Shown here in pieces: positions 1 through 64,000 of a stretch of 64,000 nt of DNA. The stretch covers positions 2,108,001-2,172,000 of the forward strand of contig NZ_CP113361.1 of NCBI RefSeq assembly GCF_026684035.1, in the 5' to 3' direction. The notes below the pieces were generated by a model. That model was not told the origin of the DNA, searched no databases, and worked only from the letters and a program-made list of their open reading frames with translations. This DNA comes from Methanogenium organophilum (GTDB taxonomy: Archaea; Halobacteriota; Methanomicrobia; Methanomicrobiales; Methanomicrobiaceae). The number at the start of each line of letters is the position of its first letter. Positions within the stretch are counted from its first letter, which is position 1. The position numbers were made by a program, and so were the translations under genes.

Positions 1-75
1 TCTGAGTTTGGCGGCATCATCTTCCGGGATTTCTTTTATATCATCAATTTTTGTAATATATCTGGGGTGTGTCAT
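1..75 (-). CDS. N-terminus of a KamA-like radical SAM aminomutase (partial)
   Basis: Only the first 25 codons lie in the window; the gene runs off the left edge. The ATG is at 75-73 and is preceded by a strong GAGGTGA ribosome binding site four bases upstream. The visible residues begin MTHPRYITKIDDIKEIPEDD, which resembles the start of lysine or glutamate 2,3-aminomutase-like (KamA) proteins. In methanogens such enzymes often make beta-lysine for the osmolyte N-epsilon-acetyl-beta-lysine. The identification rests on a short stretch and is tentative. Confidence 0.45.
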   Translation of the reverse strand, partial: MTHPRYITKIDDIKEIPEDDAAKLR

Positions 76-395
76 ATGTTCACCTCATTTTGCGGGACAA
101 GTGTCGACGTGGAATGGGAAGAGAAGATAGGCGTAGGAGATCCGGGAACCTGGCTTTCGAGTCGATGAACGTCGCTTCGCTATAATATATATTTCAATGA
201 ATGAGCTATTAAATCTATAGTACTTCGGTCCTGAATACATAATTGCGGGATTTTTTGTCATCTGATAAGGGAACATCTCTAAAAAATATGCCTGAATGCA
301 CGCCATCCGGGACTGTTCCTATTTCCCGCTTATAGTGCCAAATAATAGTTATGCATTTTGCATGTATGGGCTGATTTCGATAAGCCCTTTGGCTG
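76..395. other. Intergenic region with a probable promoter for the left-edge gene
   Basis: No credible gene is seen here. On the minus strand an AT-rich TATA-like stretch (ATATATATT) lies near 185-195, about 110 bases ahead of the start at 75. This would give a 5' leader of roughly 85 bases, longer than usual in this window. I do not recognise a riboswitch in it. Confidence 0.4.
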
Positions 396-2153
396 TTAGC
401 GGTAAAAGCGTACCGGATCGGTTTCAATATCGATGATCGTCGGGCGAGTGGAGTTAATTGCCCCGGAAACTGCTGTTCTAAGCATTTCGGGTTCTTCCAC
501 ATGAATACCAATGCCACCGCATGCTTCTGCGTATGCAGCAAAATCCGGATTGTGGAGGTCTGTTGCATAATTTGGATACTGCTCCATCATCTGTTCAACC
601 TGTATCATCCCCAGTTCATGGTTATTCAGAATAATAACCACTATGGGGAGATGGTATTTCACTGCGGTGACAAAATCGCCCATTGCCATTGAAAATCCTC
701 CGTCACCGGTGATGCAAAAGACCGCCTTGTCGGGATAGGCGAGTTTTGCTGCAATCGCACCCGGAAGACCAAATCCCATGGTCGCAAGGTATCCTGACAT
801 GGCAAAGCGCTGCCGTTTCATCCGGAAATTTCTGCCAAACCACCATTGGTTCTCCCCGACATCAAGGGATATGACGGCATCTTCCGGGATGACCTCAGAG
901 AGTACTTTCATAATAAACGGCGGTCGGATGGGTTTTTTAGTGGCATCCGCCTCGGTATCCCGGATCGCGTACCACTCCCGTTTCCGGGATGCGATTTTTT
1001 CTTTTGTGTGGTCTGTGCTGCGTTTCTTCAGGAGAGGGAGGAGTGCAGCGAGAACCTGATGTATGTCTCCCCAGAGTGGTGTGGTTTCCGGGGATACGCC
1101 CAGTTTCACGGGGTCAATATCCACCTGGATGATGGGTTTTGTCAATGGTACGTTAGTATATTTGGAAAATCCGACACCAAGGGTGATGATGAGATCCGCT
1201 TCATTCACCCATTCACGGGCGGCGGGCGACCCCACATTGCCAAGTATGCCCAGATTCCAGGGGTGGGTGTCTGGTAAGAGCCCTTTTGCACGGAAGGTAG
1301 TGATTATGGGTGCACTGCACGTCTCTGCGAATACGGCAACATCATCCGCATATTCATATGCCCCCCATCCTGCAATGACGACCGGATTTTCTGCACCTTC
1401 AATGATCGCTGCAGCCTTTGTGATGATCTCTCTCTCCGGAAGTATTGATGCTTCACTGCACCGCTCTTTTTTGATATTTTTCGCTTCAAGCGGTAATTTC
1501 TGGATGTTGTTTGGTACTGAGAGCTGGGCAACACCATGCCGGAGTTTTGCGTATTTCAGGGCGCGGGTGAGGAGGAGGATGGTCTTATCCCGGTCATAGA
1601 TTGTGTTGTTGTATACAGAGACGGGCCGGAAGAATGCGTCCTGATCGATCTCCTGAATACCACCCGGACCGGAATACTGAGCTTCAACCTGACCATTAAT
1701 GCAAATGAGAGATGCATGGTCTTCCTTTGCATCATAGAGTCCTGTGGCGCAGTTTGTTGCACCCGGTCCCGCGATAGTGAGGCAGGCGGCAATATTGCCT
1801 GTCAGTTTGTTATAGGCAGATGCGGCCATGGCCGCGTTCTCCTCATGGCGGACAACGATATAGCGTACATCGTCATTTTTTCTGACTGCATCAACAAGGC
1901 CAAGAGATGAGGTGCCCGGAAGACCAAAGATCAGATTCACCCCCCATGCAGCGAGTTCTGCGATGATTACATCTGAGACGGTTTCACTGGCAGATGCATG
2001 GATGTCAGTCTCGCGAATCTCTTTAAACGCATCTTTCCCTGCGTTGCATACGGGGCATCTCCATGTATCGGGAAGCTCCTGAAACGGTGTTGCGGTTGAC
2101 GGCTCTGATTCAGTATAGATATATCCACAGATCGTACATTTCCATGATGCCAT
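396..2153 (-). CDS. Rubredoxin domain fused to a ThDP-dependent enzyme (acetolactate synthase / pyruvate oxidase family)
   Basis: The 585-residue protein starts at ATG 2153; the reading frame extends further upstream, but only from here does it match a known domain. Residues 1-45 are a rubredoxin with Cys6, Cys9, Cys33 and Cys36. The gap between the Cys pairs is about six residues shorter than in standard rubredoxins, as in short Desulfovibrio-type rubredoxins. Residues 55-585 have the three-domain ThDP fold: the catalytic glutamate (Glu104 in RHEENAAMAA), the central nucleotide-binding-like domain, and the ThDP/Mg motif GDGGF at 483 with NN at 510-511. The family decarboxylates 2-oxo acids or makes acetolactate. 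The substrate cannot be told. The fused rubredoxin suggests electron transfer, favouring an oxidase-like over an acetolactate-synthase role (inference). It stands alone in transcription. Confidence 0.85.
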   Translation of the reverse strand: MASWKCTICGYIYTESEPSTATPFQELPDTWRCPVCNAGKDAFKEIRETDIHASASETVSDVIIAELAAWGVNLIFGLPGTSSLGLVDAVRKNDDVRYIVVRHEENAAMAASAYNKLTGNIAACLTIAGPGATNCATGLYDAKEDHASLICINGQVEAQYSGPGGIQEIDQDAFFRPVSVYNNTIYDRDKTILLLTRALKYAKLRHGVAQLSVPNNIQKLPLEAKNIKKERCSEASILPEREIITKAAAIIEGAENPVVIAGWGAYEYADDVAVFAETCSAPIITTFRAKGLLPDTHPWNLGILGNVGSPAAREWVNEADLIITLGVGFSKYTNVPLTKPIIQVDIDPVKLGVSPETTPLWGDIHQVLAALLPLLKKRSTDHTKEKIASRKREWYAIRDTEADATKKPIRPPFIMKVLSEVIPEDAVISLDVGENQWWFGRNFRMKRQRFAMSGYLATMGFGLPGAIAAKLAYPDKAVFCITGDGGFSMAMGDFVTAVKYHLPIVVIILNNHELGMIQVEQMMEQYPNYATDLHNPDFAAYAEACGGIGIHVEEPEMLRTAVSGAINSTRPTIIDIETDPVRFYR

Positions 2154-2241
2154 TTGCGTTTTCCCCCGGCGGTATGCCAACGTACTGTTTCCGGAGGAAT
2201 AAAAAGGAAACGGTCCGGATGAAAATGACAGTCCCGGACGA

Positions 2242-2550
2242 CTAATCGGTAATATATGACTCTGTTTCCAGCATGAGATTTCCAAATATGATTTTTTCCA
2301 GCGTCTGGGATACGTATTTTATCCTCTGCATTTCATCGCTGTCTTCATACCGGTGAATATCCGCATACACCTGCAGACGCACGAGAGCGAACCGGAAATG
2401 GTCCAGATCTTGTCCTTCCAGTCCAATGGCTTTGAGGTATATGGGTTCAATGGACTGGGGGAGCAGTTCAATCGTTTCAAGCGAGGGGATGAGCAGCTGG
2501 TATATATCAAGTATATCTCCTCCCCCGGAAAGGATCCTGAGATAATCCAT
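2242..2550 (-). CDS. Small hypothetical protein, 102 aa
   Basis: I do not recognise the family. The product is acidic and probably helical, without membrane segments, cysteines or signal peptide. It lies between the rubredoxin fusion gene and the mrp-like gene on the same strand, 88 bases ahead of the former and 94 bases after the latter. The start ATG at 2550 lacks a clear ribosome binding site. It is not overlapped by a better candidate and has ordinary codon usage, so it is probably real. Confidence 0.55.
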   Translation of the reverse strand: MDYLRILSGGGDILDIYQLLIPSLETIELLPQSIEPIYLKAIGLEGQDLDHFRFALVRLQVYADIHRYEDSDEMQRIKYVSQTLEKIIFGNLMLETESYITD

Positions 2551-2644
2551 GGACTACTATACCTCTGTTCACGGTGTTATTGATTCTGGTTGTGTTATGA
2601 GGAGGTATCCACAATGGATGTCCGGGAAGATGGAAAAATAGGTG

Positions 2645-3541
2645 TTATTGTTTAATTTGTTTGAGGATATTGTCCATCACTGCATCAACCTTTTCCCATG
2701 TTGCCTGATGCTGGTCATCCCCTGATTTTCTGACGACAAACGGTCTGCCTTCATCGCCTGCTTTGCGCATCTCCGGGTCAAGAGGGATTGAACCGAGGTA
2801 TGGGACGTTGAGATCCTCTGCGGCTTTCTTTCCGCCTCCCTTTCCGAAGAGATCGATTTCGTCCCCACAGTGTGGACAGATCATCCCGCTCATATTTTCA
2901 ATGATGCCGATAACGGGCAGGTCGAGCTGTTCAACGAATTTGACTGCCTTTGTTGAGTCGAGCACAGCGACATCCTGAGGGGTAGTGACAATTACCGCGC
3001 CGTCAATGTTGGGTGCGAGCTGACAGATCGCAAGTGCTTCGTCCCCGGTGCCGGGCGGGAGGTCAACAATGAGATATTCCATATCTCCCCAGTTTACATC
3101 TTCGAGGAACTGCTTGATTGCGGTGAATTTCATGGGTCCGCGCCAGACAACCGGGCTGGATGTATCCGGAAGGAGGAAGGCCATGGAAACGACACCCAGC
3201 TTTCCGGTGAGACGGACCGGTTCGATAGTCTTTCCGTCACGTGATTCAAGGCGCCTGTCTTCAACACCCAGCATCTTGGGGATGTTCGGTCCATGAATAT
3301 CAAGATCAACGATTCCCGTGTCGTATCCCTTGTTGGCAAGGGACATTGCGAGATTTGTTGCGACCGTACTCTTCCCGACGCCTCCCTTTCCGGAGAGAAC
3401 GAGGATGATGTGCTTTACGCTGATGTCTACCTTCTCAATTCCGCTGGATTTCTTATTTGGGTCTGTACAGCTGGATGAGCTCGCACATGATGAACAGTTT
3501 CCATCACATGCCTGTTGTGAATTTTCAGTATTTTCTGCCAT
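2645..3541 (-). CDS. Mrp/Nbp35 family Fe-S cluster carrier ATPase
   Basis: This 298-residue P-loop ATPase belongs to the Mrp/ApbC/Nbp35 family, which binds a [4Fe-4S] cluster at the dimer interface and passes it to apoproteins in the cytoplasm. The deviant Walker A GKGGVGKST is at 51-59, and the conserved CPHC pair that holds the bridging cluster is at 222 and 225. An N-terminal Cys-rich stretch (Cys12, 16, 19, 25) resembles the extra cluster site of eukaryotic Nbp35, so this is the long form. The start ATG at 3541 has an AGGAG site six bases upstream, and a TATA-like CATATATAG lies near 3608-3616. Confidence 0.93.
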   Translation of the reverse strand: MAENTENSQQACDGNCSSCASSSSCTDPNKKSSGIEKVDISVKHIILVLSGKGGVGKSTVATNLAMSLANKGYDTGIVDLDIHGPNIPKMLGVEDRRLESRDGKTIEPVRLTGKLGVVSMAFLLPDTSSPVVWRGPMKFTAIKQFLEDVNWGDMEYLIVDLPPGTGDEALAICQLAPNIDGAVIVTTPQDVAVLDSTKAVKFVEQLDLPVIGIIENMSGMICPHCGDEIDLFGKGGGKKAAEDLNVPYLGSIPLDPEMRKAGDEGRPFVVRKSGDDQHQATWEKVDAVMDNILKQIKQ

Positions 3542-3740
3542 TATGTTCTCCTACTGTATCTCTTTTAAGGAACTATGATGAATTTCTCTCATTCGTCCTG
3601 CATAAATCTATATATGTTTTCAACATGCTGGCGGATATATTTGCCCATTTCAGCGGGAACAGATGAGAATGAAATGAACGGTTCCAATTCTGTATGATGA
3701 ACCGGTGCTGTGATTTTCATGGTGCGTGATGGTTCCGGTG

Positions 3741-4619
3741 TCATTCGGTGTCATCGGGGGATGGATTTTTGATGGTATCAAAGCTGATAAGGGGTTTAAT
3801 ATCGAGGACCGGTGTATTGTTGATTGCGTCCAGCCCACGGACGGTTAACACCGGGCCACGGGTGCTCACCAGATCAACTGTTTCAAGGGCGATCGGGTTG
3901 GGTCGTCCCGGTGACCGGATGGCAAAGACTCCCCGTTCTTCTTTTTGTCCGGGTGGCGTTGCCCTAAGGAGTGTACGCTCCGCCTTGTTAAACCAGCAGA
4001 GCACCACGAGGTGGGTGCAGTCCTCAATTTTGTAGAGTGCATCTTCGTATTCCGGGAAAATGTGAATCTCTGCAATCTGGTCAGACAGCCGTCCCTGCCG
4101 GGGTGCTTCGCCGGGTGTGCGGTAGGATGATTTGACAACCCCTATGGGTCTGAGGGTGATCTCTTCTGCGGTGACTTGTTCTTCGGGTATGTCTTTTTTG
4201 CCCCCTTTTTTTACCCTGTCAAGTGTCTCGTTGCACATGCGGTCTGCGATACTGATGTTTCTGTCTGAACGCGGTACATTCTGAAAAGAAACGGAATCAA
4301 ATTTCCTGACGATTGTGTTTGCTTTTGTGTACAGGTGTCTCAAACAGCGGTCTCTGACCTTGTATTCCCCTCTCAGCTGGCGGATAATGAGCTGACTGTC
4401 AGAGTAAAGGGTGATGTCCCTGAATCCCTTGTCTGCTGCATCGGCCAGTGCGTGGATTACTGCGGCGTATTCTGCCTGATTATTTGTTGCAAATTCGCAG
4501 TATCCGGAATGTTTTCTTACAATAACGCTGTTTTGCAGGATGATGTAGGCCCACGCAGCATTTCCCGGGTTTCCCCGTGAGGCGCCGTCCGTATAGATTA
4601 TTGCAGAGGTTTCCTTCAT
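3741..4619 (-). CDS. RNase HI fused to a TrmO-type tRNA methyltransferase domain
   Basis: Residues 1-135 are a type 1 RNase H, which cuts the RNA strand of RNA-DNA hybrids. The four acidic catalytic residues are visible: Asp11 (YTDGAS), Glu50 (NNQAEY), Asp74 (YSDSQL) and Asp126 (IADRM). After a Lys/Glu-rich linker, residues from about 155 to 292 form a TsaA/TrmO domain. TrmO uses S-adenosylmethionine to N6-methylate t6A at position 37 of tRNA; GVFAIRSPGRPNPI is the family signature. Both active sites look intact. The promoter (AATTAAATATC near 4645-4655) sits about 30 bp before the ATG, so the mRNA is probably leaderless. The single open frame has no internal start that would separate the domains. 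Confidence 0.9.
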   Translation of the reverse strand: MKETSAIIYTDGASRGNPGNAAWAYIILQNSVIVRKHSGYCEFATNNQAEYAAVIHALADAADKGFRDITLYSDSQLIIRQLRGEYKVRDRCLRHLYTKANTIVRKFDSVSFQNVPRSDRNISIADRMCNETLDRVKKGGKKDIPEEQVTAEEITLRPIGVVKSSYRTPGEAPRQGRLSDQIAEIHIFPEYEDALYKIEDCTHLVVLCWFNKAERTLLRATPPGQKEERGVFAIRSPGRPNPIALETVDLVSTRGPVLTVRGLDAINNTPVLDIKPLISFDTIKNPSPDDTE

Positions 4620-4870
4620 ATCCAGAGGTATGGGTAACCAAGATATTTAATTCGATTATTGGAGCGGCGGGTTATCTGTTTTATCGTGTCAGATTTCTAT
4701 GCATATGAATTGAAAATAGTCTGCATTCCCTCTTCTCTCTCGAAAGGGGTCAGTATTCAATACTGTCTGATACATCATCCATCATGAATTCCGCATGTTC
4801 CCCTTCAGGCAAGGATTGTACCTGTGCAGAGAAATTCACATTCCTACGCCGTGAGGTGCACAAAAATTGG

Positions 4871-5185
4871 TTATTTTCTGAATTCTTTCTGTACACACCG
4901 GCAGATGTCACAAATTGTAACACTTCTGTCACCATTCACCAGTGACTGTGTCCATTGCTCGATGACTTCATCGAGTTCCTGGGATATCTCGATCGCTTTG
5001 CATCCCCGTTTTCTACTGACATACTGTGATACGGCAGCCGGGGTCAGACCCATATATATTGCTACCCGTTTCTGGGTAATTCCTTTTTGCATGATCATTC
5101 TGGAGACCACTTCTGCCCGTATCTGAGGGAGATACTGACGTACCATCTCATCGCAGATCATGATGTCGCAGAACGGGTGCTTCAT
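4871..5185 (-). CDS. XRE-like HTH transcriptional regulator of the COG2522 type
   Basis: The 104-residue protein has a helix-turn-helix at about residues 33-60 (ITQKRVAIYMGLTPAAVSQY), followed by a short helix and a C-terminal CDICRC motif that could bind metal. This arrangement is typical of small archaeal regulators of the COG2522 group. Its ATG at 5185 overlaps the stop of the upstream regulator by four bases (ATGA), so the two are translationally coupled. It probably shares the upstream double operator. The effector and targets are unknown. Confidence 0.8.
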   Translation of the reverse strand: MKHPFCDIMICDEMVRQYLPQIRAEVVSRMIMQKGITQKRVAIYMGLTPAAVSQYVSRKRGCKAIEISQELDEVIEQWTQSLVNGDRSVTICDICRCVQKEFRK

Positions 5186-5448
5186 GCTGTTGCCTTCGGG
5201 GCTTCATCGGAACTGAGGACGTCCTTTGTCTGATACAGGACCTGACGGGCGTCACGGAAGTTGAATTTCTCTATGATGAGTCCATTCTCCTTGAGTTTCT
5301 TTATTGCATAGCGGACCGTACGCGGTGAAATCTCAATTTCCTGGGTTACCTGCTTGAATGTCCTTGGCTCTCCATCCTTTAGGAGGGTTAACACCCGCTG
5401 GGATGAGGGGGGTAGCCGTACTTTGTTAACGCTGTTAACGGCTGGCAT
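5182..5448 (-). CDS. Winged-helix transcriptional regulator, 88 aa
   Basis: A compact winged HTH spans about residues 13-70 (PSSQRVLTLLKDGEPRTFKQ, then ISPRTVRYAIKKLKENGLI), of the MarR/ArsR-like kind common in archaea. The start ATG is at 5448. A TATA box lies at 5472-5479, so transcription should begin within a few bases of the start codon and the mRNA is probably leaderless. Two GTTAACGCTGTTAAC-like sites flank the start, one inside codons 4-8 and one between the TATA box and the start. This predicts autorepression (inference). Confidence 0.82.
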   Translation of the reverse strand: MPAVNSVNKVRLPPSSQRVLTLLKDGEPRTFKQVTQEIEISPRTVRYAIKKLKENGLIIEKFNFRDARQVLYQTKDVLSSDEAPKATA

Positions 5449-5471
5449 ACTCTTTAATTAACGCTGTTAAC
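5425..5471. promoter_or_regulatory. Double operator of the HTH regulator pair
   Basis: GTTAACGCTGTTAAC at 5425-5439 and ATTAACGCTGTTAAC at 5457-5471 are two near-identical 15-bp sites. Each consists of two palindromic GTTAAC boxes separated by GCT. They are 32 bp apart, about three helical turns, so two dimers could bind the same face of the DNA. One lies within the start of the regulator gene and the other abuts its TATA box. Confidence 0.7.
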
Positions 5472-5479
5472 ATATATAC
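5472..5479 (-). promoter_or_regulatory. TATA box of the regulator pair
   Basis: ATATATGT-like sequence on the minus strand, centred about 27 bp upstream of the ATG at 5448. It directly abuts the upstream operator copy, so a bound repressor would be expected to block TBP or polymerase. Confidence 0.55.
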
Positions 5480-5845
5480 TTGTCGTGTTACGATGTGACA
5501 CGGACGGTGCTATCCTATTGACGGCTGAGGCAATGGTGACGGAAAACCTGAACGTTCACAGGCAATTATAGGATTGTGTGGGATCTCTGGCCCGACAGAG
5601 GTATACAGGAAAAAGGGTTTCAGCCATCCGCTGTTCTCTCTCCACTGGTTGATCGTAATCCGGTTTTAGAATTTCAATTAAATGCGAATCAGATATTTAA
5701 TACTTGTTGAGTTTTACCGGAGTCATCTCTCAGGAAATTCCTTTCCTGAGTATCAATAGATTTTTTTGGTGATTGCCATGGTGCCTACCCGAAGATCCAT
5801 CAATCATTTAAAATGGAATTTCTCTCAATAAGGGTTCGATGCGGA
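5480..5845. other. Divergent intergenic region before the manC-like gene
   Basis: No gene is seen. A further imperfect inverted repeat (CGTGT...ACACG) lies near 5484-5502 beside the regulator promoter. A TATA-like CATTTAAAAT at about 5804-5813 lies 30-40 bp before the ATG at 5846 and probably drives the guanylyltransferase gene. The frame is open back to an ATG at 5813, but that codon overlaps this box, which is why the later start is preferred. Confidence 0.45.
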
Positions 5846-7198
5846 ATGAAAACTCTCATCCTTGCAGGTGGTTCCGGCACCAGGCTCTTCCCTCTAAGCC
5901 GGATCTGCTACCCAAAACAGTTTATCCCCCTCATTGACGCTGAATCCCTCTTTCAGAAATCAGTGAGGCGGGCCCTTCTCTTTTCTGAACCTGATGAAAT
6001 AACAATCGTAACGAATGAGCTACATAGATTCCTTGTGGCGGATCAGCTCGAGGAGATGCATGTTCACTGTCCGATCCTCTCTGAACCGCAGGGGAAAAAC
6101 ACGCTCCCTGCCATTACCTATGGGATTTCTGCCATTCTGAAAGAAGATCCGGACGCACGGGTGGCAGTCATCTCATCGGACCAGTTGATCACACCTGACG
6201 AAACATACAAATCTGCATTTATGGCAGCAGAACAACTCGCAGAGAAGTATCTGGTCGCCTTTGGCATTACACCGGATTCACCCCACACGGGGTATGGCTA
6301 TATCCGGCCTGGTGCACCTCTCGACGGAGGATATACTGTGGAAGCTTTTGTTGAAAAGCCGGACCAACAAACAGCGGAGTCCTATCTGCGTGACGGTTAC
6401 CTGTGGAATGCCGGGATGTTTCTCTTTTCTGCCACCCTCTTCATGGACGAGTGCAGAAAACATGCCCCGGAGGTGGCAGAGGCGTTCACCCTTTCCAGAG
6501 ACGAGGCGTTTCAAAAGACACCGAAAATCTCCGTTGATTACGGGATTATGGAAAAGACGGATAAGGCTGCGGTGGTCCCGCTTTCTGTTCCCTGGAGTGA
6601 TGTCGGCAGTTTTGAAGCACTTTATTCTGTCCATTCCAAGGGTGAGAACGGAAATGCCGTTCGTGGTGAATACTTGGGTATGGAGAGCCAGAACAACCTT
6701 GTGATCTCAGACCGGCTTGTCGCAACCATTGGGATCCGGGATTGTGCAATCATCGACTCCCCGGATGCCCTTCTTGTCTGTCCCCGTTCTGAGTCGCAGA
6801 GAGTCGGGGAAATAACGGGGCTCCTCACGGAGAGAGGGGATGAACGCTGTGAAGTCCATACAACCGTACACCGGCCCTGGGGGACATATACCGTTCTCCA
6901 GCGGGGGGATACGTTCCAGATCAAACGCATAACGGTCATGCCGGGACGCCGCATCAGTCTCCAGCTGCATCACCACCGGAGTGAACACTGGGTCGTTGTC
7001 AAGGGAACGGCCCTCGTGGCAAACAACGGCAATGAATTCTTTGTCCGGCCGGGGGAGAGCACCTTTGTCCCCGCAGGCATCAAACATCGCTTAAAGAATC
7101 CGGGCCTTATCCCGCTAGACGTGATTGAGGTGCAGAACGGAGAGTATGTGGGTGAGGACGATATCGTGCGGTTTGATGATGATTTTGAGCGGGAATAA
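5846..7198 (+). CDS. manC: Bifunctional mannose-1-phosphate guanylyltransferase / mannose-6-phosphate isomerase
   Basis: The 450-residue protein has the two domains of type II phosphomannose enzymes. The N-terminal nucleotidyltransferase begins MKTLILAGGSGTRLFPLSR with the PKQF motif at about 25 and makes GDP-mannose from mannose-1-P and GTP. The C-terminal cupin (about 330-450, QLHHHRSEHW and PAGIKH) isomerises fructose-6-P to mannose-6-P. Length is close to the family's usual 460-480. It supplies mannose donors to the glycan cluster that follows. The downstream ruvB gene is convergent, so it is a single-gene transcript. Confidence 0.92.
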   Translation: MKTLILAGGSGTRLFPLSRICYPKQFIPLIDAESLFQKSVRRALLFSEPDEITIVTNELHRFLVADQLEEMHVHCPILSEPQGKNTLPAITYGISAILKEDPDARVAVISSDQLITPDETYKSAFMAAEQLAEKYLVAFGITPDSPHTGYGYIRPGAPLDGGYTVEAFVEKPDQQTAESYLRDGYLWNAGMFLFSATLFMDECRKHAPEVAEAFTLSRDEAFQKTPKISVDYGIMEKTDKAAVVPLSVPWSDVGSFEALYSVHSKGENGNAVRGEYLGMESQNNLVISDRLVATIGIRDCAIIDSPDALLVCPRSESQRVGEITGLLTERGDERCEVHTTVHRPWGTYTVLQRGDTFQIKRITVMPGRRISLQLHHHRSEHWVVVKGTALVANNGNEFFVRPGESTFVPAGIKHRLKNPGLIPLDVIEVQNGEYVGEDDIVRFDDDFERE

Positions 7199-7295
7199 AT
7201 CCCCTGTTTTCATATTTTTTATGACAGCCGGTCTGAACAAAAAATAGTTATAGTAGGGATCGCATCCGTTGGGCTTCAGCAGCAGTCCTATCATG

Positions 7296-8333
7296 TCAGA
7301 GTGTGGATTGTCCGGGGTCATTGCCCGCACCCCTGCTTACCCCAATATGCCTTCGGCCCGCATCTGTAATCTCCCTTCCCTGCGGTGTCCGTTTGATAAA
7401 ACCAATCTGGATCAGGTACGGTTCATAGACCTCTTCGATTGTCCGCACCTCTTCACCAATCGCGATCGCAATTGTCTTGACCCCTACCGGGCCGCCGCCA
7501 AAGTCATGCGCAACGACCGAGAGAATCCTCCGGTCGACGTTGTCAAGGCCCAGGGAGTCGATGCCGAGCATGGAAAGCGCGAGGTCTGCCGTTTGTTCGT
7601 CGATGGTGCCGTCCTTTCGGACCAGAGCGAAATCGCGGACCCGCCGGAGCAGACGGTTTGCGATGCGTGGTGTCCCGCGGCTTCGCGCTGCAATCTCCTG
7701 TGCGCCGTCTATGGTGATCTCTGTCTGCATGATTGCAGCGCTGCGCAGTACAATTTTTACGAGATCGGCAACGTCGTAGAGGGTGAGGCGGAATATAAAG
7801 CCAAAGCGGTCTCGCAGGGGGGATCCTAAGAGCCCGACCTTTGTTGTCGCACCGACGAGGGTAAACTCCTCCAAAGGAAGCTGCACCGAGCGTGCTCCGG
7901 GCCCTTCGCCGATCATCACGTCAATACAGGCGTCTTCCATTGCCGGGTAGAGGATCTCCTCGACCACCGGGTTTAACCGGTGAATTTCATCGATGAAGAG
8001 GACGTCACCCTGGGTGAGTGCGGTTAACTGGGCGGCAAGATCCCCGGGCTTGTCTAAGACCGGGCCGGTGGTGCTCCGGATGGAGACTCCCATCTCCCGG
8101 GCGACAATCTGGGCAAGTGTTGTCTTCCCAAGGCCGGGGGGCCCGGAAAAGAGGATGTGGTCGAGGGTCTCCCCCCGGGTCTTTGCGGCCGCGATGGCTA
8201 TCGCAAGGGTCTCTTTGATCTGCGCCTGACCGACAAACTCGTCGAAGTGTGCGGGTCGGATGGTGGCGTCGTCCGGTTCTTCTGCCAGACGTTCGGGTGA
8301 GGGAAGTCTCTCCTGCATGGAATTCTCTTTCAA
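7296..8333 (-). CDS. ruvB: Holliday junction branch migration ATPase RuvB
   Basis: This AAA+ motor forms hexamers that drive Holliday junction branch migration together with RuvA. Walker [10 protein letters not shown] and Walker [10 protein letters not shown] are intact, and the winged-helix C-terminal domain ([12 protein letters not shown]) is present. The length of 345 residues is normal. The start ATG at 8333 lies five bases after the ruvA stop; a second in-frame ATG at 8318 is also possible. It is the last gene of a ruvC-ruvA-ruvB operon, the bacterial gene set. Confidence 0.96.
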
Positions 8334-8338
8334 TGATA

Positions 8339-8923
8339 TCAGTGCTCCCGGAGGCGGGCAAGGGCCGCACGGATCAGGTTCTGCACGGTCGGTTCGGGAA
8401 GTGGCTGGACCGCATCAACTGCTTCCTGTGCCTCCCGTGGGGAGAACCCGAGCGAGATGAGGGCACTCACCGCGTCGCCTGCCTCTGCTGTTCGTCTGGT
8501 GGCGGGGACGGTCGCGGTATGGTTCTTCATCTTGTCCTTGAGCTCGAGGATCAACCGTTTGGCACTCTTCTGCCCGATTCCTGATATTTTTGTGAGGACC
8601 TTTTCATCGTCATTCACGATTGCGATGGCAAAATCCGCCAGAGAGATCTGGGAGAGGATGTTCATCGCTATCTGCGGGCCAATTCCGGAGACGCTGATGA
8701 GTATACGGAAGAGGTCCAGTTCACTCTGGTGAAGAAACCCGTAGAGCTGAATGTCATCGTCCCGGACGGCCATATGGGTGTGCACTTTGATGAGACCTTC
8801 AGTCTCCCTGATACTCTGCAGTGCGGGCCCGGTGACCTGCACGCGGTAGCCGATACCGCCGACGTCAATTACCACCCACCGGTCACCGGTGGATGCCAGA
8901 ACTCCTGAGAGATGTGCTATCAT
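8339..8923 (-). CDS. ruvA: Holliday junction DNA-binding subunit RuvA
   Basis: The protein has 194 residues from ATG 8923. Domain I is an OB fold starting [11 protein letters not shown]. Domain II carries two helix-hairpin-helix motifs ([12 protein letters not shown] and [12 protein letters not shown]) that grip the junction. Domain III (about 145-194) is the short helical RuvB-contacting region. The open frame extends 18 codons upstream into ruvC, but MIAHLSG is the normal RuvA start. The gene starts two bases beyond the ruvC stop, indicating tight coupling. Confidence 0.95.
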
Positions 8924-8924
8924 A

Positions 8925-9395
8925 TTATCGCATCGTGTGTATGTGGCAGAGGGCGACTGCAAGACCGTCTGCGGCATCGTCCGGGCGGGGAATTTCCTGC
9001 AGCCGGAGGAGCCGCCGCATCATCTCCTGCACCTGCTGTTTGTCGGCCCGGCCCGAACCGGTGACTGCCTGTTTGATCTGGTTGGGCGTGTACTCTGCAA
9101 TCGGAATGTCGCGTTCTTCTGCTGCGAGCAGGAGGACGCCGCGTGCTTCACTCACCTGCATTGCAGAGGTGGTGTTCTTTGAGAAGAAGAGTTTCTCCAC
9201 TGCGACGCATGCGGGGCTGTACTCGTCAAGGACCTGTGAGATTCCTTCATAGCACTCCCGCAGACGCAGGGATTGTCTCTGGCCGCTTTTTGTCTCAATA
9301 CAGCCATAGGTCAGCGGAGTCGGATTTCGGTTGGTTCTTTCCAGAACGCCGTAGCCGACCCGTGCCACCCCTGGATCAATCCCCACAACAATCAT
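8925..9395 (-). CDS. ruvC: Holliday junction resolvase RuvC
   Basis: RuvC is an RNase H-fold endonuclease that resolves Holliday junctions. The acidic catalytic residues are present: Asp7 (GIDPG), Glu67 (VAVEKLFF), and Asp140 and Asp143 (RPDDAADGLA). At 156 residues it is slightly short at the C-terminus but complete. A GGAG motif lies about 13 bases before the ATG at 9395. It heads the ruvCAB operon. Archaea normally use Hjc for this step, so this set is probably of bacterial origin. Confidence 0.95.
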   Translation of the reverse strand: MIVVGIDPGVARVGYGVLERTNRNPTPLTYGCIETKSGQRQSLRLRECYEGISQVLDEYSPACVAVEKLFFSKNTTSAMQVSEARGVLLLAAEERDIPIAEYTPNQIKQAVTGSGRADKQQVQEMMRRLLRLQEIPRPDDAADGLAVALCHIHTMR

Positions 9396-9619
9396 GTAAT
9401 TCTGTTATTCTCCTGTACCGAAAAAAGGGCCCTGACCTTCGCTGCTGCCATTCTGATTGAATGTTCCGTTCTTATGATAGATACCTATTGTGATGGGTCC
9501 CGGCCGTGGCAGTGCTGTTCGGCTATCACGGGGCCGGAGTCCTGGTGCGTAGGTGTCTGCCATATTGAACGTGTTTTTCTTACCGGGTCTATGTTGTGTC
9601 TCTCGTGGTGGACGTGGCA

Positions 9620-11065
9620 TTACAGCCACCGTGGCCAGGGTATTCCGAGCTGCACCACGAGGTCGTGTATTTCATCGTGAAGGCCCGCATCGGTCTTCAG
9701 GAGGATGGTTCCATAGACGAGCGCTCCCAGAATGACTGCTCCCAGTACAAGGAGGACATTCGAGAGAGGGATCAGGAGTCGGTAGAGGAGGACAACAAGG
9801 GCCATACTGCCTGCGGCGAGGAGGATGTGGAAGGTGGGGCCACGCTCAATATGTACTGGTATCTGCCGGGAGAGGTAGTGGTGGGCGATAACGGCGTTGA
9901 CGAGCATTGTGACAAGGGTGGCGATTGCTGCTCCCTCAATTCCGAGGATTGGGATAAGGGCGAGGTTCAGAAGGATGTTTATGACCGCTGCAGTCCCGGT
10001 GGCATAGAAGGATTCCCGTGGGCGGCCCGTGGCACTGAGGGCCATTGTCTGGAGGAACATGAAGGCGTTTGCCACCTGCACGAGGAGGAGGATGCGGAGG
10101 ACGTCTGCTCCCTCGGCAAATCCTGCACCGTAGAGGAAGTAGAGGAGGCGTTCGCCCAGAATCCATCCGCCGACCGCGACCGGGACGGCGAGGAGGAGCG
10201 AGTAGGTGAAGGCGCGGGAAAGGGAGCGTTCGATGAACCCGGAGCAGCCTTCTGCGTGCCACTGGCTGATCTTCGGGTACAGGGTGGTCCGGAGGGCTAC
10301 GGTGGTGAAGACGGCAATTGCAGTGAACTGGGCGGCAATCTGGTAGAGGCCGACGTCGGCTGTTGAGAGGAAGTAGCCGACCAGAATCGTATCGGCGTAT
10401 GAGAAGATGACGGCACCGCTTCCGGAGAGAAAAATCCAGAAGGAGAAGGTGAAGAGGTTTTTGAGGTGCTCCGGCGTGAAGCGGGTGAGATGGAGTTTCA
10501 CAAATGGCAGACAGATCACACCGCCAACGATAATTCCTGCGATAAAGCCGCCGGCAAGTCCTGCGGCGCCATAGCCCAGGAAGACGGCGAGAATCTGAAT
10601 GAGCACTTTTCCGATGGAGTTTATGAGGGCCGCTGTCTGGTGCACCCCGACCATGCCGGTGCCGTATACACCGGTGGTGATGATGCCCGGAACCACACTG
10701 ACAACAAGGGCAACGAGCAGCCAGAAAACCATTCCGGATGCTTCAAGGTCAATTAAAAATGGACGGACTGCAAGAAGAGCGGTGACGGATACCGCGAGGA
10801 GTGCGATTCTCAGGGCGCAGAATGCGGAGTAGTATGCATCCTGCTCACACCCCTCGGAGATCCGTTTAACGGCAGCCCCGCCGAACCCTCCGTCACCGAT
10901 GAGACTGAATATGCCATAATACGCAAGGAAGAGGGCATACGCTCCATATGCAGCTTTGCCGAGCACATGGGCAAAGTACATTGTCGCGATGAACCCGACG
11001 AAGGTGAGCCCCAGTGTGGAGACGAGGCTGATCGCGCTCTGGCGGCGGAGCGGGTCGATGTTCAT
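9620..11065 (-). CDS. Wzx-type polysaccharide flippase (MOP superfamily)
   Basis: This is a strongly hydrophobic protein of about 481 residues with 12-14 predicted membrane segments, of the Wzx/RfbX family that flips lipid-linked glycans across the membrane. The N-terminus MNIDPLRRQSAISLVSTLGL is typical; I chose ATG 11065 over a GTG start at 11095 because family members begin near this motif. It is the first of three flippases in the cluster. Its DNA is GC-rich like the flanking chromosome, unlike the genes that follow. Confidence 0.85.
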   Translation of the reverse strand: MNIDPLRRQSAISLVSTLGLTFVGFIATMYFAHVLGKAAYGAYALFLAYYGIFSLIGDGGFGGAAVKRISEGCEQDAYYSAFCALRIALLAVSVTALLAVRPFLIDLEASGMVFWLLVALVVSVVPGIITTGVYGTGMVGVHQTAALINSIGKVLIQILAVFLGYGAAGLAGGFIAGIIVGGVICLPFVKLHLTRFTPEHLKNLFTFSFWIFLSGSGAVIFSYADTILVGYFLSTADVGLYQIAAQFTAIAVFTTVALRTTLYPKISQWHAEGCSGFIERSLSRAFTYSLLLAVPVAVGGWILGERLLYFLYGAGFAEGADVLRILLLVQVANAFMFLQTMALSATGRPRESFYATGTAAVINILLNLALIPILGIEGAAIATLVTMLVNAVIAHHYLSRQIPVHIERGPTFHILLAAGSMALVVLLYRLLIPLSNVLLVLGAVILGALVYGTILLKTDAGLHDEIHDLVVQLGIPWPRWL

Positions 11066-11483
11066 TAAGCGGGTGAGGGCGGGTTGTGGGAGCACGGTAT
11101 GTCATATGTGGTATTGGGGATTGTTAAAGCCGATCATGATCCTGAAAATTTACTTTGATTCAAATATGTAATTCACAAATTAACTGAGTTCTGCAGCACA
11201 TTTGAGAGGGCATATAGCATTAAATTGTGATAAAATAGGATGACTTTAGCGGGCAGTCTTCGTAGTTTATTCAACTCAAACTGGCCAACTTTGGATCTAA
11301 GTATAACGATGTCCCGGATATTGGAAATGATTCTTTTAATTTGAACCAATGAATTGGGAGAATAATTAATGGCAGATGCTATCCCATTAATTTTTATTGA
11401 GAAATCAACTAGTATATTGATACAGCTGAATAATTTGTTCTGAAAATATTTGGAATATCTGAAATAAAAATTGTGAAAAAAAA
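11066..11483. other. AT-rich intergenic region
   Basis: It separates two divergent transcripts and marks an abrupt drop in GC content. A 163-codon minus-strand frame crosses it but has no recognisable features and runs over the next gene, so I did not call it. Promoter elements for both directions are expected, but no single TATA box stands out. Confidence 0.35.
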
Positions 11484-12389
11484 ATGTCTGGTTTTTATAG
11501 CAAAAGTGATGTTGAATCCAGGATTGGATTAATTGTTTTAAATTATCAGACTGTTGAAGATACCATCGAATGTCTGAATTCAATACGAAAATATTATGAA
11601 AATCTGACGATTGTCGTTGTAGATAATCATTCATTAAAGGAGAAGATGGATGTTTTATCAGCATATCTGGAAAAATCTGAAAATATTTACCTGTTACAGC
11701 TTGATCAGAATTACGGGTTTGCGAAAGGTTTTAACAAAGGCATTTCCTTTCTTCGGAAAAAGGGATTTTCATACATAGCGTGTTCTAATAACGATATTTT
11801 ATTTCAGAGTGAAGGAATTCTGGAATCATTGCTGGATACGCAACGTATGTATCATGCAGCAATCCTGGGTCCATCGATTTACAATTTAAATGGGATCAGT
11901 CAAAATCCGTGCTATACAAGTCGTCTAACGAAAAGGGATGCAACATTTTTACTTTTTCAGACGTCATTGCCGGTGATCTTCCTTAAATTAGTGCTACCTT
12001 CTTCGGTGTTGTCATATTTGGATAAATTAGTGCAAAAACGTCAGAATCCTGGTATCTGTGCATTACCCAAAAATGCTCCTTGTGAGGTTTATTCTCTGCA
12101 TGGTGCATTTATACTGTTTGCTCCTCCGTTTTTCGAAAAAAATGTTGGATTCGATGACTACACGTTTTTGTATGGTGAAGAACTGATCCTGTCAGAAATG
12201 ATGGTCAGGCAGGGGTTGTCTGAGTACTACGATCCAAGAGTGCGTATTCTGCACAAAGAAGACCGAACAAGTGATTTTGTGTGGGGTGGACAGAAAAAAT
12301 TAGAGCCGTATCTGATTGCCCGAAGATCGATGAAATACTGGTATTCCCATTATTTCAAAAAGAATCTAACGAAAATTCGGAATGAGTGA
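11484..12389 (+). CDS. Glycosyltransferase family 2
   Basis: The 301-residue GT-A fold enzyme begins with GLIVLNYQTVEDTIECLNSI, followed by VVVDNHS and the metal-binding-like NNDI. The C-terminal region GFDDYTFLYGEELILSE resembles the acceptor part of rhamnosyltransferase-like GT2 proteins. It probably adds a sugar from a nucleotide donor to a lipid-linked glycan on the cytoplasmic face. The next glycosyltransferase gene follows 20 bases later. The base composition is AT-rich. Confidence 0.82.
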   Translation: MSGFYSKSDVESRIGLIVLNYQTVEDTIECLNSIRKYYENLTIVVVDNHSLKEKMDVLSAYLEKSENIYLLQLDQNYGFAKGFNKGISFLRKKGFSYIACSNNDILFQSEGILESLLDTQRMYHAAILGPSIYNLNGISQNPCYTSRLTKRDATFLLFQTSLPVIFLKLVLPSSVLSYLDKLVQKRQNPGICALPKNAPCEVYSLHGAFILFAPPFFEKNVGFDDYTFLYGEELILSEMMVRQGLSEYYDPRVRILHKEDRTSDFVWGGQKKLEPYLIARRSMKYWYSHYFKKNLTKIRNE

Positions 12390-12409
12390 ATATTTTGCAG
12401 ATGGTGTAA

Positions 12410-13426
12410 ATGGATTCTGGTGATTCTGATCTTAGAGTTTCGGTGGCAATGTGTACGTACAATGGGGAACGGTATTTAGAAGAGCAACTGGTAAGTATTG
12501 CGAATCAAACCCGTTTGCCTGATGAACTTGTCATTTGTGATGATGGATCTACTGACGATACGATAAAAATTGCAAATGAAATTTCAAAGCAACTTCCGTT
12601 TTTCGTAAGAATTTATGAAAATCCTGATAATCTGGGCGTAACGAAAAATTTTGAAAAAGCGATCAAATTATGCAAAGGGGATATTATTTTCCTGAGTGAT
12701 CAGGATGATATCCTGATGCCGGAAAAGATTGAGAAAATCCTGAATGTATTCAGGAATGAGCCAGATATTGGGTATGTTTTTTCCGATGCTCAGGTTGTCG
12801 ATGAAGAGCTTCATCCCCTTGGCTATACCATGTGGAAAACTGTTTATTTTAAAAATCGTGAAAGAAAATTATTCTCTGAAGGGAACCAAATGGATGTCCT
12901 AATAAAACATCGAGTTGTTACTGGCGCAACAATGGCCATCAATGCAAAGATGATTGATAGCTTTATTCCTATACCTGATATTTTCTGGCACGACGAGTGG
13001 ATCTCATTTTATTTGAGTACTACAGAAAATAAAGGCAAATTCATTGAGGAGCCTCTTATACGATATCGCCAGCATAGCGATCAGGTTATCGGTGGAAAAA
13101 ATCTTGGTTTTCTTGACCTAATTGATATACTCAAAAATAAAAAGTCAAAAGAGAATTGTATTTTGCTATCAAAGCAGCAACAAAAATATACCGTCGCTAA
13201 AGAATTTTTACTTTTTAAAGGGAAACTAACGGGAAATATTGAAAAATTATTAGATGGAAAAATTACACATTTGCAAAAACGGCAGTTATTTTATGGTTTT
13301 TCGAGATGGAAACGTGTTTGGCCAATTATCGGAGAAGTCTTGTCAGGTCGGTATATTAAATATTCTCATGGATATAAGTCAGTGATAGTGGATTTGTTCC
13401 TACCCCAAATTTTGGCTGATTATTAG
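12410..13426 (+). CDS. Glycosyltransferase family 2 (rhamnosyltransferase-like)
   Basis: The GT-A domain is clear: SVAMCTYNGERYLEEQLVSI, CDDGSTDDT and SDQDD as the DxD equivalent, then HDEWISFYL in the acceptor region. This pattern is typical of O-antigen-type GT2 enzymes, often rhamnosyltransferases, which fits the dTDP-rhamnose genes at 15.6-18.6 kb. A GGTG motif precedes the ATG at 12410. It is co-transcribed with the GT2 gene before it. Confidence 0.85.
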   Translation: MDSGDSDLRVSVAMCTYNGERYLEEQLVSIANQTRLPDELVICDDGSTDDTIKIANEISKQLPFFVRIYENPDNLGVTKNFEKAIKLCKGDIIFLSDQDDILMPEKIEKILNVFRNEPDIGYVFSDAQVVDEELHPLGYTMWKTVYFKNRERKLFSEGNQMDVLIKHRVVTGATMAINAKMIDSFIPIPDIFWHDEWISFYLSTTENKGKFIEEPLIRYRQHSDQVIGGKNLGFLDLIDILKNKKSKENCILLSKQQQKYTVAKEFLLFKGKLTGNIEKLLDGKITHLQKRQLFYGFSRWKRVWPIIGEVLSGRYIKYSHGYKSVIVDLFLPQILADY

Positions 13427-13598
13427 AGGTCAGTTCGTTATTTTGCGAATCATACAATTGTATTTGTATAAATAAAAATAGCTATTGTTTAAGAATTTTG
13501 TCCATAGAACAGTAATTATCTAACTGCAGGGTACTTATTTTTGAAAATTTTATCGAAGGGATTAATTGAAGGATCTATCAAATTAATCTTTTAGCTGA

Positions 13599-14086
13599 CT
13601 GGCTGACTTTATCCAGACCACCAATACCAAGAGTGCGGTGCGGGATCTCTCTGTTCCCATGACGGTTATCACCACCTTCGATGCCCTCGTGCAGGAGATC
13701 ATCGACACGAACCCATTCGACTGCACTGCGTATGTCGAGAAGGGGGGGTCACAATTGACCCTGTCGTCCGTTCCCAGGAGCGGTATGACGCGAAAGTCAT
13801 CTATGAGAATCTCGAGGCCGACACCATCGACACCGCTGCCGCTCATGTGATGGCGGACGACGACCTCGCGACCGCAATCGGTGGAACGCAGTCCCGCAAC
13901 ACTGCAAAGGACATGTTCTCATGCAAAATGAAGTGCCACGACCCCGCAGGAGAAGTCTGCTACGTGACGCTCTCCCGCTCGAAGGTCCGCATCCCATCCT
14001 ATGCGGATGACGCCATCCGGACAACGGTTGAGGCATGGGTCGACGGGAAGCCTGAGCTTGGGCGAAGTGAACTGCCCGACGAATGA
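13599..14086 (+). pseudogene. Frameshifted gene of unknown family
   Basis: A coherent protein of about 162 residues can be read only by changing frame in a run of seven Gs at 13742-13748. Before it the frame reads LADFIQTTNTKSAV and continues to YVEKG; after it the frame reads VTIDPVVRSQERYDAKV and runs to a TGA at 14084. One more G, or two fewer, restores the frame. The expected start position is CTG at 13599, directly after an in-frame TGA, so the start codon may also be lost. The segment is GC-rich within AT-rich DNA. I do not recognise the family. Confidence 0.6.
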
Positions 14087-14763
14087 TGGAAATAGGGGGT
14101 ATTTTCCCTGTTTTTGAGTTTTCTCTATTTTTATCAACTGCCTGGTAGTTTTTGCCGCCAGCTGACTTTCACCATGTCTTTCATTTAGACCCCTTACTTA
14201 GGGTAATCGGGGTCTGTTTTTCCCCGGAATTGTGGTGGGCCAAATGCGGCAAATATATGCGTTTTTTGTGGAATTTACGGATAATTGTGCGTTTGTGGGG
14301 TGGACGCTATTGATGGGTATTTTGGAAGGATGTATGGGGTGTCTTGTGGTGAGATAAGGTCGCTCAGGACGTCTGTGCTGGTTGGTTTTTTGGGTGACAT
14401 ATGGGTTTTATTTGGATGTTGTGTGGATATTTGGCGGATATTTTTGAGTGTTTGAGTGAATGTAAGCCAAATTTATCTGTTTTGAACAAATTATGATGTG
14501 CTGTTATGAAATGACGGATACAATGACTTCAAATCACTTGGTTACTGGGAATCGAGAAAAAATATCTTTTGATTGTTTCTCATTGATTTTTATGATCCAC
14601 TATTTCCATGGAATAACCTTGCAGAGATATCAGACGAACTCTAACTAACCAATGAATAAATAGTATGATAAGGTGTTTTCTCACTTTGATGTCAATGAAA
14701 TATCATTAAATACAAATTCAAAATGAGCAGTATAAATATTCCTCCCTTCCATACGTTGTGAGC
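14087..14763. other. Intergenic region before the isomerase gene
   Basis: No gene is seen. The stretch from 14200 to 14480 is rich in T and G on the + strand. It holds TGTGTGGATATTTG at 14420-14433, a motif repeated in two other intergenic regions of the glycan cluster. The promoter of the isomerase gene lies at its right end. Confidence 0.4.
14731..14738 (+). promoter_or_regulatory. TATA box of the isomerase gene
   Basis: TATAAATA, 33 bp before the ATG at 14764, predicts transcription starting within about ten bases of the start codon. Confidence 0.6.
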
Positions 14764-15477
14764 ATGGACCGTTACTGGAAGGGCCCTCTTCCCGAACCCT
14801 CTGTACGCACTGTCCGCGATATGGCATGTGTGCTGGCAGACCCGGATGCTGTTGCAATAGATCCAGACACCCCTCTCTACTATATGTACCGCGATCTCGC
14901 GATGAATGAAGAGGATCGTGAGATTCTTTCACGCCAGAACTTACGGTATGATATTACAGTAATTCCTCCGGCAATGCTTGGCAGAGAATATGTTAAGACA
15001 AAGGGTCATTATCACCCTGATTCTCTATCTGGAATAGGTTATCCTGAACTTTATCAAGTGCTTGCAGGAAGGGCATACTTTCTCCTACAGAAAAAAGATT
15101 TGACTGATATTATTGCAGTAAGTGCTGATACGGGAGATTGTGTATTTATTCCATCCGATTACGGTCATATCACGATAAATTGTTCAGATATGACTCTTGT
15201 TATGGCAAATGTTGTTTCCAATTTATTTTCGAGTGAATATGAATTGTATGAACAACTGTGTGGAGGTTCATATTACTGCCTAAAAGGAAATTTATGGAGT
15301 CTTAATAAGAAATGGGAAGAGTATTTTAAAAAATCAATTCCTAGCTATAGTATTGTTAATGCAAATGAATATAAGAAACTTTTTTTTGATAATTCAAGCT
15401 TCATTTATAATCTTGCTACTGAAGGAGAATGTCTTCTTTGCTTGAGTGAACCTGAACGATTGCCCTCCCAATGCTGA
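14764..15477 (+). CDS. Archaeal cupin-type glucose-6-phosphate isomerase
   Basis: It interconverts glucose-6-P and fructose-6-P using a metal held in a cupin barrel, unlike the classical isomerase. Metal ligands are visible as His82 and His84 (GHYHP), Glu95 (GYPE) and His135 (DYGHI), matching the pattern known in the Pyrococcus enzyme. The 237-residue protein starts at ATG 14764; an in-frame GTG at 14758 is the alternative. The C-terminal third after about 190 is poorly conserved. Placed before the dTDP-rhamnose genes, it may feed hexose phosphate into nucleotide-sugar synthesis. Confidence 0.88.
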   Translation: MDRYWKGPLPEPSVRTVRDMACVLADPDAVAIDPDTPLYYMYRDLAMNEEDREILSRQNLRYDITVIPPAMLGREYVKTKGHYHPDSLSGIGYPELYQVLAGRAYFLLQKKDLTDIIAVSADTGDCVFIPSDYGHITINCSDMTLVMANVVSNLFSSEYELYEQLCGGSYYCLKGNLWSLNKKWEEYFKKSIPSYSIVNANEYKKLFFDNSSFIYNLATEGECLLCLSEPERLPSQC

Positions 15478-15586
15478 TGTGGGTAAATAATATTAAATAT
15501 GGCACAAATTCAATTCACTTTATACTTATTGATGCATCAAATCTAATTCCTGCTGATTTATTTACCTCAAATACATATTTTTGATA

Positions 15587-16063
15587 ATGAATGCTGGAAT
15601 TGACGGAGTACACATCAAACAGCTCAAAGTCATACCCGATGAACGCGGGTGGTTGATGGAAATCCTTCGTTCTGATGATGAAATTTACACACAGTTTGGG
15701 CAGGTGTACTGTACAACAGCATATCCCGGTGTTGTCAAGGCATGGCACTATCACAAGAAGCAGACAGACAACTTCACCTGTGTCCACGGCATGATGAAGG
15801 TTGCGCTCTATGATGACAGGAAGGATTCCCCAACCTACAAAAACCTCATGGAACTCTTTATCGGGGAGAAAAATCCGGCTCTTATTACCGTACCACCAGG
15901 TGTCTACCATGGCTTCAAGGCAATCGGAGATGAAACCGCCTTTTTCGTAAGTGTCCCCACGCTCCCCTATAACTATGCTGATCCGGATGAATTCAGATTG
16001 CCACCCGATACCGAAGAAATACCCTACGACTGGGGCCTTGTCCCCGGCGTAAAACACGGCTAA
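15587..16063 (+). CDS. dTDP-4-dehydrorhamnose 3,5-epimerase-like cupin (RmlC family)
   Basis: The 158-residue protein has the RmlC cupin motifs DERGWLMEI, KAWHYHKKQTD and PPGVYHGF. The family epimerises C3 and C5 of dTDP-4-keto-6-deoxyglucose. It is shorter than standard RmlC (about 180 residues) and belongs to the WxxH variant group, so the exact substrate is less certain; context with rmlB, rmlD and rmlA supports the dTDP-rhamnose role. The start is ATG 15587; the frame also allows TTG at 15581. rmlB follows after 22 bases. Confidence 0.8.
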   Translation: MNAGIDGVHIKQLKVIPDERGWLMEILRSDDEIYTQFGQVYCTTAYPGVVKAWHYHKKQTDNFTCVHGMMKVALYDDRKDSPTYKNLMELFIGEKNPALITVPPGVYHGFKAIGDETAFFVSVPTLPYNYADPDEFRLPPDTEEIPYDWGLVPGVKHG

Positions 16064-16085
16064 TCCATTTTGGGAGTGAGAGAAG

Positions 16086-17057
16086 ATGCATCTGCTCGTC
16101 ACCGGTGGCTGTGGTTTCATTGGCAGCAATTTTATCCGCCACATGCTCGAGAGTCATCCCGATATTTCGATCACAAATCTGGATGTCCTTACCTATGCTG
16201 GCAACCCGGCGAATCTCAGGGATGTTGAGGACGATCCCCGCTACACGTTTGTGCAGGGTGACATCTGTGATCGGTCAGCAGTGGATGGCGTTCTGGATCA
16301 ATACCATATCAATACCATTGTCCACTTCGCGGCGGAGAGTCACGTGGACCGGTCCATTGCCGATGGCTCGGTCTTCGTGAAGACCAATGTGCTTGGGACC
16401 TTTACGATGCTGGACGCAGCGCTTGCCCATGGGATCGACCGGTTTGTCCATGTGTCAACCGATGAGGTCTACGGGAGTACACCCGATGGATCCTTTGTCG
16501 AGACCGATAACCTGAATCCCTCGAGTCCGTATTCATCGAGCAAGGCGGGGTCTGACCTTCTTGCGCTTTCGTACTGGCATACCCACCAGCTTCCGGTGAT
16601 TGTGACCCGGTGCACGAATAATTATGGTCCATATCAATACCCGGAGAAGCTCATTCCTCTCTTTGTGACAAATCTCATGGAGGGGAAGAAAGTCCCCATT
16701 TACGGCACCGGCCAGAATGTCCGGGACTGGCTCTATGTGCTTGATCACTGCAGGGCAATCGATTTCCTGCTTGAGAACGGGCAACCTGGTGAGGCCTACA
16801 ATATCGGCGGCGGCGAAGAGAAGACGAACCTTGAGATTACGGATACAATCCTCCGGCTGCTCGACAAAGACGAGTCGGCGATTGAGTATGTCGAGGACCG
16901 GAAAGGTCACGACTTCCGCTATTCCCTTGACTTCTCGAAACTCCGGAAGATGGGCTGGGAACCTGCCTTCTCCTTCGATGAGGCAATGACGGCGACCGTG
17001 CAGTGGTACATCGATAACGAGTGGTGGTGGCGGCCCCTGAAGGAGGGGAGCCAGTAA
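16086..17057 (+). CDS. rmlB: dTDP-glucose 4,6-dehydratase
   Basis: This extended short-chain dehydrogenase converts dTDP-glucose to dTDP-4-keto-6-deoxyglucose. It has the NAD motif GGCGFIGSN at 7-15, HFAAESHVDRSI, the catalytic STDEVYGS stretch and the YSSSK Tyr-Lys pair. The 323-residue length is normal. The GGGAGTGAG ribosome binding site lies a few bases before ATG 16086. It overlaps rmlD by one base (TAATG). Confidence 0.95.
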   Translation: MHLLVTGGCGFIGSNFIRHMLESHPDISITNLDVLTYAGNPANLRDVEDDPRYTFVQGDICDRSAVDGVLDQYHINTIVHFAAESHVDRSIADGSVFVKTNVLGTFTMLDAALAHGIDRFVHVSTDEVYGSTPDGSFVETDNLNPSSPYSSSKAGSDLLALSYWHTHQLPVIVTRCTNNYGPYQYPEKLIPLFVTNLMEGKKVPIYGTGQNVRDWLYVLDHCRAIDFLLENGQPGEAYNIGGGEEKTNLEITDTILRLLDKDESAIEYVEDRKGHDFRYSLDFSKLRKMGWEPAFSFDEAMTATVQWYIDNEWWWRPLKEGSQ

Positions 17058-17875
17058 TGGCCCAAAAGGTGCTCATCCTCGGGGCGTCCGGCATGCTTGG
17101 CCACGACCTGCAGAAGGTGTATCCGGATGCGGTCTGCCGGGGTCATGAACTCGATATTACGGATGAGGCAGCGGTTTTTTCATTCATTTCAGATCTGAAA
17201 CCATCGCTTGTTATCAATGCAGCGGCCTTCACAAATGTCGATGGGTGTGAGGATCACGAGGATCTGGCGTTTGCGGTGAACGGTGAAGGTCCGGGATATA
17301 TTGCCGCTGCCTGTCATGAAGTGGGGGCTACCCTTGTCCACTACAGTACTGATTATGTCTTTGATGGTTCTCATAGTTCATATGTTGAGGATGATAGACC
17401 GAAATCGATCAATGTCTATGGCGCCTCAAAGCTACAAGGTGAGCAGGCGATAATAGCTGCAATGGAGGATTATCGTATCGTTCGGACCTCATGGCTCTTT
17501 GGTCTGAATGGTCTGAACTTTGTTGAGACAATGCTCCGGCTCTCCGCGGAGATGGAGAAGGTCCGGGTTGTCGATGATCAGTTTGGGAAACCTACCTATA
17601 CCGTCGACCTTGCTGAAAAAACACCGGAGATTGCTAAAGCAGAGCCTGGAATTTATCACATCACAAATGAAGGCGTCTGCTCATGGTACAATTTTGCCTC
17701 TGGAATCATCCCGAATGTAGAGTCCTGCTCATCCAGGGAATTCCTGAGGCCTGCAAAGCGACCGAAGTTTTCGGTACTTGAGAATACAAAGACCTCGCCG
17801 ATGCGTCCCTGGCGGGACGCCCTGAAAGACTATCTAAAAATCAGAACCCAAGGATCTAAGGAGACATCATTATGA
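17057..17875 (+). CDS. rmlD: dTDP-4-dehydrorhamnose reductase
   Basis: It performs the last step to dTDP-L-rhamnose. The NAD(P) motif GASGMLG, the STDYVFDG stretch and the YGASK catalytic pair are present in 272 residues. Although the frame is open upstream, MAQKVLILGASG at 17057 is the natural start and overlaps the rmlB stop. The order rmlB-rmlD-rmlA with overlapping ends makes this a tight operon. Confidence 0.94.
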   Translation: MAQKVLILGASGMLGHDLQKVYPDAVCRGHELDITDEAAVFSFISDLKPSLVINAAAFTNVDGCEDHEDLAFAVNGEGPGYIAAACHEVGATLVHYSTDYVFDGSHSSYVEDDRPKSINVYGASKLQGEQAIIAAMEDYRIVRTSWLFGLNGLNFVETMLRLSAEMEKVRVVDDQFGKPTYTVDLAEKTPEIAKAEPGIYHITNEGVCSWYNFASGIIPNVESCSSREFLRPAKRPKFSVLENTKTSPMRPWRDALKDYLKIRTQGSKETSL

Positions 17876-18582
17876 AAGGAATTATCCTCGCCGGCGGAAC
17901 GGGATCCCGCCTCCACCCCCTCACCAAGGTGACGAACAAGCACCTGCTGCCCGTCTATGACAAACCGATGATCTACTATCCGCTCCAGACACTTATCGAT
18001 GCAGGAATTACAGAGATCATGATAGTATCCGGTAAAGGCCATGCTGGCGACTTCCTTGAACTCCTAGGGTCGGGATCAGAGTTCGGTATTCGGATCACCT
18101 ACGAGATTCAGGATGAGGCCGGTGGAATTGCACAGGCGCTCGGGCTTGCGGAACGATGGGCCAGGAAGGAGGACGTGGCAGTTATTCTTGGGGATAACAT
18201 CTTTCAGGATAATGTCAGGAAAGATGTCGAGGCATTCGAGGGAGGAGCAAAAATCTTCCTGAAGGAAGTATCTGATCCTCATCGGTTCGGCGTTGCCGAG
18301 GTTGATGGCGATAAGGTTATTGGAATTGAGGAGAAGCCGAAAGAACCCAAGTCGAATTATGCTGTGACTGGTCTCTATCTCTATGATGGACGAGTCTTCG
18401 ATACCATCAAAACTCTCGCACCTTCTGGACGTGGCGAGCTTGAGATTACGGATGTCAACAACTCCTACATCAGGCGTGGTGCGATGCAGTTTGCAATGCT
18501 GGAAGGGTTCTGGAGCGATGCAGGGACGTTTGATAGTTTGTTAAGAGCGGGCCTTTTAATATCTAGTCATAATGAGAAGTGA
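17872..18582 (+). CDS. rmlA: Glucose-1-phosphate thymidylyltransferase, short form
   Basis: It joins glucose-1-P and dTTP to give dTDP-glucose, the first step of rhamnose activation. The motif GGTGSRLHPLT is at 8-18, and the GDNIF metal site and EEKPKEPKSNYAVTGLY region follow. At 236 residues it lacks the C-terminal helical extension of the standard 290-residue enzyme, as in other short archaeal forms. The start overlaps rmlD by four bases (ATGA). It is the last gene of the rhamnose operon. Confidence 0.93.
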   Translation: MKGIILAGGTGSRLHPLTKVTNKHLLPVYDKPMIYYPLQTLIDAGITEIMIVSGKGHAGDFLELLGSGSEFGIRITYEIQDEAGGIAQALGLAERWARKEDVAVILGDNIFQDNVRKDVEAFEGGAKIFLKEVSDPHRFGVAEVDGDKVIGIEEKPKEPKSNYAVTGLYLYDGRVFDTIKTLAPSGRGELEITDVNNSYIRRGAMQFAMLEGFWSDAGTFDSLLRAGLLISSHNEK

Positions 18583-18759
18583 TTTAATATCACTAATCGT
18601 GTGAAACAAATGTATCTGCATTGTCTTTGCCATTCAAATTTTTTCGGAGGACAGGGGTGACATTACGTTCTAGTCAATTTGTATTGCTGTACTTGGGTGT
18701 GTTATCCAGTATTAATTTATATTTAGGAGTAAATTGTACTAATAATTAGGGGAATTATT

Positions 18760-19320
18760 GTGGCATATGAAGATTTAGCAATTTTTCGAGATATGGCGAA
18801 AGAGCAGGGTGCCGAAATTATTGAACAAGTTTACACCGATGAGATTGCCATGGATTTTAGAACAACATACAAATGTATGACCTGTCTAAAATATGGGAAA
18901 AAGCCTACTTGCCCTCCAAATATCCCTGATTTTGATTATTTTAAACGTTTAATTAATGCATATAAATATGGTTTATTAGTTGGAAAGTCATATTGCTATT
19001 CAAACGAAGAAGAATTTAAAATAATTCGGGAAGAATCGGGTCCCAGAGTTCAAGAAATTCTGTTAACTCTGGAAAAGCAAGCATTTAAAAGAAATTATTA
19101 TTGGGCAATTAGTTTCATTGGTGGATCATGCAGGGGATGTAATGCATGTCCCTCTGACAGCAGTATTTGTGTTAATCCTTCAAGAGGAAGAATTCCACTG
19201 GAAGCTACCGGAGTTGATGTAATGAAAACATGTGAAGGGAAAGGTATTAACATAAGCCCATTTCCCCATCCTGTGGAGAATGGTCAGTTGTATAGAATAG
19301 GTCTATTTTTATTGGAGTGA
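18760..19320 (+). CDS. DUF2284 predicted metal-binding protein
   Basis: The 186-residue protein belongs to the cysteine-rich DUF2284 family. Two clusters are seen: CMTCLKYGKKPTCPPN near 39-54, and CRGCNACPSDSSIC near 127-140, suggesting Fe-S or zinc binding. No function is established. The GTG start at 18760 is supported by a GGGG ribosome binding site and an upstream TATA-like TTTATATTTA at about 18714-18723. It opens the five-gene string with the SDR, LicC-like and TagF-like genes, so it may take part in that pathway, perhaps as a redox or sensing partner (inference). Confidence 0.8.
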   Translation: MAYEDLAIFRDMAKEQGAEIIEQVYTDEIAMDFRTTYKCMTCLKYGKKPTCPPNIPDFDYFKRLINAYKYGLLVGKSYCYSNEEEFKIIREESGPRVQEILLTLEKQAFKRNYYWAISFIGGSCRGCNACPSDSSICVNPSRGRIPLEATGVDVMKTCEGKGINISPFPHPVENGQLYRIGLFLLE

Positions 19321-19326
19321 GTATTT

Positions 19327-19956
19327 ATGAAGGTAGCAATAGTAACCGGAGCAACCGGAGGAATTGGCAAAGCTGTTGTAGAAGAATTGAAGAATAAAGG
19401 ATATTTTGTACATGAAGTAAGCAGAAAAAATTGTGATGTTACAAATCTCGACTCAATTAAAACGTTCATGTCAAATATAACAAATGTAGATGTTCTGGTA
19501 AATTGTGCTGGCAGGAGTCATTTAGGGTATATTGAAGATATAAGTGAAGATGATATTTGTTCCTGTTTTGATACTAATGCTCTGGGAACAATGAGATTTT
19601 GTAAGGCAGTATTGCCAATAATGAAAAAACAGAAAAATGGATATATAGTTAATATTGGATCTTTAAGGGGAATTGAATGCTGTAAAGGGAAAGCTTCGTA
19701 TTCAATGAGTAAATTTGCAGTGAGGGCTTTCTCAAATACTTTAGGTTTAGAAGTAAAGAAGTATGGAATTAATGTAACTTGTATAAATCCAGGTTTTGTC
19801 TTTACGGATTTGATAAAATATCGCATAGCTGAAGAAAACCTGAAGCCAGAAGATATTATTCAACCTTCTGATATTGCTAAAACAGTAATGTACTTGTTAA
19901 GTCTTTCAGATGGTGCAACAATATCTGAATTGAATATGGGAGATGTGTGGGAATGA
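19327..19956 (+). CDS. Short-chain dehydrogenase/reductase
   Basis: This is a classical SDR of 209 residues: TGATGGIGKA for NAD(P), NCAG, the catalytic Ser in NIGSLRG, and the YSMSK Tyr-Lys pair. All catalytic residues are present. Its neighbours are a LicC-like cytidylyltransferase and a CDP-polyol transferase. By analogy with the streptococcal CDP-arabinitol and CDP-mannitol pathways, where an SDR and a cytidylyltransferase act in series, it may reduce a phosphorylated or CDP-bound sugar to a polyol. That is inference; the fold alone would also fit a 3-oxoacyl-ACP reductase. GGAGTGAG precedes the ATG. Confidence 0.85.
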   Translation: MKVAIVTGATGGIGKAVVEELKNKGYFVHEVSRKNCDVTNLDSIKTFMSNITNVDVLVNCAGRSHLGYIEDISEDDICSCFDTNALGTMRFCKAVLPIMKKQKNGYIVNIGSLRGIECCKGKASYSMSKFAVRAFSNTLGLEVKKYGINVTCINPGFVFTDLIKYRIAEENLKPEDIIQPSDIAKTVMYLLSLSDGATISELNMGDVWE

Positions 19957-20654
19957 ATGTAATTATTTTGGCTGCTGGAATAGGATCTCGATTGTATCCA
20001 TTAACAAAAAATACTCCAAAGTGTTTATTGAAAATTAATAATGATGAAACTATATTAGGAAGAACTCTGTCTATTCTGAAAAAAGATGCATCCGAATTCC
20101 ACATTAGAATTATTGCAGGTTTCGAAGCAAATCAAATTATTGAAAAATTTGATGATATTGATATCATAGTAAATCCATTTTTTAGAATAACGAATAGCAT
20201 TGCGTCATTATGGTTTTCAAAGGATTTATTATCAGATGAAGTAACTATCATAAATGCTGATGTTTGTTTCAACAGCAATATTTTTGAAATGATAAATAAT
20301 TGTAGTAATGAGAATTTTGTTGTACTGGATAGTTCAAAGAATTGTACAGATGCAGACTATAAAATTGTAGTTGAAGAGAATTTAGTTACTGATATGGGGA
20401 AATCAATTCCTTTTGACAATTTTTCAGGTGAATATGCTGGAATTACTCACCTTAATAAAGAAGGTGCTTCACATTTGAGGAATAAACTTGAAGAAAAGCT
20501 ATTACGTGAGGAATATGACACTTGGTATGAGACTGCAATTTGTGAATTAATAAAGGAAGGATCTATGAAGGTATCAATTCTGGATATTGCTGGACAAAAT
20601 TGGATTGAAGTGGATAGTGAAAAAGAATTAATGTATGCCAAAAATAATCTTTAA
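19953..20654 (+). CDS. LicC-like phospho-alcohol cytidylyltransferase
   Basis: The 233-residue nucleotidyltransferase begins MNVIILAAGIGSRLYPLT and has TPKCLLKI, ITNSIASLWFS and IINADVCFNSNIF. The last two resemble LicC, the CTP:phosphocholine cytidylyltransferase, more than RmlA. Related enzymes activate arabinitol-, mannitol- or other polyol phosphates with CTP. The ATG at 19953 overlaps the SDR stop by four bases, so the two are coupled. The product would suit the TagF-like transferase encoded next. Choline-P or another phospho-alcohol remains possible. Confidence 0.75.
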   Translation: MNVIILAAGIGSRLYPLTKNTPKCLLKINNDETILGRTLSILKKDASEFHIRIIAGFEANQIIEKFDDIDIIVNPFFRITNSIASLWFSKDLLSDEVTIINADVCFNSNIFEMINNCSNENFVVLDSSKNCTDADYKIVVEENLVTDMGKSIPFDNFSGEYAGITHLNKEGASHLRNKLEEKLLREEYDTWYETAICELIKEGSMKVSILDIAGQNWIEVDSEKELMYAKNNL

Positions 20655-20743
20655 CTGTGAATAATGTATAATCTGTTTGACGTGTTGAATGAATGTGCGT
20701 CATTGTGGGAGATATAATATTCTCATTTTATTTTGAACTATGA

Positions 20744-22024
20744 ATGAATAAAAAGGATTTGAATGCTATGCAAATTACACCAGCAATAAATTATGCCCTT
20801 AAATTATTTACTTATCCTCTATCTCTCATTATTCCAAAAAATTCAAAAATATTAGTTATTGGTGGATGGTTTGGAGAGCGTTTCGCAGATAATTCCAGAT
20901 ATTTATATGAATTTTTGTCAATAAATAAAGAAAAGTATGATTTCGAGAAAGTAATCTGGGTTACCCGGAACAAAAAAATAATTCAGGAACTCGAGAATAA
21001 AAACTTTGAAGTATATCATATCTGGTCATTAAAATCAATCTGGTATCATCTCCGTTCTCCAATATTTATTTATGATCAATCAATTAATGACCTAAATAGC
21101 TTTTTTTTGCATAAAGGTGTTCTTTTATATCTCTGGCACGGTTTTCCACTAAAGAAAATTGGCACATTCGCGATGTCTGATGAATATAAAAAAAAATCAC
21201 GCTGTAATATTAAAATATTCCAAACGCTTGAATGTATACTTCCTGGAGTAAAAATTAGATACGGTGGAAAAGGATCATATTTGCTTGCACAGTCGGAATT
21301 TGCTTCAAATGTTTTAAGTGAAGCGTTTAGTATTCCTAAAGATAGGGTTATTCTGGCTGGATATCCTCGTAACGATATATTTGACCAAAAAGAACCCGAG
21401 GTTTACTATATTGGAAATGATTTTGAGTTAATAAAAAAAATTCAAGATCTGAAAAATTTAGGATATAAAATTATTTTTTATGCTCCTACATTTAGAGATA
21501 AAGCACCAACTAATTTTTTTGGTACAGAAGATTTATCCGAGATCCAAAAACTGAAAACATTTCTCTTAAATAAAAATTATGCACTGATTACAAAATTTCA
21601 TTTTGCAACAAACACTATGGGTCAGATACTAGAAAATGATTCACACTTTTTTAATTTGGATTCAGATACAGATGTATATTCTGTCTTACCTTTTATTGAT
21701 ATATTAATTACTGATTATTCATCAATTGCATTTGATTTTTTATTCCTGAATCGACCAATTATTTATTTTCCATATGACTTAGAATATTATCGTGATGAAG
21801 ATCGTGGATTTATGTTTGATTTTGAAGAATTTACACCAGGTCCTAAAGTATATAATATTGATGAATTGACCAAAATTTTGGAAGAAATTTACCAAGGTGT
21901 TTTTATCGATCATTTTTCAGATGAGAGAAAAAAGCTTTCTGAAAAAATATATGATCCAAAATATTATCCTGGATCTCATATATTGGCAACAGAAATAAAT
22001 AAAATATTGCGAACATATTCATGA
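20744..22024 (+). CDS. CDP-glycerol:polyol glycerophosphotransferase family (TagB/TagF-like)
   Basis: The 426-residue protein carries the motifs of the teichoic-acid polymerase family: LYLWHGFPLKKIG near 130, AGYPRND near 205, FYAPTFRD near 245, and TDYSSIAFDFLFLNRPI with FPYDLEYY near 325-350. This family transfers glycerol- or ribitol-phosphate from a CDP donor to a growing polymer or lipid-linked primer. The His and Asp residues used in catalysis are present. It is in one string with the predicted CDP-donor enzymes and the flippase. Confidence 0.88.
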   Translation: MNKKDLNAMQITPAINYALKLFTYPLSLIIPKNSKILVIGGWFGERFADNSRYLYEFLSINKEKYDFEKVIWVTRNKKIIQELENKNFEVYHIWSLKSIWYHLRSPIFIYDQSINDLNSFFLHKGVLLYLWHGFPLKKIGTFAMSDEYKKKSRCNIKIFQTLECILPGVKIRYGGKGSYLLAQSEFASNVLSEAFSIPKDRVILAGYPRNDIFDQKEPEVYYIGNDFELIKKIQDLKNLGYKIIFYAPTFRDKAPTNFFGTEDLSEIQKLKTFLLNKNYALITKFHFATNTMGQILENDSHFFNLDSDTDVYSVLPFIDILITDYSSIAFDFLFLNRPIIYFPYDLEYYRDEDRGFMFDFEEFTPGPKVYNIDELTKILEEIYQGVFIDHFSDERKKLSEKIYDPKYYPGSHILATEINKILRTYS

Positions 22025-22167
22025 TTATGAACAAATGTTTTTGGTTGAATACATTTTTCAGGAATTGTAAATGCATTTTTTCCAACTTTTTGCAGTTACT
22101 ATCTTTGGTGGAATGGAATACGATATATATTGTATGTGATTATGGATATTGTCATTAAAGAGGAACC

Positions 22168-23571
22168 ATGATAAAGCAGTCCTTCACGAGTTTTTTTTGG
22201 TTTGTCATCAGTGCACTTATTGGGTTTGGCTTTCAAATTTTTGCAGCAAGCTATCTTGGTGCTACAGATTTTGGGAAGGCAAATTATTACTATGGTTTTT
22301 CATCAACAATTATGGTTTTTGCCTGTTTTGGAGTGCAGTTTTTTTTACCAAAATATATGCATACTCTGAACAAAGATGGAAATTTATTCTCTGAAACCTT
22401 TTGGACAATTAGTGCACTCTATTGTATCATAGCCCCTATTTCGGCTTTTTTATTGAAAGAAACCATATCCCTTCCTTTGATTATTATTATCATTCTGATT
22501 TCATATTTAATGGTTATTTTTGAGGTAATTAGATCTTACTATGTAGGTCTTTCCAAGACTGATCGGGGTTTCTTCTTAGTATTACTTTTTAGGATTCTGA
22601 ATGTAGTATTGTTTATTATTGCTGTCAATTTTTTTATACAGGGATATTTGAGTTATCTTGTTGCGCTGCTGTTTGCGTATTGTTTGCTTGTACTCCCCTA
22701 CACTCTTTCAAAAATTGCTTTGCCTAGGGTGAATTTTGCAATTATTCGTTACTGCATCCCATTTTACATGGTTCAAATATCATATGGATTATTTGGATCC
22801 TTATCCCGGGTATTACAGGGATATTTTGGAACATTTGAAAGTGTTGCTGTATTATCTATTGCGCTTGTCCTTGGTACTGCCACAGGTATGCTTGGTGATG
22901 TTTTTGCAAAAGTTGTCATGCCTGATTTTGCAAAAGCCTGGGATAAAAAGAACTATGAAAACATAAAATATGCTTTCCATAAAGTTACGAGACTGAATGC
23001 TTATTTGGTATTGCCAATAGCTGTTTTTACGATAATGAATGGCGATTTTATATTAGCAATTTTAGGGAAAGGATATGAGGGTGGGTATATAATTTTTTCA
23101 CTAATTTTAATATCCAGTTTTTTTAGTTCGTTTGTTGGTCCTAATGGGACTCTTCTCAATATGACCGGGAATCAAAGGTTTGAGATCATTAATGGAATCA
23201 TTGGGCTTATTGCAGCCCTTATTATCGGTTTTTGGCTGGGTCCGATTTATATGTGGGGTATTGCTTTTGCAATTATGTTTGCGGAAATTGTGAGAAACAG
23301 CGCAAAATTGGTTGAAGTGGGAACACTATTTAATATATGGCCATTTCATAAGAATACATTCATTTTCATCATTTTCCTGCTTTTTGTTGATGTTATTATA
23401 ATGTTCATATTGAAAATGTATACATCTGGATTAATTCTTTTACTTACAAGTGGAATTGCTATTTTACTGTCCTATGTTTTAACATTCTACGCTGCTCCTG
23501 ATGAAGAAGATCGGAGATATGTGGGTATGATTAAAAAAGAATTGTTAAAGATTTTTTATAGTTTACGTTAG
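22168..23571 (+). CDS. Wzx-type flippase
   Basis: The 467-residue hydrophobic protein has 12-14 predicted membrane segments and the MOP flippase pattern (TSFFWFVISALIGFGFQIFA at the start, TGNQRFEIINGIIGLIAALI late). GAGGAACC gives a ribosome binding site before ATG 22168. Its position directly after the TagF-like gene suggests it exports the product of that module. It is AT-rich like the four genes before it. Confidence 0.88.
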   Translation: MIKQSFTSFFWFVISALIGFGFQIFAASYLGATDFGKANYYYGFSSTIMVFACFGVQFFLPKYMHTLNKDGNLFSETFWTISALYCIIAPISAFLLKETISLPLIIIIILISYLMVIFEVIRSYYVGLSKTDRGFFLVLLFRILNVVLFIIAVNFFIQGYLSYLVALLFAYCLLVLPYTLSKIALPRVNFAIIRYCIPFYMVQISYGLFGSLSRVLQGYFGTFESVAVLSIALVLGTATGMLGDVFAKVVMPDFAKAWDKKNYENIKYAFHKVTRLNAYLVLPIAVFTIMNGDFILAILGKGYEGGYIIFSLILISSFFSSFVGPNGTLLNMTGNQRFEIINGIIGLIAALIIGFWLGPIYMWGIAFAIMFAEIVRNSAKLVEVGTLFNIWPFHKNTFIFIIFLLFVDVIIMFILKMYTSGLILLLTSGIAILLSYVLTFYAAPDEEDRRYVGMIKKELLKIFYSLR

Positions 23572-23745
23572 GCCGACTTTCCGCATGTCTCCTTTCAACA
23601 ATAGTATTTTTCGTACTCCTCCCCCAAGTCGGGATATATTCTTCAACTAATCATTCAGATTCGTAATCTGTTTTATTCTCCGCTCGCATCAAAAATGAGA
23701 ATTCCCTCACCCGACTGAATAGGAAAAAAGTCCACTTCATTGTTA
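23572..23745. other. Intergenic region before the decayed insertion element
   Basis: No gene or clear signal is seen. It lies between the flippase stop and the left inverted repeat of the insertion element. Confidence 0.3.
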
Positions 23746-25348
23746 CCTAAGTTTGCCACTTTGATTTCAGTCGGTCAAGAAGACTATCCGCTACATCGAT
23801 CAAATTTTTCAGAATTTTCGTCGGGATAATGAATTTGACAGTTTGTGTTTTTCACCCAACCAAATCACGAAATTGCCCAATTATGATGCAAGATCATCGC
23901 ATTTATGGCATCAAAATTCGATTGAATGCATTTTTTGTCTTTCTCTTCCACGAATCTATGGTAACTGTCAAATTCGATAACGCCTTTTTGATGAATTTTG
24001 TCGACGTTTACTTCTGTTTTGGAATCTCAAATCGGATCAGTGAGACAAATCGCTGAGCAATAAACCCAATAATCAACGCACCGTAAATGCTGTTATCTGT
24101 CCATACACACAACGGTTTGATCTCGATTTCATTCTTGAGAGAGTTGTATATCTTCTCAATAGAGTCCTTTTTTCGGTACGTCAGAAGGGCTTCGGTAAGT
24201 GTCAAATTTTTGCTCGATTTCAGGCGGAAGAATTCTTCTCTACCGGTGATGAACTTCTCTTCAAGAAGCTTGATGGCATCCTCCTCCGAGAGTCCAATCA
24301 GCTTGGTCTGGATTGAGTAGTCCAGATCCACAAGGATATTGTTTATCCGGAATCGCTTTTGAAGACTCTTATTTTTGTCAATGCTTTCCTGAATGGCCCT
24401 TGCTTCTCTGATCTCCCTGACTATTTTTCTGGCTCTGGATTCAAGCTGCTCTTTCTGCAGCTTTTTCGAGAAGTAAAGATAATTCGTGCTGCTCGGCTTC
24501 TCAATTATAATCCCGCGGATCCCTGATTCCTCATCAATAACTTGAGGACCATACGTTTCAAATTCAGCGATTATCTTGTCATCACTCTTGTTGAGCTTCT
24601 TTCCGGTTATTTATTGCAAATTATCTGCCCGAATCATCTGGCTATTAGCGACAATGCTCGCTCCTTTGTCGAAGATCACGAGAGGCCCCCCTCTGAGCCT
24701 GCCGCTTGACTGCAGATACGTCTTCTTGAAGTGCGTCTGATCATTGAGATTGCCGGGTTCGATTGTCATCCCTATCGGGATATTGATTGGGTCGGCAAGT
24801 TCTGTGACTCCTATCGTGATCTGTTTTTTATTCGGCCGGTGATCCTGACTGTACCCATATTTTCCAAGCTTGGCCTCAGTGCCATGAAGCACAATACTGG
24901 TCCAGTCTATGTTGATGTTGGTATGCTAAAAATTATACCTATCAAAAAGAACATCCTGCATATCAGAGATGATTTCATCACGGTTGGCGCCAAGGGCTTC
25001 AAGGACGCGATACAGGGTCCGTTCATTGAATGAAGGGAGAGTGAATTCAGCAAGAACTTCAGGACAGTTGATCCATTAGTGAGATCGTTTTGTGCTGAAG
25101 TTATCTGTCAGTTTGTAGCTGACAAGAGCATTGATTAGTTTGTTGCTCTCTCCTGTTATTCTTGTGTTTCCCAAATATCTCGGTGAAATTGAGGATTTCA
25201 TACAGTCTTCCGACTAGGAAAATGGTACCGATAGGAAAGGATATATTTTCGTTCAGCTCAATGTGAATAGTTCTTAGTTCTGTTTGCATTTGACCGATTC
25301 AAACATTGCTAAGAACACTCTTATTTCTTGTCAACTGGCAACGTTGGG
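23746..25348 (-). mobile_element. Decayed IS1634-family insertion sequence
   Basis: The limits are set by an imperfect terminal inverted repeat: CCTAAGTTTGCCACTTTGA at 23746-23764 and, inverted, CCCAACGTTGCCAGTTGAC at 25330-25348, matching at about 13 of 19 positions. The enclosed 1.6 kb holds a near full-length transposase on the minus strand broken by several mutations. No target duplication was identified. It separates the plus-strand TagF-like module from the minus-strand operon. Confidence 0.65.
23903..25289 (-). pseudogene. IS1634-type transposase pseudogene
   Basis: Translated in order, the minus strand gives IGTIFLVGRLYEILNF, NERTLYRVLEALG, NIDWTSIVLHGTEAKLGKYG, GYSQDHRPNKKQITIGVTEL, ITGKKLNKSDDKIIAEF, KKDSIEKIYNSLKNEIEIKP and IYGALIIGFIAQ. 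These are recognisable IS1634 (COG5421) transposase segments. The frame is interrupted by stops at 25076-25078, 24926-24928, 24611-24613 and 24008-24010, and shifts near 25150. Each stop lies within otherwise continuous coding sequence. It cannot make a working transposase. Confidence 0.88.
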
Positions 25349-25506
25349 TTATACGTGCTAAATCTTGCGATGGATAATTGTTCAAGGGTGGATTTTAGTA
25401 CGAATGATCGGGGGCACAACTGTATGACAGGTGCTTATATTCGGCCAAAAATAGTTCACCTGTGGAAAGGGTGTGTGATATGAATTATTCAAAATTAAAT
25501 GATTGA

Positions 25507-27348
25507 TTAAGCACTAGTTTTCCAGACATAATATGATTCTCCACCAGAATATATTTTATTAATTGTATGATCATTTAATAATTTATTCAAATCCTCATAT
25601 TCATATATTCTGTTTAGTTTATTCCAAACAGATTTTGGGAGTTTATACTTAAAAAGAAAATCCCTTTTCCCAAAAACAATAAATAATTCTTCATTGTTTA
25701 GAGCATCTGATATGTACTGGTATTTATCATAACCAAAATGAGATGGTATATAATTATCTCTATAAAATTTAGCTTTTTGATCCCATTCTGAAAGTAATAT
25801 ATTTCTTTTTTGCAAGTTATATAATGGAATATAAGTATATTTTGTACAGAAATTATTTCCAATATGTTCCATAGACCAATTTACTCCTTGTAATTCAGCA
25901 TTAGTAATTTGGATATTTTGCTTTGCATTCGTTGGAGATGGGTAATAATTGTATGTAGTCAGAATTACTAACAACAATATGATTATCGATAGTAGAATAT
26001 TAAAAAAATGTTGAGCTTTTTTTCTATTTCTTAATCTTTCAAATACCATTGAGATAAAAATGCTATCTAAAATAATTGTAAATATAAGCGGAATACTTAA
26101 TATTCGAAGCACATTGGCTGCAACTGATTGAATGAAAAATAGTATTATGCTCATTAATGTTGTAATTAAACATAATTGAAAAAAATATTTAATTCCGTTA
26201 TTCTGCAAAACTTCTTTTCTTATTTTCATATCATATAAGATAACAATAAAAAAAATGAACAATATAAATGCTAGTATGCTGATTGGGCCATATATGTTTA
26301 CATAATAATAAAGTGATTGTTGCAGGGTAAGTTCAGACCTAGAAAGTAATTCAGTTTGCACTTCATAAAATGATGTACCAATGTCATTAAAGACATATTG
26401 ATATATAATTTTTATTGTTTGTCTTATGTAGTTGAAATTTAATATAAATGTGGCAAATATTGTTAATGCAATGATTGGAATTATTGGTTTAAACGAATTA
26501 AAATTTACTAAATGATTGTTTTTTCCTTTTTTTCTCAGATTATAATTTACTTGAATAAATCTAAAACATGTCAGTGACATTATTATTAGTATTATATATA
26601 TTAGTGTAACTGGATGATAAAATATCTCAGAAAATATTAAAACCATTAAAACTAATGAATATTGATTCGTGTTCCTTTTAGACCATATAATATTGAAATA
26701 AACAAATAATATTGTGGGTATTAATAGGATCGAATCGATGCTGGGATGAAAATAATATCCATATCCAAATATTGGGATAGATGCTAAAACGAGGCACAAT
26801 GAGGATACGCTTTGAGAGTTAGTTACTTTTTCAGAGAGAATAGAGATTCCACTAATAAATACAAAAATAAAAAGAATGGTGATTATTGTACCTGCCATAT
26901 ATTGATTTAAATTTGTAAATAATTCTATGACTTCAAAAAGTATATGTATTCCAGGATATATATTTAAATTACCAATATTCCCATTAATTACTAATTCATT
27001 TAGATGCGCAAGATGCACATTCAAATCTTGAGGATCAGCAAATGGGTAACCTCTAAACATTGGAATACATATAATGATAAAATAGTATGATAAAATTAAA
27101 AGTAGCCCTAAAAATTTAAAATATTTATTGATATTAATGTGATTACCAAATATAAATAATGATGAACTAAAAAAGAATAATGATATCAAATTTATCCAAA
27201 ATATATTTGGGAATGCATTGTATATTGATATTTCATAACTTTGTGCCTCAGGTGTGCAGACTATAAAAGTTAGATCAATAATCAAAAAAATCAAACAGGA
27301 TATAATTAATACTTTTGGAATTAATTTTGGATTGATTTTTATTGTCAA
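25507..27348 (-). CDS. Multi-spanning membrane protein, GT-C or polymerase-like
   Basis: The 613-residue protein has about 12-13 hydrophobic segments and a soluble C-terminal domain of about 120 residues. Between early membrane segments it carries YPFADPQDLNVHLAHL followed by YPGIHILF, an acidic-His loop like those of GT-C glycosyltransferases using polyprenyl-linked donors. No named family is certain. The start codon is TTG at 27348 with GAGGTGA six bases upstream; no ATG is usable for a long way. A similar loop occurs in the 636-residue protein at 39252-41162. It is the last gene of the minus-strand glycan operon, 108 bases after the preceding one. Confidence 0.7.
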   Translation of the reverse strand: MTIKINPKLIPKVLIISCLIFLIIDLTFIVCTPEAQSYEISIYNAFPNIFWINLISLFFFSSSLFIFGNHININKYFKFLGLLLILSYYFIIICIPMFRGYPFADPQDLNVHLAHLNELVINGNIGNLNIYPGIHILFEVIELFTNLNQYMAGTIITILFIFVFISGISILSEKVTNSQSVSSLCLVLASIPIFGYGYYFHPSIDSILLIPTILFVYFNIIWSKRNTNQYSLVLMVLIFSEIFYHPVTLIYIILIIMSLTCFRFIQVNYNLRKKGKNNHLVNFNSFKPIIPIIALTIFATFILNFNYIRQTIKIIYQYVFNDIGTSFYEVQTELLSRSELTLQQSLYYYVNIYGPISILAFILFIFFIVILYDMKIRKEVLQNNGIKYFFQLCLITTLMSIILFFIQSVAANVLRILSIPLIFTIILDSIFISMVFERLRNRKKAQHFFNILLSIIILLLVILTTYNYYPSPTNAKQNIQITNAELQGVNWSMEHIGNNFCTKYTYIPLYNLQKRNILLSEWDQKAKFYRDNYIPSHFGYDKYQYISDALNNEELFIVFGKRDFLFKYKLPKSVWNKLNRIYEYEDLNKLLNDHTINKIYSGGESYYVWKTSA

Positions 27349-27456
27349 TCTATCTCACCTCAAAATGTGTAAATAATGTTTGCAAAAGAAACAAAATCAA
27401 TTGTAATTTGAATCATAAATTTGTCCAAGTATGCATCATTATTAATTGTCTATATT

Positions 27457-28470
27457 TTATGAATCTAATTTTTCAACAATTTTTAATCTGCAAACTACCT
27501 TCATGATGTAATAATAAATTAATATCCCAACAGTCATGATAAAGATTTTCAAATTCCTGTATTGAACAGAATTAATTTTATCTTTAGCTTTAACCCAATC
27601 ATGTTCACTTATGTAAAAAATAGCAGAATAGATTTTCGATTTTTCTAAACGGTTTAAATAATTCTGCTCAATATCTTCCCTTGAAATTGATAGTTTTTCT
27701 TTAAAATCGATAGGAAGATTGTCATAATATGAAATCGATATTATAGTCCCTTTTGTTAATTCAACCTTTAAATTTTTTGTTGCTTGAGCAGAATGCCATC
27801 TCCATATGCCAAGAATTTCACTAGAAGAAGCAAATTTTCCTTTTAGAGATAATTTTAGCCAGGTAGGATAATCCACGTATGGAGTATTATGATACTGAAT
27901 AAAACCACCTATTGAATTTAATGCATCTGTTTTTATCATCACAGTACAGGCAGGAATGTAATTAAATAGTAGTAATTCTCTTATTTTTTGATAATCCGAA
28001 TCTAATTTGAAATATTTTTCTTTTGGATGGTATCGCATATGATTTCCGGAAGCGTCTACAATTTCGGTTTTACCCCAACAAAGAACTACTTCTTTATCAT
28101 TAAATAACTGTAATTGTTTCTCTAACTTAGTCGACGGCCAATAATCATCACCCTCAAGAACCGCAATGTATTTACCTTTGGATAATTTAAGGGCCAAATT
28201 ATACACTTCATTTAATTTCCAGATACCTCCATTTGTTTTTTTTATGTATCGTAATCTTTTATCCTTGATATTGAATATTTTTTCTTCTGTCCTGTCTGTA
28301 GAACCGTCATTTACAATTATCATCTCCCAATTAGTATATGTTTGAGAAAGAACACTCTCAATGCACTTCTCAATGTATTTTTCATGATTATACGTTGGTG
28401 TAATGATTGTTACCAGTGGTTCGCCATTTATTGGACAATTAGATATTTTTGCTACCAAATTTTCCATCAT
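27457..28470 (-). CDS. Glycosyltransferase family 2
   Basis: The 337-residue protein has the GT-A motifs VTIITPTYNHEKYIEKCIES, VNDGSTDRT and LEGDDYWP, followed by an acceptor region and a hydrophobic stretch near residue 310 that may anchor it to the membrane. Its start overlaps the phosphodiesterase gene by about 30 bases, so translation is coupled. Donor and acceptor are unknown. Confidence 0.85.
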   Translation of the reverse strand: MMENLVAKISNCPINGEPLVTIITPTYNHEKYIEKCIESVLSQTYTNWEMIIVNDGSTDRTEEKIFNIKDKRLRYIKKTNGGIWKLNEVYNLALKLSKGKYIAVLEGDDYWPSTKLEKQLQLFNDKEVVLCWGKTEIVDASGNHMRYHPKEKYFKLDSDYQKIRELLLFNYIPACTVMIKTDALNSIGGFIQYHNTPYVDYPTWLKLSLKGKFASSSEILGIWRWHSAQATKNLKVELTKGTIISISYYDNLPIDFKEKLSISREDIEQNYLNRLEKSKIYSAIFYISEHDWVKAKDKINSVQYRNLKIFIMTVGILIYYYIMKVVCRLKIVEKLDS

Positions 28471-29902
28471 TAGATACTTCCAAGAGGTTTAAAATAATTG
28501 GTGCAATATCTAAAGAAGTAATTGTTCTTTCATTGATACCTACCAACTTTTCATGATCTTTACCACCAACAATAAATGTGGCATTTTGTTTATGGCCACC
28601 AGAAATCAATCTATGGGCATAACAATTTGTTACTAATTCAGTGTATATATCCCAATTCACTCCATAACCATCATTAAGCTCAAATAAGATATCTGGGAGA
28701 TCACTTAGATGTGGACCACAATATACATCATCTCTCTTACAAATCCATTTCAGATATTTTCTCTCTCTAGAATTCAGCTCATTTTTTATGCAAGCAATAA
28801 TATTTTCTCTTAATGGTTCATAATCAGCATCATTTATTTGTTCAATATTCAAATTTATTCCACCACAGGGATTCATTCCCACAAGATCTGATGTGTAAGC
28901 CTTACTTTTGATATAATTAATTGAATAATCTGATTTTTGAATTTTTTTGCTAACACAAGGAAAATGTCTTGAAATTTTTAATGCTAAAGAATCTAAGGAA
29001 GTGGCGTAAATTATGTCTAGTACCTTTGACTTTAATTTTCCCTGGATATAAATATTTGAAAAATCTGAATTATTATTGTTGGTAATTAAAAATCCATTTT
29101 TCCTTAAAATTTCATTAATATTGACTAGTTGCGTGGACCTCATTTGATGGCCATGATCACTAAATACCATAATAAAATTAGATTCGATTTTTACGAATTC
29201 ACTTATTATATGATCAAATAGCTTATAATAATCTAGTATTACATTTTCATATTTGTTATTACCTGGGTAAGTTGGATCTTTTTCATCATAAAATCTCCAA
29301 AAAAAATGCTTAATGCTATCTAAAGTTGTAAAGCATACAAAACCAAGGTCCCAATCTTGAGATCTTAACTGATTTATTGCATATTTAAATTGATTTTGAG
29401 TAATGGAATATATTTCTCTATAAAATTCATCTAATTCATTTTCTAATGGATATTTTGTATGTACTCCCCCCAACTTTGGTAAATTTTGATTTAACCCTAA
29501 GTGTTCAGGAAATGTCTTTGCATCTCCATCAAAACCAACAGGTCCGCTAACCATAATCCCATTTACTTCCCAAGGTGGATAAGCAACAAATGGATTAATT
29601 ATACAAACCTTTTTTCCATTTTGACTCGCTATATCCCAAAATGTTTTTCCCTCAATGGATTGAACATTAATAATACTTTTTTCAAAAGACTTAGATGTCT
29701 TTAAAACTCCGTGATTTGCTGGGTCAAGTCCAGTATAAATGCTAGTCCATAAAGGAACTGAATCATAGGGAAATATTGCTTTGTATTCAGGGAATGCACC
29801 ATTATCAATTAATTTTTTAAAGTTTGGGAGTTCTGGTAAAAATTTTTTAAGCAGAATTGGATCCAATGCATCAATACCGATTGCAAGTACTTTTACCGAC
29901 AT
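28439..29902 (-). CDS. Alkaline phosphatase superfamily phosphodiesterase/phosphatase
   Basis: The 487-residue protein has the metal-site motifs of type I phosphodiesterases and nucleotide pyrophosphatases: GIDALDP near 9, PLWTSIYTGLDPANHG near 50, FSDHGHQ near 248 and SGGHKQNATF near 445. There is no signal peptide, so it should act in the cytoplasm. Within a glycan operon it could hydrolyse a phospho-sugar, a nucleotide sugar or a phosphodiester in the glycan. The substrate is unknown. It overlaps both neighbouring genes. Confidence 0.85.
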   Translation of the reverse strand: MSVKVLAIGIDALDPILLKKFLPELPNFKKLIDNGAFPEYKAIFPYDSVPLWTSIYTGLDPANHGVLKTSKSFEKSIINVQSIEGKTFWDIASQNGKKVCIINPFVAYPPWEVNGIMVSGPVGFDGDAKTFPEHLGLNQNLPKLGGVHTKYPLENELDEFYREIYSITQNQFKYAINQLRSQDWDLGFVCFTTLDSIKHFFWRFYDEKDPTYPGNNKYENVILDYYKLFDHIISEFVKIESNFIMVFSDHGHQMRSTQLVNINEILRKNGFLITNNNNSDFSNIYIQGKLKSKVLDIIYATSLDSLALKISRHFPCVSKKIQKSDYSINYIKSKAYTSDLVGMNPCGGINLNIEQINDADYEPLRENIIACIKNELNSRERKYLKWICKRDDVYCGPHLSDLPDILFELNDGYGVNWDIYTELVTNCYAHRLISGGHKQNATFIVGGKDHEKLVGINERTITSLDIAPIILNLLEVSNDGKFGSKNI

Positions 29903-30561
29903 AATATTTTCTCATCAATTACTTTTTTGACATCTTTAATTTCTGTATTTAATTCTTGATTACCATTGATGATAATCATATCATTTTCTTTTGAAACCAT
30001 TAAATATTGATTTTTTCTATCAATCAAATAATCAATACTAGGTGTGTCATTTTTTCTTTTAAAGGCAATATCTTCAGGAATATCAATAAAAAAACACAGA
30101 CTCGGTTTTGGAAAAAAATTAAAGGATCTAGATAAGATTGACCTATTCTTCTCATCTGAATTGTTAAAATCTACTGCCAGGTCAGTTAGTACAGTATCAT
30201 AAATATATCGATCTGAGATTACAATGTCATATTTTATCAAAGAATAGATTAAGCTAGGGTATGTCTGCAAAAAATAATCAATAATTAGCAGATTTTGGTA
30301 AATATTGGATAAAAGACTATTCTTAAATATCTCCTTTTTCGCATTGGAATGATTTATATAATTTTTATAATAATCACTTTTGCTAAGAAACAATTTTTTC
30401 CCAATTAGATTAGGGATATACAGTAATACTGGGTTATATCTATTATGGAGGTATCTTGTACTGAAACCCCTAGAGGCATATTCGGTTTGTAATTTTTTAG
30501 ATACCGTTGTTTTACCTGACCCATCAATTCCAGTGAAGCATATGTAGAGTGCTTTTTTCAT
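29893..30561 (-). CDS. Thymidylate-kinase-like P-loop kinase
   Basis: The 222-residue protein has the P-loop GIDGSGKTT at 11-19 and the DRYIYDT motif of dTMP kinases near 128. It is divergent, lacks an obvious LID arginine cluster and lies within a glycosyltransferase operon, overlapping genes on both sides. It may act on a sugar or polyol rather than supply general dTTP. A role in the dTTP supply for dTDP-sugars is also possible. Both are inference. Confidence 0.75.
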   Translation of the reverse strand: MKKALYICFTGIDGSGKTTVSKKLQTEYASRGFSTRYLHNRYNPVLLYIPNLIGKKLFLSKSDYYKNYINHSNAKKEIFKNSLLSNIYQNLLIIDYFLQTYPSLIYSLIKYDIVISDRYIYDTVLTDLAVDFNNSDEKNRSILSRSFNFFPKPSLCFFIDIPEDIAFKRKNDTPSIDYLIDRKNQYLMVSKENDMIIINGNQELNTEIKDVKKVIDEKILCR

Positions 30562-31577
30562 TTGATTTCCTCATTTAACAAATTATTATAATTTATTTCC
30601 AATTCATTTACTATTTGAGACCATGAAAATTTATTTATCAGTTCTCTAGAGGATTTGTAATCATTCTTTTTTATTTGGTTAATAGCTTCTAAAATTTCTG
30701 ATGAGTCATCGATAAAGAATAAATTGGAAGGTTTTTCTGTAAATATTTGCTCTAATCCACCATATTTTGTAGATATTGTGGGAATGTCACATGCTAAGGC
30801 TTCAAGGACAGTGAGGGGTATTTCAATTCCCGAGGATTCTTTTATTCCAGAAGAACTCCTTTTGTATTTTGCTGCAAAAAAATAGCAATCAGAAAGGGCA
30901 TAAATCTCTTCAATGTTTGGTAAATACTTGTCAATAACTATGCACCCTGAATCTTTTAAGTTATTAAATAATCTTGGATCAATCCCTGCAGATTTAGAAC
31001 CAACAATTATTACAGTATTGTTTTTTTCTTTTATTGATATAAATTCTTGAATATTTCGATTTTCTTTGATAGGTCCTATGTGTAGTATTACAAATGAATC
31101 TTGATCTATTCCATACTTAGTTCTGAGTTTCCGTTTTTCATCTCTATTATTTGGTTTATATTTTTCAATATCAACTCCACCAGGAATAAATACGGTTTTT
31201 AGCCCTAAATCTAAAAACATTTTTTGTGTATTATTAGATTGAACAAGAACAATATCAGGCCTACAAAAATTAATAAACCATCTAAATGAGTTGCTAAATG
31301 AGGGATTCATAGCTGACATTACTGTTTTTGGATTAGAACAGATTTTTGAGATTAATTTCAATAAAATAAAACTTTTTTCGGTAGGTCCATGTAAATAGTG
31401 GATAATATCAGGTTTGTATGCATATATGTTTCTCCAAAATTCTAGATGATTAATTTCTTTAATATTAATTTTTAAGACATCGTTTCTTTTTATTAACTCT
31501 TTATAATAATGTGTGGAAGTATTTTTCATGCCTTCGTCTAATCGATCATCAAATTCGCCAATTAAACAAATTTTCAA
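30558..31577 (-). CDS. Glycosyltransferase family 4
   Basis: The 339-residue GT-B protein starts MKICLIGEFDDRLDEG and has IPGGVDIEKYKP, ILHIGPIKENRN and the C-terminal donor-binding ESSGIEIPLTVLEALACDIP. The start is TTG at 31577; AGGAGGT lies at 31583-31590, within the end of the preceding gene, and no ATG fits. Retaining glycosyl transfer from a nucleotide sugar is expected. The operon context indicates lipid-linked glycan synthesis. Confidence 0.83.
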   Translation of the reverse strand: MKICLIGEFDDRLDEGMKNTSTHYYKELIKRNDVLKINIKEINHLEFWRNIYAYKPDIIHYLHGPTEKSFILLKLISKICSNPKTVMSAMNPSFSNSFRWFINFCRPDIVLVQSNNTQKMFLDLGLKTVFIPGGVDIEKYKPNNRDEKRKLRTKYGIDQDSFVILHIGPIKENRNIQEFISIKEKNNTVIIVGSKSAGIDPRLFNNLKDSGCIVIDKYLPNIEEIYALSDCYFFAAKYKRSSSGIKESSGIEIPLTVLEALACDIPTISTKYGGLEQIFTEKPSNLFFIDDSSEILEAINQIKKNDYKSSRELINKFSWSQIVNELEINYNNLLNEEIK

Positions 31578-32758
31578 TGTAATACCTCCTCATATAATGA
31601 CTCTGTTTGTTCTGCAATTTTTTCCCATGAATAATCAGAGATTTTTGATAAACAATAGCTTGTCATATTTTCCTGAATTTTTTTGTCAGTAAGTAATTGG
31701 ATTATTTTTTGTGCTAGATCATTTTCGTCATTGGGCTTGCATAAGAATCCATTTTTATAATTTTCAACACTATCGGGGATACCGCCTATTTCAGATGCAA
31801 CAATCGGAGTACCGCATGCCATAGATTCTAAAATCGTTAATGGATAGCATTCTGTAGCCATTATTGAAGGAAGAACAAAAACATCTGCTGAAGCATAAAA
31901 GAAAGGTTTTAGTTCATCTTCAATATATCCTTTAAACAAGATATTATTTTCAACCCCTAAATCTCGTGAAATTTTTTCAAGTTCATGACGCATTACCCCT
32001 TTTCCAGCAAAAATTAATTTGGTATTAGGCACCGCAGCAAGGATCGTTGGCAAGGATTTCACCAATATATCTGGTCCTTTATATGGTGCAAGAAAGCCAA
32101 AGAAAAGGACTATTTTTCCATCCGTTGGTAGTCCAGCTTTTATTCTGCATTCATTTTTGGGATCATGAACAGAAATGTCATTTATATTCACTCCGTTAGG
32201 AATGGCGATAGTCTTGTTTTTGTATGGAATTAAATAGCGTGATCTGTCGATATACGTTTTTGAAGGAGAAATAATGCATGTTGCATAATTCAAGATCTTA
32301 TCGACTAAATATCTATTATTTATTGCAACGCCTAATCGACGGATAATCCCGCCATAGTCATCGACCCAATCGCCGTGGTATGTGATTATCAAAGGTAGAT
32401 TCGCTCTTTTTGCGTATCTTAAACCTGCGAGTGGACATGGTGCAAGATCAAAGTGAGTATGGATTAAATCAAAATTTCGGTCAATAGATGCATTGAGTTG
32501 TTTCCAAGAAATGTTTGATGTTCCAATTTTTAAATTTGTACCATATCTCAATATTTTTATGTTTTTATTTTCTTCAACAATAAACTTTGAAGTTGGGGAG
32601 GTAGTAAAAACAGTTACATCATGGCCTCTTTTGGCCATTTCTAACGATAAATAATATGCTGCATTTTCTGCTCCCCCACAATGATAATGTTGAAGATCAT
32701 CAGTGGATGCGTCAGTTTCTAAATAGGGGAAATGGTTTATAAAATATCCAATTTTCAT
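31574..32758 (-). CDS. Glycosyltransferase family 4
   Basis: The 394-residue protein is a typical GT4: the N-terminal acceptor domain carries CGGAENAAYYLSLEMAKRGH, a middle IPNGVN, LFFGFLAPYKGPD, and the EX7E motif in ATECYPLTILESMACGTPIV. The start ATG at 32758 lies four bases after the radical SAM gene stop. It overlaps the next gene by four bases. Confidence 0.9.
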   Translation of the reverse strand: MKIGYFINHFPYLETDASTDDLQHYHCGGAENAAYYLSLEMAKRGHDVTVFTTSPTSKFIVEENKNIKILRYGTNLKIGTSNISWKQLNASIDRNFDLIHTHFDLAPCPLAGLRYAKRANLPLIITYHGDWVDDYGGIIRRLGVAINNRYLVDKILNYATCIISPSKTYIDRSRYLIPYKNKTIAIPNGVNINDISVHDPKNECRIKAGLPTDGKIVLFFGFLAPYKGPDILVKSLPTILAAVPNTKLIFAGKGVMRHELEKISRDLGVENNILFKGYIEDELKPFFYASADVFVLPSIMATECYPLTILESMACGTPIVASEIGGIPDSVENYKNGFLCKPNDENDLAQKIIQLLTDKKIQENMTSYCLSKISDYSWEKIAEQTESLYEEVLH

Positions 32759-32762
32759 GATA

Positions 32763-34211
32763 TTAGCTCCTTGCAGTGTAATTTAGAAACATTTTTGCAG
32801 AAAACCAAAGTCTCTTTATTTCGGCTATGGCATCCTTCTTGAATATTTGCTTAACTGCAAGTGGTATATATCCCAGCGAAAGGTAGTAACCTCGCAAAAT
32901 ACCATTTACCTCATGCACCATTGCATCATTGCTCAGGCATGGGTATGAAATAATTGCTTTCTGGTGTCCATCATGATCTAGATAATCATTGGGATCCTCA
33001 GTGAGAAGAAAGCCATTTTTCTTGCACCAAAAATAAAATTCTGTGCCCGGGAATGGCGAAGCGACTGCAACCTGAAGTATCTCAGGTTTTATTTCCCTGA
33101 TTAATCGTTTTGTCATTTCGATAGTCTCTTTTGTTTCACCGGGAAGGCCGATGATAAAATCTCCATGAACTAATAATCCTGCTTTTTTTGCATTTTGAGA
33201 GAAAATACGGATCTGATCAACAGTAATTCCTTTTTTTATCGCTTTTAATATTTCTTCACTTCCTGATTCAAATCCAGATATCAGCAATCGGCAATTCGCC
33301 TTTTTCATTGCTTTCATGGTTTCGAGATCAAGAGTGTCGGCCCGGGCGTTACATGACCAGATGATGTTTAGGTTTCGTTTATGGTAACCATCGCAAAATT
33401 TCATCACCCGATTTTTACTGATGGTGAAGGTGTCATCCTCAAAGAAGATTTCTTTTATAGTGAGGTTATTCTGAATCCACTCGACTTCATCCAGAACACT
33501 CTCAATGTTCCGTGTCCGGTATTTTCTCCCCATAAGTGTCTGGGGCCAGGCACAGAATGTGCACTGGTTCGGGCAGCCCCTTCCAGTGAAAATCTGAATT
33601 TCCGGGTACAGTGACTGGCCAAGGAAATAATCATCAATATTAAGGTATTTTTGATAAATTTTTGAAACGAATGGGATCTTGTCAAGATCTTCTGATTTGG
33701 AAAATTCACGGTTAGGATTGTGAATTACTTTTCCCTCTGCTTTGTATGAGATTCCACTGATTGTGTGGAGGGATGCATTTTGTTCCAGTGCATCTGCGAT
33801 TTCCTGCAGAGTGAAATCATATTCCCAGCGAGCAATGATATCGACGCCCGGACTTTCAAGAATTTTGTCTGGATATTGTGATGTTGGCGGACCGACCAGC
33901 ACGACTAATGAATCAGGATTCTTTGTTTTAATGGATTCTGCAACTCCGATATCATTGTTCATACTTGGAAAACTACTATCGATCACTATCAGATCTGGTT
34001 TAAATCCATTGATATCTGAAAGTACGGAATCAACATTCCAGTCCCATGCAGGAGCATCGACAAGCTTAACATCGTGATTCTGATCAAGTACAGCAGTCGC
34101 GTAGGCTAACCATATTGGATAGTAGAGTGTCCCTCCTCTTCCTGTGTCTTGCCACCGTGCCCCTCTCCCGAAATGTGGGAAATATGGGGGATTTAACAAA
34201 TATATTTTCAT
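32763..34211 (-). CDS. B12-binding domain radical SAM enzyme
   Basis: Residues 1-145 form a cobalamin-binding-type Rossmann domain (MKIYLLNPPYFPHFGRGARW and the SFPSMNND region). Then comes a radical SAM core with the cluster motif CPNQCTFCAWP near 214-224 and a C-terminal helical region. Such enzymes often methylate unactivated carbon or phosphorus. In a glycan operon a sugar C-methylation or lipid modification is plausible, but no substrate can be assigned. GGTGG precedes the start. It overlaps the upstream GT2 gene by four bases. Confidence 0.87.
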   Translation of the reverse strand: MKIYLLNPPYFPHFGRGARWQDTGRGGTLYYPIWLAYATAVLDQNHDVKLVDAPAWDWNVDSVLSDINGFKPDLIVIDSSFPSMNNDIGVAESIKTKNPDSLVVLVGPPTSQYPDKILESPGVDIIARWEYDFTLQEIADALEQNASLHTISGISYKAEGKVIHNPNREFSKSEDLDKIPFVSKIYQKYLNIDDYFLGQSLYPEIQIFTGRGCPNQCTFCAWPQTLMGRKYRTRNIESVLDEVEWIQNNLTIKEIFFEDDTFTISKNRVMKFCDGYHKRNLNIIWSCNARADTLDLETMKAMKKANCRLLISGFESGSEEILKAIKKGITVDQIRIFSQNAKKAGLLVHGDFIIGLPGETKETIEMTKRLIREIKPEILQVAVASPFPGTEFYFWCKKNGFLLTEDPNDYLDHDGHQKAIISYPCLSNDAMVHEVNGILRGYYLSLGYIPLAVKQIFKKDAIAEIKRLWFSAKMFLNYTARS

Positions 34212-35143
34212 ATTTTACCACCTGAATATCCTTTAATGATTCCTCTCCAGAAACCGAATGAATAAGAAACATGTTCTAATATGAAGATTATTGGAATCGT
34301 GAACAGATAGACAATGCTTTTTGCTTTAGACAAAATCAGAAAATCAAAAAATACCAATACTGCAAAATAGAGCAGTAATAATAACAGGAATATCTGTGGG
34401 GATATGAATAGGCAGATTACCGTAAATAACGCTGCGACTGGGGGGATGGTCTGTAAATCAAATAGTTTATTCTTCCCTCTTCCAAAACCAAATGAATACA
34501 TTCTTTTTACAAATTGGGTTAGATTCCTGTCTTGGTTATGAAGAACAATAGCATCAGGTGTATAGAGTATCTTGCCAAATTTCAGTAATCTTTTATTGAG
34601 ATCCGTATCCTCATTCATGGAGTAACTTGTATTATAACCACCAATTTTGAGGACATCATCTCTCCGATACATGCTGTTGCAGCCACTGATACTCTTGACA
34701 AACTGCTTATTTTTTAATACCCTGTCCTGAACTGAATTTGCACTTCCTAAAAATGAATCTAATGCGTATGCAATTGATTTTTCCCAGATCCCCTTGCCAA
34801 TATTTTGTATGCCTCCTCCGACACCAACAATATCATCTGAAAATTCTTTTACTAGGTTTTCAAGCCAGTCTGGATTTGGAATACAATCAGCATCTGTAAA
34901 TGCCACAAATTTATTTTCGGCTTTTTGAACGCCCAGTTGCCTTGCTCCGCCAACTGTCCCATAATCTTCAAATATGATTTTCGTAGGATATTTTTGAGCT
35001 ATTTCTATTGTTTTATCTGTAGAATGACCGTCAACGATAATTACTTCATTTGGCTTTAGGGTTTGATTAAAAACTGCATTTAAACATGAATCTAAATTGG
35101 CTTCTCCGTTTTTCACCGGAATAATCACTGATATTGTATTCAT
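34208..35143 (-). CDS. Glycosyltransferase family 2 with C-terminal membrane segments
   Basis: The 311-residue protein has TISVIIPVKNGEANLDSCLN, IVDGHSTDKT and TDADC as GT-A motifs, and two to three hydrophobic segments from about residue 225. The ATG at 35143 is preferred over an in-frame TTG at 35152. It probably transfers a sugar at the cytoplasmic face of the membrane. It starts 25 bases after the preceding gene. Confidence 0.85.
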   Translation of the reverse strand: MNTISVIIPVKNGEANLDSCLNAVFNQTLKPNEVIIVDGHSTDKTIEIAQKYPTKIIFEDYGTVGGARQLGVQKAENKFVAFTDADCIPNPDWLENLVKEFSDDIVGVGGGIQNIGKGIWEKSIAYALDSFLGSANSVQDRVLKNKQFVKSISGCNSMYRRDDVLKIGGYNTSYSMNEDTDLNKRLLKFGKILYTPDAIVLHNQDRNLTQFVKRMYSFGFGRGKNKLFDLQTIPPVAALFTVICLFISPQIFLLLLLLYFAVLVFFDFLILSKAKSIVYLFTIPIIFILEHVSYSFGFWRGIIKGYSGGKI

Positions 35144-35168
35144 TTTTATCAAACAGAGTGTAATCGTT

Positions 35169-36065
35169 CTATTTATTCATCTGAATCAGCTTAACAATCG
35201 AATTCAGAATCAGTCCGGACGTGAACAAGAGCATCCCAAAAATCATGGCGAGAACGCAAAGAATTGCCATAACATAATGGAATATGCCGTAGTTGTGCAG
35301 TTCGCTGAGGACATATATTCCAACAGCAAATCCTCCAATGGTCAGAATGGTTCCGGGAAGGCCAAAGAACCAGAGGGGGCGCTTTAAACTGATGTATCCA
35401 ATGATGTTGTAGAGAACCATCATGCCATGCTTGACAGGGTTTTCTGATGATGTCTCCTCAAGATCATAGCGGACATGAATGGGCACCTCACAGATCTGCA
35501 GGGTTGCTTCACTTGCGTGGAGGAGGATCTCTGACCCTGCTGACATACCATTTCCTGAGAGGGTGGGACTAATTGTTTTGATTGCTTTTTTGTTGTAAGC
35601 CCGAAATCCGCTTTGAGAATCAGATACATTTGGCAATGTGCTTGATGCAGCGAAATTTGTCGCTGTGTCAAGTACTTTCATTCCGACTTTCCGGTAACCG
35701 GGGATTGAATCCTTTGCCTCATTCAGGAATCGTGAACCAATGATGAGGTCGCACTCTCTGCTTTTAAATGCATTCAGGAATTTTGGGATGTCATCAGGAT
35801 TGTGCTGGCCGTCTGCATCCAGAATTATAAGGATGTCTGCATTCAGCTCTTCTGCTGTCCTGAATATTGTCTGAAGGGCCCCGCCATATCCCTTGTTGGT
35901 CTTATGCTGGATAACCATTGCACCGAGGGCTTTAGCAATCTCAACGGTTGCATCAGATGAACCGTCATCCACAATGAGAACCGTGTCAACATATTTTTTT
36001 GCACCAAGGATGGTTTGTGCAATACACTGTTCTTCATTATATGCAGGCATGGCAGCAATGATCAT
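35169..36065 (-). CDS. Dolichol-phosphate mannose/glucose synthase-like GT2
   Basis: The 298-residue protein has AAMPAYNEEQCIAQTI, IVDDGSSDATVEIA, ILDADGQHNP and GSRFL, the pattern of polyprenyl-phosphate hexose synthases, with two C-terminal membrane segments after about residue 225. Such enzymes make Dol-P-mannose or Dol-P-glucose used by GT-C enzymes outside the cell. The ATG at 36065 overlaps the stop of the short upstream reading frame by four bases. Confidence 0.88.
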   Translation of the reverse strand: MIIAAMPAYNEEQCIAQTILGAKKYVDTVLIVDDGSSDATVEIAKALGAMVIQHKTNKGYGGALQTIFRTAEELNADILIILDADGQHNPDDIPKFLNAFKSRECDLIIGSRFLNEAKDSIPGYRKVGMKVLDTATNFAASSTLPNVSDSQSGFRAYNKKAIKTISPTLSGNGMSAGSEILLHASEATLQICEVPIHVRYDLEETSSENPVKHGMMVLYNIIGYISLKRPLWFFGLPGTILTIGGFAVGIYVLSELHNYGIFHYVMAILCVLAMIFGMLLFTSGLILNSIVKLIQMNK

Positions 36066-36238
36066 GCAGCACTCACTCCTGAGGAATTGGACTGGAACCT
36101 CTTTCCGATTTTCACAAACAGTTGAATGATTCCGTGGGTCATATCAGAGAAATATTTTAAACTCCCCAGTATCATACTCCCAATAGTGAGCCCTTCGTTA
36201 TATGCCGGAATGACAGTGACTATTGTTTTTGGTTTCAT
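36062..36238 (-). pseudogene. 58-codon GT2 remnant coupled to the next gene
   Basis: The frame reads MKPKTIVTVIPAYNEGLTIG, an excellent GT2 N-terminus, then passes at about residue 30 into FSDMTHGIIQLFVKIGKRF and stops after 58 codons. The core of a glycosyltransferase is missing, as after an internal deletion. AGGAAA precedes the ATG at 36238, and a TATA-like TTTTTAAAAG lies further upstream. The stop overlaps the ATG of the following glycosyltransferase (ATGA), so it may now serve as a translated leader. Confidence 0.6.
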
Positions 36239-36269
36239 TCGTTTCCTGTTCTTTTAAAAAGGTATCGCA

Positions 36270-36285
36270 ACGTTTTAGTAAACGT
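36270..36285. promoter_or_regulatory. Palindrome upstream of the minus-strand glycan operon
   Basis: ACGTTTTAGTAAACGT has 6-bp arms with a 4-bp spacer and lies about 35 bp before the first start of the operon. It could be an operator. Nothing else supports this. Confidence 0.3.
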
Positions 36286-37085
36286 CATATTCTGCCCACC
36301 TAACTTGTAAAATGCTAGATAAAGTTTCTCTAAAATTTACTTTAATGCTTTGATCTGATTGCAAAAATACCGGGATATTCAATCCTTTTTTTGATATTTT
36401 TTCGAATTTTGTTATAGTTCTTTTCTTTCGCGCAAAAATATTTTTGGATTAGCCAGACGTTTACCGGATACCTCAGGAAGGCCTTGTTGAATCAATAAAT
36501 GGACGAATAAAATGATTGAATGAATAAATGGATGAATAACTAACTGTTGACAATATTTCGGAAGGAATTATTTTTCTTTCCCGTCAGAATATTTGAATTT
36601 TGATGCTGAAAATATGGGGTGCTAAAATAATCTTTCCAGATCATCTGAGAAAGCCTCCGTTCAATATTATCGAAAAATGCCTCTCTAAATATACAGGGAT
36701 TCTTTTTTGGGTTCCTTGGTTTTTAATTCACGTTCTCTCTTGCATTTGGTATTACCATTCGATATTTGGATTGCATAATTGATTGCCGGATTTGACGGTA
36801 TAATTTGAATTTCCCAATTGATTGTTGAATTAGACACCGGATGGATTTCCCGATAAAATCGTCGAATTAGACTGGCGAATTGAATCCCTATTCAATTTAT
36901 GAATTTGGCTGCTGATTGGATTAGATTGGATTACCAGATTGAATTGTCGAATTAGACTGCTCATTTGAATCCCCCCAATTGATTGCTGAATTCGACTGTC
37001 CGACTGGATTGCACAATATTCTGTAATGTGACCCATATTTGTGTGGATATTTGACAAATAAAATGGGGATGACAATTCGATTACA
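36286..37085. other. Repeat-rich intergenic region
   Basis: No gene is supported. It holds short GAATAAATGGA-like repeats near 36490-36540, the degenerate GAATTAGAC repeats at 36804-36996 and a copy of GTGTGGATATTTG at 37041-37053. A 92-codon frame over the repeats is a by-product of their sequence. Confidence 0.5.
36804..36996. repeat. Degenerate repeats of a GAATTAGAC unit
   Basis: The unit TYGAATTAGAC occurs near 36825, 36862, 36947 and 36986 (last copy TTCGAC). A longer block of about 32 bp, beginning TTTGAATTTCCCAATTGATT at 36804 and TTTGAATCCCCCCAATTGATT-like at 36964, is repeated 160 bp apart. The array looks old and eroded. Confidence 0.55.
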
Positions 37086-38534
37086 TCAAAACGGAAGAAA
37101 TGCACCAATGCCTGGATCTTTCTTAATCATATATAGGTAATAACCAATCATCAATCCGCAGGATAATATAAAGATAAAAAACGAATCGAGGGCAGCTATT
37201 TTTGCAGATATGAGGATTATGATTGCCGGAATGGTGATGACACATGATCTGGCAATGACTCTGATGATATTTGTTCGCGGCACGCCTGCCATACGAATGA
37301 GGATGAAACAAAATGTACCATAAACCAGAATTCCTGATAGTGAAAACAGACCAAGAGCGATAACAACGCTTCCTGCAATGCCGCCGAGGACCAGCGATAA
37401 AAATCGTGTGATGATGTTCATCCCATTAAATATCAGTCCATACCGTTGTTTTTCCAATACAATGTAGATCTTACTTAATGGTGAATATAAAAACCAGATA
37501 ATGGTCCAAAAGCTTAATATTTGTGCATATAATCCCGCTTCACTCCATTCATCTCCAAATACCACTGAAAAAATATCCGGTCCGGCAATTGCCAGTATCA
37601 GTATTGGGAGTAACCCTATTTTCAGGAGAACCTCGGATATTTTTTCGACCAACATGGCAAGATCTCCGGTTCTGTGTTCAACTGATGCCTGTTGGAAGAA
37701 AACCTGTCCGATAGCGCCGCCGATCAGATTCATCGGAAGCTGAAGCACCATAAATCCCAGGGAATAGAATCCCACGGTAACCGGGGAGAAAAACGCTGCC
37801 AGAAGAAATGCCGGCAGCTGCCACGAAACTGTGTTCAGCAGCGCCGACCAGCTATCCACAAGGGGAAACTCTTTGTAGCGTTTCAGCCCTGTCATCATCC
37901 CTTTCCATGATGTCCCCTTTCGCAACAGGGAATGATCATCCCGCCAGATTTGCCCCCCCAGCACTGCCGTGGAGACAGATGACCCAACCAGACTTGCACC
38001 AATGAGGCTTCCTCCTGTTGCAAACCCGGCAAATCCTGCCCCCAGCTGGGTGCCCGTTGAGGTAATTGATTTGGTGACCCGGGCAACCGAGAGGCGTCCG
38101 AAATGTTTTGTTCTCGAGTTCCAGTAGTTCAGCGCGAGAAAGACGCCGTTGATTAAGACAAAGGGGGGAATGAGGATGAGGTACGGTGCAAGATTGGGTG
38201 CATTAAGGAGGGAGAGGATGGCATCTCCCCCGAAATAGAGAAGTGGCACGGTAAGTCCGCTGACCATTGCGACACAGAGGATGCAGAGGCCCAGCATACT
38301 TACCGCTTCATGGTCATCCTCCGGGAGCATGATTGCGAGTTCGTAGCGCAGGCAGGCAATGACTCCGATGATGCTGGTAATAGAAATGAAGATTGCAAGG
38401 AATCCAAATGCCTCGGGCCCATAGAGGCGAGTAAGGAATGGTGAGGCTAACACCGTGATTATCTGGGCAAAGGTGGTGCCGGTGACGAGCTTTAGAACAT
38501 CTTTTGCAAAAGAATGGTTCTCGGATGCGGGCAT
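37086..38534 (-). CDS. Wzx-type flippase
   Basis: The 482-residue protein has about 12-14 membrane segments and begins MPASENHSFAKDVLKLVTGT, followed by LASPFLTRLYGPEAFG, a hallmark of the Wzx/MurJ-like MOP flippases. ATG 38534 is preferred to the in-frame TTG at 38537. It is the third flippase in the cluster, and its higher GC content sets it apart from the one at 22.2 kb. It is transcribed alone. Confidence 0.88.
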   Translation of the reverse strand: MPASENHSFAKDVLKLVTGTTFAQIITVLASPFLTRLYGPEAFGFLAIFISITSIIGVIACLRYELAIMLPEDDHEAVSMLGLCILCVAMVSGLTVPLLYFGGDAILSLLNAPNLAPYLILIPPFVLINGVFLALNYWNSRTKHFGRLSVARVTKSITSTGTQLGAGFAGFATGGSLIGASLVGSSVSTAVLGGQIWRDDHSLLRKGTSWKGMMTGLKRYKEFPLVDSWSALLNTVSWQLPAFLLAAFFSPVTVGFYSLGFMVLQLPMNLIGGAIGQVFFQQASVEHRTGDLAMLVEKISEVLLKIGLLPILILAIAGPDIFSVVFGDEWSEAGLYAQILSFWTIIWFLYSPLSKIYIVLEKQRYGLIFNGMNIITRFLSLVLGGIAGSVVIALGLFSLSGILVYGTFCFILIRMAGVPRTNIIRVIARSCVITIPAIIILISAKIAALDSFFIFILSCGLMIGYYLYMIKKDPGIGAFLPF

Positions 38535-39251
38535 CAATTGTCTACCTATTAGTACACGTGGATAACAAACTATCTGTCACGAGGAGAATCGGAAATGATG
38601 CGGCAGACTATATGGTATTGGTATCATTGCAGAGTCCGCCTGCCGGAGATGTTCTGAACCAATCGGGTTGCTCGTCCCGGTGGAGAATGTTTCCAATGAA
38701 AAAACGGTTCTTCGCTGTTTCCTGTGGAGAAGTATTAACACAAAATAGAAAGGCAAGGGAGGGGTTTCCCCCTCTCTGCCGGACTCTCCCCCGTCATATG
38801 ACAGGCCGCAATGGGGGTGGACTGGCACCCCCATTGCTCCGGTATTGTTCTTAATACGTAAATATGAAATATTATGGGTTTTCATGGAAGAACTCAGAAA
38901 AGCGTGTTATCTCCACTTTTCGATGTTCCCGGAGATGTTTTGTTCACTCCAATTGTATTTTTCACCATTCTGAATAGTGAAGACCCGTTTTTTGGATTCA
39001 CCGCACCAATGAGCGGAAGAACCGATGTTCACCACCAATGTAATCATGAAGCTGATGAATACATTCCAACGAAGCTGGGTTTAGAGATATGTCTGCCGGG
39101 AGATGTCTAAAGAAACGGTGAATTTACCTGCATGATTGGATTCTCCTATTTTTGGTGAATTAATCTGCACGGCTGGATTGCCGATTTTAGTGGTGGTTTT
39201 TCGCCTCCCTCAGGTCTCCAATGGTATTATTACGATAGCTCTCTATCATCC
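38535..39251. other. Intergenic region with the left long direct repeat
   Basis: No gene is supported. It contains the first copy of a 214-bp repeat (38748-38961), and the promoter of the next gene must lie to its right. Confidence 0.45.
38748..38961 (+). repeat. Long direct repeat, left copy
   Basis: It starts GAAAGGCAAGGGAGGGG, forms a G-rich/C-rich hairpin, then a second perfect hairpin (CAATGGGGGTG with CACCCCCATTG, loop of six) at about 38808-38835. Similarity to the copy at 41221-41435 continues to CAATTGTATTTT. The two copies are of equal length, in the same orientation, and flank one gene. Confidence 0.75.
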
Positions 39252-41162
39252 ATGCAAATGGATAGTTCACACATTAAGAAATTCGCAGGCCATTTGCCAC
39301 TGATATTGGTAGCTATCAGTATTGCGGGTCTTCTTCTGGGTGGATTGGTTTTTTCCCGGTGGGATTATTCCATACGGGGACTCGCAGTGGCAATCCCTTT
39401 CGGTATTGCTGCAGTATTCCTGCATCAACTATTCACAAAAAATGGTGATTGCATACATGCAGCAGATATATCGAAGATCAGTCAATCCGTGCTATTCAAA
39501 ATCTACGCTCTGCTGTTCATCGTGTCATTAATGATATTAGTCCTGGGAATTGAGCGGCATATTTACCTGGTTTCCATACTTGGGCTGTATACGATAATTT
39601 TGGTACAGATTGTTTCACAAAAATGCCGTGTTGGTATCGTCCTGGGTGAAACGATCTTCACGATGCTAAATGTCATATACGGGGTTACATTCAGTTATCC
39701 GCTTTATTTTAGTACTACCGATGTTATGAGCCATATATTCATGGCAAAAGTTACTCTGTTGTCCGGACACACAATTCCTTTGGACTTACAGGCAACATAC
39801 TCCCCATTTCCACTGTATCATATTTTTATTGCCGCATGCTCGAATCTCCTGAATCTACCCATCCAGGAAACGCTTTTTTTAGTGACTTCGCTACTATTTG
39901 CCCTGACGATTCTATTCATATTCTGCATCTTCAGATTCCTGACCTCTGATGATCGGTTACCACTTTTGACATGTTTGTTCTACTCCATGACGAGTGTTGT
40001 AGTATTGGAAGGAATTCAGACGATAACACGGAGTTTTGCGTACATTGGCTTCGTCATTCTGCTTTACCTGATATTTAAACAGGGGGGGACAGAGAAGGAT
40101 AAACGGGTATTTCAGGGCCTGGCAATACTCATGGTTCTGTTCATTATCTTTGTTCATCAGGTTTCAATTGCACAGATCGTTATACTTTTGCTCATTTTTA
40201 TGGTGGTTGAATATTTTTTTACAGAAAGAACATTTTTTTCAACGCACTTTATGCAGTTTATTATCGTCCTGTTTTTGGGCTATTGGTTATTTGCTGCCAC
40301 GAATTTTCTGAATTGGCTGACAAATGCCCGTATGAATCTTAATTTCTTCGATATTGGAACCAAACACACGGTATTGACAGACCCTGCGATGAGTCAGGAA
40401 AATGCAGCTCTGATATTCCTCAATAATAATCTCGATATCAGCATATTCACGGTGTTCGCAATAATCGGAATCGGATATATGCTCTGGAGGCAAAAACCAA
40501 AGTATCTCACGGTAATTGGATTATTTTCATTGATTACCATAGTATTGTACCTGCCCAATCCCATTTTCACGTCAGAAACCATCGTGCATTTATTCCGACT
40601 CGATAGATTTTGGATACTAATCAGCCCGTTTATGGCTTTTTCAATGGCCTGTGGACTTATGGTTCTGATGACATATTCACAGGGCAGCAGATCTCATCGA
40701 AAAATTGCCTACTCACTGATATTTTTTGCAGTTTTCCTGTTTATGGTGGCATCTCTGTATGGGGTTGTTATACCCGATTCATCCGATCAAAGACGGTATT
40801 TTTATTCTGAAGAACTGGATGGGTTTAATTTTATTCTGGATAAGGTACCGTATGGATCGAACCTTGGATCGGATTACCAGACGTCACGGTTCTTTATTCA
40901 GGATTATTGTAGTCTGTCAGATACATTCGAACTTCCCTATTACGATAGTACTATGCTCAATAGATTTTATAGCAGAAACAACAGCCACGATTATAGTATT
41001 ATCAGAGAGAGAGCATTCCTTGAAAGCGGCATAATAATTACCGATATCAATTATAGATACATTTACCATCCGACTGCAGAAAATGCTCTGGAATTAACCC
41101 GCTATGTTAATCGGAATGACCTGATTTATTCGAATGGGAACATCAGTGTTGTTGGCTGGTGA
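39252..41162 (+). CDS. Large multi-spanning membrane protein, GT-C or polymerase-like
   Basis: The 636-residue protein has about 13 hydrophobic segments and a C-terminal soluble domain from about residue 510. A loop carries YPLYFSTTDVMSHIFMAKV followed by YSPFPLYHIF, like the acidic-His loop of the 613-residue protein at 25507-27348. It resembles uncharacterised archaeal GT-C-type proteins that move a sugar from a polyprenyl carrier outside the cell; a Wzy-type polymerase is the alternative. ATG 39252 and 39258 are both possible starts. It stands alone between two long direct repeats. Confidence 0.7.
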   Translation: MQMDSSHIKKFAGHLPLILVAISIAGLLLGGLVFSRWDYSIRGLAVAIPFGIAAVFLHQLFTKNGDCIHAADISKISQSVLFKIYALLFIVSLMILVLGIERHIYLVSILGLYTIILVQIVSQKCRVGIVLGETIFTMLNVIYGVTFSYPLYFSTTDVMSHIFMAKVTLLSGHTIPLDLQATYSPFPLYHIFIAACSNLLNLPIQETLFLVTSLLFALTILFIFCIFRFLTSDDRLPLLTCLFYSMTSVVVLEGIQTITRSFAYIGFVILLYLIFKQGGTEKDKRVFQGLAILMVLFIIFVHQVSIAQIVILLLIFMVVEYFFTERTFFSTHFMQFIIVLFLGYWLFAATNFLNWLTNARMNLNFFDIGTKHTVLTDPAMSQENAALIFLNNNLDISIFTVFAIIGIGYMLWRQKPKYLTVIGLFSLITIVLYLPNPIFTSETIVHLFRLDRFWILISPFMAFSMACGLMVLMTYSQGSRSHRKIAYSLIFFAVFLFMVASLYGVVIPDSSDQRRYFYSEELDGFNFILDKVPYGSNLGSDYQTSRFFIQDYCSLSDTFELPYYDSTMLNRFYSRNNSHDYSIIRERAFLESGIIITDINYRYIYHPTAENALELTRYVNRNDLIYSNGNISVVGW

Positions 41163-41783
41163 GAAATTATCACAATAAAAAATGGCCTTCCCTATTTCGT
41201 ACGGGAAACTATAAAGAACTGAAAGGCAAGGGAGGGGGTGGCCCTCTTCCCTGCCTGCCCCTCCCCCATCAGGTGATGGTCACAATGGGGGTGGGCTGGC
41301 ACCCCCATTGCTCCAGTATGGTTCTGAAATCGACAAAATATGAAGATCTATGGCTTTTGCGCTGAATTCATCAGAGCATGTGATCGCTGCTTTTCAAATT
41401 TTCGGGAGATGTCGCATTCACTACAATTGTGTTTTATAATCACCCACACAAAATACGAAGAGCCAAAAAATGTATTATCCGCCGTTTTGCGGTAGTATTT
41501 TGAAAATGGAGTCAAATATGGGGATTATTGAACGGTATCCATACACTGCAAACCCCTTGGGGATATGATTTGATACTGTGACTTCTCGCTGTTTCTGGTC
41601 GGTATGTAATCTAATCGAATCGTTGGGCAGGGGAATGGACTGCCTCCATCCGGGGTTCTGTCTCAGAGGGGCGGAGGACAGCAGACTCTCTTTGGTAGTC
41701 CAAACCATTACATGCCATGTGACCAATACATACCGTTCATTCCACAAACTGAATTGAGAAAATCTGCAATTAATTGTGATAAT
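41163..41783. other. Intergenic region with the right long direct repeat
   Basis: No gene is supported. It contains the second copy of the long repeat (41221-41435). The rest up to the glycosyltransferase start holds no feature I recognise. Confidence 0.45.
41221..41435 (+). repeat. Long direct repeat, right copy
   Basis: It matches 38748-38961 over its whole length, including GGCAAGGGAGGGGG and the perfect CAATGGGGGTG...CACCCCCATTG hairpin. Similarity weakens but persists through TTCGGGAGATGT and CAATTGTGTTTT. Confidence 0.75.
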
Positions 41784-42938
41784 ATGGACCGAACAACGAA
41801 TCCCCGAATTCTGTTCGTATTAATGGGGTATTCTCCTGACGACAACGGTGCTCAGGCAACAAGAGCAGTCAGCCTGTTTCATGAAATAAAAACCTATTTT
41901 TCTGACACCTCACTGATCATGAAAGAAGGGGAGAACCCATCTGTTGAAGACGGCTACAACCTCATAAAGCCAAGGTTTTCATTGGAAGGAAATGGGATAT
42001 TATTGAAAGGCATTCTTTTCAGGGTTCAGATGACACTCGCTATAATCAGATTTGTTCATAAAAGACATATTACCTCCATAATTCTTCGTGGATATGATAC
42101 CATACTTCTGTTTCCGTTTTTAAAGGTTCAAAAGGTGAAAATATTCTATGATTTTCATGGCAGATACAATCTGGAATTAACCCAGCAAAACAGGCATCTA
42201 CGGGCTGCATTCACCAGAATGTGTGACAAATTTATTCTGAAACATACAGACAAAATACTCACCGTAAGTGAGGGAATACAATCACAGATCCCGGAGTATC
42301 GCTATAAATGTCTCCCCCTTCAAAATGGCGTTGACGTTCAGGCAATAGAAGACGCCAAAAACCGGCAACCAGTCATGGACATTCCTGAGAATGAATATAT
42401 TGTAGGGTTTATCGGCAACTGGGAACCGGTGATGAGAATCGATGATATTTGTAATGCTGTGGAAATAATCGACAATACAACTGCACTGATCATTGGAAAG
42501 GGGTATAATGCAAATGAGATTTTTTCACAATACCGCAGTAAAAAAACTATATTTACGGGCCGGATAAACCAAAAAGATGCATTATTTTTATTGCATAAGA
42601 TGGATGTCTGTATCATTCCCTATGATAAAAACCACTATATGTCTAAAATCAATAACTTTTTTTCGAATCGGAAAGTCTATGAATATCTGTCTGCCGGAAA
42701 ACCTATCATCGTATCAAATATTGAGGCAAGACCTGCATTCTTAATTGACAATGTAAATTGTCTGACATATGAATCCGGAGACGCTCGTGATCTGGCAGGA
42801 AAAATATCTGAGCTCATACACAATCCGATACGTGCAGAAGAAATGAGCAAAAATAACACAGAACTCGCAAAAAAATTCACCTGGAAAAATTTAGTTGAAG
42901 AATCGGGGATTGTATCCGAACTGAAATTACATTATTAG
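41784..42938 (+). CDS. Glycosyltransferase family 4
   Basis: The protein has 384 residues from ATG 41784; the frame is open 24 codons further, but NPRILFVLMGYSPDDNGAQA is the normal N-terminus of the fold. It has LPLQNGVDVQ, VGFIGNWEP and the C-terminal donor site RKVYEYLSAGKPIIVS. The classical EX7E motif is weak, so it may have a divergent donor site. It converges on the next glycosyltransferase gene. Confidence 0.8.
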   Translation: MDRTTNPRILFVLMGYSPDDNGAQATRAVSLFHEIKTYFSDTSLIMKEGENPSVEDGYNLIKPRFSLEGNGILLKGILFRVQMTLAIIRFVHKRHITSIILRGYDTILLFPFLKVQKVKIFYDFHGRYNLELTQQNRHLRAAFTRMCDKFILKHTDKILTVSEGIQSQIPEYRYKCLPLQNGVDVQAIEDAKNRQPVMDIPENEYIVGFIGNWEPVMRIDDICNAVEIIDNTTALIIGKGYNANEIFSQYRSKKTIFTGRINQKDALFLLHKMDVCIIPYDKNHYMSKINNFFSNRKVYEYLSAGKPIIVSNIEARPAFLIDNVNCLTYESGDARDLAGKISELIHNPIRAEEMSKNNTELAKKFTWKNLVEESGIVSELKLHY

Positions 42939-42959
42939 CATCCGAAGACCTTCTTTTTA

Positions 42960-44138
42960 TCACACATTTTCTCTCATAATGTGCTCGTACACGCCCATAA
43001 TCTCCTTTGCAACATGTTCCCATGTGAACAGCTGTGCATACGTAAGGATTGCGTCCGTGTTCCACTCCCGGTCCAGCGCTACCAAAATTTTGCCGGCCAG
43101 ATCCATAGCGTCACCGGGACTGACAAGCAGACCATATTCATCAGAAGTGATGACTTCCTCGCTGCCGCCATTCCTCGTTGCAACAACAGGCTTGCCACAA
43201 GCCAAAGCTTCGAGTTGAACAATGCCAAAACTCTCTTTTAAACTTGGGAGGACAAAGAGATCGCAGGCGTTCATCCAGAGTGGGATCTCGCCGTGGAGTT
43301 TCCTCCCGGCAAGCGTAATGTACTCTTCCAGTCCTAAGCTGTGTATTTGAGTTTCAATGGTATTTTTAAGACTTCCTGATCCGATAATAATAATCAGGAT
43401 GTCCTGTCGCTGTTTCACGATCTCAGCGACTGCATCAACGAGATATTTATGCCCCTTTATTTCGGTATACAAATTTCCCACATACAGAATGATTTTTTTA
43501 TTGTGTGGAAGCCCCACCTTTTGTTTACACATTTCACTATCCATCGGGTAGAATTTTTGAGCATCAAAGCCATTTGGAATAAAACGGATCTTTTGAGGAT
43601 CAATTCCAACCGTGTACATATCCGAAATGTCTCCTTCCTTTACCCGGATGATTGAATCTGCGAATTCCCACGTAGTTAAAAAAGCGTGGTCCCGTGTAGC
43701 AATCGCTCTTTCAAACGTAGTTGAAGCATGTTCGGTAATGACTACCGGTACATCATACTTTTTTTTACATTCAATTGCCAATGCCCCGGCAGGCCAGGTA
43801 AAGTGAGCATGAATTACGTCGATAGATATCTGTTCTTTTTGAATAAGATCAAAAATTGCTTTTTTTGCCAGATGTAACCACCCTGCTTTTCCATAATAGA
43901 AAAAAATGGGGATATTGAGATATTTTGGGAAAAATACCCTGACGTTATCATATGTGTAATTTACATACGTGGTTTTTCGAAATTTTTCGATACCGAATGC
44001 AACGGGTGAGATAACATATACCGCATGAAAATTTGCTTTCAAATACTTCAGTTGCTCTTTTACAAAGATTTGGCCGGTATAGCTGTCATCTCTGTTTGGG
44101 AAATTATTGGCTATCACGAGTAAATTTTTATCTGGCAT
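42960..44138 (-). CDS. Glycosyltransferase family 4
   Basis: The 392-residue GT-B enzyme begins MPDKNLLVIANNFPNRDDSY and has FIPNGFDAQ, ILYVGNLYTEIKGHKYLV and the EX7E motif in KESFGIVQLEALACGKPVV. GAGGTG lies three to eight bases before the ATG at 44138, which decides this start over one 25 codons upstream. It overlaps the CapK-like gene by 11 bases. Confidence 0.9.
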   Translation of the reverse strand: MPDKNLLVIANNFPNRDDSYTGQIFVKEQLKYLKANFHAVYVISPVAFGIEKFRKTTYVNYTYDNVRVFFPKYLNIPIFFYYGKAGWLHLAKKAIFDLIQKEQISIDVIHAHFTWPAGALAIECKKKYDVPVVITEHASTTFERAIATRDHAFLTTWEFADSIIRVKEGDISDMYTVGIDPQKIRFIPNGFDAQKFYPMDSEMCKQKVGLPHNKKIILYVGNLYTEIKGHKYLVDAVAEIVKQRQDILIIIIGSGSLKNTIETQIHSLGLEEYITLAGRKLHGEIPLWMNACDLFVLPSLKESFGIVQLEALACGKPVVATRNGGSEEVITSDEYGLLVSPGDAMDLAGKILVALDREWNTDAILTYAQLFTWEHVAKEIMGVYEHIMRENV

Positions 44139-45468
44139 TGCCCACCTCGTTGACAATAAATTTGTACTTCCCTGCACCTGTTCGTTCAATTGAATCAACA
44201 AATTTGAATTCAATTACCCAGCCTTTGCTTCTTTTTTTGGTAATTTCGCGAATCGCATCCAATTGTTTTTCATCAAAGGTTTCCTCTGGAATTATTTTGA
44301 TTACGATTCTTTCAACGGTTTCCTGGATTACCTGATATTCACGAATTCCCTCTCCATACTCCCATAACAGATACAGGAAAAACCACCCATGCACATTTTT
44401 TCCTTCGGGAGTAACGAGTATATCAGTGGTTCTTCCACGAATCTCTTTTAATAACGGGTACTCACGTCCGCATGCGCAGTTATCATCAATTGTGTGGCCA
44501 TCATCACCGGTGGTGTACCGTATGAATGGCATTGCGTAATTGTGCAGGCTCGTTGAGAGAATCTGTCCCTTTCCACTCTCTATTTGGAGTCCATTCCCAT
44601 CGACAACCTCCATAACACTTCTTTCCGTGTCAATATGCAGACCCATGTGCTCAGGGCATTCAAAAGCACTTACTCCGCCATCGTTCAGGCCATATCCGTC
44701 ATAGATCTCGCACCCAAGTATATCTGATATCTTCGTTCGCATGTTGGAAAAGAGAGTATCAGATGTTGTAAATACTGCGATTGGGGAGTGCACAGTAAGA
44801 TTGTTTTCCTCAATCCACGTTGCAAAGAAATAGAGTGAGGAAGCATATCCCCTGATGAATTTGGGCTGGAATGAATTTATTGTCCGGACATATTCACGCA
44901 TTTCCGCTTCACCCATATCAAAGGAGGAGAGTTTCCTTAGGTTTCGGGCAGTTTCATGGATGAGGGTGGTGAACCTGGATTTTGTATCGAAGCCAAGAGA
45001 CGATCCTGCAAGGAAGACCATTCGGTCACCAAGTTCATAGCCGCCATACCCCCACCCCCGGTAAAGGAGAGCACTGCTAAGGAATCTGTCGTGCCGGGAT
45101 ATTCTGTAGGTGAAGGGGGTTCCGGTTGATCCACCTGTTGCATTGGTATAATATTTTATTTTAGAGAGATTTATGGGTTTAAACTCTTCCCAGTGCTGTT
45201 TAATTATGTCTTTGGTAAGAATGGGGATTTTCTCCAGGTCACGGGTAGCCCTGATATCTTTCGGCTGCAGTTTCAGGGACTTGAATAGATTATGATAATA
45301 GGGCACATTTTCATAGCAGAAGGTGATCATGTGCCTCAGCTGCTTCTCCTGCTCTTCTTTTAACTCTTTGTACGGCCGCCATTGATTGTTAACCGATCTT
45401 TGATAATCTGAGGAAAATTGTGAACACTGCATATTGTGGGCCAAAGAAAAGATCTGCTTATTGAACAT
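44128..45468 (-). CDS. CapK/PaaK-like adenylate-forming enzyme
   Basis: The protein, about 446 residues, belongs to the phenylacetate-CoA ligase / coenzyme F390 synthetase group (COG1541). It has the ATP-binding loop NATGGSTGTPFTY, DGYGLNDGG and YTTGDDGHT. In capsule clusters (CapK) such proteins occur near glycosyltransferases with unknown acyl substrates. The start is uncertain: ATG 45468 gives the usual length, while ATG 45534 or TTG 45543 would add about 22-25 residues. Confidence 0.82.
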   Translation of the reverse strand: MFNKQIFSLAHNMQCSQFSSDYQRSVNNQWRPYKELKEEQEKQLRHMITFCYENVPYYHNLFKSLKLQPKDIRATRDLEKIPILTKDIIKQHWEEFKPINLSKIKYYTNATGGSTGTPFTYRISRHDRFLSSALLYRGWGYGGYELGDRMVFLAGSSLGFDTKSRFTTLIHETARNLRKLSSFDMGEAEMREYVRTINSFQPKFIRGYASSLYFFATWIEENNLTVHSPIAVFTTSDTLFSNMRTKISDILGCEIYDGYGLNDGGVSAFECPEHMGLHIDTERSVMEVVDGNGLQIESGKGQILSTSLHNYAMPFIRYTTGDDGHTIDDNCACGREYPLLKEIRGRTTDILVTPEGKNVHGWFFLYLLWEYGEGIREYQVIQETVERIVIKIIPEETFDEKQLDAIREITKKRSKGWVIEFKFVDSIERTGAGKYKFIVNEVGNAR

Positions 45469-45994
45469 GTGAATGGCCTCTCTCAGTTGCCGGATGGACA
45501 ATCCCCCTCCCATCATAAAAATGGTTTTTCCCATGGATAGCAATGGGAGAATCCATCATGCCTGTTGGATTAACAACTGAACGTTCACAAAATGCATCAT
45601 TATCGGTGAAGAATACTGCACAATCCGTGCAGCCAGAGGCCTCATCAGTACCTGTACCAGATGCAAATTCATCTGCATAGACCCGGAAGAGAGACTTTTG
45701 GCGATAAATCCACAGATTCGCACAATCATACAATCTTATCGGTGATCCCGATGATTGGTGATTCCTGTGTTTATTGATGTTCTTCATGCAGAGATGGCAC
45801 ATCATAGTGATCCTAGTCCTGGAGTTCCTGTTTTCAACCTCTCTGAAACCAGTCTCCCGCGTTTTGCCTATACAAATCAAAGAACTCATTAATCTCATAG
45901 AAGTCTCAAAAAACCGGGAAATGAAGCGATGTGGATCAATGGCAGTATGACTGTTCATACCGCAAAAAAAGGTGCCTGTAGGAATGGCAGTCAT
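45458..45994 (-). CDS. Uncertain ORF coupled to the DUF354 gene, possibly decayed
   Basis: A 178-codon frame starts with an ATGA overlap at the DUF354 stop, which argues for translation. Its sequence resembles no family I know, is rich in Cys, Arg and Ser, and lacks the hydrophobic pattern of its neighbours. Parts of another frame (for example EINEFFDLYRQNAGDWF) look more protein-like, so the region may be a frameshifted remnant of a lost gene. Confidence 0.3.
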   Translation of the reverse strand: MTAIPTGTFFCGMNSHTAIDPHRFISRFFETSMRLMSSLICIGKTRETGFREVENRNSRTRITMMCHLCMKNINKHRNHQSSGSPIRLYDCANLWIYRQKSLFRVYADEFASGTGTDEASGCTDCAVFFTDNDAFCERSVVNPTGMMDSPIAIHGKNHFYDGRGIVHPATERGHSHVQ

Positions 45995-47076
45995 TGGGCA
46001 TCACCAGAATCAGATGTGCAGAAATATTGTATTCCCGGATGTTTTTTCATCTCGGCAATACTCAGCGGATAATTTTCAGTGAACCACACCATAAACGCAG
46101 TTATATCAATCTTATCGTTCAGCAGACGTTCCAGTTTCATTCTCCATGCCTCCTTGCATGAAGAGTTACGGAGAATTTCCGCCGCCCGGACAAATGCCGC
46201 GTCGCTGTCGGTGAAACTATAGAGGAGATCATAGGTATCTTCAAGCTCGATGAAATTTCCCATCGTCCCTGCAAGGGATGACACAAAAATAGATGGTGTC
46301 CCAAGCACCGCCGCTTCCGCTGCCATTGTGCCTCCTTCGCCCACATAAAGCGCGGCGTAGTACAGCAGGTCATGCAGCTTCTCCGGTGAAACCTGAATGC
46401 GGTGGTGCTCCAGTTCCCTGGGCAAAGTATTTTCGGATGTGATGAACACACGCCCATACTGTTTCAGATCAGAAACGAACTTAATTTTCTCTTTAATGCC
46501 GGATTGTCCTTTGTCGTGGCTTGCATTCCAGGAAACAAATCTGAGGATCATGAAGGTATCTTCTCTCTTCAGATCAAGCTCATTGAGTACAGCAGGGTTG
46601 GGAGTGAAATAGTCCGGGTGGAGGTATGCAAGTTCGTGGTAACTGTTATATCTGATCTGCTTTTTACCAATGTTCTTCAAAAAACAGGATGGAGTTAATG
46701 CAACAGTGGTAAATGGCAATGTTGTAATCGTTCCAATCTTTGCATGCTCAGTATCATTCAGAGTAATTGATGGTTTTCTCAATACTTTGGCAGAGTGTGC
46801 AGTAACGGGGTTCAGCACACCCAAAAAAATATCCGGATTTGATTTTCTGGCAAATTTTGCCATTTGTATATCCCGGGAAATCCACTCCTGAATGAGACTG
46901 TGTTTTTTTCCTTCAATTAATGTATAAGGAATATTATATGCTTTTAACAAGTTTTGTGTTACTTCCTTATCCCTGGCTGTCACCCTGACTTCGTGGCCTC
47001 GCGTCTCCATCTCCCAAATAAAATTCTTAAACAGGTGGACATGGGCCGGATGTCCCATATCAATGAGTATTTTCAT
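45991..47076 (-). CDS. DUF354 family protein (GT-B-like)
   Basis: The 361-residue protein has the DUF354 signature MKILIDMGHPAHVHLFKNFI and the C-terminal YVGEGGTMAAEAAVLGTPSI, a UDP-sugar binding region like that of UDP-GlcNAc 2-epimerase and MurG. It is a common member of archaeal S-layer or capsule glycan clusters, and may be a glycosyltransferase. It starts 30 bases after the GT2 gene before it. Confidence 0.88.
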   Translation of the reverse strand: MKILIDMGHPAHVHLFKNFIWEMETRGHEVRVTARDKEVTQNLLKAYNIPYTLIEGKKHSLIQEWISRDIQMAKFARKSNPDIFLGVLNPVTAHSAKVLRKPSITLNDTEHAKIGTITTLPFTTVALTPSCFLKNIGKKQIRYNSYHELAYLHPDYFTPNPAVLNELDLKREDTFMILRFVSWNASHDKGQSGIKEKIKFVSDLKQYGRVFITSENTLPRELEHHRIQVSPEKLHDLLYYAALYVGEGGTMAAEAAVLGTPSIFVSSLAGTMGNFIELEDTYDLLYSFTDSDAAFVRAAEILRNSSCKEAWRMKLERLLNDKIDITAFMVWFTENYPLSIAEMKKHPGIQYFCTSDSGDAQ

Positions 47077-47106
47077 GTATCCGGCCCCTGGTTTGAGGTA
47101 TGCACA

Positions 47107-48063
47107 TCAATACCATCCATTTGCATTTCGCTCCTGCTCCATGTCATAGAGCATGGCAAACAAGAGGAACATCATTCCCATCATGAATGCCAGGAACGAC
47201 AGAACGCCGTGTACGAAAAGGACATTGTTTCCGGTTATGAACTTCTCCCAGAGGGTGATGATTCCTGCTATAATTCCTACCGTTGAGAGTATTGTTCCCA
47301 GGATATAGAAGAATACCAGCGGGTGAAAGCTGAGGATGACATACTTCATCTTCAGGCGCCAGAGGAACTTGCGCAGGAGGAGCCAGGAGAGCTTGCAGAT
47401 GTAGGATGAGTACTTTATCCCGGATGTCTCCATCCCATAGCGGGCAGGGTGAGGGATGTTTTTCATCTTAAATCCCCACACATTCAGCTGGATTAAGAGG
47501 TCGTTACAATATCCATAGCGGGGATAGATTTGTGAGAAGTTAAGGCGTCCCAGGGCCCGCGCAGAAATGGCGGTGTAGCCGTTCTGGGGGTCCATCATCT
47601 GCCAGTATCCGGATGCAATCTTTGTGAGGAGGGTGAGTATTGAGTTGCCAAAGAAGCGCCACATGCTCATCTGATGGCGGTAGTCCGCGCTCAGGAGACG
47701 GTTACCAACAGTGTAGTCAGCTTTTTCGTCAACGATGGGGTCCAGAAGTTTTGGGAGAAATATCGGATCCATCTGGTTGTCACCGGCCATGACAGCAGCG
47801 ATGTCCATGCCGCCTTTAAGGGCTTCCTGGTACCCGGTGACTATCGCTGCACCGACCCCTTTGTTTACTTCATGTGACAGGGGGACTACTCTGTTGTCAT
47901 TCTCAGCATATTCCTTGACTATTTCTCCGGTGCGGTCCGGAGAACAATCATTTACCACATAGACATGGTCCACATAATCGGGTATTGAATTCAGGGTCTT
48001 TTTGATGAGGAGCTCTTCGTTATATGCGGGTATGACTACACCTATTTTTTTTTCACGATACAA
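47107..48063 (-). CDS. Dolichol-phosphate hexose synthase-like GT2
   Basis: The 318-residue protein has GVVIPAYNEELLIKKTLNSI, VNDCSPDRTGEIV and AGDNQMDP, with two C-terminal membrane segments after about 245. It is similar in layout to the protein at 35169-36065. The start is TTG at 48063, with AAGGAGGT at 48073-48080; no ATG is available. It heads the minus-strand string GT2-DUF354-CapK-GT4. Confidence 0.87.
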   Translation of the reverse strand: MYREKKIGVVIPAYNEELLIKKTLNSIPDYVDHVYVVNDCSPDRTGEIVKEYAENDNRVVPLSHEVNKGVGAAIVTGYQEALKGGMDIAAVMAGDNQMDPIFLPKLLDPIVDEKADYTVGNRLLSADYRHQMSMWRFFGNSILTLLTKIASGYWQMMDPQNGYTAISARALGRLNFSQIYPRYGYCNDLLIQLNVWGFKMKNIPHPARYGMETSGIKYSSYICKLSWLLLRKFLWRLKMKYVILSFHPLVFFYILGTILSTVGIIAGIITLWEKFITGNNVLFVHGVLSFLAFMMGMMFLLFAMLYDMEQERNANGWY

Positions 48064-48746
48064 ACCGAGAATACCTCCTTGTTGATTTATAGTAGACGTT
48101 TCTCAGGAAATTGGGTGAATTCTATTACCTATTTCATGTAATATTCTGGAGAATGATCGGCATGTTCTATGATATATGTTTTTCTTTTTTTGAATCCTTG
48201 AACTGAAATTGCGACTTCAATGTAATGAATTATAATTAATATCGTGGGTTAATATTGGAATTGTGTGAATATGTGTGGATATTTGATTTAACCATTCAAA
48301 TTAATTATGAATATATAACTACCGATTGACGTTATGTGTCTTATGTGGTACTGACTCCCGTTTGGATTATCTATTTATTCATGATTCGCTGCATGTCTGC
48401 CTATCACAGGAGATACCGTTTTTGCTTGGGTAAAAACGCCCCGTGGGTTTCTGACTTTTTTGGTTTCGCAATTTTTTCCTGTTGTGTCTGAATATTTTCT
48501 GATGTGCTTCTGGTACTGCCCGTATGCTTTGGATATGTATTTGTGTGATTTCTTGCCTTGGGCTTTTAATCAGGCAAATGCGATGGCATTGTTCTGATCC
48601 CTGTCAATTGGTGTGAATCTACAGAATTACCTGGATTAAATTGTGGATGAGGCGGCTCAAGGAAAAAAATCACATAAATCGCATATTTAAGTCAGGCGGT
48701 AAAGATACGCTATCTAACAATACACAAAAACTTTAAAAAACAAAAC
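48064..48746. other. AT-rich intergenic region
   Basis: No gene is supported. It contains the third copy of GTGTGGATATTTG at 48273-48285 and T-rich stretches. It probably holds the promoter of the operon at 48063. Confidence 0.4.
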
Positions 48747-48761
48747 GGGGAAAAAACCCCT
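48747..48761 (-). terminator. Terminator of the tRNA-Arg gene
   Basis: Read on the minus strand it is CAGGGG, a T6 loop and CCCCG, followed by TTTTGTTTTTT. It lies about ten bases beyond the tRNA 3' end. Confidence 0.65.
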
Positions 48762-48770
48762 GAGAATCGA

Positions 48771-48842
48771 CGCCCCGGCCGGGACTTGAACCCGGGTCAA
48801 AAGCTCCGCAGGCTTCTAGGATATCCACTACCCTACCGGGAC
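48771..48842 (-). tRNA. tRNA-Arg (anticodon GCG)
   Basis: The 72-nt gene folds as a cloverleaf. Acceptor GTCCCGG pairs with CCGGGGC (one G-U), the anticodon stem GAAGC/GCTTT encloses CTGCGGA with anticodon GCG, and the T stem CCGGG/CCCGG encloses TTCAAGT. The discriminator is G and CCA is not encoded. There is no intron. Confidence 0.88.
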
Positions 48843-48894
48843 CGGTGTCGCACTTCTTACCTAGCGAGGTGCTTACATAGATTGGTGGTTCTTG

Positions 48895-48902
48895 GTATAA
48901 AG
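48895..48902 (-). promoter_or_regulatory. TATA box of the tRNA-Arg gene
   Basis: TTTATACC on the minus strand, about 53 bp upstream of the mature 5' end, predicts a leader of roughly 27 bases to be removed by RNase P. Confidence 0.5.
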
Positions 48903-49332
48903 GCTTTGCATCTGTTCGTGCAAATGTGGGGAGCTGCGTGGAATTGGGTGCGTTTTGGTAACGTTTTTTGTGAGAATATAGGGGAATTTGGGGAGGTGTT
49001 ACGGTTTTTGCGGGGTGAATTATGGTACGGCGCAAGATGTGCACTGTGGGGGCGCAGGATGGCGCACAGGATGATTGCGGTTTGTCTGGAGAATGTCGGG
49101 TGAGTGTGTTGTATTCTGTAATGATTGCAGCAAAAAGAATGGTCCGGATGATAATTATCCGGGCTGGAGGGTTTTCGTCTTCTCTCCAAGACCCTGTTCT
49201 TATTACGCGAGACTCTGTCCTCATCTATATGAGTTCGATCACAGCGTATGTCTCAACTCAGGAATTGCACCCTCTGGGAACTCCGGTATCGTGAAATTAT
49301 TGTATCATGAAATCAGGGAATCACGACCCGTC
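48903..49332. other. Intergenic region without a supported gene
   Basis: Several open frames cross it on both strands, but none has a plausible start signal or protein pattern, and one covers the tRNA. I see nothing else. Confidence 0.4.
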
Positions 49333-49986
49333 TCAACTCAGCAGGAACGATTCCTCATCATCCACGAGATTTGCCTCCGGGACAGATATGGAAATGCCGA
49401 CGTCCACGTTGTTTCCGGTGATTTCAACCTGGTAGGGGCCGGGGTATCGAATGGTGATGGTGTCCTTTTTGCACTCTGTGGTGAACTGCTGATAGTCATA
49501 CTCTTCGACGACGTCACCCGTCTCGCGGTCGATGATGGTTACTGCAAGGTCGGCGCGTGGGTCCGGGTATAATTCCCTGATGGTGATCAGATCTTTGTCG
49601 CCGTAATCGCTGTATATCCTCTTTGTATTGGTGTACATTTCCGGCTCAATCTTAAGTTCGATGATCATCGCAGGTATCTTCAGGTCGAAATTCAGTGCGA
49701 TCACATCATAGAGCAGATAGACATCGTTGGTATAGATCTCCGTATATACGGGCAATCCGGATGTTGGTTCTGGTTCGACTGGTGACGCAGTCACCACCGG
49801 TTCTGACGTTCTGATGGGGGTAGCCTCCTCCACCCAGGCTGGTGTTGCTGTCGGTGTTTGCGCTGCTGCGTCCCCCCCTTCGGAATGTATATCGCGCCCA
49901 TCCACCGGCAGTTCTGAACATCCTGCGCATGCGAGTACGAGGATGATGGAAAGAATGGCTGCAATAAATAGCACATGCCTCTTCAT
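49333..49986 (-). CDS. Secreted lipoprotein of unknown function
   Basis: The 217-residue protein has a signal sequence with a hydrophobic core (VLFIAAILSIILVLA) and a lipobox-like LACAGCSE, so it is probably anchored by a lipidated cysteine. Residues 24-75 are a Pro/Thr/Glu-rich linker. The rest is a beta-rich domain, acidic, with no family that I recognise. A TATA-like AAATTAAATAT near 50010-50021 suggests a nearly leaderless mRNA. Confidence 0.75.
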   Translation of the reverse strand: MKRHVLFIAAILSIILVLACAGCSELPVDGRDIHSEGGDAAAQTPTATPAWVEEATPIRTSEPVVTASPVEPEPTSGLPVYTEIYTNDVYLLYDVIALNFDLKIPAMIIELKIEPEMYTNTKRIYSDYGDKDLITIRELYPDPRADLAVTIIDRETGDVVEEYDYQQFTTECKKDTITIRYPGPYQVEITGNNVDVGISISVPEANLVDDEESFLLS

Positions 49987-50610
49987 TGTTAGCGATATTA
50001 GTATCCTGAATATTTAATTTATGGGTATATTCATTCTGATTTTGTTGGATTTTGTCCGGAATTTGATTTGAATTCGGATGAAATTGACACGGGATTCATT
50101 GGCATTTGTTTGAATGTGTAAGGGGCGCGGGGCGCATGAGGACTGATTTTTGTCGTAAAATTGATGTATTATTGTTCTTTTCTGAGGGTCTGGCATGGAG
50201 GGGTGATCCCTCCCTGCCGGGTATGCCTCGCGGTGTGAGAGGTCTCAGGGGGTTGAGCAAGCGTTCCTCGAGCTCCCCTCATGACGGTGAAAGCGAGCTA
50301 TGATGGAAAATGCAGGAGTGCATGGCACAACATGGTGTAATTATTGCCCTCCTCTCGTCCTCATTCACAAATAGTACCGGAGAGGTACTAAGATGAAGTC
50401 ATACGTCCCATTCTCTTTGTCAGAACGTTAGCTTTCATTCTTTCTGGTATATACAGCAAATATCTCCGGGAATTTTGGTAATACATGCAGAAGAACTTCG
50501 ATAACCGGGTTTTGTTCTCTCTGTTGGCGTACCTGTCCCCGTCGGTTGTCATATCTGTATTACCGGTCACCATCTGGGTGACCAATAATGCAGGTGCTAT
50601 TTCCCATCCG
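49987..50610. other. Intergenic region with a short hairpin repeat
   Basis: No gene is supported. It contains a copy of the dispersed hairpin repeat at 50192-50230. Several short frames overlap without protein-like sequence. Confidence 0.4.
50192..50230 (+). repeat. Dispersed G-rich hairpin repeat, short copy
   Basis: GGCATGGAGGGG, then ATCCCTCCCTGCC, forms a stem. It is a relative of the hairpin that opens the long repeats at 38748 and 41221. Confidence 0.55.
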
Positions 50611-50632
50611 TGCAATCGTGCACGTGATTGCA
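50611..50632. promoter_or_regulatory. Operator of the ParE-like toxin-antitoxin operon
   Basis: TGCAATC at 50611-50617 and GATTGCA at 50626-50632 are perfect inverted arms around GTGCACGT. Further GTGCA boxes follow at about 50636 and 50646, next to TATAAAT at 50655-50661. The antitoxin probably binds here, as is usual for such operons. Confidence 0.6.
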
Positions 50633-50684
50633 ATAGTGCACATCCGTGCAATTCTATAAATGTCTGCCCAACGAATATAGTACC

Positions 50685-50870
50685 ATGACCGCCACCAAAC
50701 GCATCCCCGTCTCCGAACCGGTCTGGACCTCTCTTTCGGATATGAAAAAACCGGGGCAGACCTATGATGGGCTCCTCTCCGAGATCATTGAGCACGAGAA
50801 GGAAAGGCGCTTTCTGGCAGAGATGGCCACAATCGAGGCAGAGGGTGACTTCGTGGAGTTTGCTCCGTGA
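50685..50870 (+). CDS. Antitoxin of a ParE/RelE-type pair
   Basis: The 61-residue protein begins MTATKRIPVSEPVWTSLSDM, a ribbon-helix-helix-like strand and helix, and ends in an acidic tail (EGDFVEFAP) able to wrap the toxin. The TATA box at 50655-50661 makes the mRNA nearly leaderless from ATG 50685. Its stop overlaps the toxin start (GTGA). Confidence 0.75.
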   Translation: MTATKRIPVSEPVWTSLSDMKKPGQTYDGLLSEIIEHEKERRFLAEMATIEAEGDFVEFAP

Positions 50871-51172
50871 CCTATCGGCTCCTTCTCGACAAAAAACGGG
50901 CTCAGGACTTCTATGACCATCTCCCCGACAAGAGCCGGATAATCGTCAGGGATCACCTTCTGCGCCTCACCGATGACCCATACCCGGGCAGCGGTGCCGA
51001 CAAAGAACAGCTGACTATCCGGGGGGATGACCGGTATTTCCGCCTCCATATCGGGAGATCCTTCACTGCTTTTCATACCATCTATGACAGAGAGGGTGAG
51101 GTCCGCGTCCTTGAAATTATGACAATCGAACAGGCGCACAAGAAGTATGGCCGACTCGGCATCCGGCGGTAA
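50867..51172 (+). CDS. RelE/ParE-family toxin
   Basis: The 101-residue basic protein starts with GTG at 50867 and has the family pattern YRLLLDKKRAQDFYDHLPDK, then RYFRLHIGRSFTAFHTIYD and the terminal EIMTIEQAHKKYG. RelE members cleave mRNA and ParE members poison gyrase; the sequence does not decide which. It is translationally coupled to the antitoxin. Confidence 0.85.
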   Translation: MTYRLLLDKKRAQDFYDHLPDKSRIIVRDHLLRLTDDPYPGSGADKEQLTIRGDDRYFRLHIGRSFTAFHTIYDREGEVRVLEIMTIEQAHKKYGRLGIRR

Positions 51173-51577
51173 CAATCTTCGGCGTTTTCTTGCGGTTATT
51201 CAGATATTTTGGCAAGGGAGGGGTGCCCTCTCCCTGCCAGACCCTCCACGGATGCGATGAGGTCGCTGTATCGTTTACAAGAAACAAAATATTGTGAAAT
51301 TAAGGACATAATATTCGGAGAAGGGTCACTATTATGGATGTAGCAGAACCATGTGCTGGCCCCCTTCTTTCCATTTTATTTTGGCCATGACTGAATCCGG
51401 GTTTTCATATCCCCATTGGAGATTACTCTTCCGCCAATGAATCATTCATGCCACCTTTCGATCGTATTCACAAAGAGCAACTCATGCATAATCTCTTCAA
51501 ATGTTGAATCATCAGGGTGTGAATGAATGATTTCCATCATCTTTTTCTTACCTGATGATATAGGACATCCCTCTTCA
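51173..51577. other. Intergenic region with a hairpin repeat
   Basis: No gene is supported. A dispersed hairpin copy lies at 51211-51239. Sequence beyond it (CTGGCCCCCTT near 51357) faintly resembles the second hairpin of the long repeats. Confidence 0.4.
51211..51239 (+). repeat. Dispersed G-rich hairpin repeat, short copy
   Basis: GGCAAGGGAGGGG and CCCTCTCCCTGCC form an imperfect stem. The GGCAAGGGAGGGG half is identical to that of the other copies. Confidence 0.6.
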
Positions 51578-52762
51578 TTACAGATACGCCCCGATCAACC
51601 TCGCATACACCTGCACAGCTTCTTCCAGCTGCCCGATTCTAACCCGTTCGTCCTGAGCATGGAGCAGATGAATCTCGCCCGGGCCATACTCCGCCGCCCG
51701 GAACCCGGCCTCCCGCAGGAACCGGGCGTCACTTGCGGCCCACTGCAGAATCGGGCGGGCCGGCTGGCCGTAGACGCCCTCAATTGCAGCAGAAAGCCGT
51801 CTCACCAGCACTGAATCCGGGGATGTGCAGGTCGGCGGGGCGCAACTCTCGGTAGCGATGACCGGGGATGACCGGTCCCCTTCGGCCACCGCGAGGACAG
51901 CATCAGGGTTGCATCCCCATGGCAGCCGCATATCGAGTCCCACCGTGCACTCCTCAGCGACAATATTGACTCCCTCGCCGCCGGTTATGACCCCCGGGTT
52001 GCAGGTGATCCGGGTCAGGAGACGGGCCACATCTGCGTTTGGGAAAATCTTTGATATTGCCTCTTCTGAATTTCCGACAAGAGCGGATACACCTTCCTCT
52101 GTGGTATACTCCTTATCGGTGAGAGTCATCATCCGGTCGATAAACCCGGATGCCTTCACAATCGCGTTCTCACCTGCGAACGGATAGAGCGACCCATGGC
52201 CCGGCTGCCCCCGGAAGGATGCCCGAAACCGGCAGAGCCCCTTCTGACCAACAGCTGGGTTCAGGTATGGCGTCGGTTCTGCGACGAGGCAGTCACAGGG
52301 GTGGATCTCCTGCATTCGCAGCAGGTGCTGCACTCCGTCTACCCGGCCGGTCTCCTCATCACAGACGAAGGCGACTCCGATTGGGAGTTCGTCATTCCTG
52401 TCCTGGTCATCACATGCCTCAGGTACCTTTTCCAGTGCCGCTAAGATAGCCGCACACCCGCCCTTCATATCGGTGGAACCACGGCCCCAGACAAATTCCT
52501 CATCAATCGTTCCGGAGAAGGGGTCATGCGTCCATCCCTCCTCTCCTGCAGGCACCACATCGAGATGGCCGCAGAAGAGCAGGTCACAGTTGCGCGGGCC
52601 GGCGCAGACATTCCAGTGGCCTCCCGGATTTTTGGAAATGCGGGGGCGATATCCCAGACTTTCAAGAATGCCTGCGACATACTCCACTGCCTCATCGGTC
52701 CGCCCGGGGGGGTTCTCCGTATTAATCCGGACAAGGTCTGCACAGACCCGTGCGACATCCAT
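51578..52762 (-). CDS. M20-family metallopeptidase (ArgE/DapE type)
   Basis: The 394-residue di-zinc amidohydrolase has His66 and Asp68 (CGHLDVVP), the bridging Asp in GSTDMKGG, DEETG, and the dimerisation insert (GQPGHGSLYPF). The family removes acyl or succinyl groups from amino acids, or the C-terminal residue from peptides. The DAP-pathway genes at 58.7-60.3 kb make a DapE role conceivable, but the gene is unlinked to them. GGAGAAGAG before ATG 52762 decides the start. Confidence 0.88.
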   Translation of the reverse strand: MDVARVCADLVRINTENPPGRTDEAVEYVAGILESLGYRPRISKNPGGHWNVCAGPRNCDLLFCGHLDVVPAGEEGWTHDPFSGTIDEEFVWGRGSTDMKGGCAAILAALEKVPEACDDQDRNDELPIGVAFVCDEETGRVDGVQHLLRMQEIHPCDCLVAEPTPYLNPAVGQKGLCRFRASFRGQPGHGSLYPFAGENAIVKASGFIDRMMTLTDKEYTTEEGVSALVGNSEEAISKIFPNADVARLLTRITCNPGVITGGEGVNIVAEECTVGLDMRLPWGCNPDAVLAVAEGDRSSPVIATESCAPPTCTSPDSVLVRRLSAAIEGVYGQPARPILQWAASDARFLREAGFRAAEYGPGEIHLLHAQDERVRIGQLEEAVQVYARLIGAYL

Positions 52763-52983
52763 CTTCTCTTCTCCTCGATACATTACTCTCGTCTACTCCG
52801 GGATAAATTCCTCCTCTGTACGCATGGATGGATTGGGGTGGGGGAAACACTATTGCCGGACGAATGTTGGAGATCATAGCCGGAAGGGGTGTTCTCAAAG
52901 GATACAATGGTGAGGAATGGCTGCAATTGGATCAAGAGGGGATGCCTGTCTGTCCCCTCTATGAACTATCGCTTGAAGGGGTG

Positions 52984-53017
52984 GGCTGCAGGGAGGGGTA
53001 TATTCCTTCCTTGCCTT
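52984..53017 (+). repeat. Dispersed G-rich hairpin repeat, diverged copy
   Basis: GGCTGCAGGGAGGGG and CCTTCCTTGCC form an imperfect stem around TATATT, between the M20 peptidase gene and hicA. Confidence 0.45.
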
Positions 53018-53047
53018 TTCGGTTTATTATATTGGAGATTGCCGGAA

Positions 53048-53269
53048 TTACAGCAATTCAATAAATTCATCAGTACTCAATCCGGACTCCCGGAGTATTG
53101 CCCGTAGTGTTCCTTGTGATATTTCATGATGATTTGGAACGGTAAGCGGTCTTTTTTTCGGATGGCGAAGATGGATGTGACTTCCCTTTTGGTCATGTAT
53201 GAAGTATCCATCTTTTGAAAATGCCTTAATCAATTGTTGTCCGGATACGACCGGAAGCTTTGCGCTCAT
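53048..53269 (-). CDS. hicA: HicA-type mRNA interferase toxin
   Basis: The 73-residue protein has the HicA fold pattern: SGQQLIKAFSKDGYFIHDQK, the catalytic His31 in GSHIHLRHP, and VPNHHEISQGTLRAILRESG. HicA cleaves RNA. Its ATG overlaps the hicB stop by four bases. The gene order is antitoxin first, the reverse of the commoner hicA-hicB order. Confidence 0.92.
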   Translation of the reverse strand: MSAKLPVVSGQQLIKAFSKDGYFIHDQKGSHIHLRHPKKRPLTVPNHHEISQGTLRAILRESGLSTDEFIELL

Positions 53270-53487
53270 ACATTCACTGCAACAAAGGTTTCTGTCATTC
53301 CGTTTTCAGGCCTTAATGGAATTCCTTCTTCTGCGAGAGACTTTAGGTGCAGTTCGATTGCTTCTGCGATGTTTTCCTTTGCCTCATCTTCTGTTCTCCC
53401 CTGAGAGATACATCCCGGAAGGGAAGGGACAGTTGCGGTAAACCATCCATCCTCATCCTTTTCAAGCAATATTCTAAACTGAATCAT
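53266..53487 (-). CDS. hicB: HicB-type antitoxin
   Basis: The 73-residue protein has the HicB partial RNase H fold (DEDGWFTATVPSLPGCISQG, then DEAKENIAEAIELHLKSL). No separate DNA-binding domain follows, so regulation may be limited. A TATA-like ATTTAAATAC lies near 53540 upstream of ATG 53487. Confidence 0.92.
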   Translation of the reverse strand: MIQFRILLEKDEDGWFTATVPSLPGCISQGRTEDEAKENIAEAIELHLKSLAEEGIPLRPENGMTETFVAVNV

Positions 53488-53688
53488 GGTGTATCCGGTC
53501 CTTTGTCTCTTGATTGAATACTACAATCTTGCGATTTATTGTATTTAAATGAATGGAGGGTATGTTCCGGGAAAAAATGATGTGAAATTGTTTGTATGGG
53601 GATTGTTGCGGCATCCGACCCGACAATTCCCTTATGGATCAACCCTCGTGATGAGATCATTTCACAACGAAGATCCGGAAGGTCCCTT

Positions 53689-54189
53689 TCACTCCCCAAT
53701 AAATTCCTGATACAGCTGGCCAAGAGAGGCCTCTTTGTAGAGGCTCTTCAAAAAATTCTTGTCAAAGAGTTCATTGATCATATCCATAAAGAACCGTGCG
53801 GGGAGGGGCTTCATCGCTGCCGGGTCCATTGCAATCCGGAACGAACGGTAGGACGCCTGGTTCTCCTCATCATAAATATCCCGCCAGAGGGTGGGCAGTT
53901 TATCGAAATTCTCCCGGTGATTTGCCTTCAGCCAGTTGATGAATGCGGGGAACTGGTCTCGTTCTTCTTTCTTCTCTTCACCGATGCGCCACTTCATGTA
54001 CTCCATGTTCATGATATTTCTCATCGACTGGATGTTGTAGCCCAGAATACAGAGCGTAAAGTCCAGGTGGGCAACGGCATCCTTGAAGTGGAACCAGAAC
54101 ACCGGTTCAAACTCGTTTGGGGATTCCAGGATCAGTGATTTGTTATAGAGTTTCTGAAGAACAGGAATGTATTCGTTTGTTTCTAACAT
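53689..54189 (-). CDS. Hypothetical protein, 166 aa
   Basis: I do not recognise this family. The protein is helical, rich in aromatic residues and methionine, soluble, with no signal sequence. ATG 54189 is preferred; a TATA-like AAATACTT near 54217-54224 would place transcription start next to it. It lies 75 bases after moaA on the same strand. Confidence 0.65.
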   Translation of the reverse strand: MLETNEYIPVLQKLYNKSLILESPNEFEPVFWFHFKDAVAHLDFTLCILGYNIQSMRNIMNMEYMKWRIGEEKKEERDQFPAFINWLKANHRENFDKLPTLWRDIYDEENQASYRSFRIAMDPAAMKPLPARFFMDMINELFDKNFLKSLYKEASLGQLYQEFIGE

Positions 54190-54264
54190 ATATTCAGGTA
54201 GTGTCACACCCGAAATAAGTATTTGGAAGAAGCCAAAGCCTCCGGACAGTACACAATCCGGATT

Positions 54265-55146
54265 TCAGCAGTAATACGGTTCCCGGATGGAGACTGCCTC
54301 TCTGAACTTCTCTTCAAGTTCCGCGCCCCGCAGCCCACGGATATCAACGTGGTTGTCGTTTCGCATCAGACATGGCTTCAGGCACCCGTCTGAGGTCACC
54401 CGCAGCCGGTTGCAGAAGGCACAGAACTCTGTGTTGTGCATCGGGCGGACAATCTCAATCTCTGCACCCTCCAGACAGTACTTCTTCCGGTGGTGCATCC
54501 GTCGGGTGACAATCGTCTTTGCAGTTTTCTGCAGCTCGTCTTCGAGCCCGGTCAGCTCCATATGATAGGGGCATTCACGGAATTCGTCCATGAGTTCGAT
54601 GAACTGCAGGATCAGGTGCTTGTGGTTTGCCGCATACCGAATAAAGTCCGGAATCTCATCGTCATTGACGCCCTCCATCAGGACCACATTCAGCTTCACC
54701 GGTGTCAGTCCCGCGTCAATCGCCGCGTCAATCCCCGCGAGCACATCAGAGAGCATGTCTCTTCCCGCAATTGATTTATACCGGTCAGGTTTCAAAGAAT
54801 CCAGACTGATATTCACCCGGGAGAGCCCTGCGTCCTTTAGGTCCTGCGCAATTGGCTCCAAAATTGTCCCGTTCGTCGTCAGGGATGCCTCCATCCCTTC
54901 CGGCACCATCGATACAATATCGACCAGATCATCGCGCATCAGCGGCTCCCCGCCGGTGAACTTGATGCTGCGCATCTCAAAGAGTTTTGCAACGCGCATA
55001 ATTTCCCCGATATCTTCCGCAGACATCAGGGTTTTTGGATCTACCTCGCCTTCGGCGTGGCAGTACATACAGTTCAGATTGCACTTCGGCGTCAGTGATA
55101 TCCGCAGGTTTGTCACCCTGCGTCCGTATTTATCCTTCAGAATCAT
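54265..55146 (-). CDS. moaA: GTP 3',8-cyclase (molybdenum cofactor synthesis)
   Basis: This radical SAM enzyme starts molybdopterin synthesis from GTP. The first cluster binds Cys22, Cys26 and Cys29 (CNLNCMYC); the C-terminal cluster is held by CAFCNRLRVTSDGCLKPC. FTGGEPL and SLTTNG are standard. The 293-residue length fits the archaeal form, although the usual terminal double glycine is replaced here by REPYYC. Formate and formylmethanofuran dehydrogenases of methanogens need the cofactor. It overlaps rlmE by 17 bases. Confidence 0.93.
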   Translation of the reverse strand: MILKDKYGRRVTNLRISLTPKCNLNCMYCHAEGEVDPKTLMSAEDIGEIMRVAKLFEMRSIKFTGGEPLMRDDLVDIVSMVPEGMEASLTTNGTILEPIAQDLKDAGLSRVNISLDSLKPDRYKSIAGRDMLSDVLAGIDAAIDAGLTPVKLNVVLMEGVNDDEIPDFIRYAANHKHLILQFIELMDEFRECPYHMELTGLEDELQKTAKTIVTRRMHHRKKYCLEGAEIEIVRPMHNTEFCAFCNRLRVTSDGCLKPCLMRNDNHVDIRGLRGAELEEKFREAVSIREPYYC

Positions 55147-55732
55147 TCTGGCGTCCCTTGAATTTCTTTCCGATTATATATACTTCAGCACTTCCTTTTC
55201 GTGCTGCCTTCGAGCGGTAGACCTTCACGCCATAGAAATTGTCGCGCATCTTTTTGAGAATCAGGTGAAACATATCACCCTGGAAGGTCTTTACCACAAA
55301 ATTTCCACCTGGTTTCAGGAAATCAAGCGCAAAATCAAGCGCCATTTCAGAGAGGTCGACCGCCCGGGCCTGGTCATAACTCTTATGTCCTGAGAGTTTC
55401 GGCGCCGCATCACAGACGATGACATTCGCTTCAGGTATGAGTGCCCGGACCTTCTCGTGCATGTGCTCTGTCGTAAAGTCACCTTTCAGTGCGGTAACAT
55501 TCTCGATTGGAACAATTGGATTTAGGTCAATGCCAATTACCTGTCCCTCCGTTAACTCGCGCAGCACCTGCAGCCAGCTTCCCGGGGCGCACCCGAGATC
55601 AATCACATTGTCATCGTCACGGATGACCTGGAAGCGTTTCTGTATGTCTAATAACTTGTATGCCGCACGGGATCTGTACCCTTCCGTACGCGCCTTTCGG
55701 TAAAATCTGTCTCGTCCCCACTGTGATCCCAT
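55130..55732 (-). CDS. rlmE: RrmJ/FtsJ-type 23S rRNA 2'-O-methyltransferase
   Basis: The protein has 200 residues from ATG 55732, where MGSQWGRDRFYRKARTEGYR matches the archaeal RlmE start. SAM-binding DLGCAPGSW lies near 45-53, and catalytic Lys26 (AAYKL), the Asp in CDAAP and the late Lys in FVVKTFQGD are present. It methylates a uridine 2'-OH in the ribosomal A-loop. It is divergent from pcna and cotranscribed with moaA. Confidence 0.93.
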   Translation of the reverse strand: MGSQWGRDRFYRKARTEGYRSRAAYKLLDIQKRFQVIRDDDNVIDLGCAPGSWLQVLRELTEGQVIGIDLNPIVPIENVTALKGDFTTEHMHEKVRALIPEANVIVCDAAPKLSGHKSYDQARAVDLSEMALDFALDFLKPGGNFVVKTFQGDMFHLILKKMRDNFYGVKVYRSKAARKGSAEVYIIGKKFKGRQNDSEG

Positions 55733-55791
55733 AATCTCAAAACCTCTGCATGATGTTTTTATCACGCAAAAACCTACATATTAATAAAAAT

Positions 55792-55803
55792 TATACCGGT
55801 ATA
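55792..55803. promoter_or_regulatory. Perfect palindrome in the rlmE-pcna divergent promoter
   Basis: TATACCGGTATA is a 12-bp perfect palindrome just upstream of a TATA-like CTTATAATA (55805-55813) that serves pcna. It may be a regulator site or part of the promoter itself. Confidence 0.4.
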
Positions 55804-55833
55804 ACTTATAATAGACTTTGTAAAGGGGTAATG

Positions 55834-56577
55834 ATGTTAAAAGCAGCCATTGATACAGATACATTCCGGGAGACAATAGATATTATTGCAGCCCTTGTGA
55901 CCGAGTGCCGGATGCACGTCGGGGAAGACGGACTGAAGATCCGTGCAGTAGATACCGCAAATGTTGCCATGATCTCACTTGACCTGAGCGGGGAGGCATT
56001 TTCGTCTTTCGTTGCAACCGAAAGTGAACTGGGCATTGATATCACAAAGATGAAGAGCATCACCGGGATGATGGGAAAAGGGGATGAATTGTCCCTCGAA
56101 CTTCCGGAAGACGGACACAAGATGGAGATGGTCTTCTCCGGGTACCAGTACTCTGTGACCCTTCTTGACGTCAATACCATCCGAAAGGACCCCCAGCCAC
56201 CGACCGTTGAACTGCCGGCAAAGGTTAGGATCTCGGGCTCTGCGATAAACGATGGTATCAAAGCGGCCTCGGTCATCTCTGATAAGATTGCGCTGGGTGT
56301 TGATGCAACAACAGGTACCTTCTACATGGAAGCCGACGGTGACTCTGACCATATCCGCCTTGAGCGCGGTTCAGATATTCTCATCTCACTCGAACCCTCG
56401 GACGTCCGGTCACTCTTCTCCCTTGACTATCTCCGTGACATGGGCAAAGTGATGGCCCGTGCCGAAGAGGTGGAAGTGCAGATTGGAAATGACCACCCCG
56501 TCAGGGTGTCCTTTGACTTCGCAGACGGTCATGGGCATGTTGATTTCCTCCTTGCCCCCCGCATTGAGGCAGACTGA
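55834..56577 (+). CDS. pcn: DNA polymerase sliding clamp PCNA
   Basis: The 247-residue protein has the two PCNA domains. It opens LKAAIDTDTFRETIDIIAAL, with the interdomain connector near 115-130 (TIRKDPQPPTVELPAKV), and ends FADGHGHVDFLLAPR. It forms a trimeric ring that tethers polymerases. ATG 55834 is five bases after GGGG; the ATG at 55831 directly before it is too close. It overlaps priL by one base (TGATG), so clamp and primase are made together. Confidence 0.95.
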   Translation: MLKAAIDTDTFRETIDIIAALVTECRMHVGEDGLKIRAVDTANVAMISLDLSGEAFSSFVATESELGIDITKMKSITGMMGKGDELSLELPEDGHKMEMVFSGYQYSVTLLDVNTIRKDPQPPTVELPAKVRISGSAINDGIKAASVISDKIALGVDATTGTFYMEADGDSDHIRLERGSDILISLEPSDVRSLFSLDYLRDMGKVMARAEEVEVQIGNDHPVRVSFDFADGHGHVDFLLAPRIEAD

Positions 56578-57581
56578 TGCGAAGGCTCGAAAAACGAGAC
56601 CTTGCAAAATATCCATTTTTAAAAGGAGCAAAGGCATACGTCCAGGGCTCCGGCATATCGATTGATTCCCTTATCCGCGCACAGTCCGGAAAAGGAGAAG
56701 ATTTAATGAAACTCGCAGCTGCCCGTGTGAAGGCAGCCCTGCGTCCGCCATCTTTTGATGAGACCAATACCGATATCAAAAATGCAGATGACGAGATCTA
56801 TGCCTATGCAATCGCACGGCTGCTCGCCTCCTGCATGGACGACCCGTCTGTGCTGGACAAGCTCGCCCGGTACGAAGCGGAGCGCTCCGCCTATTATCTG
56901 AAGGGAGAAGGCCCGGAGTTAACCGCTTATATCGCCCGCTCCGTGGGTATCGACATGACTACGCCTGACATGGGTGTGAAACAGTATGTGGAACTTGCCT
57001 CGCGCATGCGTGACCCCCGGTGGCGCCTGGTCAATCGGGATGTTATCCATGGCCGCGTACTCTGCACGCCGGACGACTATACGGTCATCCTCCGGGAACG
57101 TATCCGGCAGGTGATCCGTTCGCAACTGCCGCTCACCGTTCCCGGTCCCGTCGCCGTCCGTCTCCGCACACATGCAGATGATGTCTCTCATGCCTATCAG
57201 GAACAAATCCTTGAGCAGTACGGGGAGGTGGATGAGGGCTGCTTCCCTCCCTGCATTCGCGCGATCATTGCTGCAGTCACCGACGGGACCAACATCCCAC
57301 ACACGGCGCGCTTTGCTCTGGTCGCATTTCTGCACACCATCGGGCTCGATGAGACCGCAATCGTCGAGGTCTTTGCGCGGGCACCTGATTTTGACATCTC
57401 ACGCACGATGTACCAGGTGGAACACATCTCCGGGTCCGGCGGGACAGAATATACGCCGCCCGGGTGTGCGACGATGAAGACCTATGGTCTCTGTGTCAAC
57501 AAGGACAAATTCTGTGAAAAAACGGTGCATCCGCTGAGCTATTACAAATATCGTAAAAAAATATCGGGAAAAAAACCTTAA
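56577..57581 (+). CDS. priL: DNA primase large subunit
   Basis: The 334-residue protein is the archaeal PriL, partner of the catalytic PriS. The C-terminal domain carries the cysteines of a 4Fe-4S cluster (GCFPPC near 222-227, PPGCATM near 299, and GLCVNKDKFC near 307-316). The N-terminal helical domain contacts PriS. No priS is in the window. The start overlaps the pcn stop. Confidence 0.93.
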   Translation: MRRLEKRDLAKYPFLKGAKAYVQGSGISIDSLIRAQSGKGEDLMKLAAARVKAALRPPSFDETNTDIKNADDEIYAYAIARLLASCMDDPSVLDKLARYEAERSAYYLKGEGPELTAYIARSVGIDMTTPDMGVKQYVELASRMRDPRWRLVNRDVIHGRVLCTPDDYTVILRERIRQVIRSQLPLTVPGPVAVRLRTHADDVSHAYQEQILEQYGEVDEGCFPPCIRAIIAAVTDGTNIPHTARFALVAFLHTIGLDETAIVEVFARAPDFDISRTMYQVEHISGSGGTEYTPPGCATMKTYGLCVNKDKFCEKTVHPLSYYKYRKKISGKKP

Positions 57582-57754
57582 ATGGTCTTTTGTCCGAGGT
57601 AATACCCGCCTGCGCTCATGCAGGCGATGAAGAGGATGATTGCTGCGATGTATGCATATGATGTCGGAAGCACAGCCGGCAGCACGATGACTGCTACAAT
57701 CAGCACAATGATGCTTGCAATAGCCGTTGTACTGTCAAGGACGACGGAATTCAT
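57578..57754 (-). CDS. Small membrane protein, 58 aa
   Basis: It has two hydrophobic segments (residues 8-28 and 33-52) and nothing else. ATG 57754 is preferred, because the frame extends 13 codons upstream without a protein-like pattern. It converges on priL, overlapping its end by four bases. The function is unknown. Confidence 0.55.
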   Translation of the reverse strand: MNSVVLDSTTAIASIIVLIVAVIVLPAVLPTSYAYIAAIILFIACMSAGGYYLGQKTI

Positions 57755-57868
57755 AGCAGTATATTTTGCGTTGTGACGTAAATGTGTATCCATCTCCTGC
57801 AGAGGGGGACGTCATTTTGGAGAGACGTTTTGCTCTTCTCAATTCCATATGGGCAATTATGATAACGA

Positions 57869-57908
57869 ATGGAAAGGCAAGGGAGGGGCGCCCTCCCTTG
57901 CCTTTCGT
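57869..57908. repeat. Dispersed G-rich hairpin repeat, perfect copy
   Basis: AAAGGCAAGGGAGGG at 57873-57887 and CCCTCCCTTGCCTTT at 57891-57905 form a perfect 15-bp stem with a GCG loop. It shares AAGGCAAGGGAGGGG with the long repeats at 38748 and 41221. It precedes the thiN-like gene. Confidence 0.8.
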
Positions 57909-57986
57909 TCCAGTACATTAAAATTCCAATACGGGAATCGCGATGACCCGACTATTTTTACCCTGTGTACAGCAGACATATATTCC

Positions 57987-58502
57987 ATGGAGACCTGTTC
58001 AGAGGTGGCCTCCGCTCTCACAGAGGCAGCATCCCGCATCGCAACAGAGGTGGATTTGCGGCTCATCACGAACCACGGTATCAGGATGGGCTGTACCCTC
58101 CCCCGGGCGACAACCGGGTCTGATGTCTGCGTGGTGGACTGTGTCACTCGGCCTGCTGTCCGCTGGGGAGAAGATCCTGATGTTGCACGAGTCATTCTTA
58201 CCGTAATCCGGCATGAGTCCTCTCTGCGGTCAGTAGTGTCGGTGCGGTGCACGGAAGCGGTTCTCCGGTATGCAGAAGACGATTGTGCGTTCGAAGCCGT
58301 CCCATACGCGCCCTCCCAACCCGGATCGGGCACTATAGACTGGGGGGTTGAGTCCTGCTGCCGTGATGGCGTGCCGGATATAATCTATGGGCAGAAGTCG
58401 GATACCGACGATATCATGCTCTGGATAATCGCGGAAACTCCCGCAGAAGGGGCACGCAATATTATTATGCTCTCGGGTTGCATTAGTTATACCAGTTTAT
58501 AG
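57987..58502 (+). CDS. ThiN-type thiamine-phosphate synthase
   Basis: The 171-residue protein matches the ThiN domain: GIRMGCTLPRATTGSDVCVV, DPDVARVILTVIRHESSLRS and TIDWGVESCCRDGVPDIIYG. ThiN joins the pyrimidine and thiazole halves of thiamine in archaea, where it is usually fused to ThiD; here it stands alone. I start it at ATG 57987 because the upstream frame runs through the hairpin repeat. A TATA-like TTTTTA lies 30 bp before that ATG. Confidence 0.8.
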   Translation: METCSEVASALTEAASRIATEVDLRLITNHGIRMGCTLPRATTGSDVCVVDCVTRPAVRWGEDPDVARVILTVIRHESSLRSVVSVRCTEAVLRYAEDDCAFEAVPYAPSQPGSGTIDWGVESCCRDGVPDIIYGQKSDTDDIMLWIIAETPAEGARNIIMLSGCISYTSL

Positions 58503-58514
58503 TGGAGTTTATGA

Positions 58515-58706
58515 ATGGGAGTCAAACCATCTTACATTAAAAACCTGAGCCAGGAACTGCTTGTGAAACACGGCAACCGGTTCACCGGAGATTTTGAGGA
58601 GAACAAGCTTGCCGTTTCTGAAGTGGCAATTATCGACAGCAAACGCATCAGAAACCGTGTGGCGGGCAATATCACGAGAAAGGTAAATAGAAGGAAAGAA
58701 ATATAA
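58515..58706 (+). CDS. rps17e: Ribosomal protein eS17
   Basis: The 63-residue basic protein begins [20 protein letters not shown], the standard start of archaeal eS17, a small-subunit protein absent from bacteria. GGAG lies before the ATG. It is followed closely by dapA. Confidence 0.95.
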
Positions 58707-58713
58707 TTCTTTT

Positions 58714-59589
58714 ATGTTTGAGGGTGTTTATCCTGCACTTATCACTCCGTTCGAAGATACCGCGGATGCGGGCCTGAATCTGTCCGGTCTCCGTGAAAAC
58801 ATTGAGTATCTGATCGAAAACGGAGTTCACGGGGTTGTGCCCTGTGGTTCAACCGGTGAGTCAGCAACCCTGACATTCGAAGAGCATGAGATTGTCATCG
58901 GAGAGACAATTGATGCTGTCAATGGCAGGGTGCCGGTCGTTGCCGGTACTGGTTCAAATAACACCGCCGAAGCCCTGCGGTTTACCAAATCTGCATATGA
59001 TCAGGGTGCGGACGCGGTTCTTGTTCTTTCGCCTTATTACAACAAACCGAACCGTTCCGGTCTTCTAAAGCACTATTCAAAGCTTGCAGACGTGGGCGTC
59101 CCTGTCATTGTCTACAATGTCCCATCACGCACCGGGCAGAACCTTCCTGCGGATATCGTCTCTGAGCTTGCCGCGCATCCGAACATCGTCGGTGTCAAGG
59201 AGGCAAGTGGGAACATCACACAAGTCTCAGAGATCATCGAGCGGACCCGGGACGAGGACTTCTCGGTATTCTCAGGCGATGATGCGATGACGCTCCCTGT
59301 CCTCGCACTGGGCGGTGCCGGTGTAATCACCGTTACCGGAAATGTGGAACCCGCGCGGATGGTTGCGCTCTACGAACGCTTCCGTGCGGGCGACTATGCC
59401 GGTGCACAGGAGATGCATTACGAACTCTCCCCTCTGATGCGTGCTCTGTTCATCGACACAAACCCGATTCCCGTCAAGCAGGCCGCCGGGATGCGGGGAA
59501 TGGCTGCAGGACCGCTGCGCCTCCCGCTGGACTGCCTGACGAATGTTGCAGAGGCACACCTGAGGGAGGTGCTTTCCCGCTATGACTAA
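58714..59589 (+). CDS. dapA: 4-hydroxy-tetrahydrodipicolinate synthase
   Basis: It condenses pyruvate with aspartate semialdehyde in lysine synthesis. The Schiff-base Lys162 (GVKEASGN), Tyr134 (VYNVPSRTG) and the GSTGES motif at 45-50 are present in 291 residues. It overlaps dapB by eight bases. With asd nearby, the lysine (DAP) pathway entry is encoded together. Confidence 0.96.
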
Positions 59590-60340
59590 GATAGCTATCT
59601 GCGGTGCCCTCGGGCGCATGGGAACCACTATTGCAAACCTCGTGAATGAGGCAGACGACCTCATGTTTGTCGGCGGTGTGGACGTCAACGCAGGAACTCT
59701 CCTCGGGGCGCCTGTTGTCCCGTCTTCGGAGATTCGGACCTTCCTGCAGGAAGAAAAGCCTGATGTGCTCATCGATTTCACGATTGCACACGCGGCCGTT
59801 GAGAATATCATCGCTGCCTCTGAAGCGGGCGTAGCACTTGTCGTTGGCACAACCGGTTTCTCTCCGGAACAGCGTTCGAAAATAGATGCGGCCATTAACG
59901 GCAGTGTGCCTGCTGTCATCTCCAGCAACTACAGTGTTGGCATGAACATCTTCTGGCGGCTCGTTCGTGAGGCGGCATCGCGCCTCGGAGACTATGACAT
60001 TGAGGTCATAGAGGCTCATCACCGGTACAAAAAAGATGCGCCTTCGGGGACCGCGCGGACGATCCTTGAGATTATTGGTGAGGAGACTGGCAAGACGGAG
60101 TGTATGTATGGTCGGGAGGGCATGACCGAGCGAAAGGACGAAGTTGGTGTGCACGTTGTCCGGGGCGGAGATATAGTCGGTGACCATACCGTCCTTTTTG
60201 CAGCCAATAATGAAACGATTGAACTGTCCCACCGCGCCTATGATCGTGCGGTATTTGCCCACGGTGTCATCCGTGCGGCGCGGTATGTCCCTGGAAAAGC
60301 TCCCGGCATCTATTCGATGGACGAGGTTCTCGATCTCTAG
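59582..60340 (+). CDS. dapB: 4-hydroxy-tetrahydrodipicolinate reductase
   Basis: The 252-residue protein has the NAD(P) motif [15 protein letters not shown] and the catalytic [15 protein letters not shown] (His146/147, Lys151). It reduces the DapA product. It is coupled to dapA by overlap. Confidence 0.96.
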
Positions 60341-60406
60341 TGCATCCGCATCCAATCGAACTCTTTTTATTTCTTTTCTGATAAATTAGGAAGGAGAGGA
60401 TAATTT

Positions 60407-60580
60407 ATGGTAGCAGTAGTTGACAAAGACAAATGTACTGGCTGTGAATCATGTGTTGATATCTGTCCCGCCGCAGCGATTGAGATGCAGGACGGTATTG
60501 CAGTGGTTGACGCTGATCTCTGTATTGACTGTGAATCCTGTGTGGATGAGTGCCCGGCTGAAGCCATCCGCATGGAGTAA
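60407..60580 (+). CDS. 2[4Fe-4S] ferredoxin, 57 aa
   Basis: Two cluster motifs are seen: Cys10, 13, 16, 20 and Cys39, 42, 45, 49, each CxxCxxCxxxC followed by Pro. Such small ferredoxins carry electrons in methanogen metabolism. AAGGAGAGGA lies seven bases before ATG 60407, and a CTTTTTATTT TATA-like box further upstream. It lies between dapB and asd. Confidence 0.95.
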   Translation: MVAVVDKDKCTGCESCVDICPAAAIEMQDGIAVVDADLCIDCESCVDECPAEAIRME

Positions 60581-60587
60581 ACCAAAT

Positions 60588-60596
60588 CTTTTATAC
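60588..60596 (+). promoter_or_regulatory. TATA box of asd
   Basis: CTTTTATAC lies about 32 bp before the asd ATG, giving a short 5' leader. It shows that asd can be transcribed independently of the ferredoxin gene. Confidence 0.5.
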
Positions 60597-60623
60597 CGCT
60601 TTCACTCATATTACAAAATATCT

Positions 60624-61640
60624 ATGATTAATGTAGGTGTGCTCGGAGCGACGGGTGCCGTTGGCCAGAGGTTTGTACAGCTTCTTGCCAACCACCCGTG
60701 GTTCAGGCTCACAACCCTGACTGCGTCTGAACGCAGTGCGGGAAAACGGTATCAGGATGTTGTTAACTGGCGTCTTGATGTTCCGTTCCCCGAAGAGGTT
60801 GGGAGCCTTGTTGTGGAACCGACGAATGTGTCGGCGGTATCCGACCTTGATATTGTATTCTCTGCACTTCCTGCAGATATTGCAACTACTCTTGAGACCG
60901 ATATTGCCGCTGCGGGTGTTGGTGTCTGCAGTAATGCATCTTCTCACCGGATGGACAGTGATGTACCTCTTGTCGTACCTGAAGTAAATCCTGACCATCT
61001 GGGCCTTATTGACGTGCAGCGTGATCGCGGTACAGACGGGTTCATTGTTGCCAATCCAAATTGTTCAACAATTGTGCTCTGTCTCTCTCTTGCGCCGCTT
61101 ATGCCATTTGGGTTCTCGCACCTCACGGTAGCAACCATGCAGGCGATCTCCGGTGCCGGATTTCAGGGGATTCCCGCTATGGAGATCTATGACAATGTTG
61201 TCCCGTACATCGGGTCAGAAGAGGAGAAGATGGAACGTGAGCCACTGAAGATCATGGGGTCATTCGATGGGTCGGAAATTCGGGATGCACCATTTAAGGT
61301 ATCTGCAAGCTGCCACCGTGTGCCGGTCATAGACGGGCATACGATGGCAGTATGGGCAGATACTCCGGCGCCGGTGGCAGAGGTCATTGAGGCCTATCGC
61401 ACATACGCGCCGCCCATTTCAGGGCTTCCTCACCTTCCCGCAGAGTCCGTTCATTATACTGATGAGTCCACCCGGCCGCAACCGCGGCTGGACCGAAATC
61501 GCGGTGGGGGGATGACAGTCTCTGTCGGAAGGATGCGTGAGGGTCTCCGGTATGTGGCTATGGGCCACAACACCATCCGGGGTGCAGCTGGTGCCTCTGT
61601 GCTGAATGCGGAACTCATCGTTTCAAAGAAGTACGTCTGA
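60624..61640 (+). CDS. asd: Aspartate-semialdehyde dehydrogenase
   Basis: The 338-residue enzyme reduces aspartyl phosphate to the semialdehyde used by DapA and for threonine and methionine. NADP motif GATGAVGQRF lies at 8-17 and catalytic Cys147 in NPNCSTI. The sequence is of the archaeal/fungal type. The frame is open further upstream over the ferredoxin gene, but ATG 60624 is the true start. Confidence 0.95.
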   Translation: MINVGVLGATGAVGQRFVQLLANHPWFRLTTLTASERSAGKRYQDVVNWRLDVPFPEEVGSLVVEPTNVSAVSDLDIVFSALPADIATTLETDIAAAGVGVCSNASSHRMDSDVPLVVPEVNPDHLGLIDVQRDRGTDGFIVANPNCSTIVLCLSLAPLMPFGFSHLTVATMQAISGAGFQGIPAMEIYDNVVPYIGSEEEKMEREPLKIMGSFDGSEIRDAPFKVSASCHRVPVIDGHTMAVWADTPAPVAEVIEAYRTYAPPISGLPHLPAESVHYTDESTRPQPRLDRNRGGGMTVSVGRMREGLRYVAMGHNTIRGAAGASVLNAELIVSKKYV

Positions 61641-61652
61641 GGTGAACAGCAC

Positions 61653-61925
61653 ATGATTAAGGATAACACAGTATTCGTTGGAAACAAACCAGTGATGAAC
61701 TATGTACTGGCAGTCGTTACCCAGTTTAACAATGGCGCAGATGAGGTCTCGATAAAGGCACGGGGGAAGGCCATATCGCGGGCTGTTGATACTGCGGAAA
61801 TTGCATTGAACAGGTTTCTCGAGGATGTCGCCAAAAAAGAGATTGTCACATCTACAGAGATCATCGACACGGAAAGCGGGCAGACCAATGTATCCAGTAT
61901 TGAGATCCTTCTCGCGCAGAGATAG
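61653..61925 (+). CDS. albA: Alba chromatin protein
   Basis: The 90-residue protein has the Alba fold pattern: [40 protein letters not shown] and SSIEILLAQ. It binds DNA or RNA as a dimer. GAGGTGA lies a few bases before the ATG, at the asd stop, so the two genes are probably cotranscribed. Confidence 0.94.
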
Positions 61926-61988
61926 GCTCCTCTCACCTTTTTTCCGCGACCATAAAGGCTATAATCATATCTGACAGAACCTGTACGC

Positions 61989-62438
61989 ATGAAACTGCTC
62001 CCGGGAATGCTCTGTCTTCTTGTGCTTCTCGCAATGGTTATGCCGGCAGCAGCTGCGTCTCCGAACCAATATAGCTATATTACGGTCGAAGGCTGCACGA
62101 TACACCTCAATGACGAAGATGCGGTAATTGATCTCGACTATTCCATAGATGAGGGCATTGTCTTTCTGGTCCATCTTCTCGGAAAATCGGATCTGAAACG
62201 CAAACTGGGTGTGATTACCGGCTATCCGGATGCACGGTACCAGACGATTGATATGGATCATGCAACGATTCTTGTGAATGATGTCTCCCAGAATTATGGG
62301 GAGGGGTCATACTGGTTCCCTGCCCACACATTCGGGGTTGAAATTCCTGAACTGATACTAGTCTCTCCTCAGGTAAACCGCACCTTCAATATGTCCCAAT
62401 CAGTTGAGGGTATGGGCTACTTCGGCACGAAAGGGTGA
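61989..62438 (+). CDS. Secreted protein of unknown function, 149 aa
   Basis: A clear signal peptide (KLLPGMLCLLVLLAMVMPAAA) is probably cut near residue 23. The mature part is a beta-rich domain of about 125 residues with no recognisable family and one cysteine. It is exported but not lipidated. Confidence 0.7.
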   Translation: MKLLPGMLCLLVLLAMVMPAAAASPNQYSYITVEGCTIHLNDEDAVIDLDYSIDEGIVFLVHLLGKSDLKRKLGVITGYPDARYQTIDMDHATILVNDVSQNYGEGSYWFPAHTFGVEIPELILVSPQVNRTFNMSQSVEGMGYFGTKG

Positions 62439-62842
62439 GGGGCTGGTAGGAGGGGGGGCAATATCTGCTTCTGTTGCTCTCCTCCGTTCATCATTATTTC
62501 CCTCTCCTGTTTCCCCCACGCAGTTCCCGGTTTCACTTTTTTATCTCCCTTCTTCATTACCGGCTATCCTCTTTATACCCCAAATCAGATCAAAATCATA
62601 GATCAGCCATTCAATACGTATGGGATCGGATAAACAAGGTGAAATGTTGGGAAATGGTGAAATTGGCAGGGTACCTGAGATACAGATGGGGTAATGGTGG
62701 GGGCAGAGTAATGGGGGACAGAGGGAACATTGGGGTCAGGGAGGAAAGGAGAAATAAATGGGCAGAAGGGGGGGAAGACTGTGAGTACAATGGGTTCTGT
62801 TCGTACTTGTCTCAATCTCTGTGCAAAAAGTAAAAACCTAAT
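62439..62842. other. Intergenic region without a supported gene
   Basis: It has a C/T-rich stretch (62465-62560) and a G-rich stretch (62640-62790). Open frames there have no protein-like features. The genes on both sides converge. Confidence 0.4.
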
Positions 62843-63985
62843 TTAATCCCGTGCGGATCGTCTTCCTTTCTTTTCTTTCACTTCCGGGGCATACTTCTCG
62901 GTCTTCTGCAGGGCCTTCTGAATATAGAATCCGATGAATGCCAGTATCAGACCTCCGATTGTCGTGAACATCATGATACGTATGCCGTCCACCCCGTCAA
63001 TCGGGAAGTTCACGGTGGCGGAGAGGGAGATAATATAGACCGACGCCCCATAGGCGATGAGCCCGAGCCCCATTACAAAGAACGGCAGGGTGATTGCACG
63101 CGGCAGCATCTTTGGGTCGTTTTGCACGACGTCAATAATTTTACCGAGGAGGGCAATCAAAATGGAAGCAACAATGTATCCAACGGCACCGTAGACGAAT
63201 GTCAACAGGTAAAAGAGCACTCCTGCATCTGCGGTATACCACGTAAGAAAACTTGAAAGACCCATGATGATTCCCAGGAGGCCGATGAATATTGAGGCAA
63301 TATAACACACAAATGACATCCTGCCGCCAATAAACGATTCCTGCAGTCCGCGCAGGGCGATATTGAAGTATTCATCAATACCCAGGCCCTTGAAGAGCAG
63401 GAAGATGCCTAAGACACCAACCACGATAAATATCGCTATCTCTGTACTTCCCAACAGACTGCCGACGGCAAAGATCAGCATCACAAGCCCCACCGGAAGG
63501 AGGATGGACTGGGCATGCTTCGGGTCGTCCAGAATTTTTTTTATGATATAGTAGGTGCCCTCCAGATTTGGCATCTGGTTTACGATCACCCGCTGCACAC
63601 TTGCAACTGACACGCGGGACTGGATAACCGGGAGAATAAATTCATCTTCAGCGCCGTCGGTCACGAGAATACATTCTGTCACCTCCAGGTCCCAGACAAC
63701 CTTCCTCAGGTCTTCAGAGATCTTCCGATCACCATCTATCGTGTTGTAGTGATCTCCTGCAACCACCGCAATGCGGACATCGTCCCCCTTCTCGCGGCGC
63801 TCGTCGTAGATCTTTATTCCCTGAAAAATTGCATTGACATCAGAATCTTCGGGATCTTCGAGTCCCAGACGCGTAGCGGCCTCAAGACAGCTGTCTCTCC
63901 CTGTAACCGGGCTCTGGATCCCAGCCTTAAAGCCGATATCATTATCTCTGTCAACACAGAGAATGAGCGTCCGGTCACCTGACAT
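62843..63985 (-). CDS. DUF373 family membrane protein
   Basis: The 380-residue protein belongs to archaeal DUF373. The N-terminal cytoplasmic domain of about 160 residues starts RTLILCVDRDNDIGFKAGIQ, and about seven to nine membrane segments follow (165-360), then a basic tail. The function is unknown. The gene is complete, with ATG at 63985 near the right edge of the window. Confidence 0.88.
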   Translation of the reverse strand: MSGDRTLILCVDRDNDIGFKAGIQSPVTGRDSCLEAATRLGLEDPEDSDVNAIFQGIKIYDERREKGDDVRIAVVAGDHYNTIDGDRKISEDLRKVVWDLEVTECILVTDGAEDEFILPVIQSRVSVASVQRVIVNQMPNLEGTYYIIKKILDDPKHAQSILLPVGLVMLIFAVGSLLGSTEIAIFIVVGVLGIFLLFKGLGIDEYFNIALRGLQESFIGGRMSFVCYIASIFIGLLGIIMGLSSFLTWYTADAGVLFYLLTFVYGAVGYIVASILIALLGKIIDVVQNDPKMLPRAITLPFFVMGLGLIAYGASVYIISLSATVNFPIDGVDGIRIMMFTTIGGLILAFIGFYIQKALQKTEKYAPEVKEKKGRRSARD

Positions 63986-64000
63986 ATCTGCATAGATGTC

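Follow-up and report, generated by a model that had tools for sequence, protein, structure and literature searches.

The genes at positions 18760-23571 of the analysed window (64,000 nucleotides of Methanogenium organophilum, positions 2,108,001 to 2,172,000 of contig NZ_CP113361.1) raise the question of whether a methanogen encodes its own teichoic-acid-like polyol-phosphate system. The host genome is a single contig of 2.65 Mb, and the description of the host as a methanogen agrees with its genus, which is also that of Methanogenium cariaci JCM 10550, the closest named relative for these genes. Five co-directional reading frames had been reported here by the first-pass annotation, and all are present:

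18760..19320, + strand: DUF2284 protein, predicted metal-binding, with nine Cys; opens the conserved cassette; PF10050 109.5 bits (cut-off 25)
19327..19956, + strand: classical SDR, predicted keto-sugar (phosphate) reductase; PF00106 adh_short 140.7 bits (cut-off 26.6)
19953..20654, + strand: LicC-like nucleotidyltransferase, predicted CTP:polyol-phosphate cytidylyltransferase; PF00483 NTP_transferase 34.3 bits (cut-off 21.2)
20744..22024, + strand: TagF-family CDP-polyol phosphotransferase; PF04464 Glyphos_transf 209.5 bits (cut-off 22.1)
22168..23571, + strand: Wzx/polysaccharide-flippase-like membrane protein; PF01943 19.8 bits, under the cut-off of 28.2

The claim that these genes constitute one string stands for the first three and not for the others. 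The DUF2284 and SDR genes are separated by 6 bases, and the SDR and LicC-like genes display the announced four-base overlap (19953-19956, a spacing of -4 bases), provided that the LicC-like gene begins at its ATG. Since gaps of 89 bases (LicC to TagF) and 143 bases (TagF to flippase) follow, tight coupling is limited to the DUF2284-SDR-LicC cassette. The five genes have a low GC and a very low GC3, and are localized in an AT-rich glycan island which terminates at a decayed transposase-like remnant; elsewhere the window reaches 50-59% GC. The family profile search supports the assignments of the DUF2284, SDR, LicC-like and TagF-like proteins, all of which exceed their Pfam cut-offs.

The SDR comprises 209 amino acids and is best described by the classical-SDR model, with 140.7 bits for PF00106 versus 45.6 bits for PF01370. 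Its Ser-Tyr-Lys residues are intact as announced (Ser112 within NIGS, and Tyr125-x3-Lys129), as is the motif TGATGGIG at position 7. Concerning the LicC-like protein, the motifs LAAGIGSR, NAD (Asp103) and WIEVD (Asp221) are kept, and PF01128 (IspD family) gives no match in the Pfam search. Its nearest sequences are LicC and PntC, the best PDB sequence match being LicC (1jyk). An AF2 model with a pLDDT of 93 recovered PntC, LicC and inositol-1-phosphate cytidylyltransferases as top Foldseek matches, before RmlA, and in the LicC tree the RmlA encoded in the window lies far outside the group of the LicC-like protein. A firm placement among the hexose-1-phosphate thymidylyltransferases had been named as the result that would speak against the annotation; as the nearest relatives are PntC, LicC and inositol-1-phosphate cytidylyltransferases, sequence and fold both side with the cytidylyltransferases, and this placement test does not refute it. 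By family, the enzyme would use CTP for activation.

The TagF-like protein has the family score that was claimed for it, above the curated cut-off of PF04464. The WHG and TDYSS motifs said to be intact were both found, at positions 131 and 323, and an xxH(Y/F) motif is also present (KFHF at 284). The protein aligns with residues 353-683 of the 729 residues of TagF (3l7i), with WHG, GYPRND, YAPT and TDYSS retained. It is a lone catalytic domain of about 426 amino acids, devoid of the extra N-terminal domain of the long polymerases. Against the equivalog models it scores 140.3 bits for TarF (cut-off 550), the nearest, and 63.3 bits for TarL (cut-off 1000). This single catalytic domain, closest to TarF and far under every equivalog cut-off, does not sustain the polymerisation that had been proposed. 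A structure model obtained from three sequences had a pLDDT of 45 and was set aside. The Wzx assignment did not hold either, the flippase-like protein failing the PF01943 cut-off and giving 29.9 bits for Wzx_EPS, where the cut-off is 800. The window contains two further flippase-like genes, three in all, and adjacency alone ties this one to the cassette; the "complete set" including export is not supported. No TagO or TagA linkage-unit genes and no LCP ligase were detected among the Pfam-scanned proteins of the window.

Which gene supplies the substrate of the TagF-like protein, the sole PF04464 protein detected in the host genome, was considered genome-wide. GpsA, PEP mutase and LicD were all missing from the host genome, and IspD and TagD gave nothing above cut-off, with scores far below. 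The cassette is therefore left as the best candidate supplier. Three other routes were rejected on these results: a phosphonate route (no PEP mutase), a choline-type route with LicD (no LicD), and a substrate source elsewhere in the genome through GpsA, IspD or TagD (the former missing, the others far under cut-off).

The cassette is present in three of the 232 genomes of the host order, with unlike TagF partners. In M. cariaci JCM 10550 (NZ_BBBG01000008.1), DNA identity is 88% across window positions 18749-20646 and stops at the final LicC codons; the LicC and DUF2284 proteins are 87% and about 90% identical to those of the window, respectively. In a genome of another family (G207), the DUF2284, SDR and LicC proteins are 66%, 62% and 56% identical to those of the window. 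There a TagF-family gene follows LicC at a similar distance, yet its product is only 28% identical to the TagF of the window. In M. cariaci the position after LicC is taken by a different gene; the PF04464 protein encoded nearby is a distant one (30 bits), its gene lying upstream of the cassette by about 5 kb. These differing partners indicate that the cassette is a unit of its own, joined to various TagF-family enzymes. Between the window and M. cariaci, dN is far below dS for LicC (0.075 versus 0.56) and for the SDR (0.029 versus 0.40). Judged from these substitution rates and from the recurrence in another family, the cassette is under purifying selection and is more than a chance arrangement. 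The M. cariaci copy contains frameshifts, which look like assembly errors because adjoining housekeeping genes are broken too in this record.

Concerning the origin of the cassette, viral carriage was rejected, as no viral contig encoded relatives. No bacterial donor emerged: beyond M. cariaci, a contig scan based on exact short patterns, which missed G207, returned LicC proteins only about 30% identical. The LicC relatives encoded on plasmids display 32% identity or less.

The linkage of SDR, LicC and TagF recurs, and it fits a broader pattern in the order, in which a reductase and a cytidylyltransferase accompany TagF. PF04464 was detected in 32 of the 232 genomes, and in 21 with a score above 200 bits (hereafter strong TagF). 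LicC-like genes occur in 26 genomes, including 18 of the 21 with a strong TagF; three genomes have a strong TagF only and eight a LicC-like gene only. This co-occurrence, to which one genus contributes most, has a Fisher p of about 6e-18, a value uncorrected for relatedness. The two genes are within 3 kb of each other in 18 of the 19 measured pairs. GpsA (PF07479 above cut-off; family identity checked on one example) is found in 14 of the 232 genomes, always adjoining LicC in a genome with LicC and TagF. One genome (G068) encodes a fusion of LicC with a HAD-type phosphatase, and GpsA is the next gene. In another (G033), a fusion of IspD and SDR (460 amino acids) adjoins TagF and scores above the cut-off for D-ribitol-5-phosphate cytidylyltransferase; the CDP-ribitol synthase Bcs1 has this architecture. 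LicC and TagF are also neighbours in other archaea of the same phylum (L067, L072 and L081), in a euryarchaeal MAG (L091) and, for a LicC relative, on a Solidesulfovibrio plasmid.

Several known systems share parts of this arrangement. In Haemophilus influenzae and Staphylococcus aureus, Bcs1 acts with TarF/TarL, a classical SDR and a cytidylyltransferase providing CDP-pentitol for a PF04464-type enzyme. The window has the same three components, and a fusion of this kind adjoins TagF in one relative from the order; however, the cytidylyltransferase of Bcs1 belongs to the IspD family and is fused to the SDR, whereas in the window the LicC-like enzyme is a protein of its own and a DUF2284 protein is present in addition. 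The loci with LicC, GpsA and TagF (genus g19 and others) also contain LicC-like and TagF-family enzymes side by side with a dehydrogenase. Their reductase is GpsA, which implies CDP-glycerol, their LicC is 27-30% identical to that of the window and they lack DUF2284. The pairing of an SDR with a LicC-like enzyme had been traced to bacterial pathways, among them that of CDP-mannitol, and for this part the precedent does not apply: the characterized pairs for CDP-mannitol (Mnp1/Mnp2) and CDP-6-glucitol (HS5.18/HS5.17) consist of a PF01128 IspD-family enzyme and a PF01370 extended SDR (PMC10918830). They too are reductase-cytidylyltransferase pairs, producing CDP-hexitol for surface glycans, but the window has a LicC-like enzyme and a classical SDR. 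On their family profiles, the window proteins share a similar logic with these pathways and fail family membership.

We therefore propose, as the probable reading, that the DUF2284-SDR-LicC genes are a small, mobile CDP-polyol supply cassette in a variable surface-glycan island, the neighbouring TagF-family enzyme transferring polyol-phosphate to a glycan. The SDR would most likely produce a polyol phosphate by reducing a keto-sugar phosphate, and the LicC-like enzyme, to judge from its family, would couple this product to CMP from CTP; the reverse order of these two steps is conceivable, as in the CDP-mannitol pathway. From its family and motifs, the TagF-family enzyme would then move the polyol-phosphate onto an acceptor, presumably a glycan built by the surrounding glycosyltransferases. 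A pentitol is our first guess for the polyol, held with a little less than even confidence, followed by glycerol or a hexitol. Counted against the CDP-polyol reading are the M. cariaci LicC without a TagF directly after it, the 89-base gap between LicC and TagF, the tree neighbour of LicC described below and the dominance of one genus in the co-occurrence.

The missing genes of the host argue against most of the other explanations. In the LicC tree, the LicC of the window adjoins, on a long branch, a Fusobacterium enzyme (98/97) which was recovered as a plasmid match and whose gene neighbours are a class V aminotransferase and a LicD-like gene. This context suggests an aminoalkyl substrate for the Fusobacterium enzyme and calls for caution with a polyol. 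Together with LicC and PntC as top matches in sequence and fold, it favours an enzyme activating phosphocholine, phosphoethanolamine or an aminoalkylphosphonate for the decoration of a glycan, with the SDR, DUF2284 and TagF serving other steps. We consider this unlikely, as the host has neither PEP mutase nor LicD, such routes have no step for an SDR, and in two families of the order it is TagF, not LicD, that adjoins LicC.

That the cassette yields CDP-glycerol without GpsA, for an ordinary glycerol-phosphate system as in the g19 relatives, appears similarly improbable. LicC is indeed paired with GpsA beside TagF in relatives, and the TagF-like protein is nearest to the glycerol-phosphate transferase TarF, but the host has no GpsA, its LicC is separated in the tree from the GpsA-linked group, and to our knowledge no SDR makes glycerol-3-phosphate. 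The cassette and TagF could also be unrelated neighbours in a variable glycan island, the cassette product being used elsewhere. The low identity between TagF partners, the M. cariaci cassette without an adjacent TagF and the AT-rich island bounded by a transposase-like remnant are consistent with such a chance association, to which we nevertheless give a low probability: TagF follows LicC at a near-equal distance in two families, and the two genes are generally linked in the order and also adjoin each other in other archaea and on a bacterial plasmid.

If the CDP-polyol reading is retained, a broader one can be offered tentatively, as possible rather than probable. Supply modules would be interchangeable in the order (LicC and GpsA for glycerol, IspD-SDR for ribitol, and DUF2284-SDR-LicC for a third CDP-polyol that may be new), all feeding teichoic-like polyol-phosphate surface glycans, and the bacterial-type GpsA there would exist solely to feed them.

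Such a system had been presented as unexpected in an archaeon. PF04464 is nonetheless distributed in the order as described above, and teichoic-acid gene homologues and a phosphate-rich wall were reported in 2010 for Methanobrevibacter ruminantium M1 (PMC2812497; also PMC5816558), another methanogen with an annotated PF04464-type enzyme, although it has a pseudomurein wall and belongs to another order. The teichoic-type idea therefore has a precedent among methanogens. Apparently new are the cassette of three genes, the exchange of supply modules next to TagF inside a single order and the restriction of GpsA to loci of this kind; a search of the available literature combining GpsA, CDP-glycerol and archaea gave no match. 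Polyols linked through phosphate are characteristic of bacterial surfaces. If our interpretation is true, methanogens of this order would provide their TagF-family enzymes with CDP-polyols through transferable modules, which would extend this chemistry to another group of archaea, and the bacterial-type glycerol-3-phosphate dehydrogenases scattered among archaea would gain a concrete role.

The glycan island is adjoined by ruvC-ruvA-ruvB-like genes in both Methanogenium genomes (window 7296-9395, and L117:16077-18097 in M. cariaci JCM 10550). Since the islands behind this same flank differ in gene content and order, the region is a variable glycan locus. In the window, two further features are present:

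28439-30561, minus strand: type I phosphodiesterase-family protein and thymidylate-kinase-like protein, among glycosyltransferases
23900-25400, minus strand: decayed frame, IS1634-type transposase-like, read by eye

The decayed frame lies directly past the flippase-like gene and contains several stops. It reads like the remnant of an IS1634-type transposase; a Pfam search with its longest open piece gave no match.

Outside the window, in the methanogen G033 (L031:8096-10721), a TagF-family (CDP-polyol phosphotransferase) gene has as its neighbour an IspD-SDR fusion, similar in architecture to the CDP-ribitol synthase Bcs1. In G068 (L032:3988-6512), a HAD-type phosphatase and a LicC-like domain are fused in one protein, followed by GpsA. 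A TagF-family gene adjoins a LicC-like gene in the euryarchaeal MAG of isolate SP42 (L091:5671-7560). Other genera of the order Methanomicrobiales carry TagF - LicC-like - GpsA loci:

L038:9147-12438: TagF - LicC-like - GpsA locus
L033, L035, L036, L039, L040, L042, L043, L044, L046, L047, L048: similar loci

The GpsA family (PF07479) scored above cut-off in only 14 of the 232 genomes compared, in every case with a LicC neighbour. The lipids of the host archaea are built on the other glycerol phosphate, and the TagF - LicC-like - GpsA loci are predicted to represent CDP-glycerol systems in archaea.
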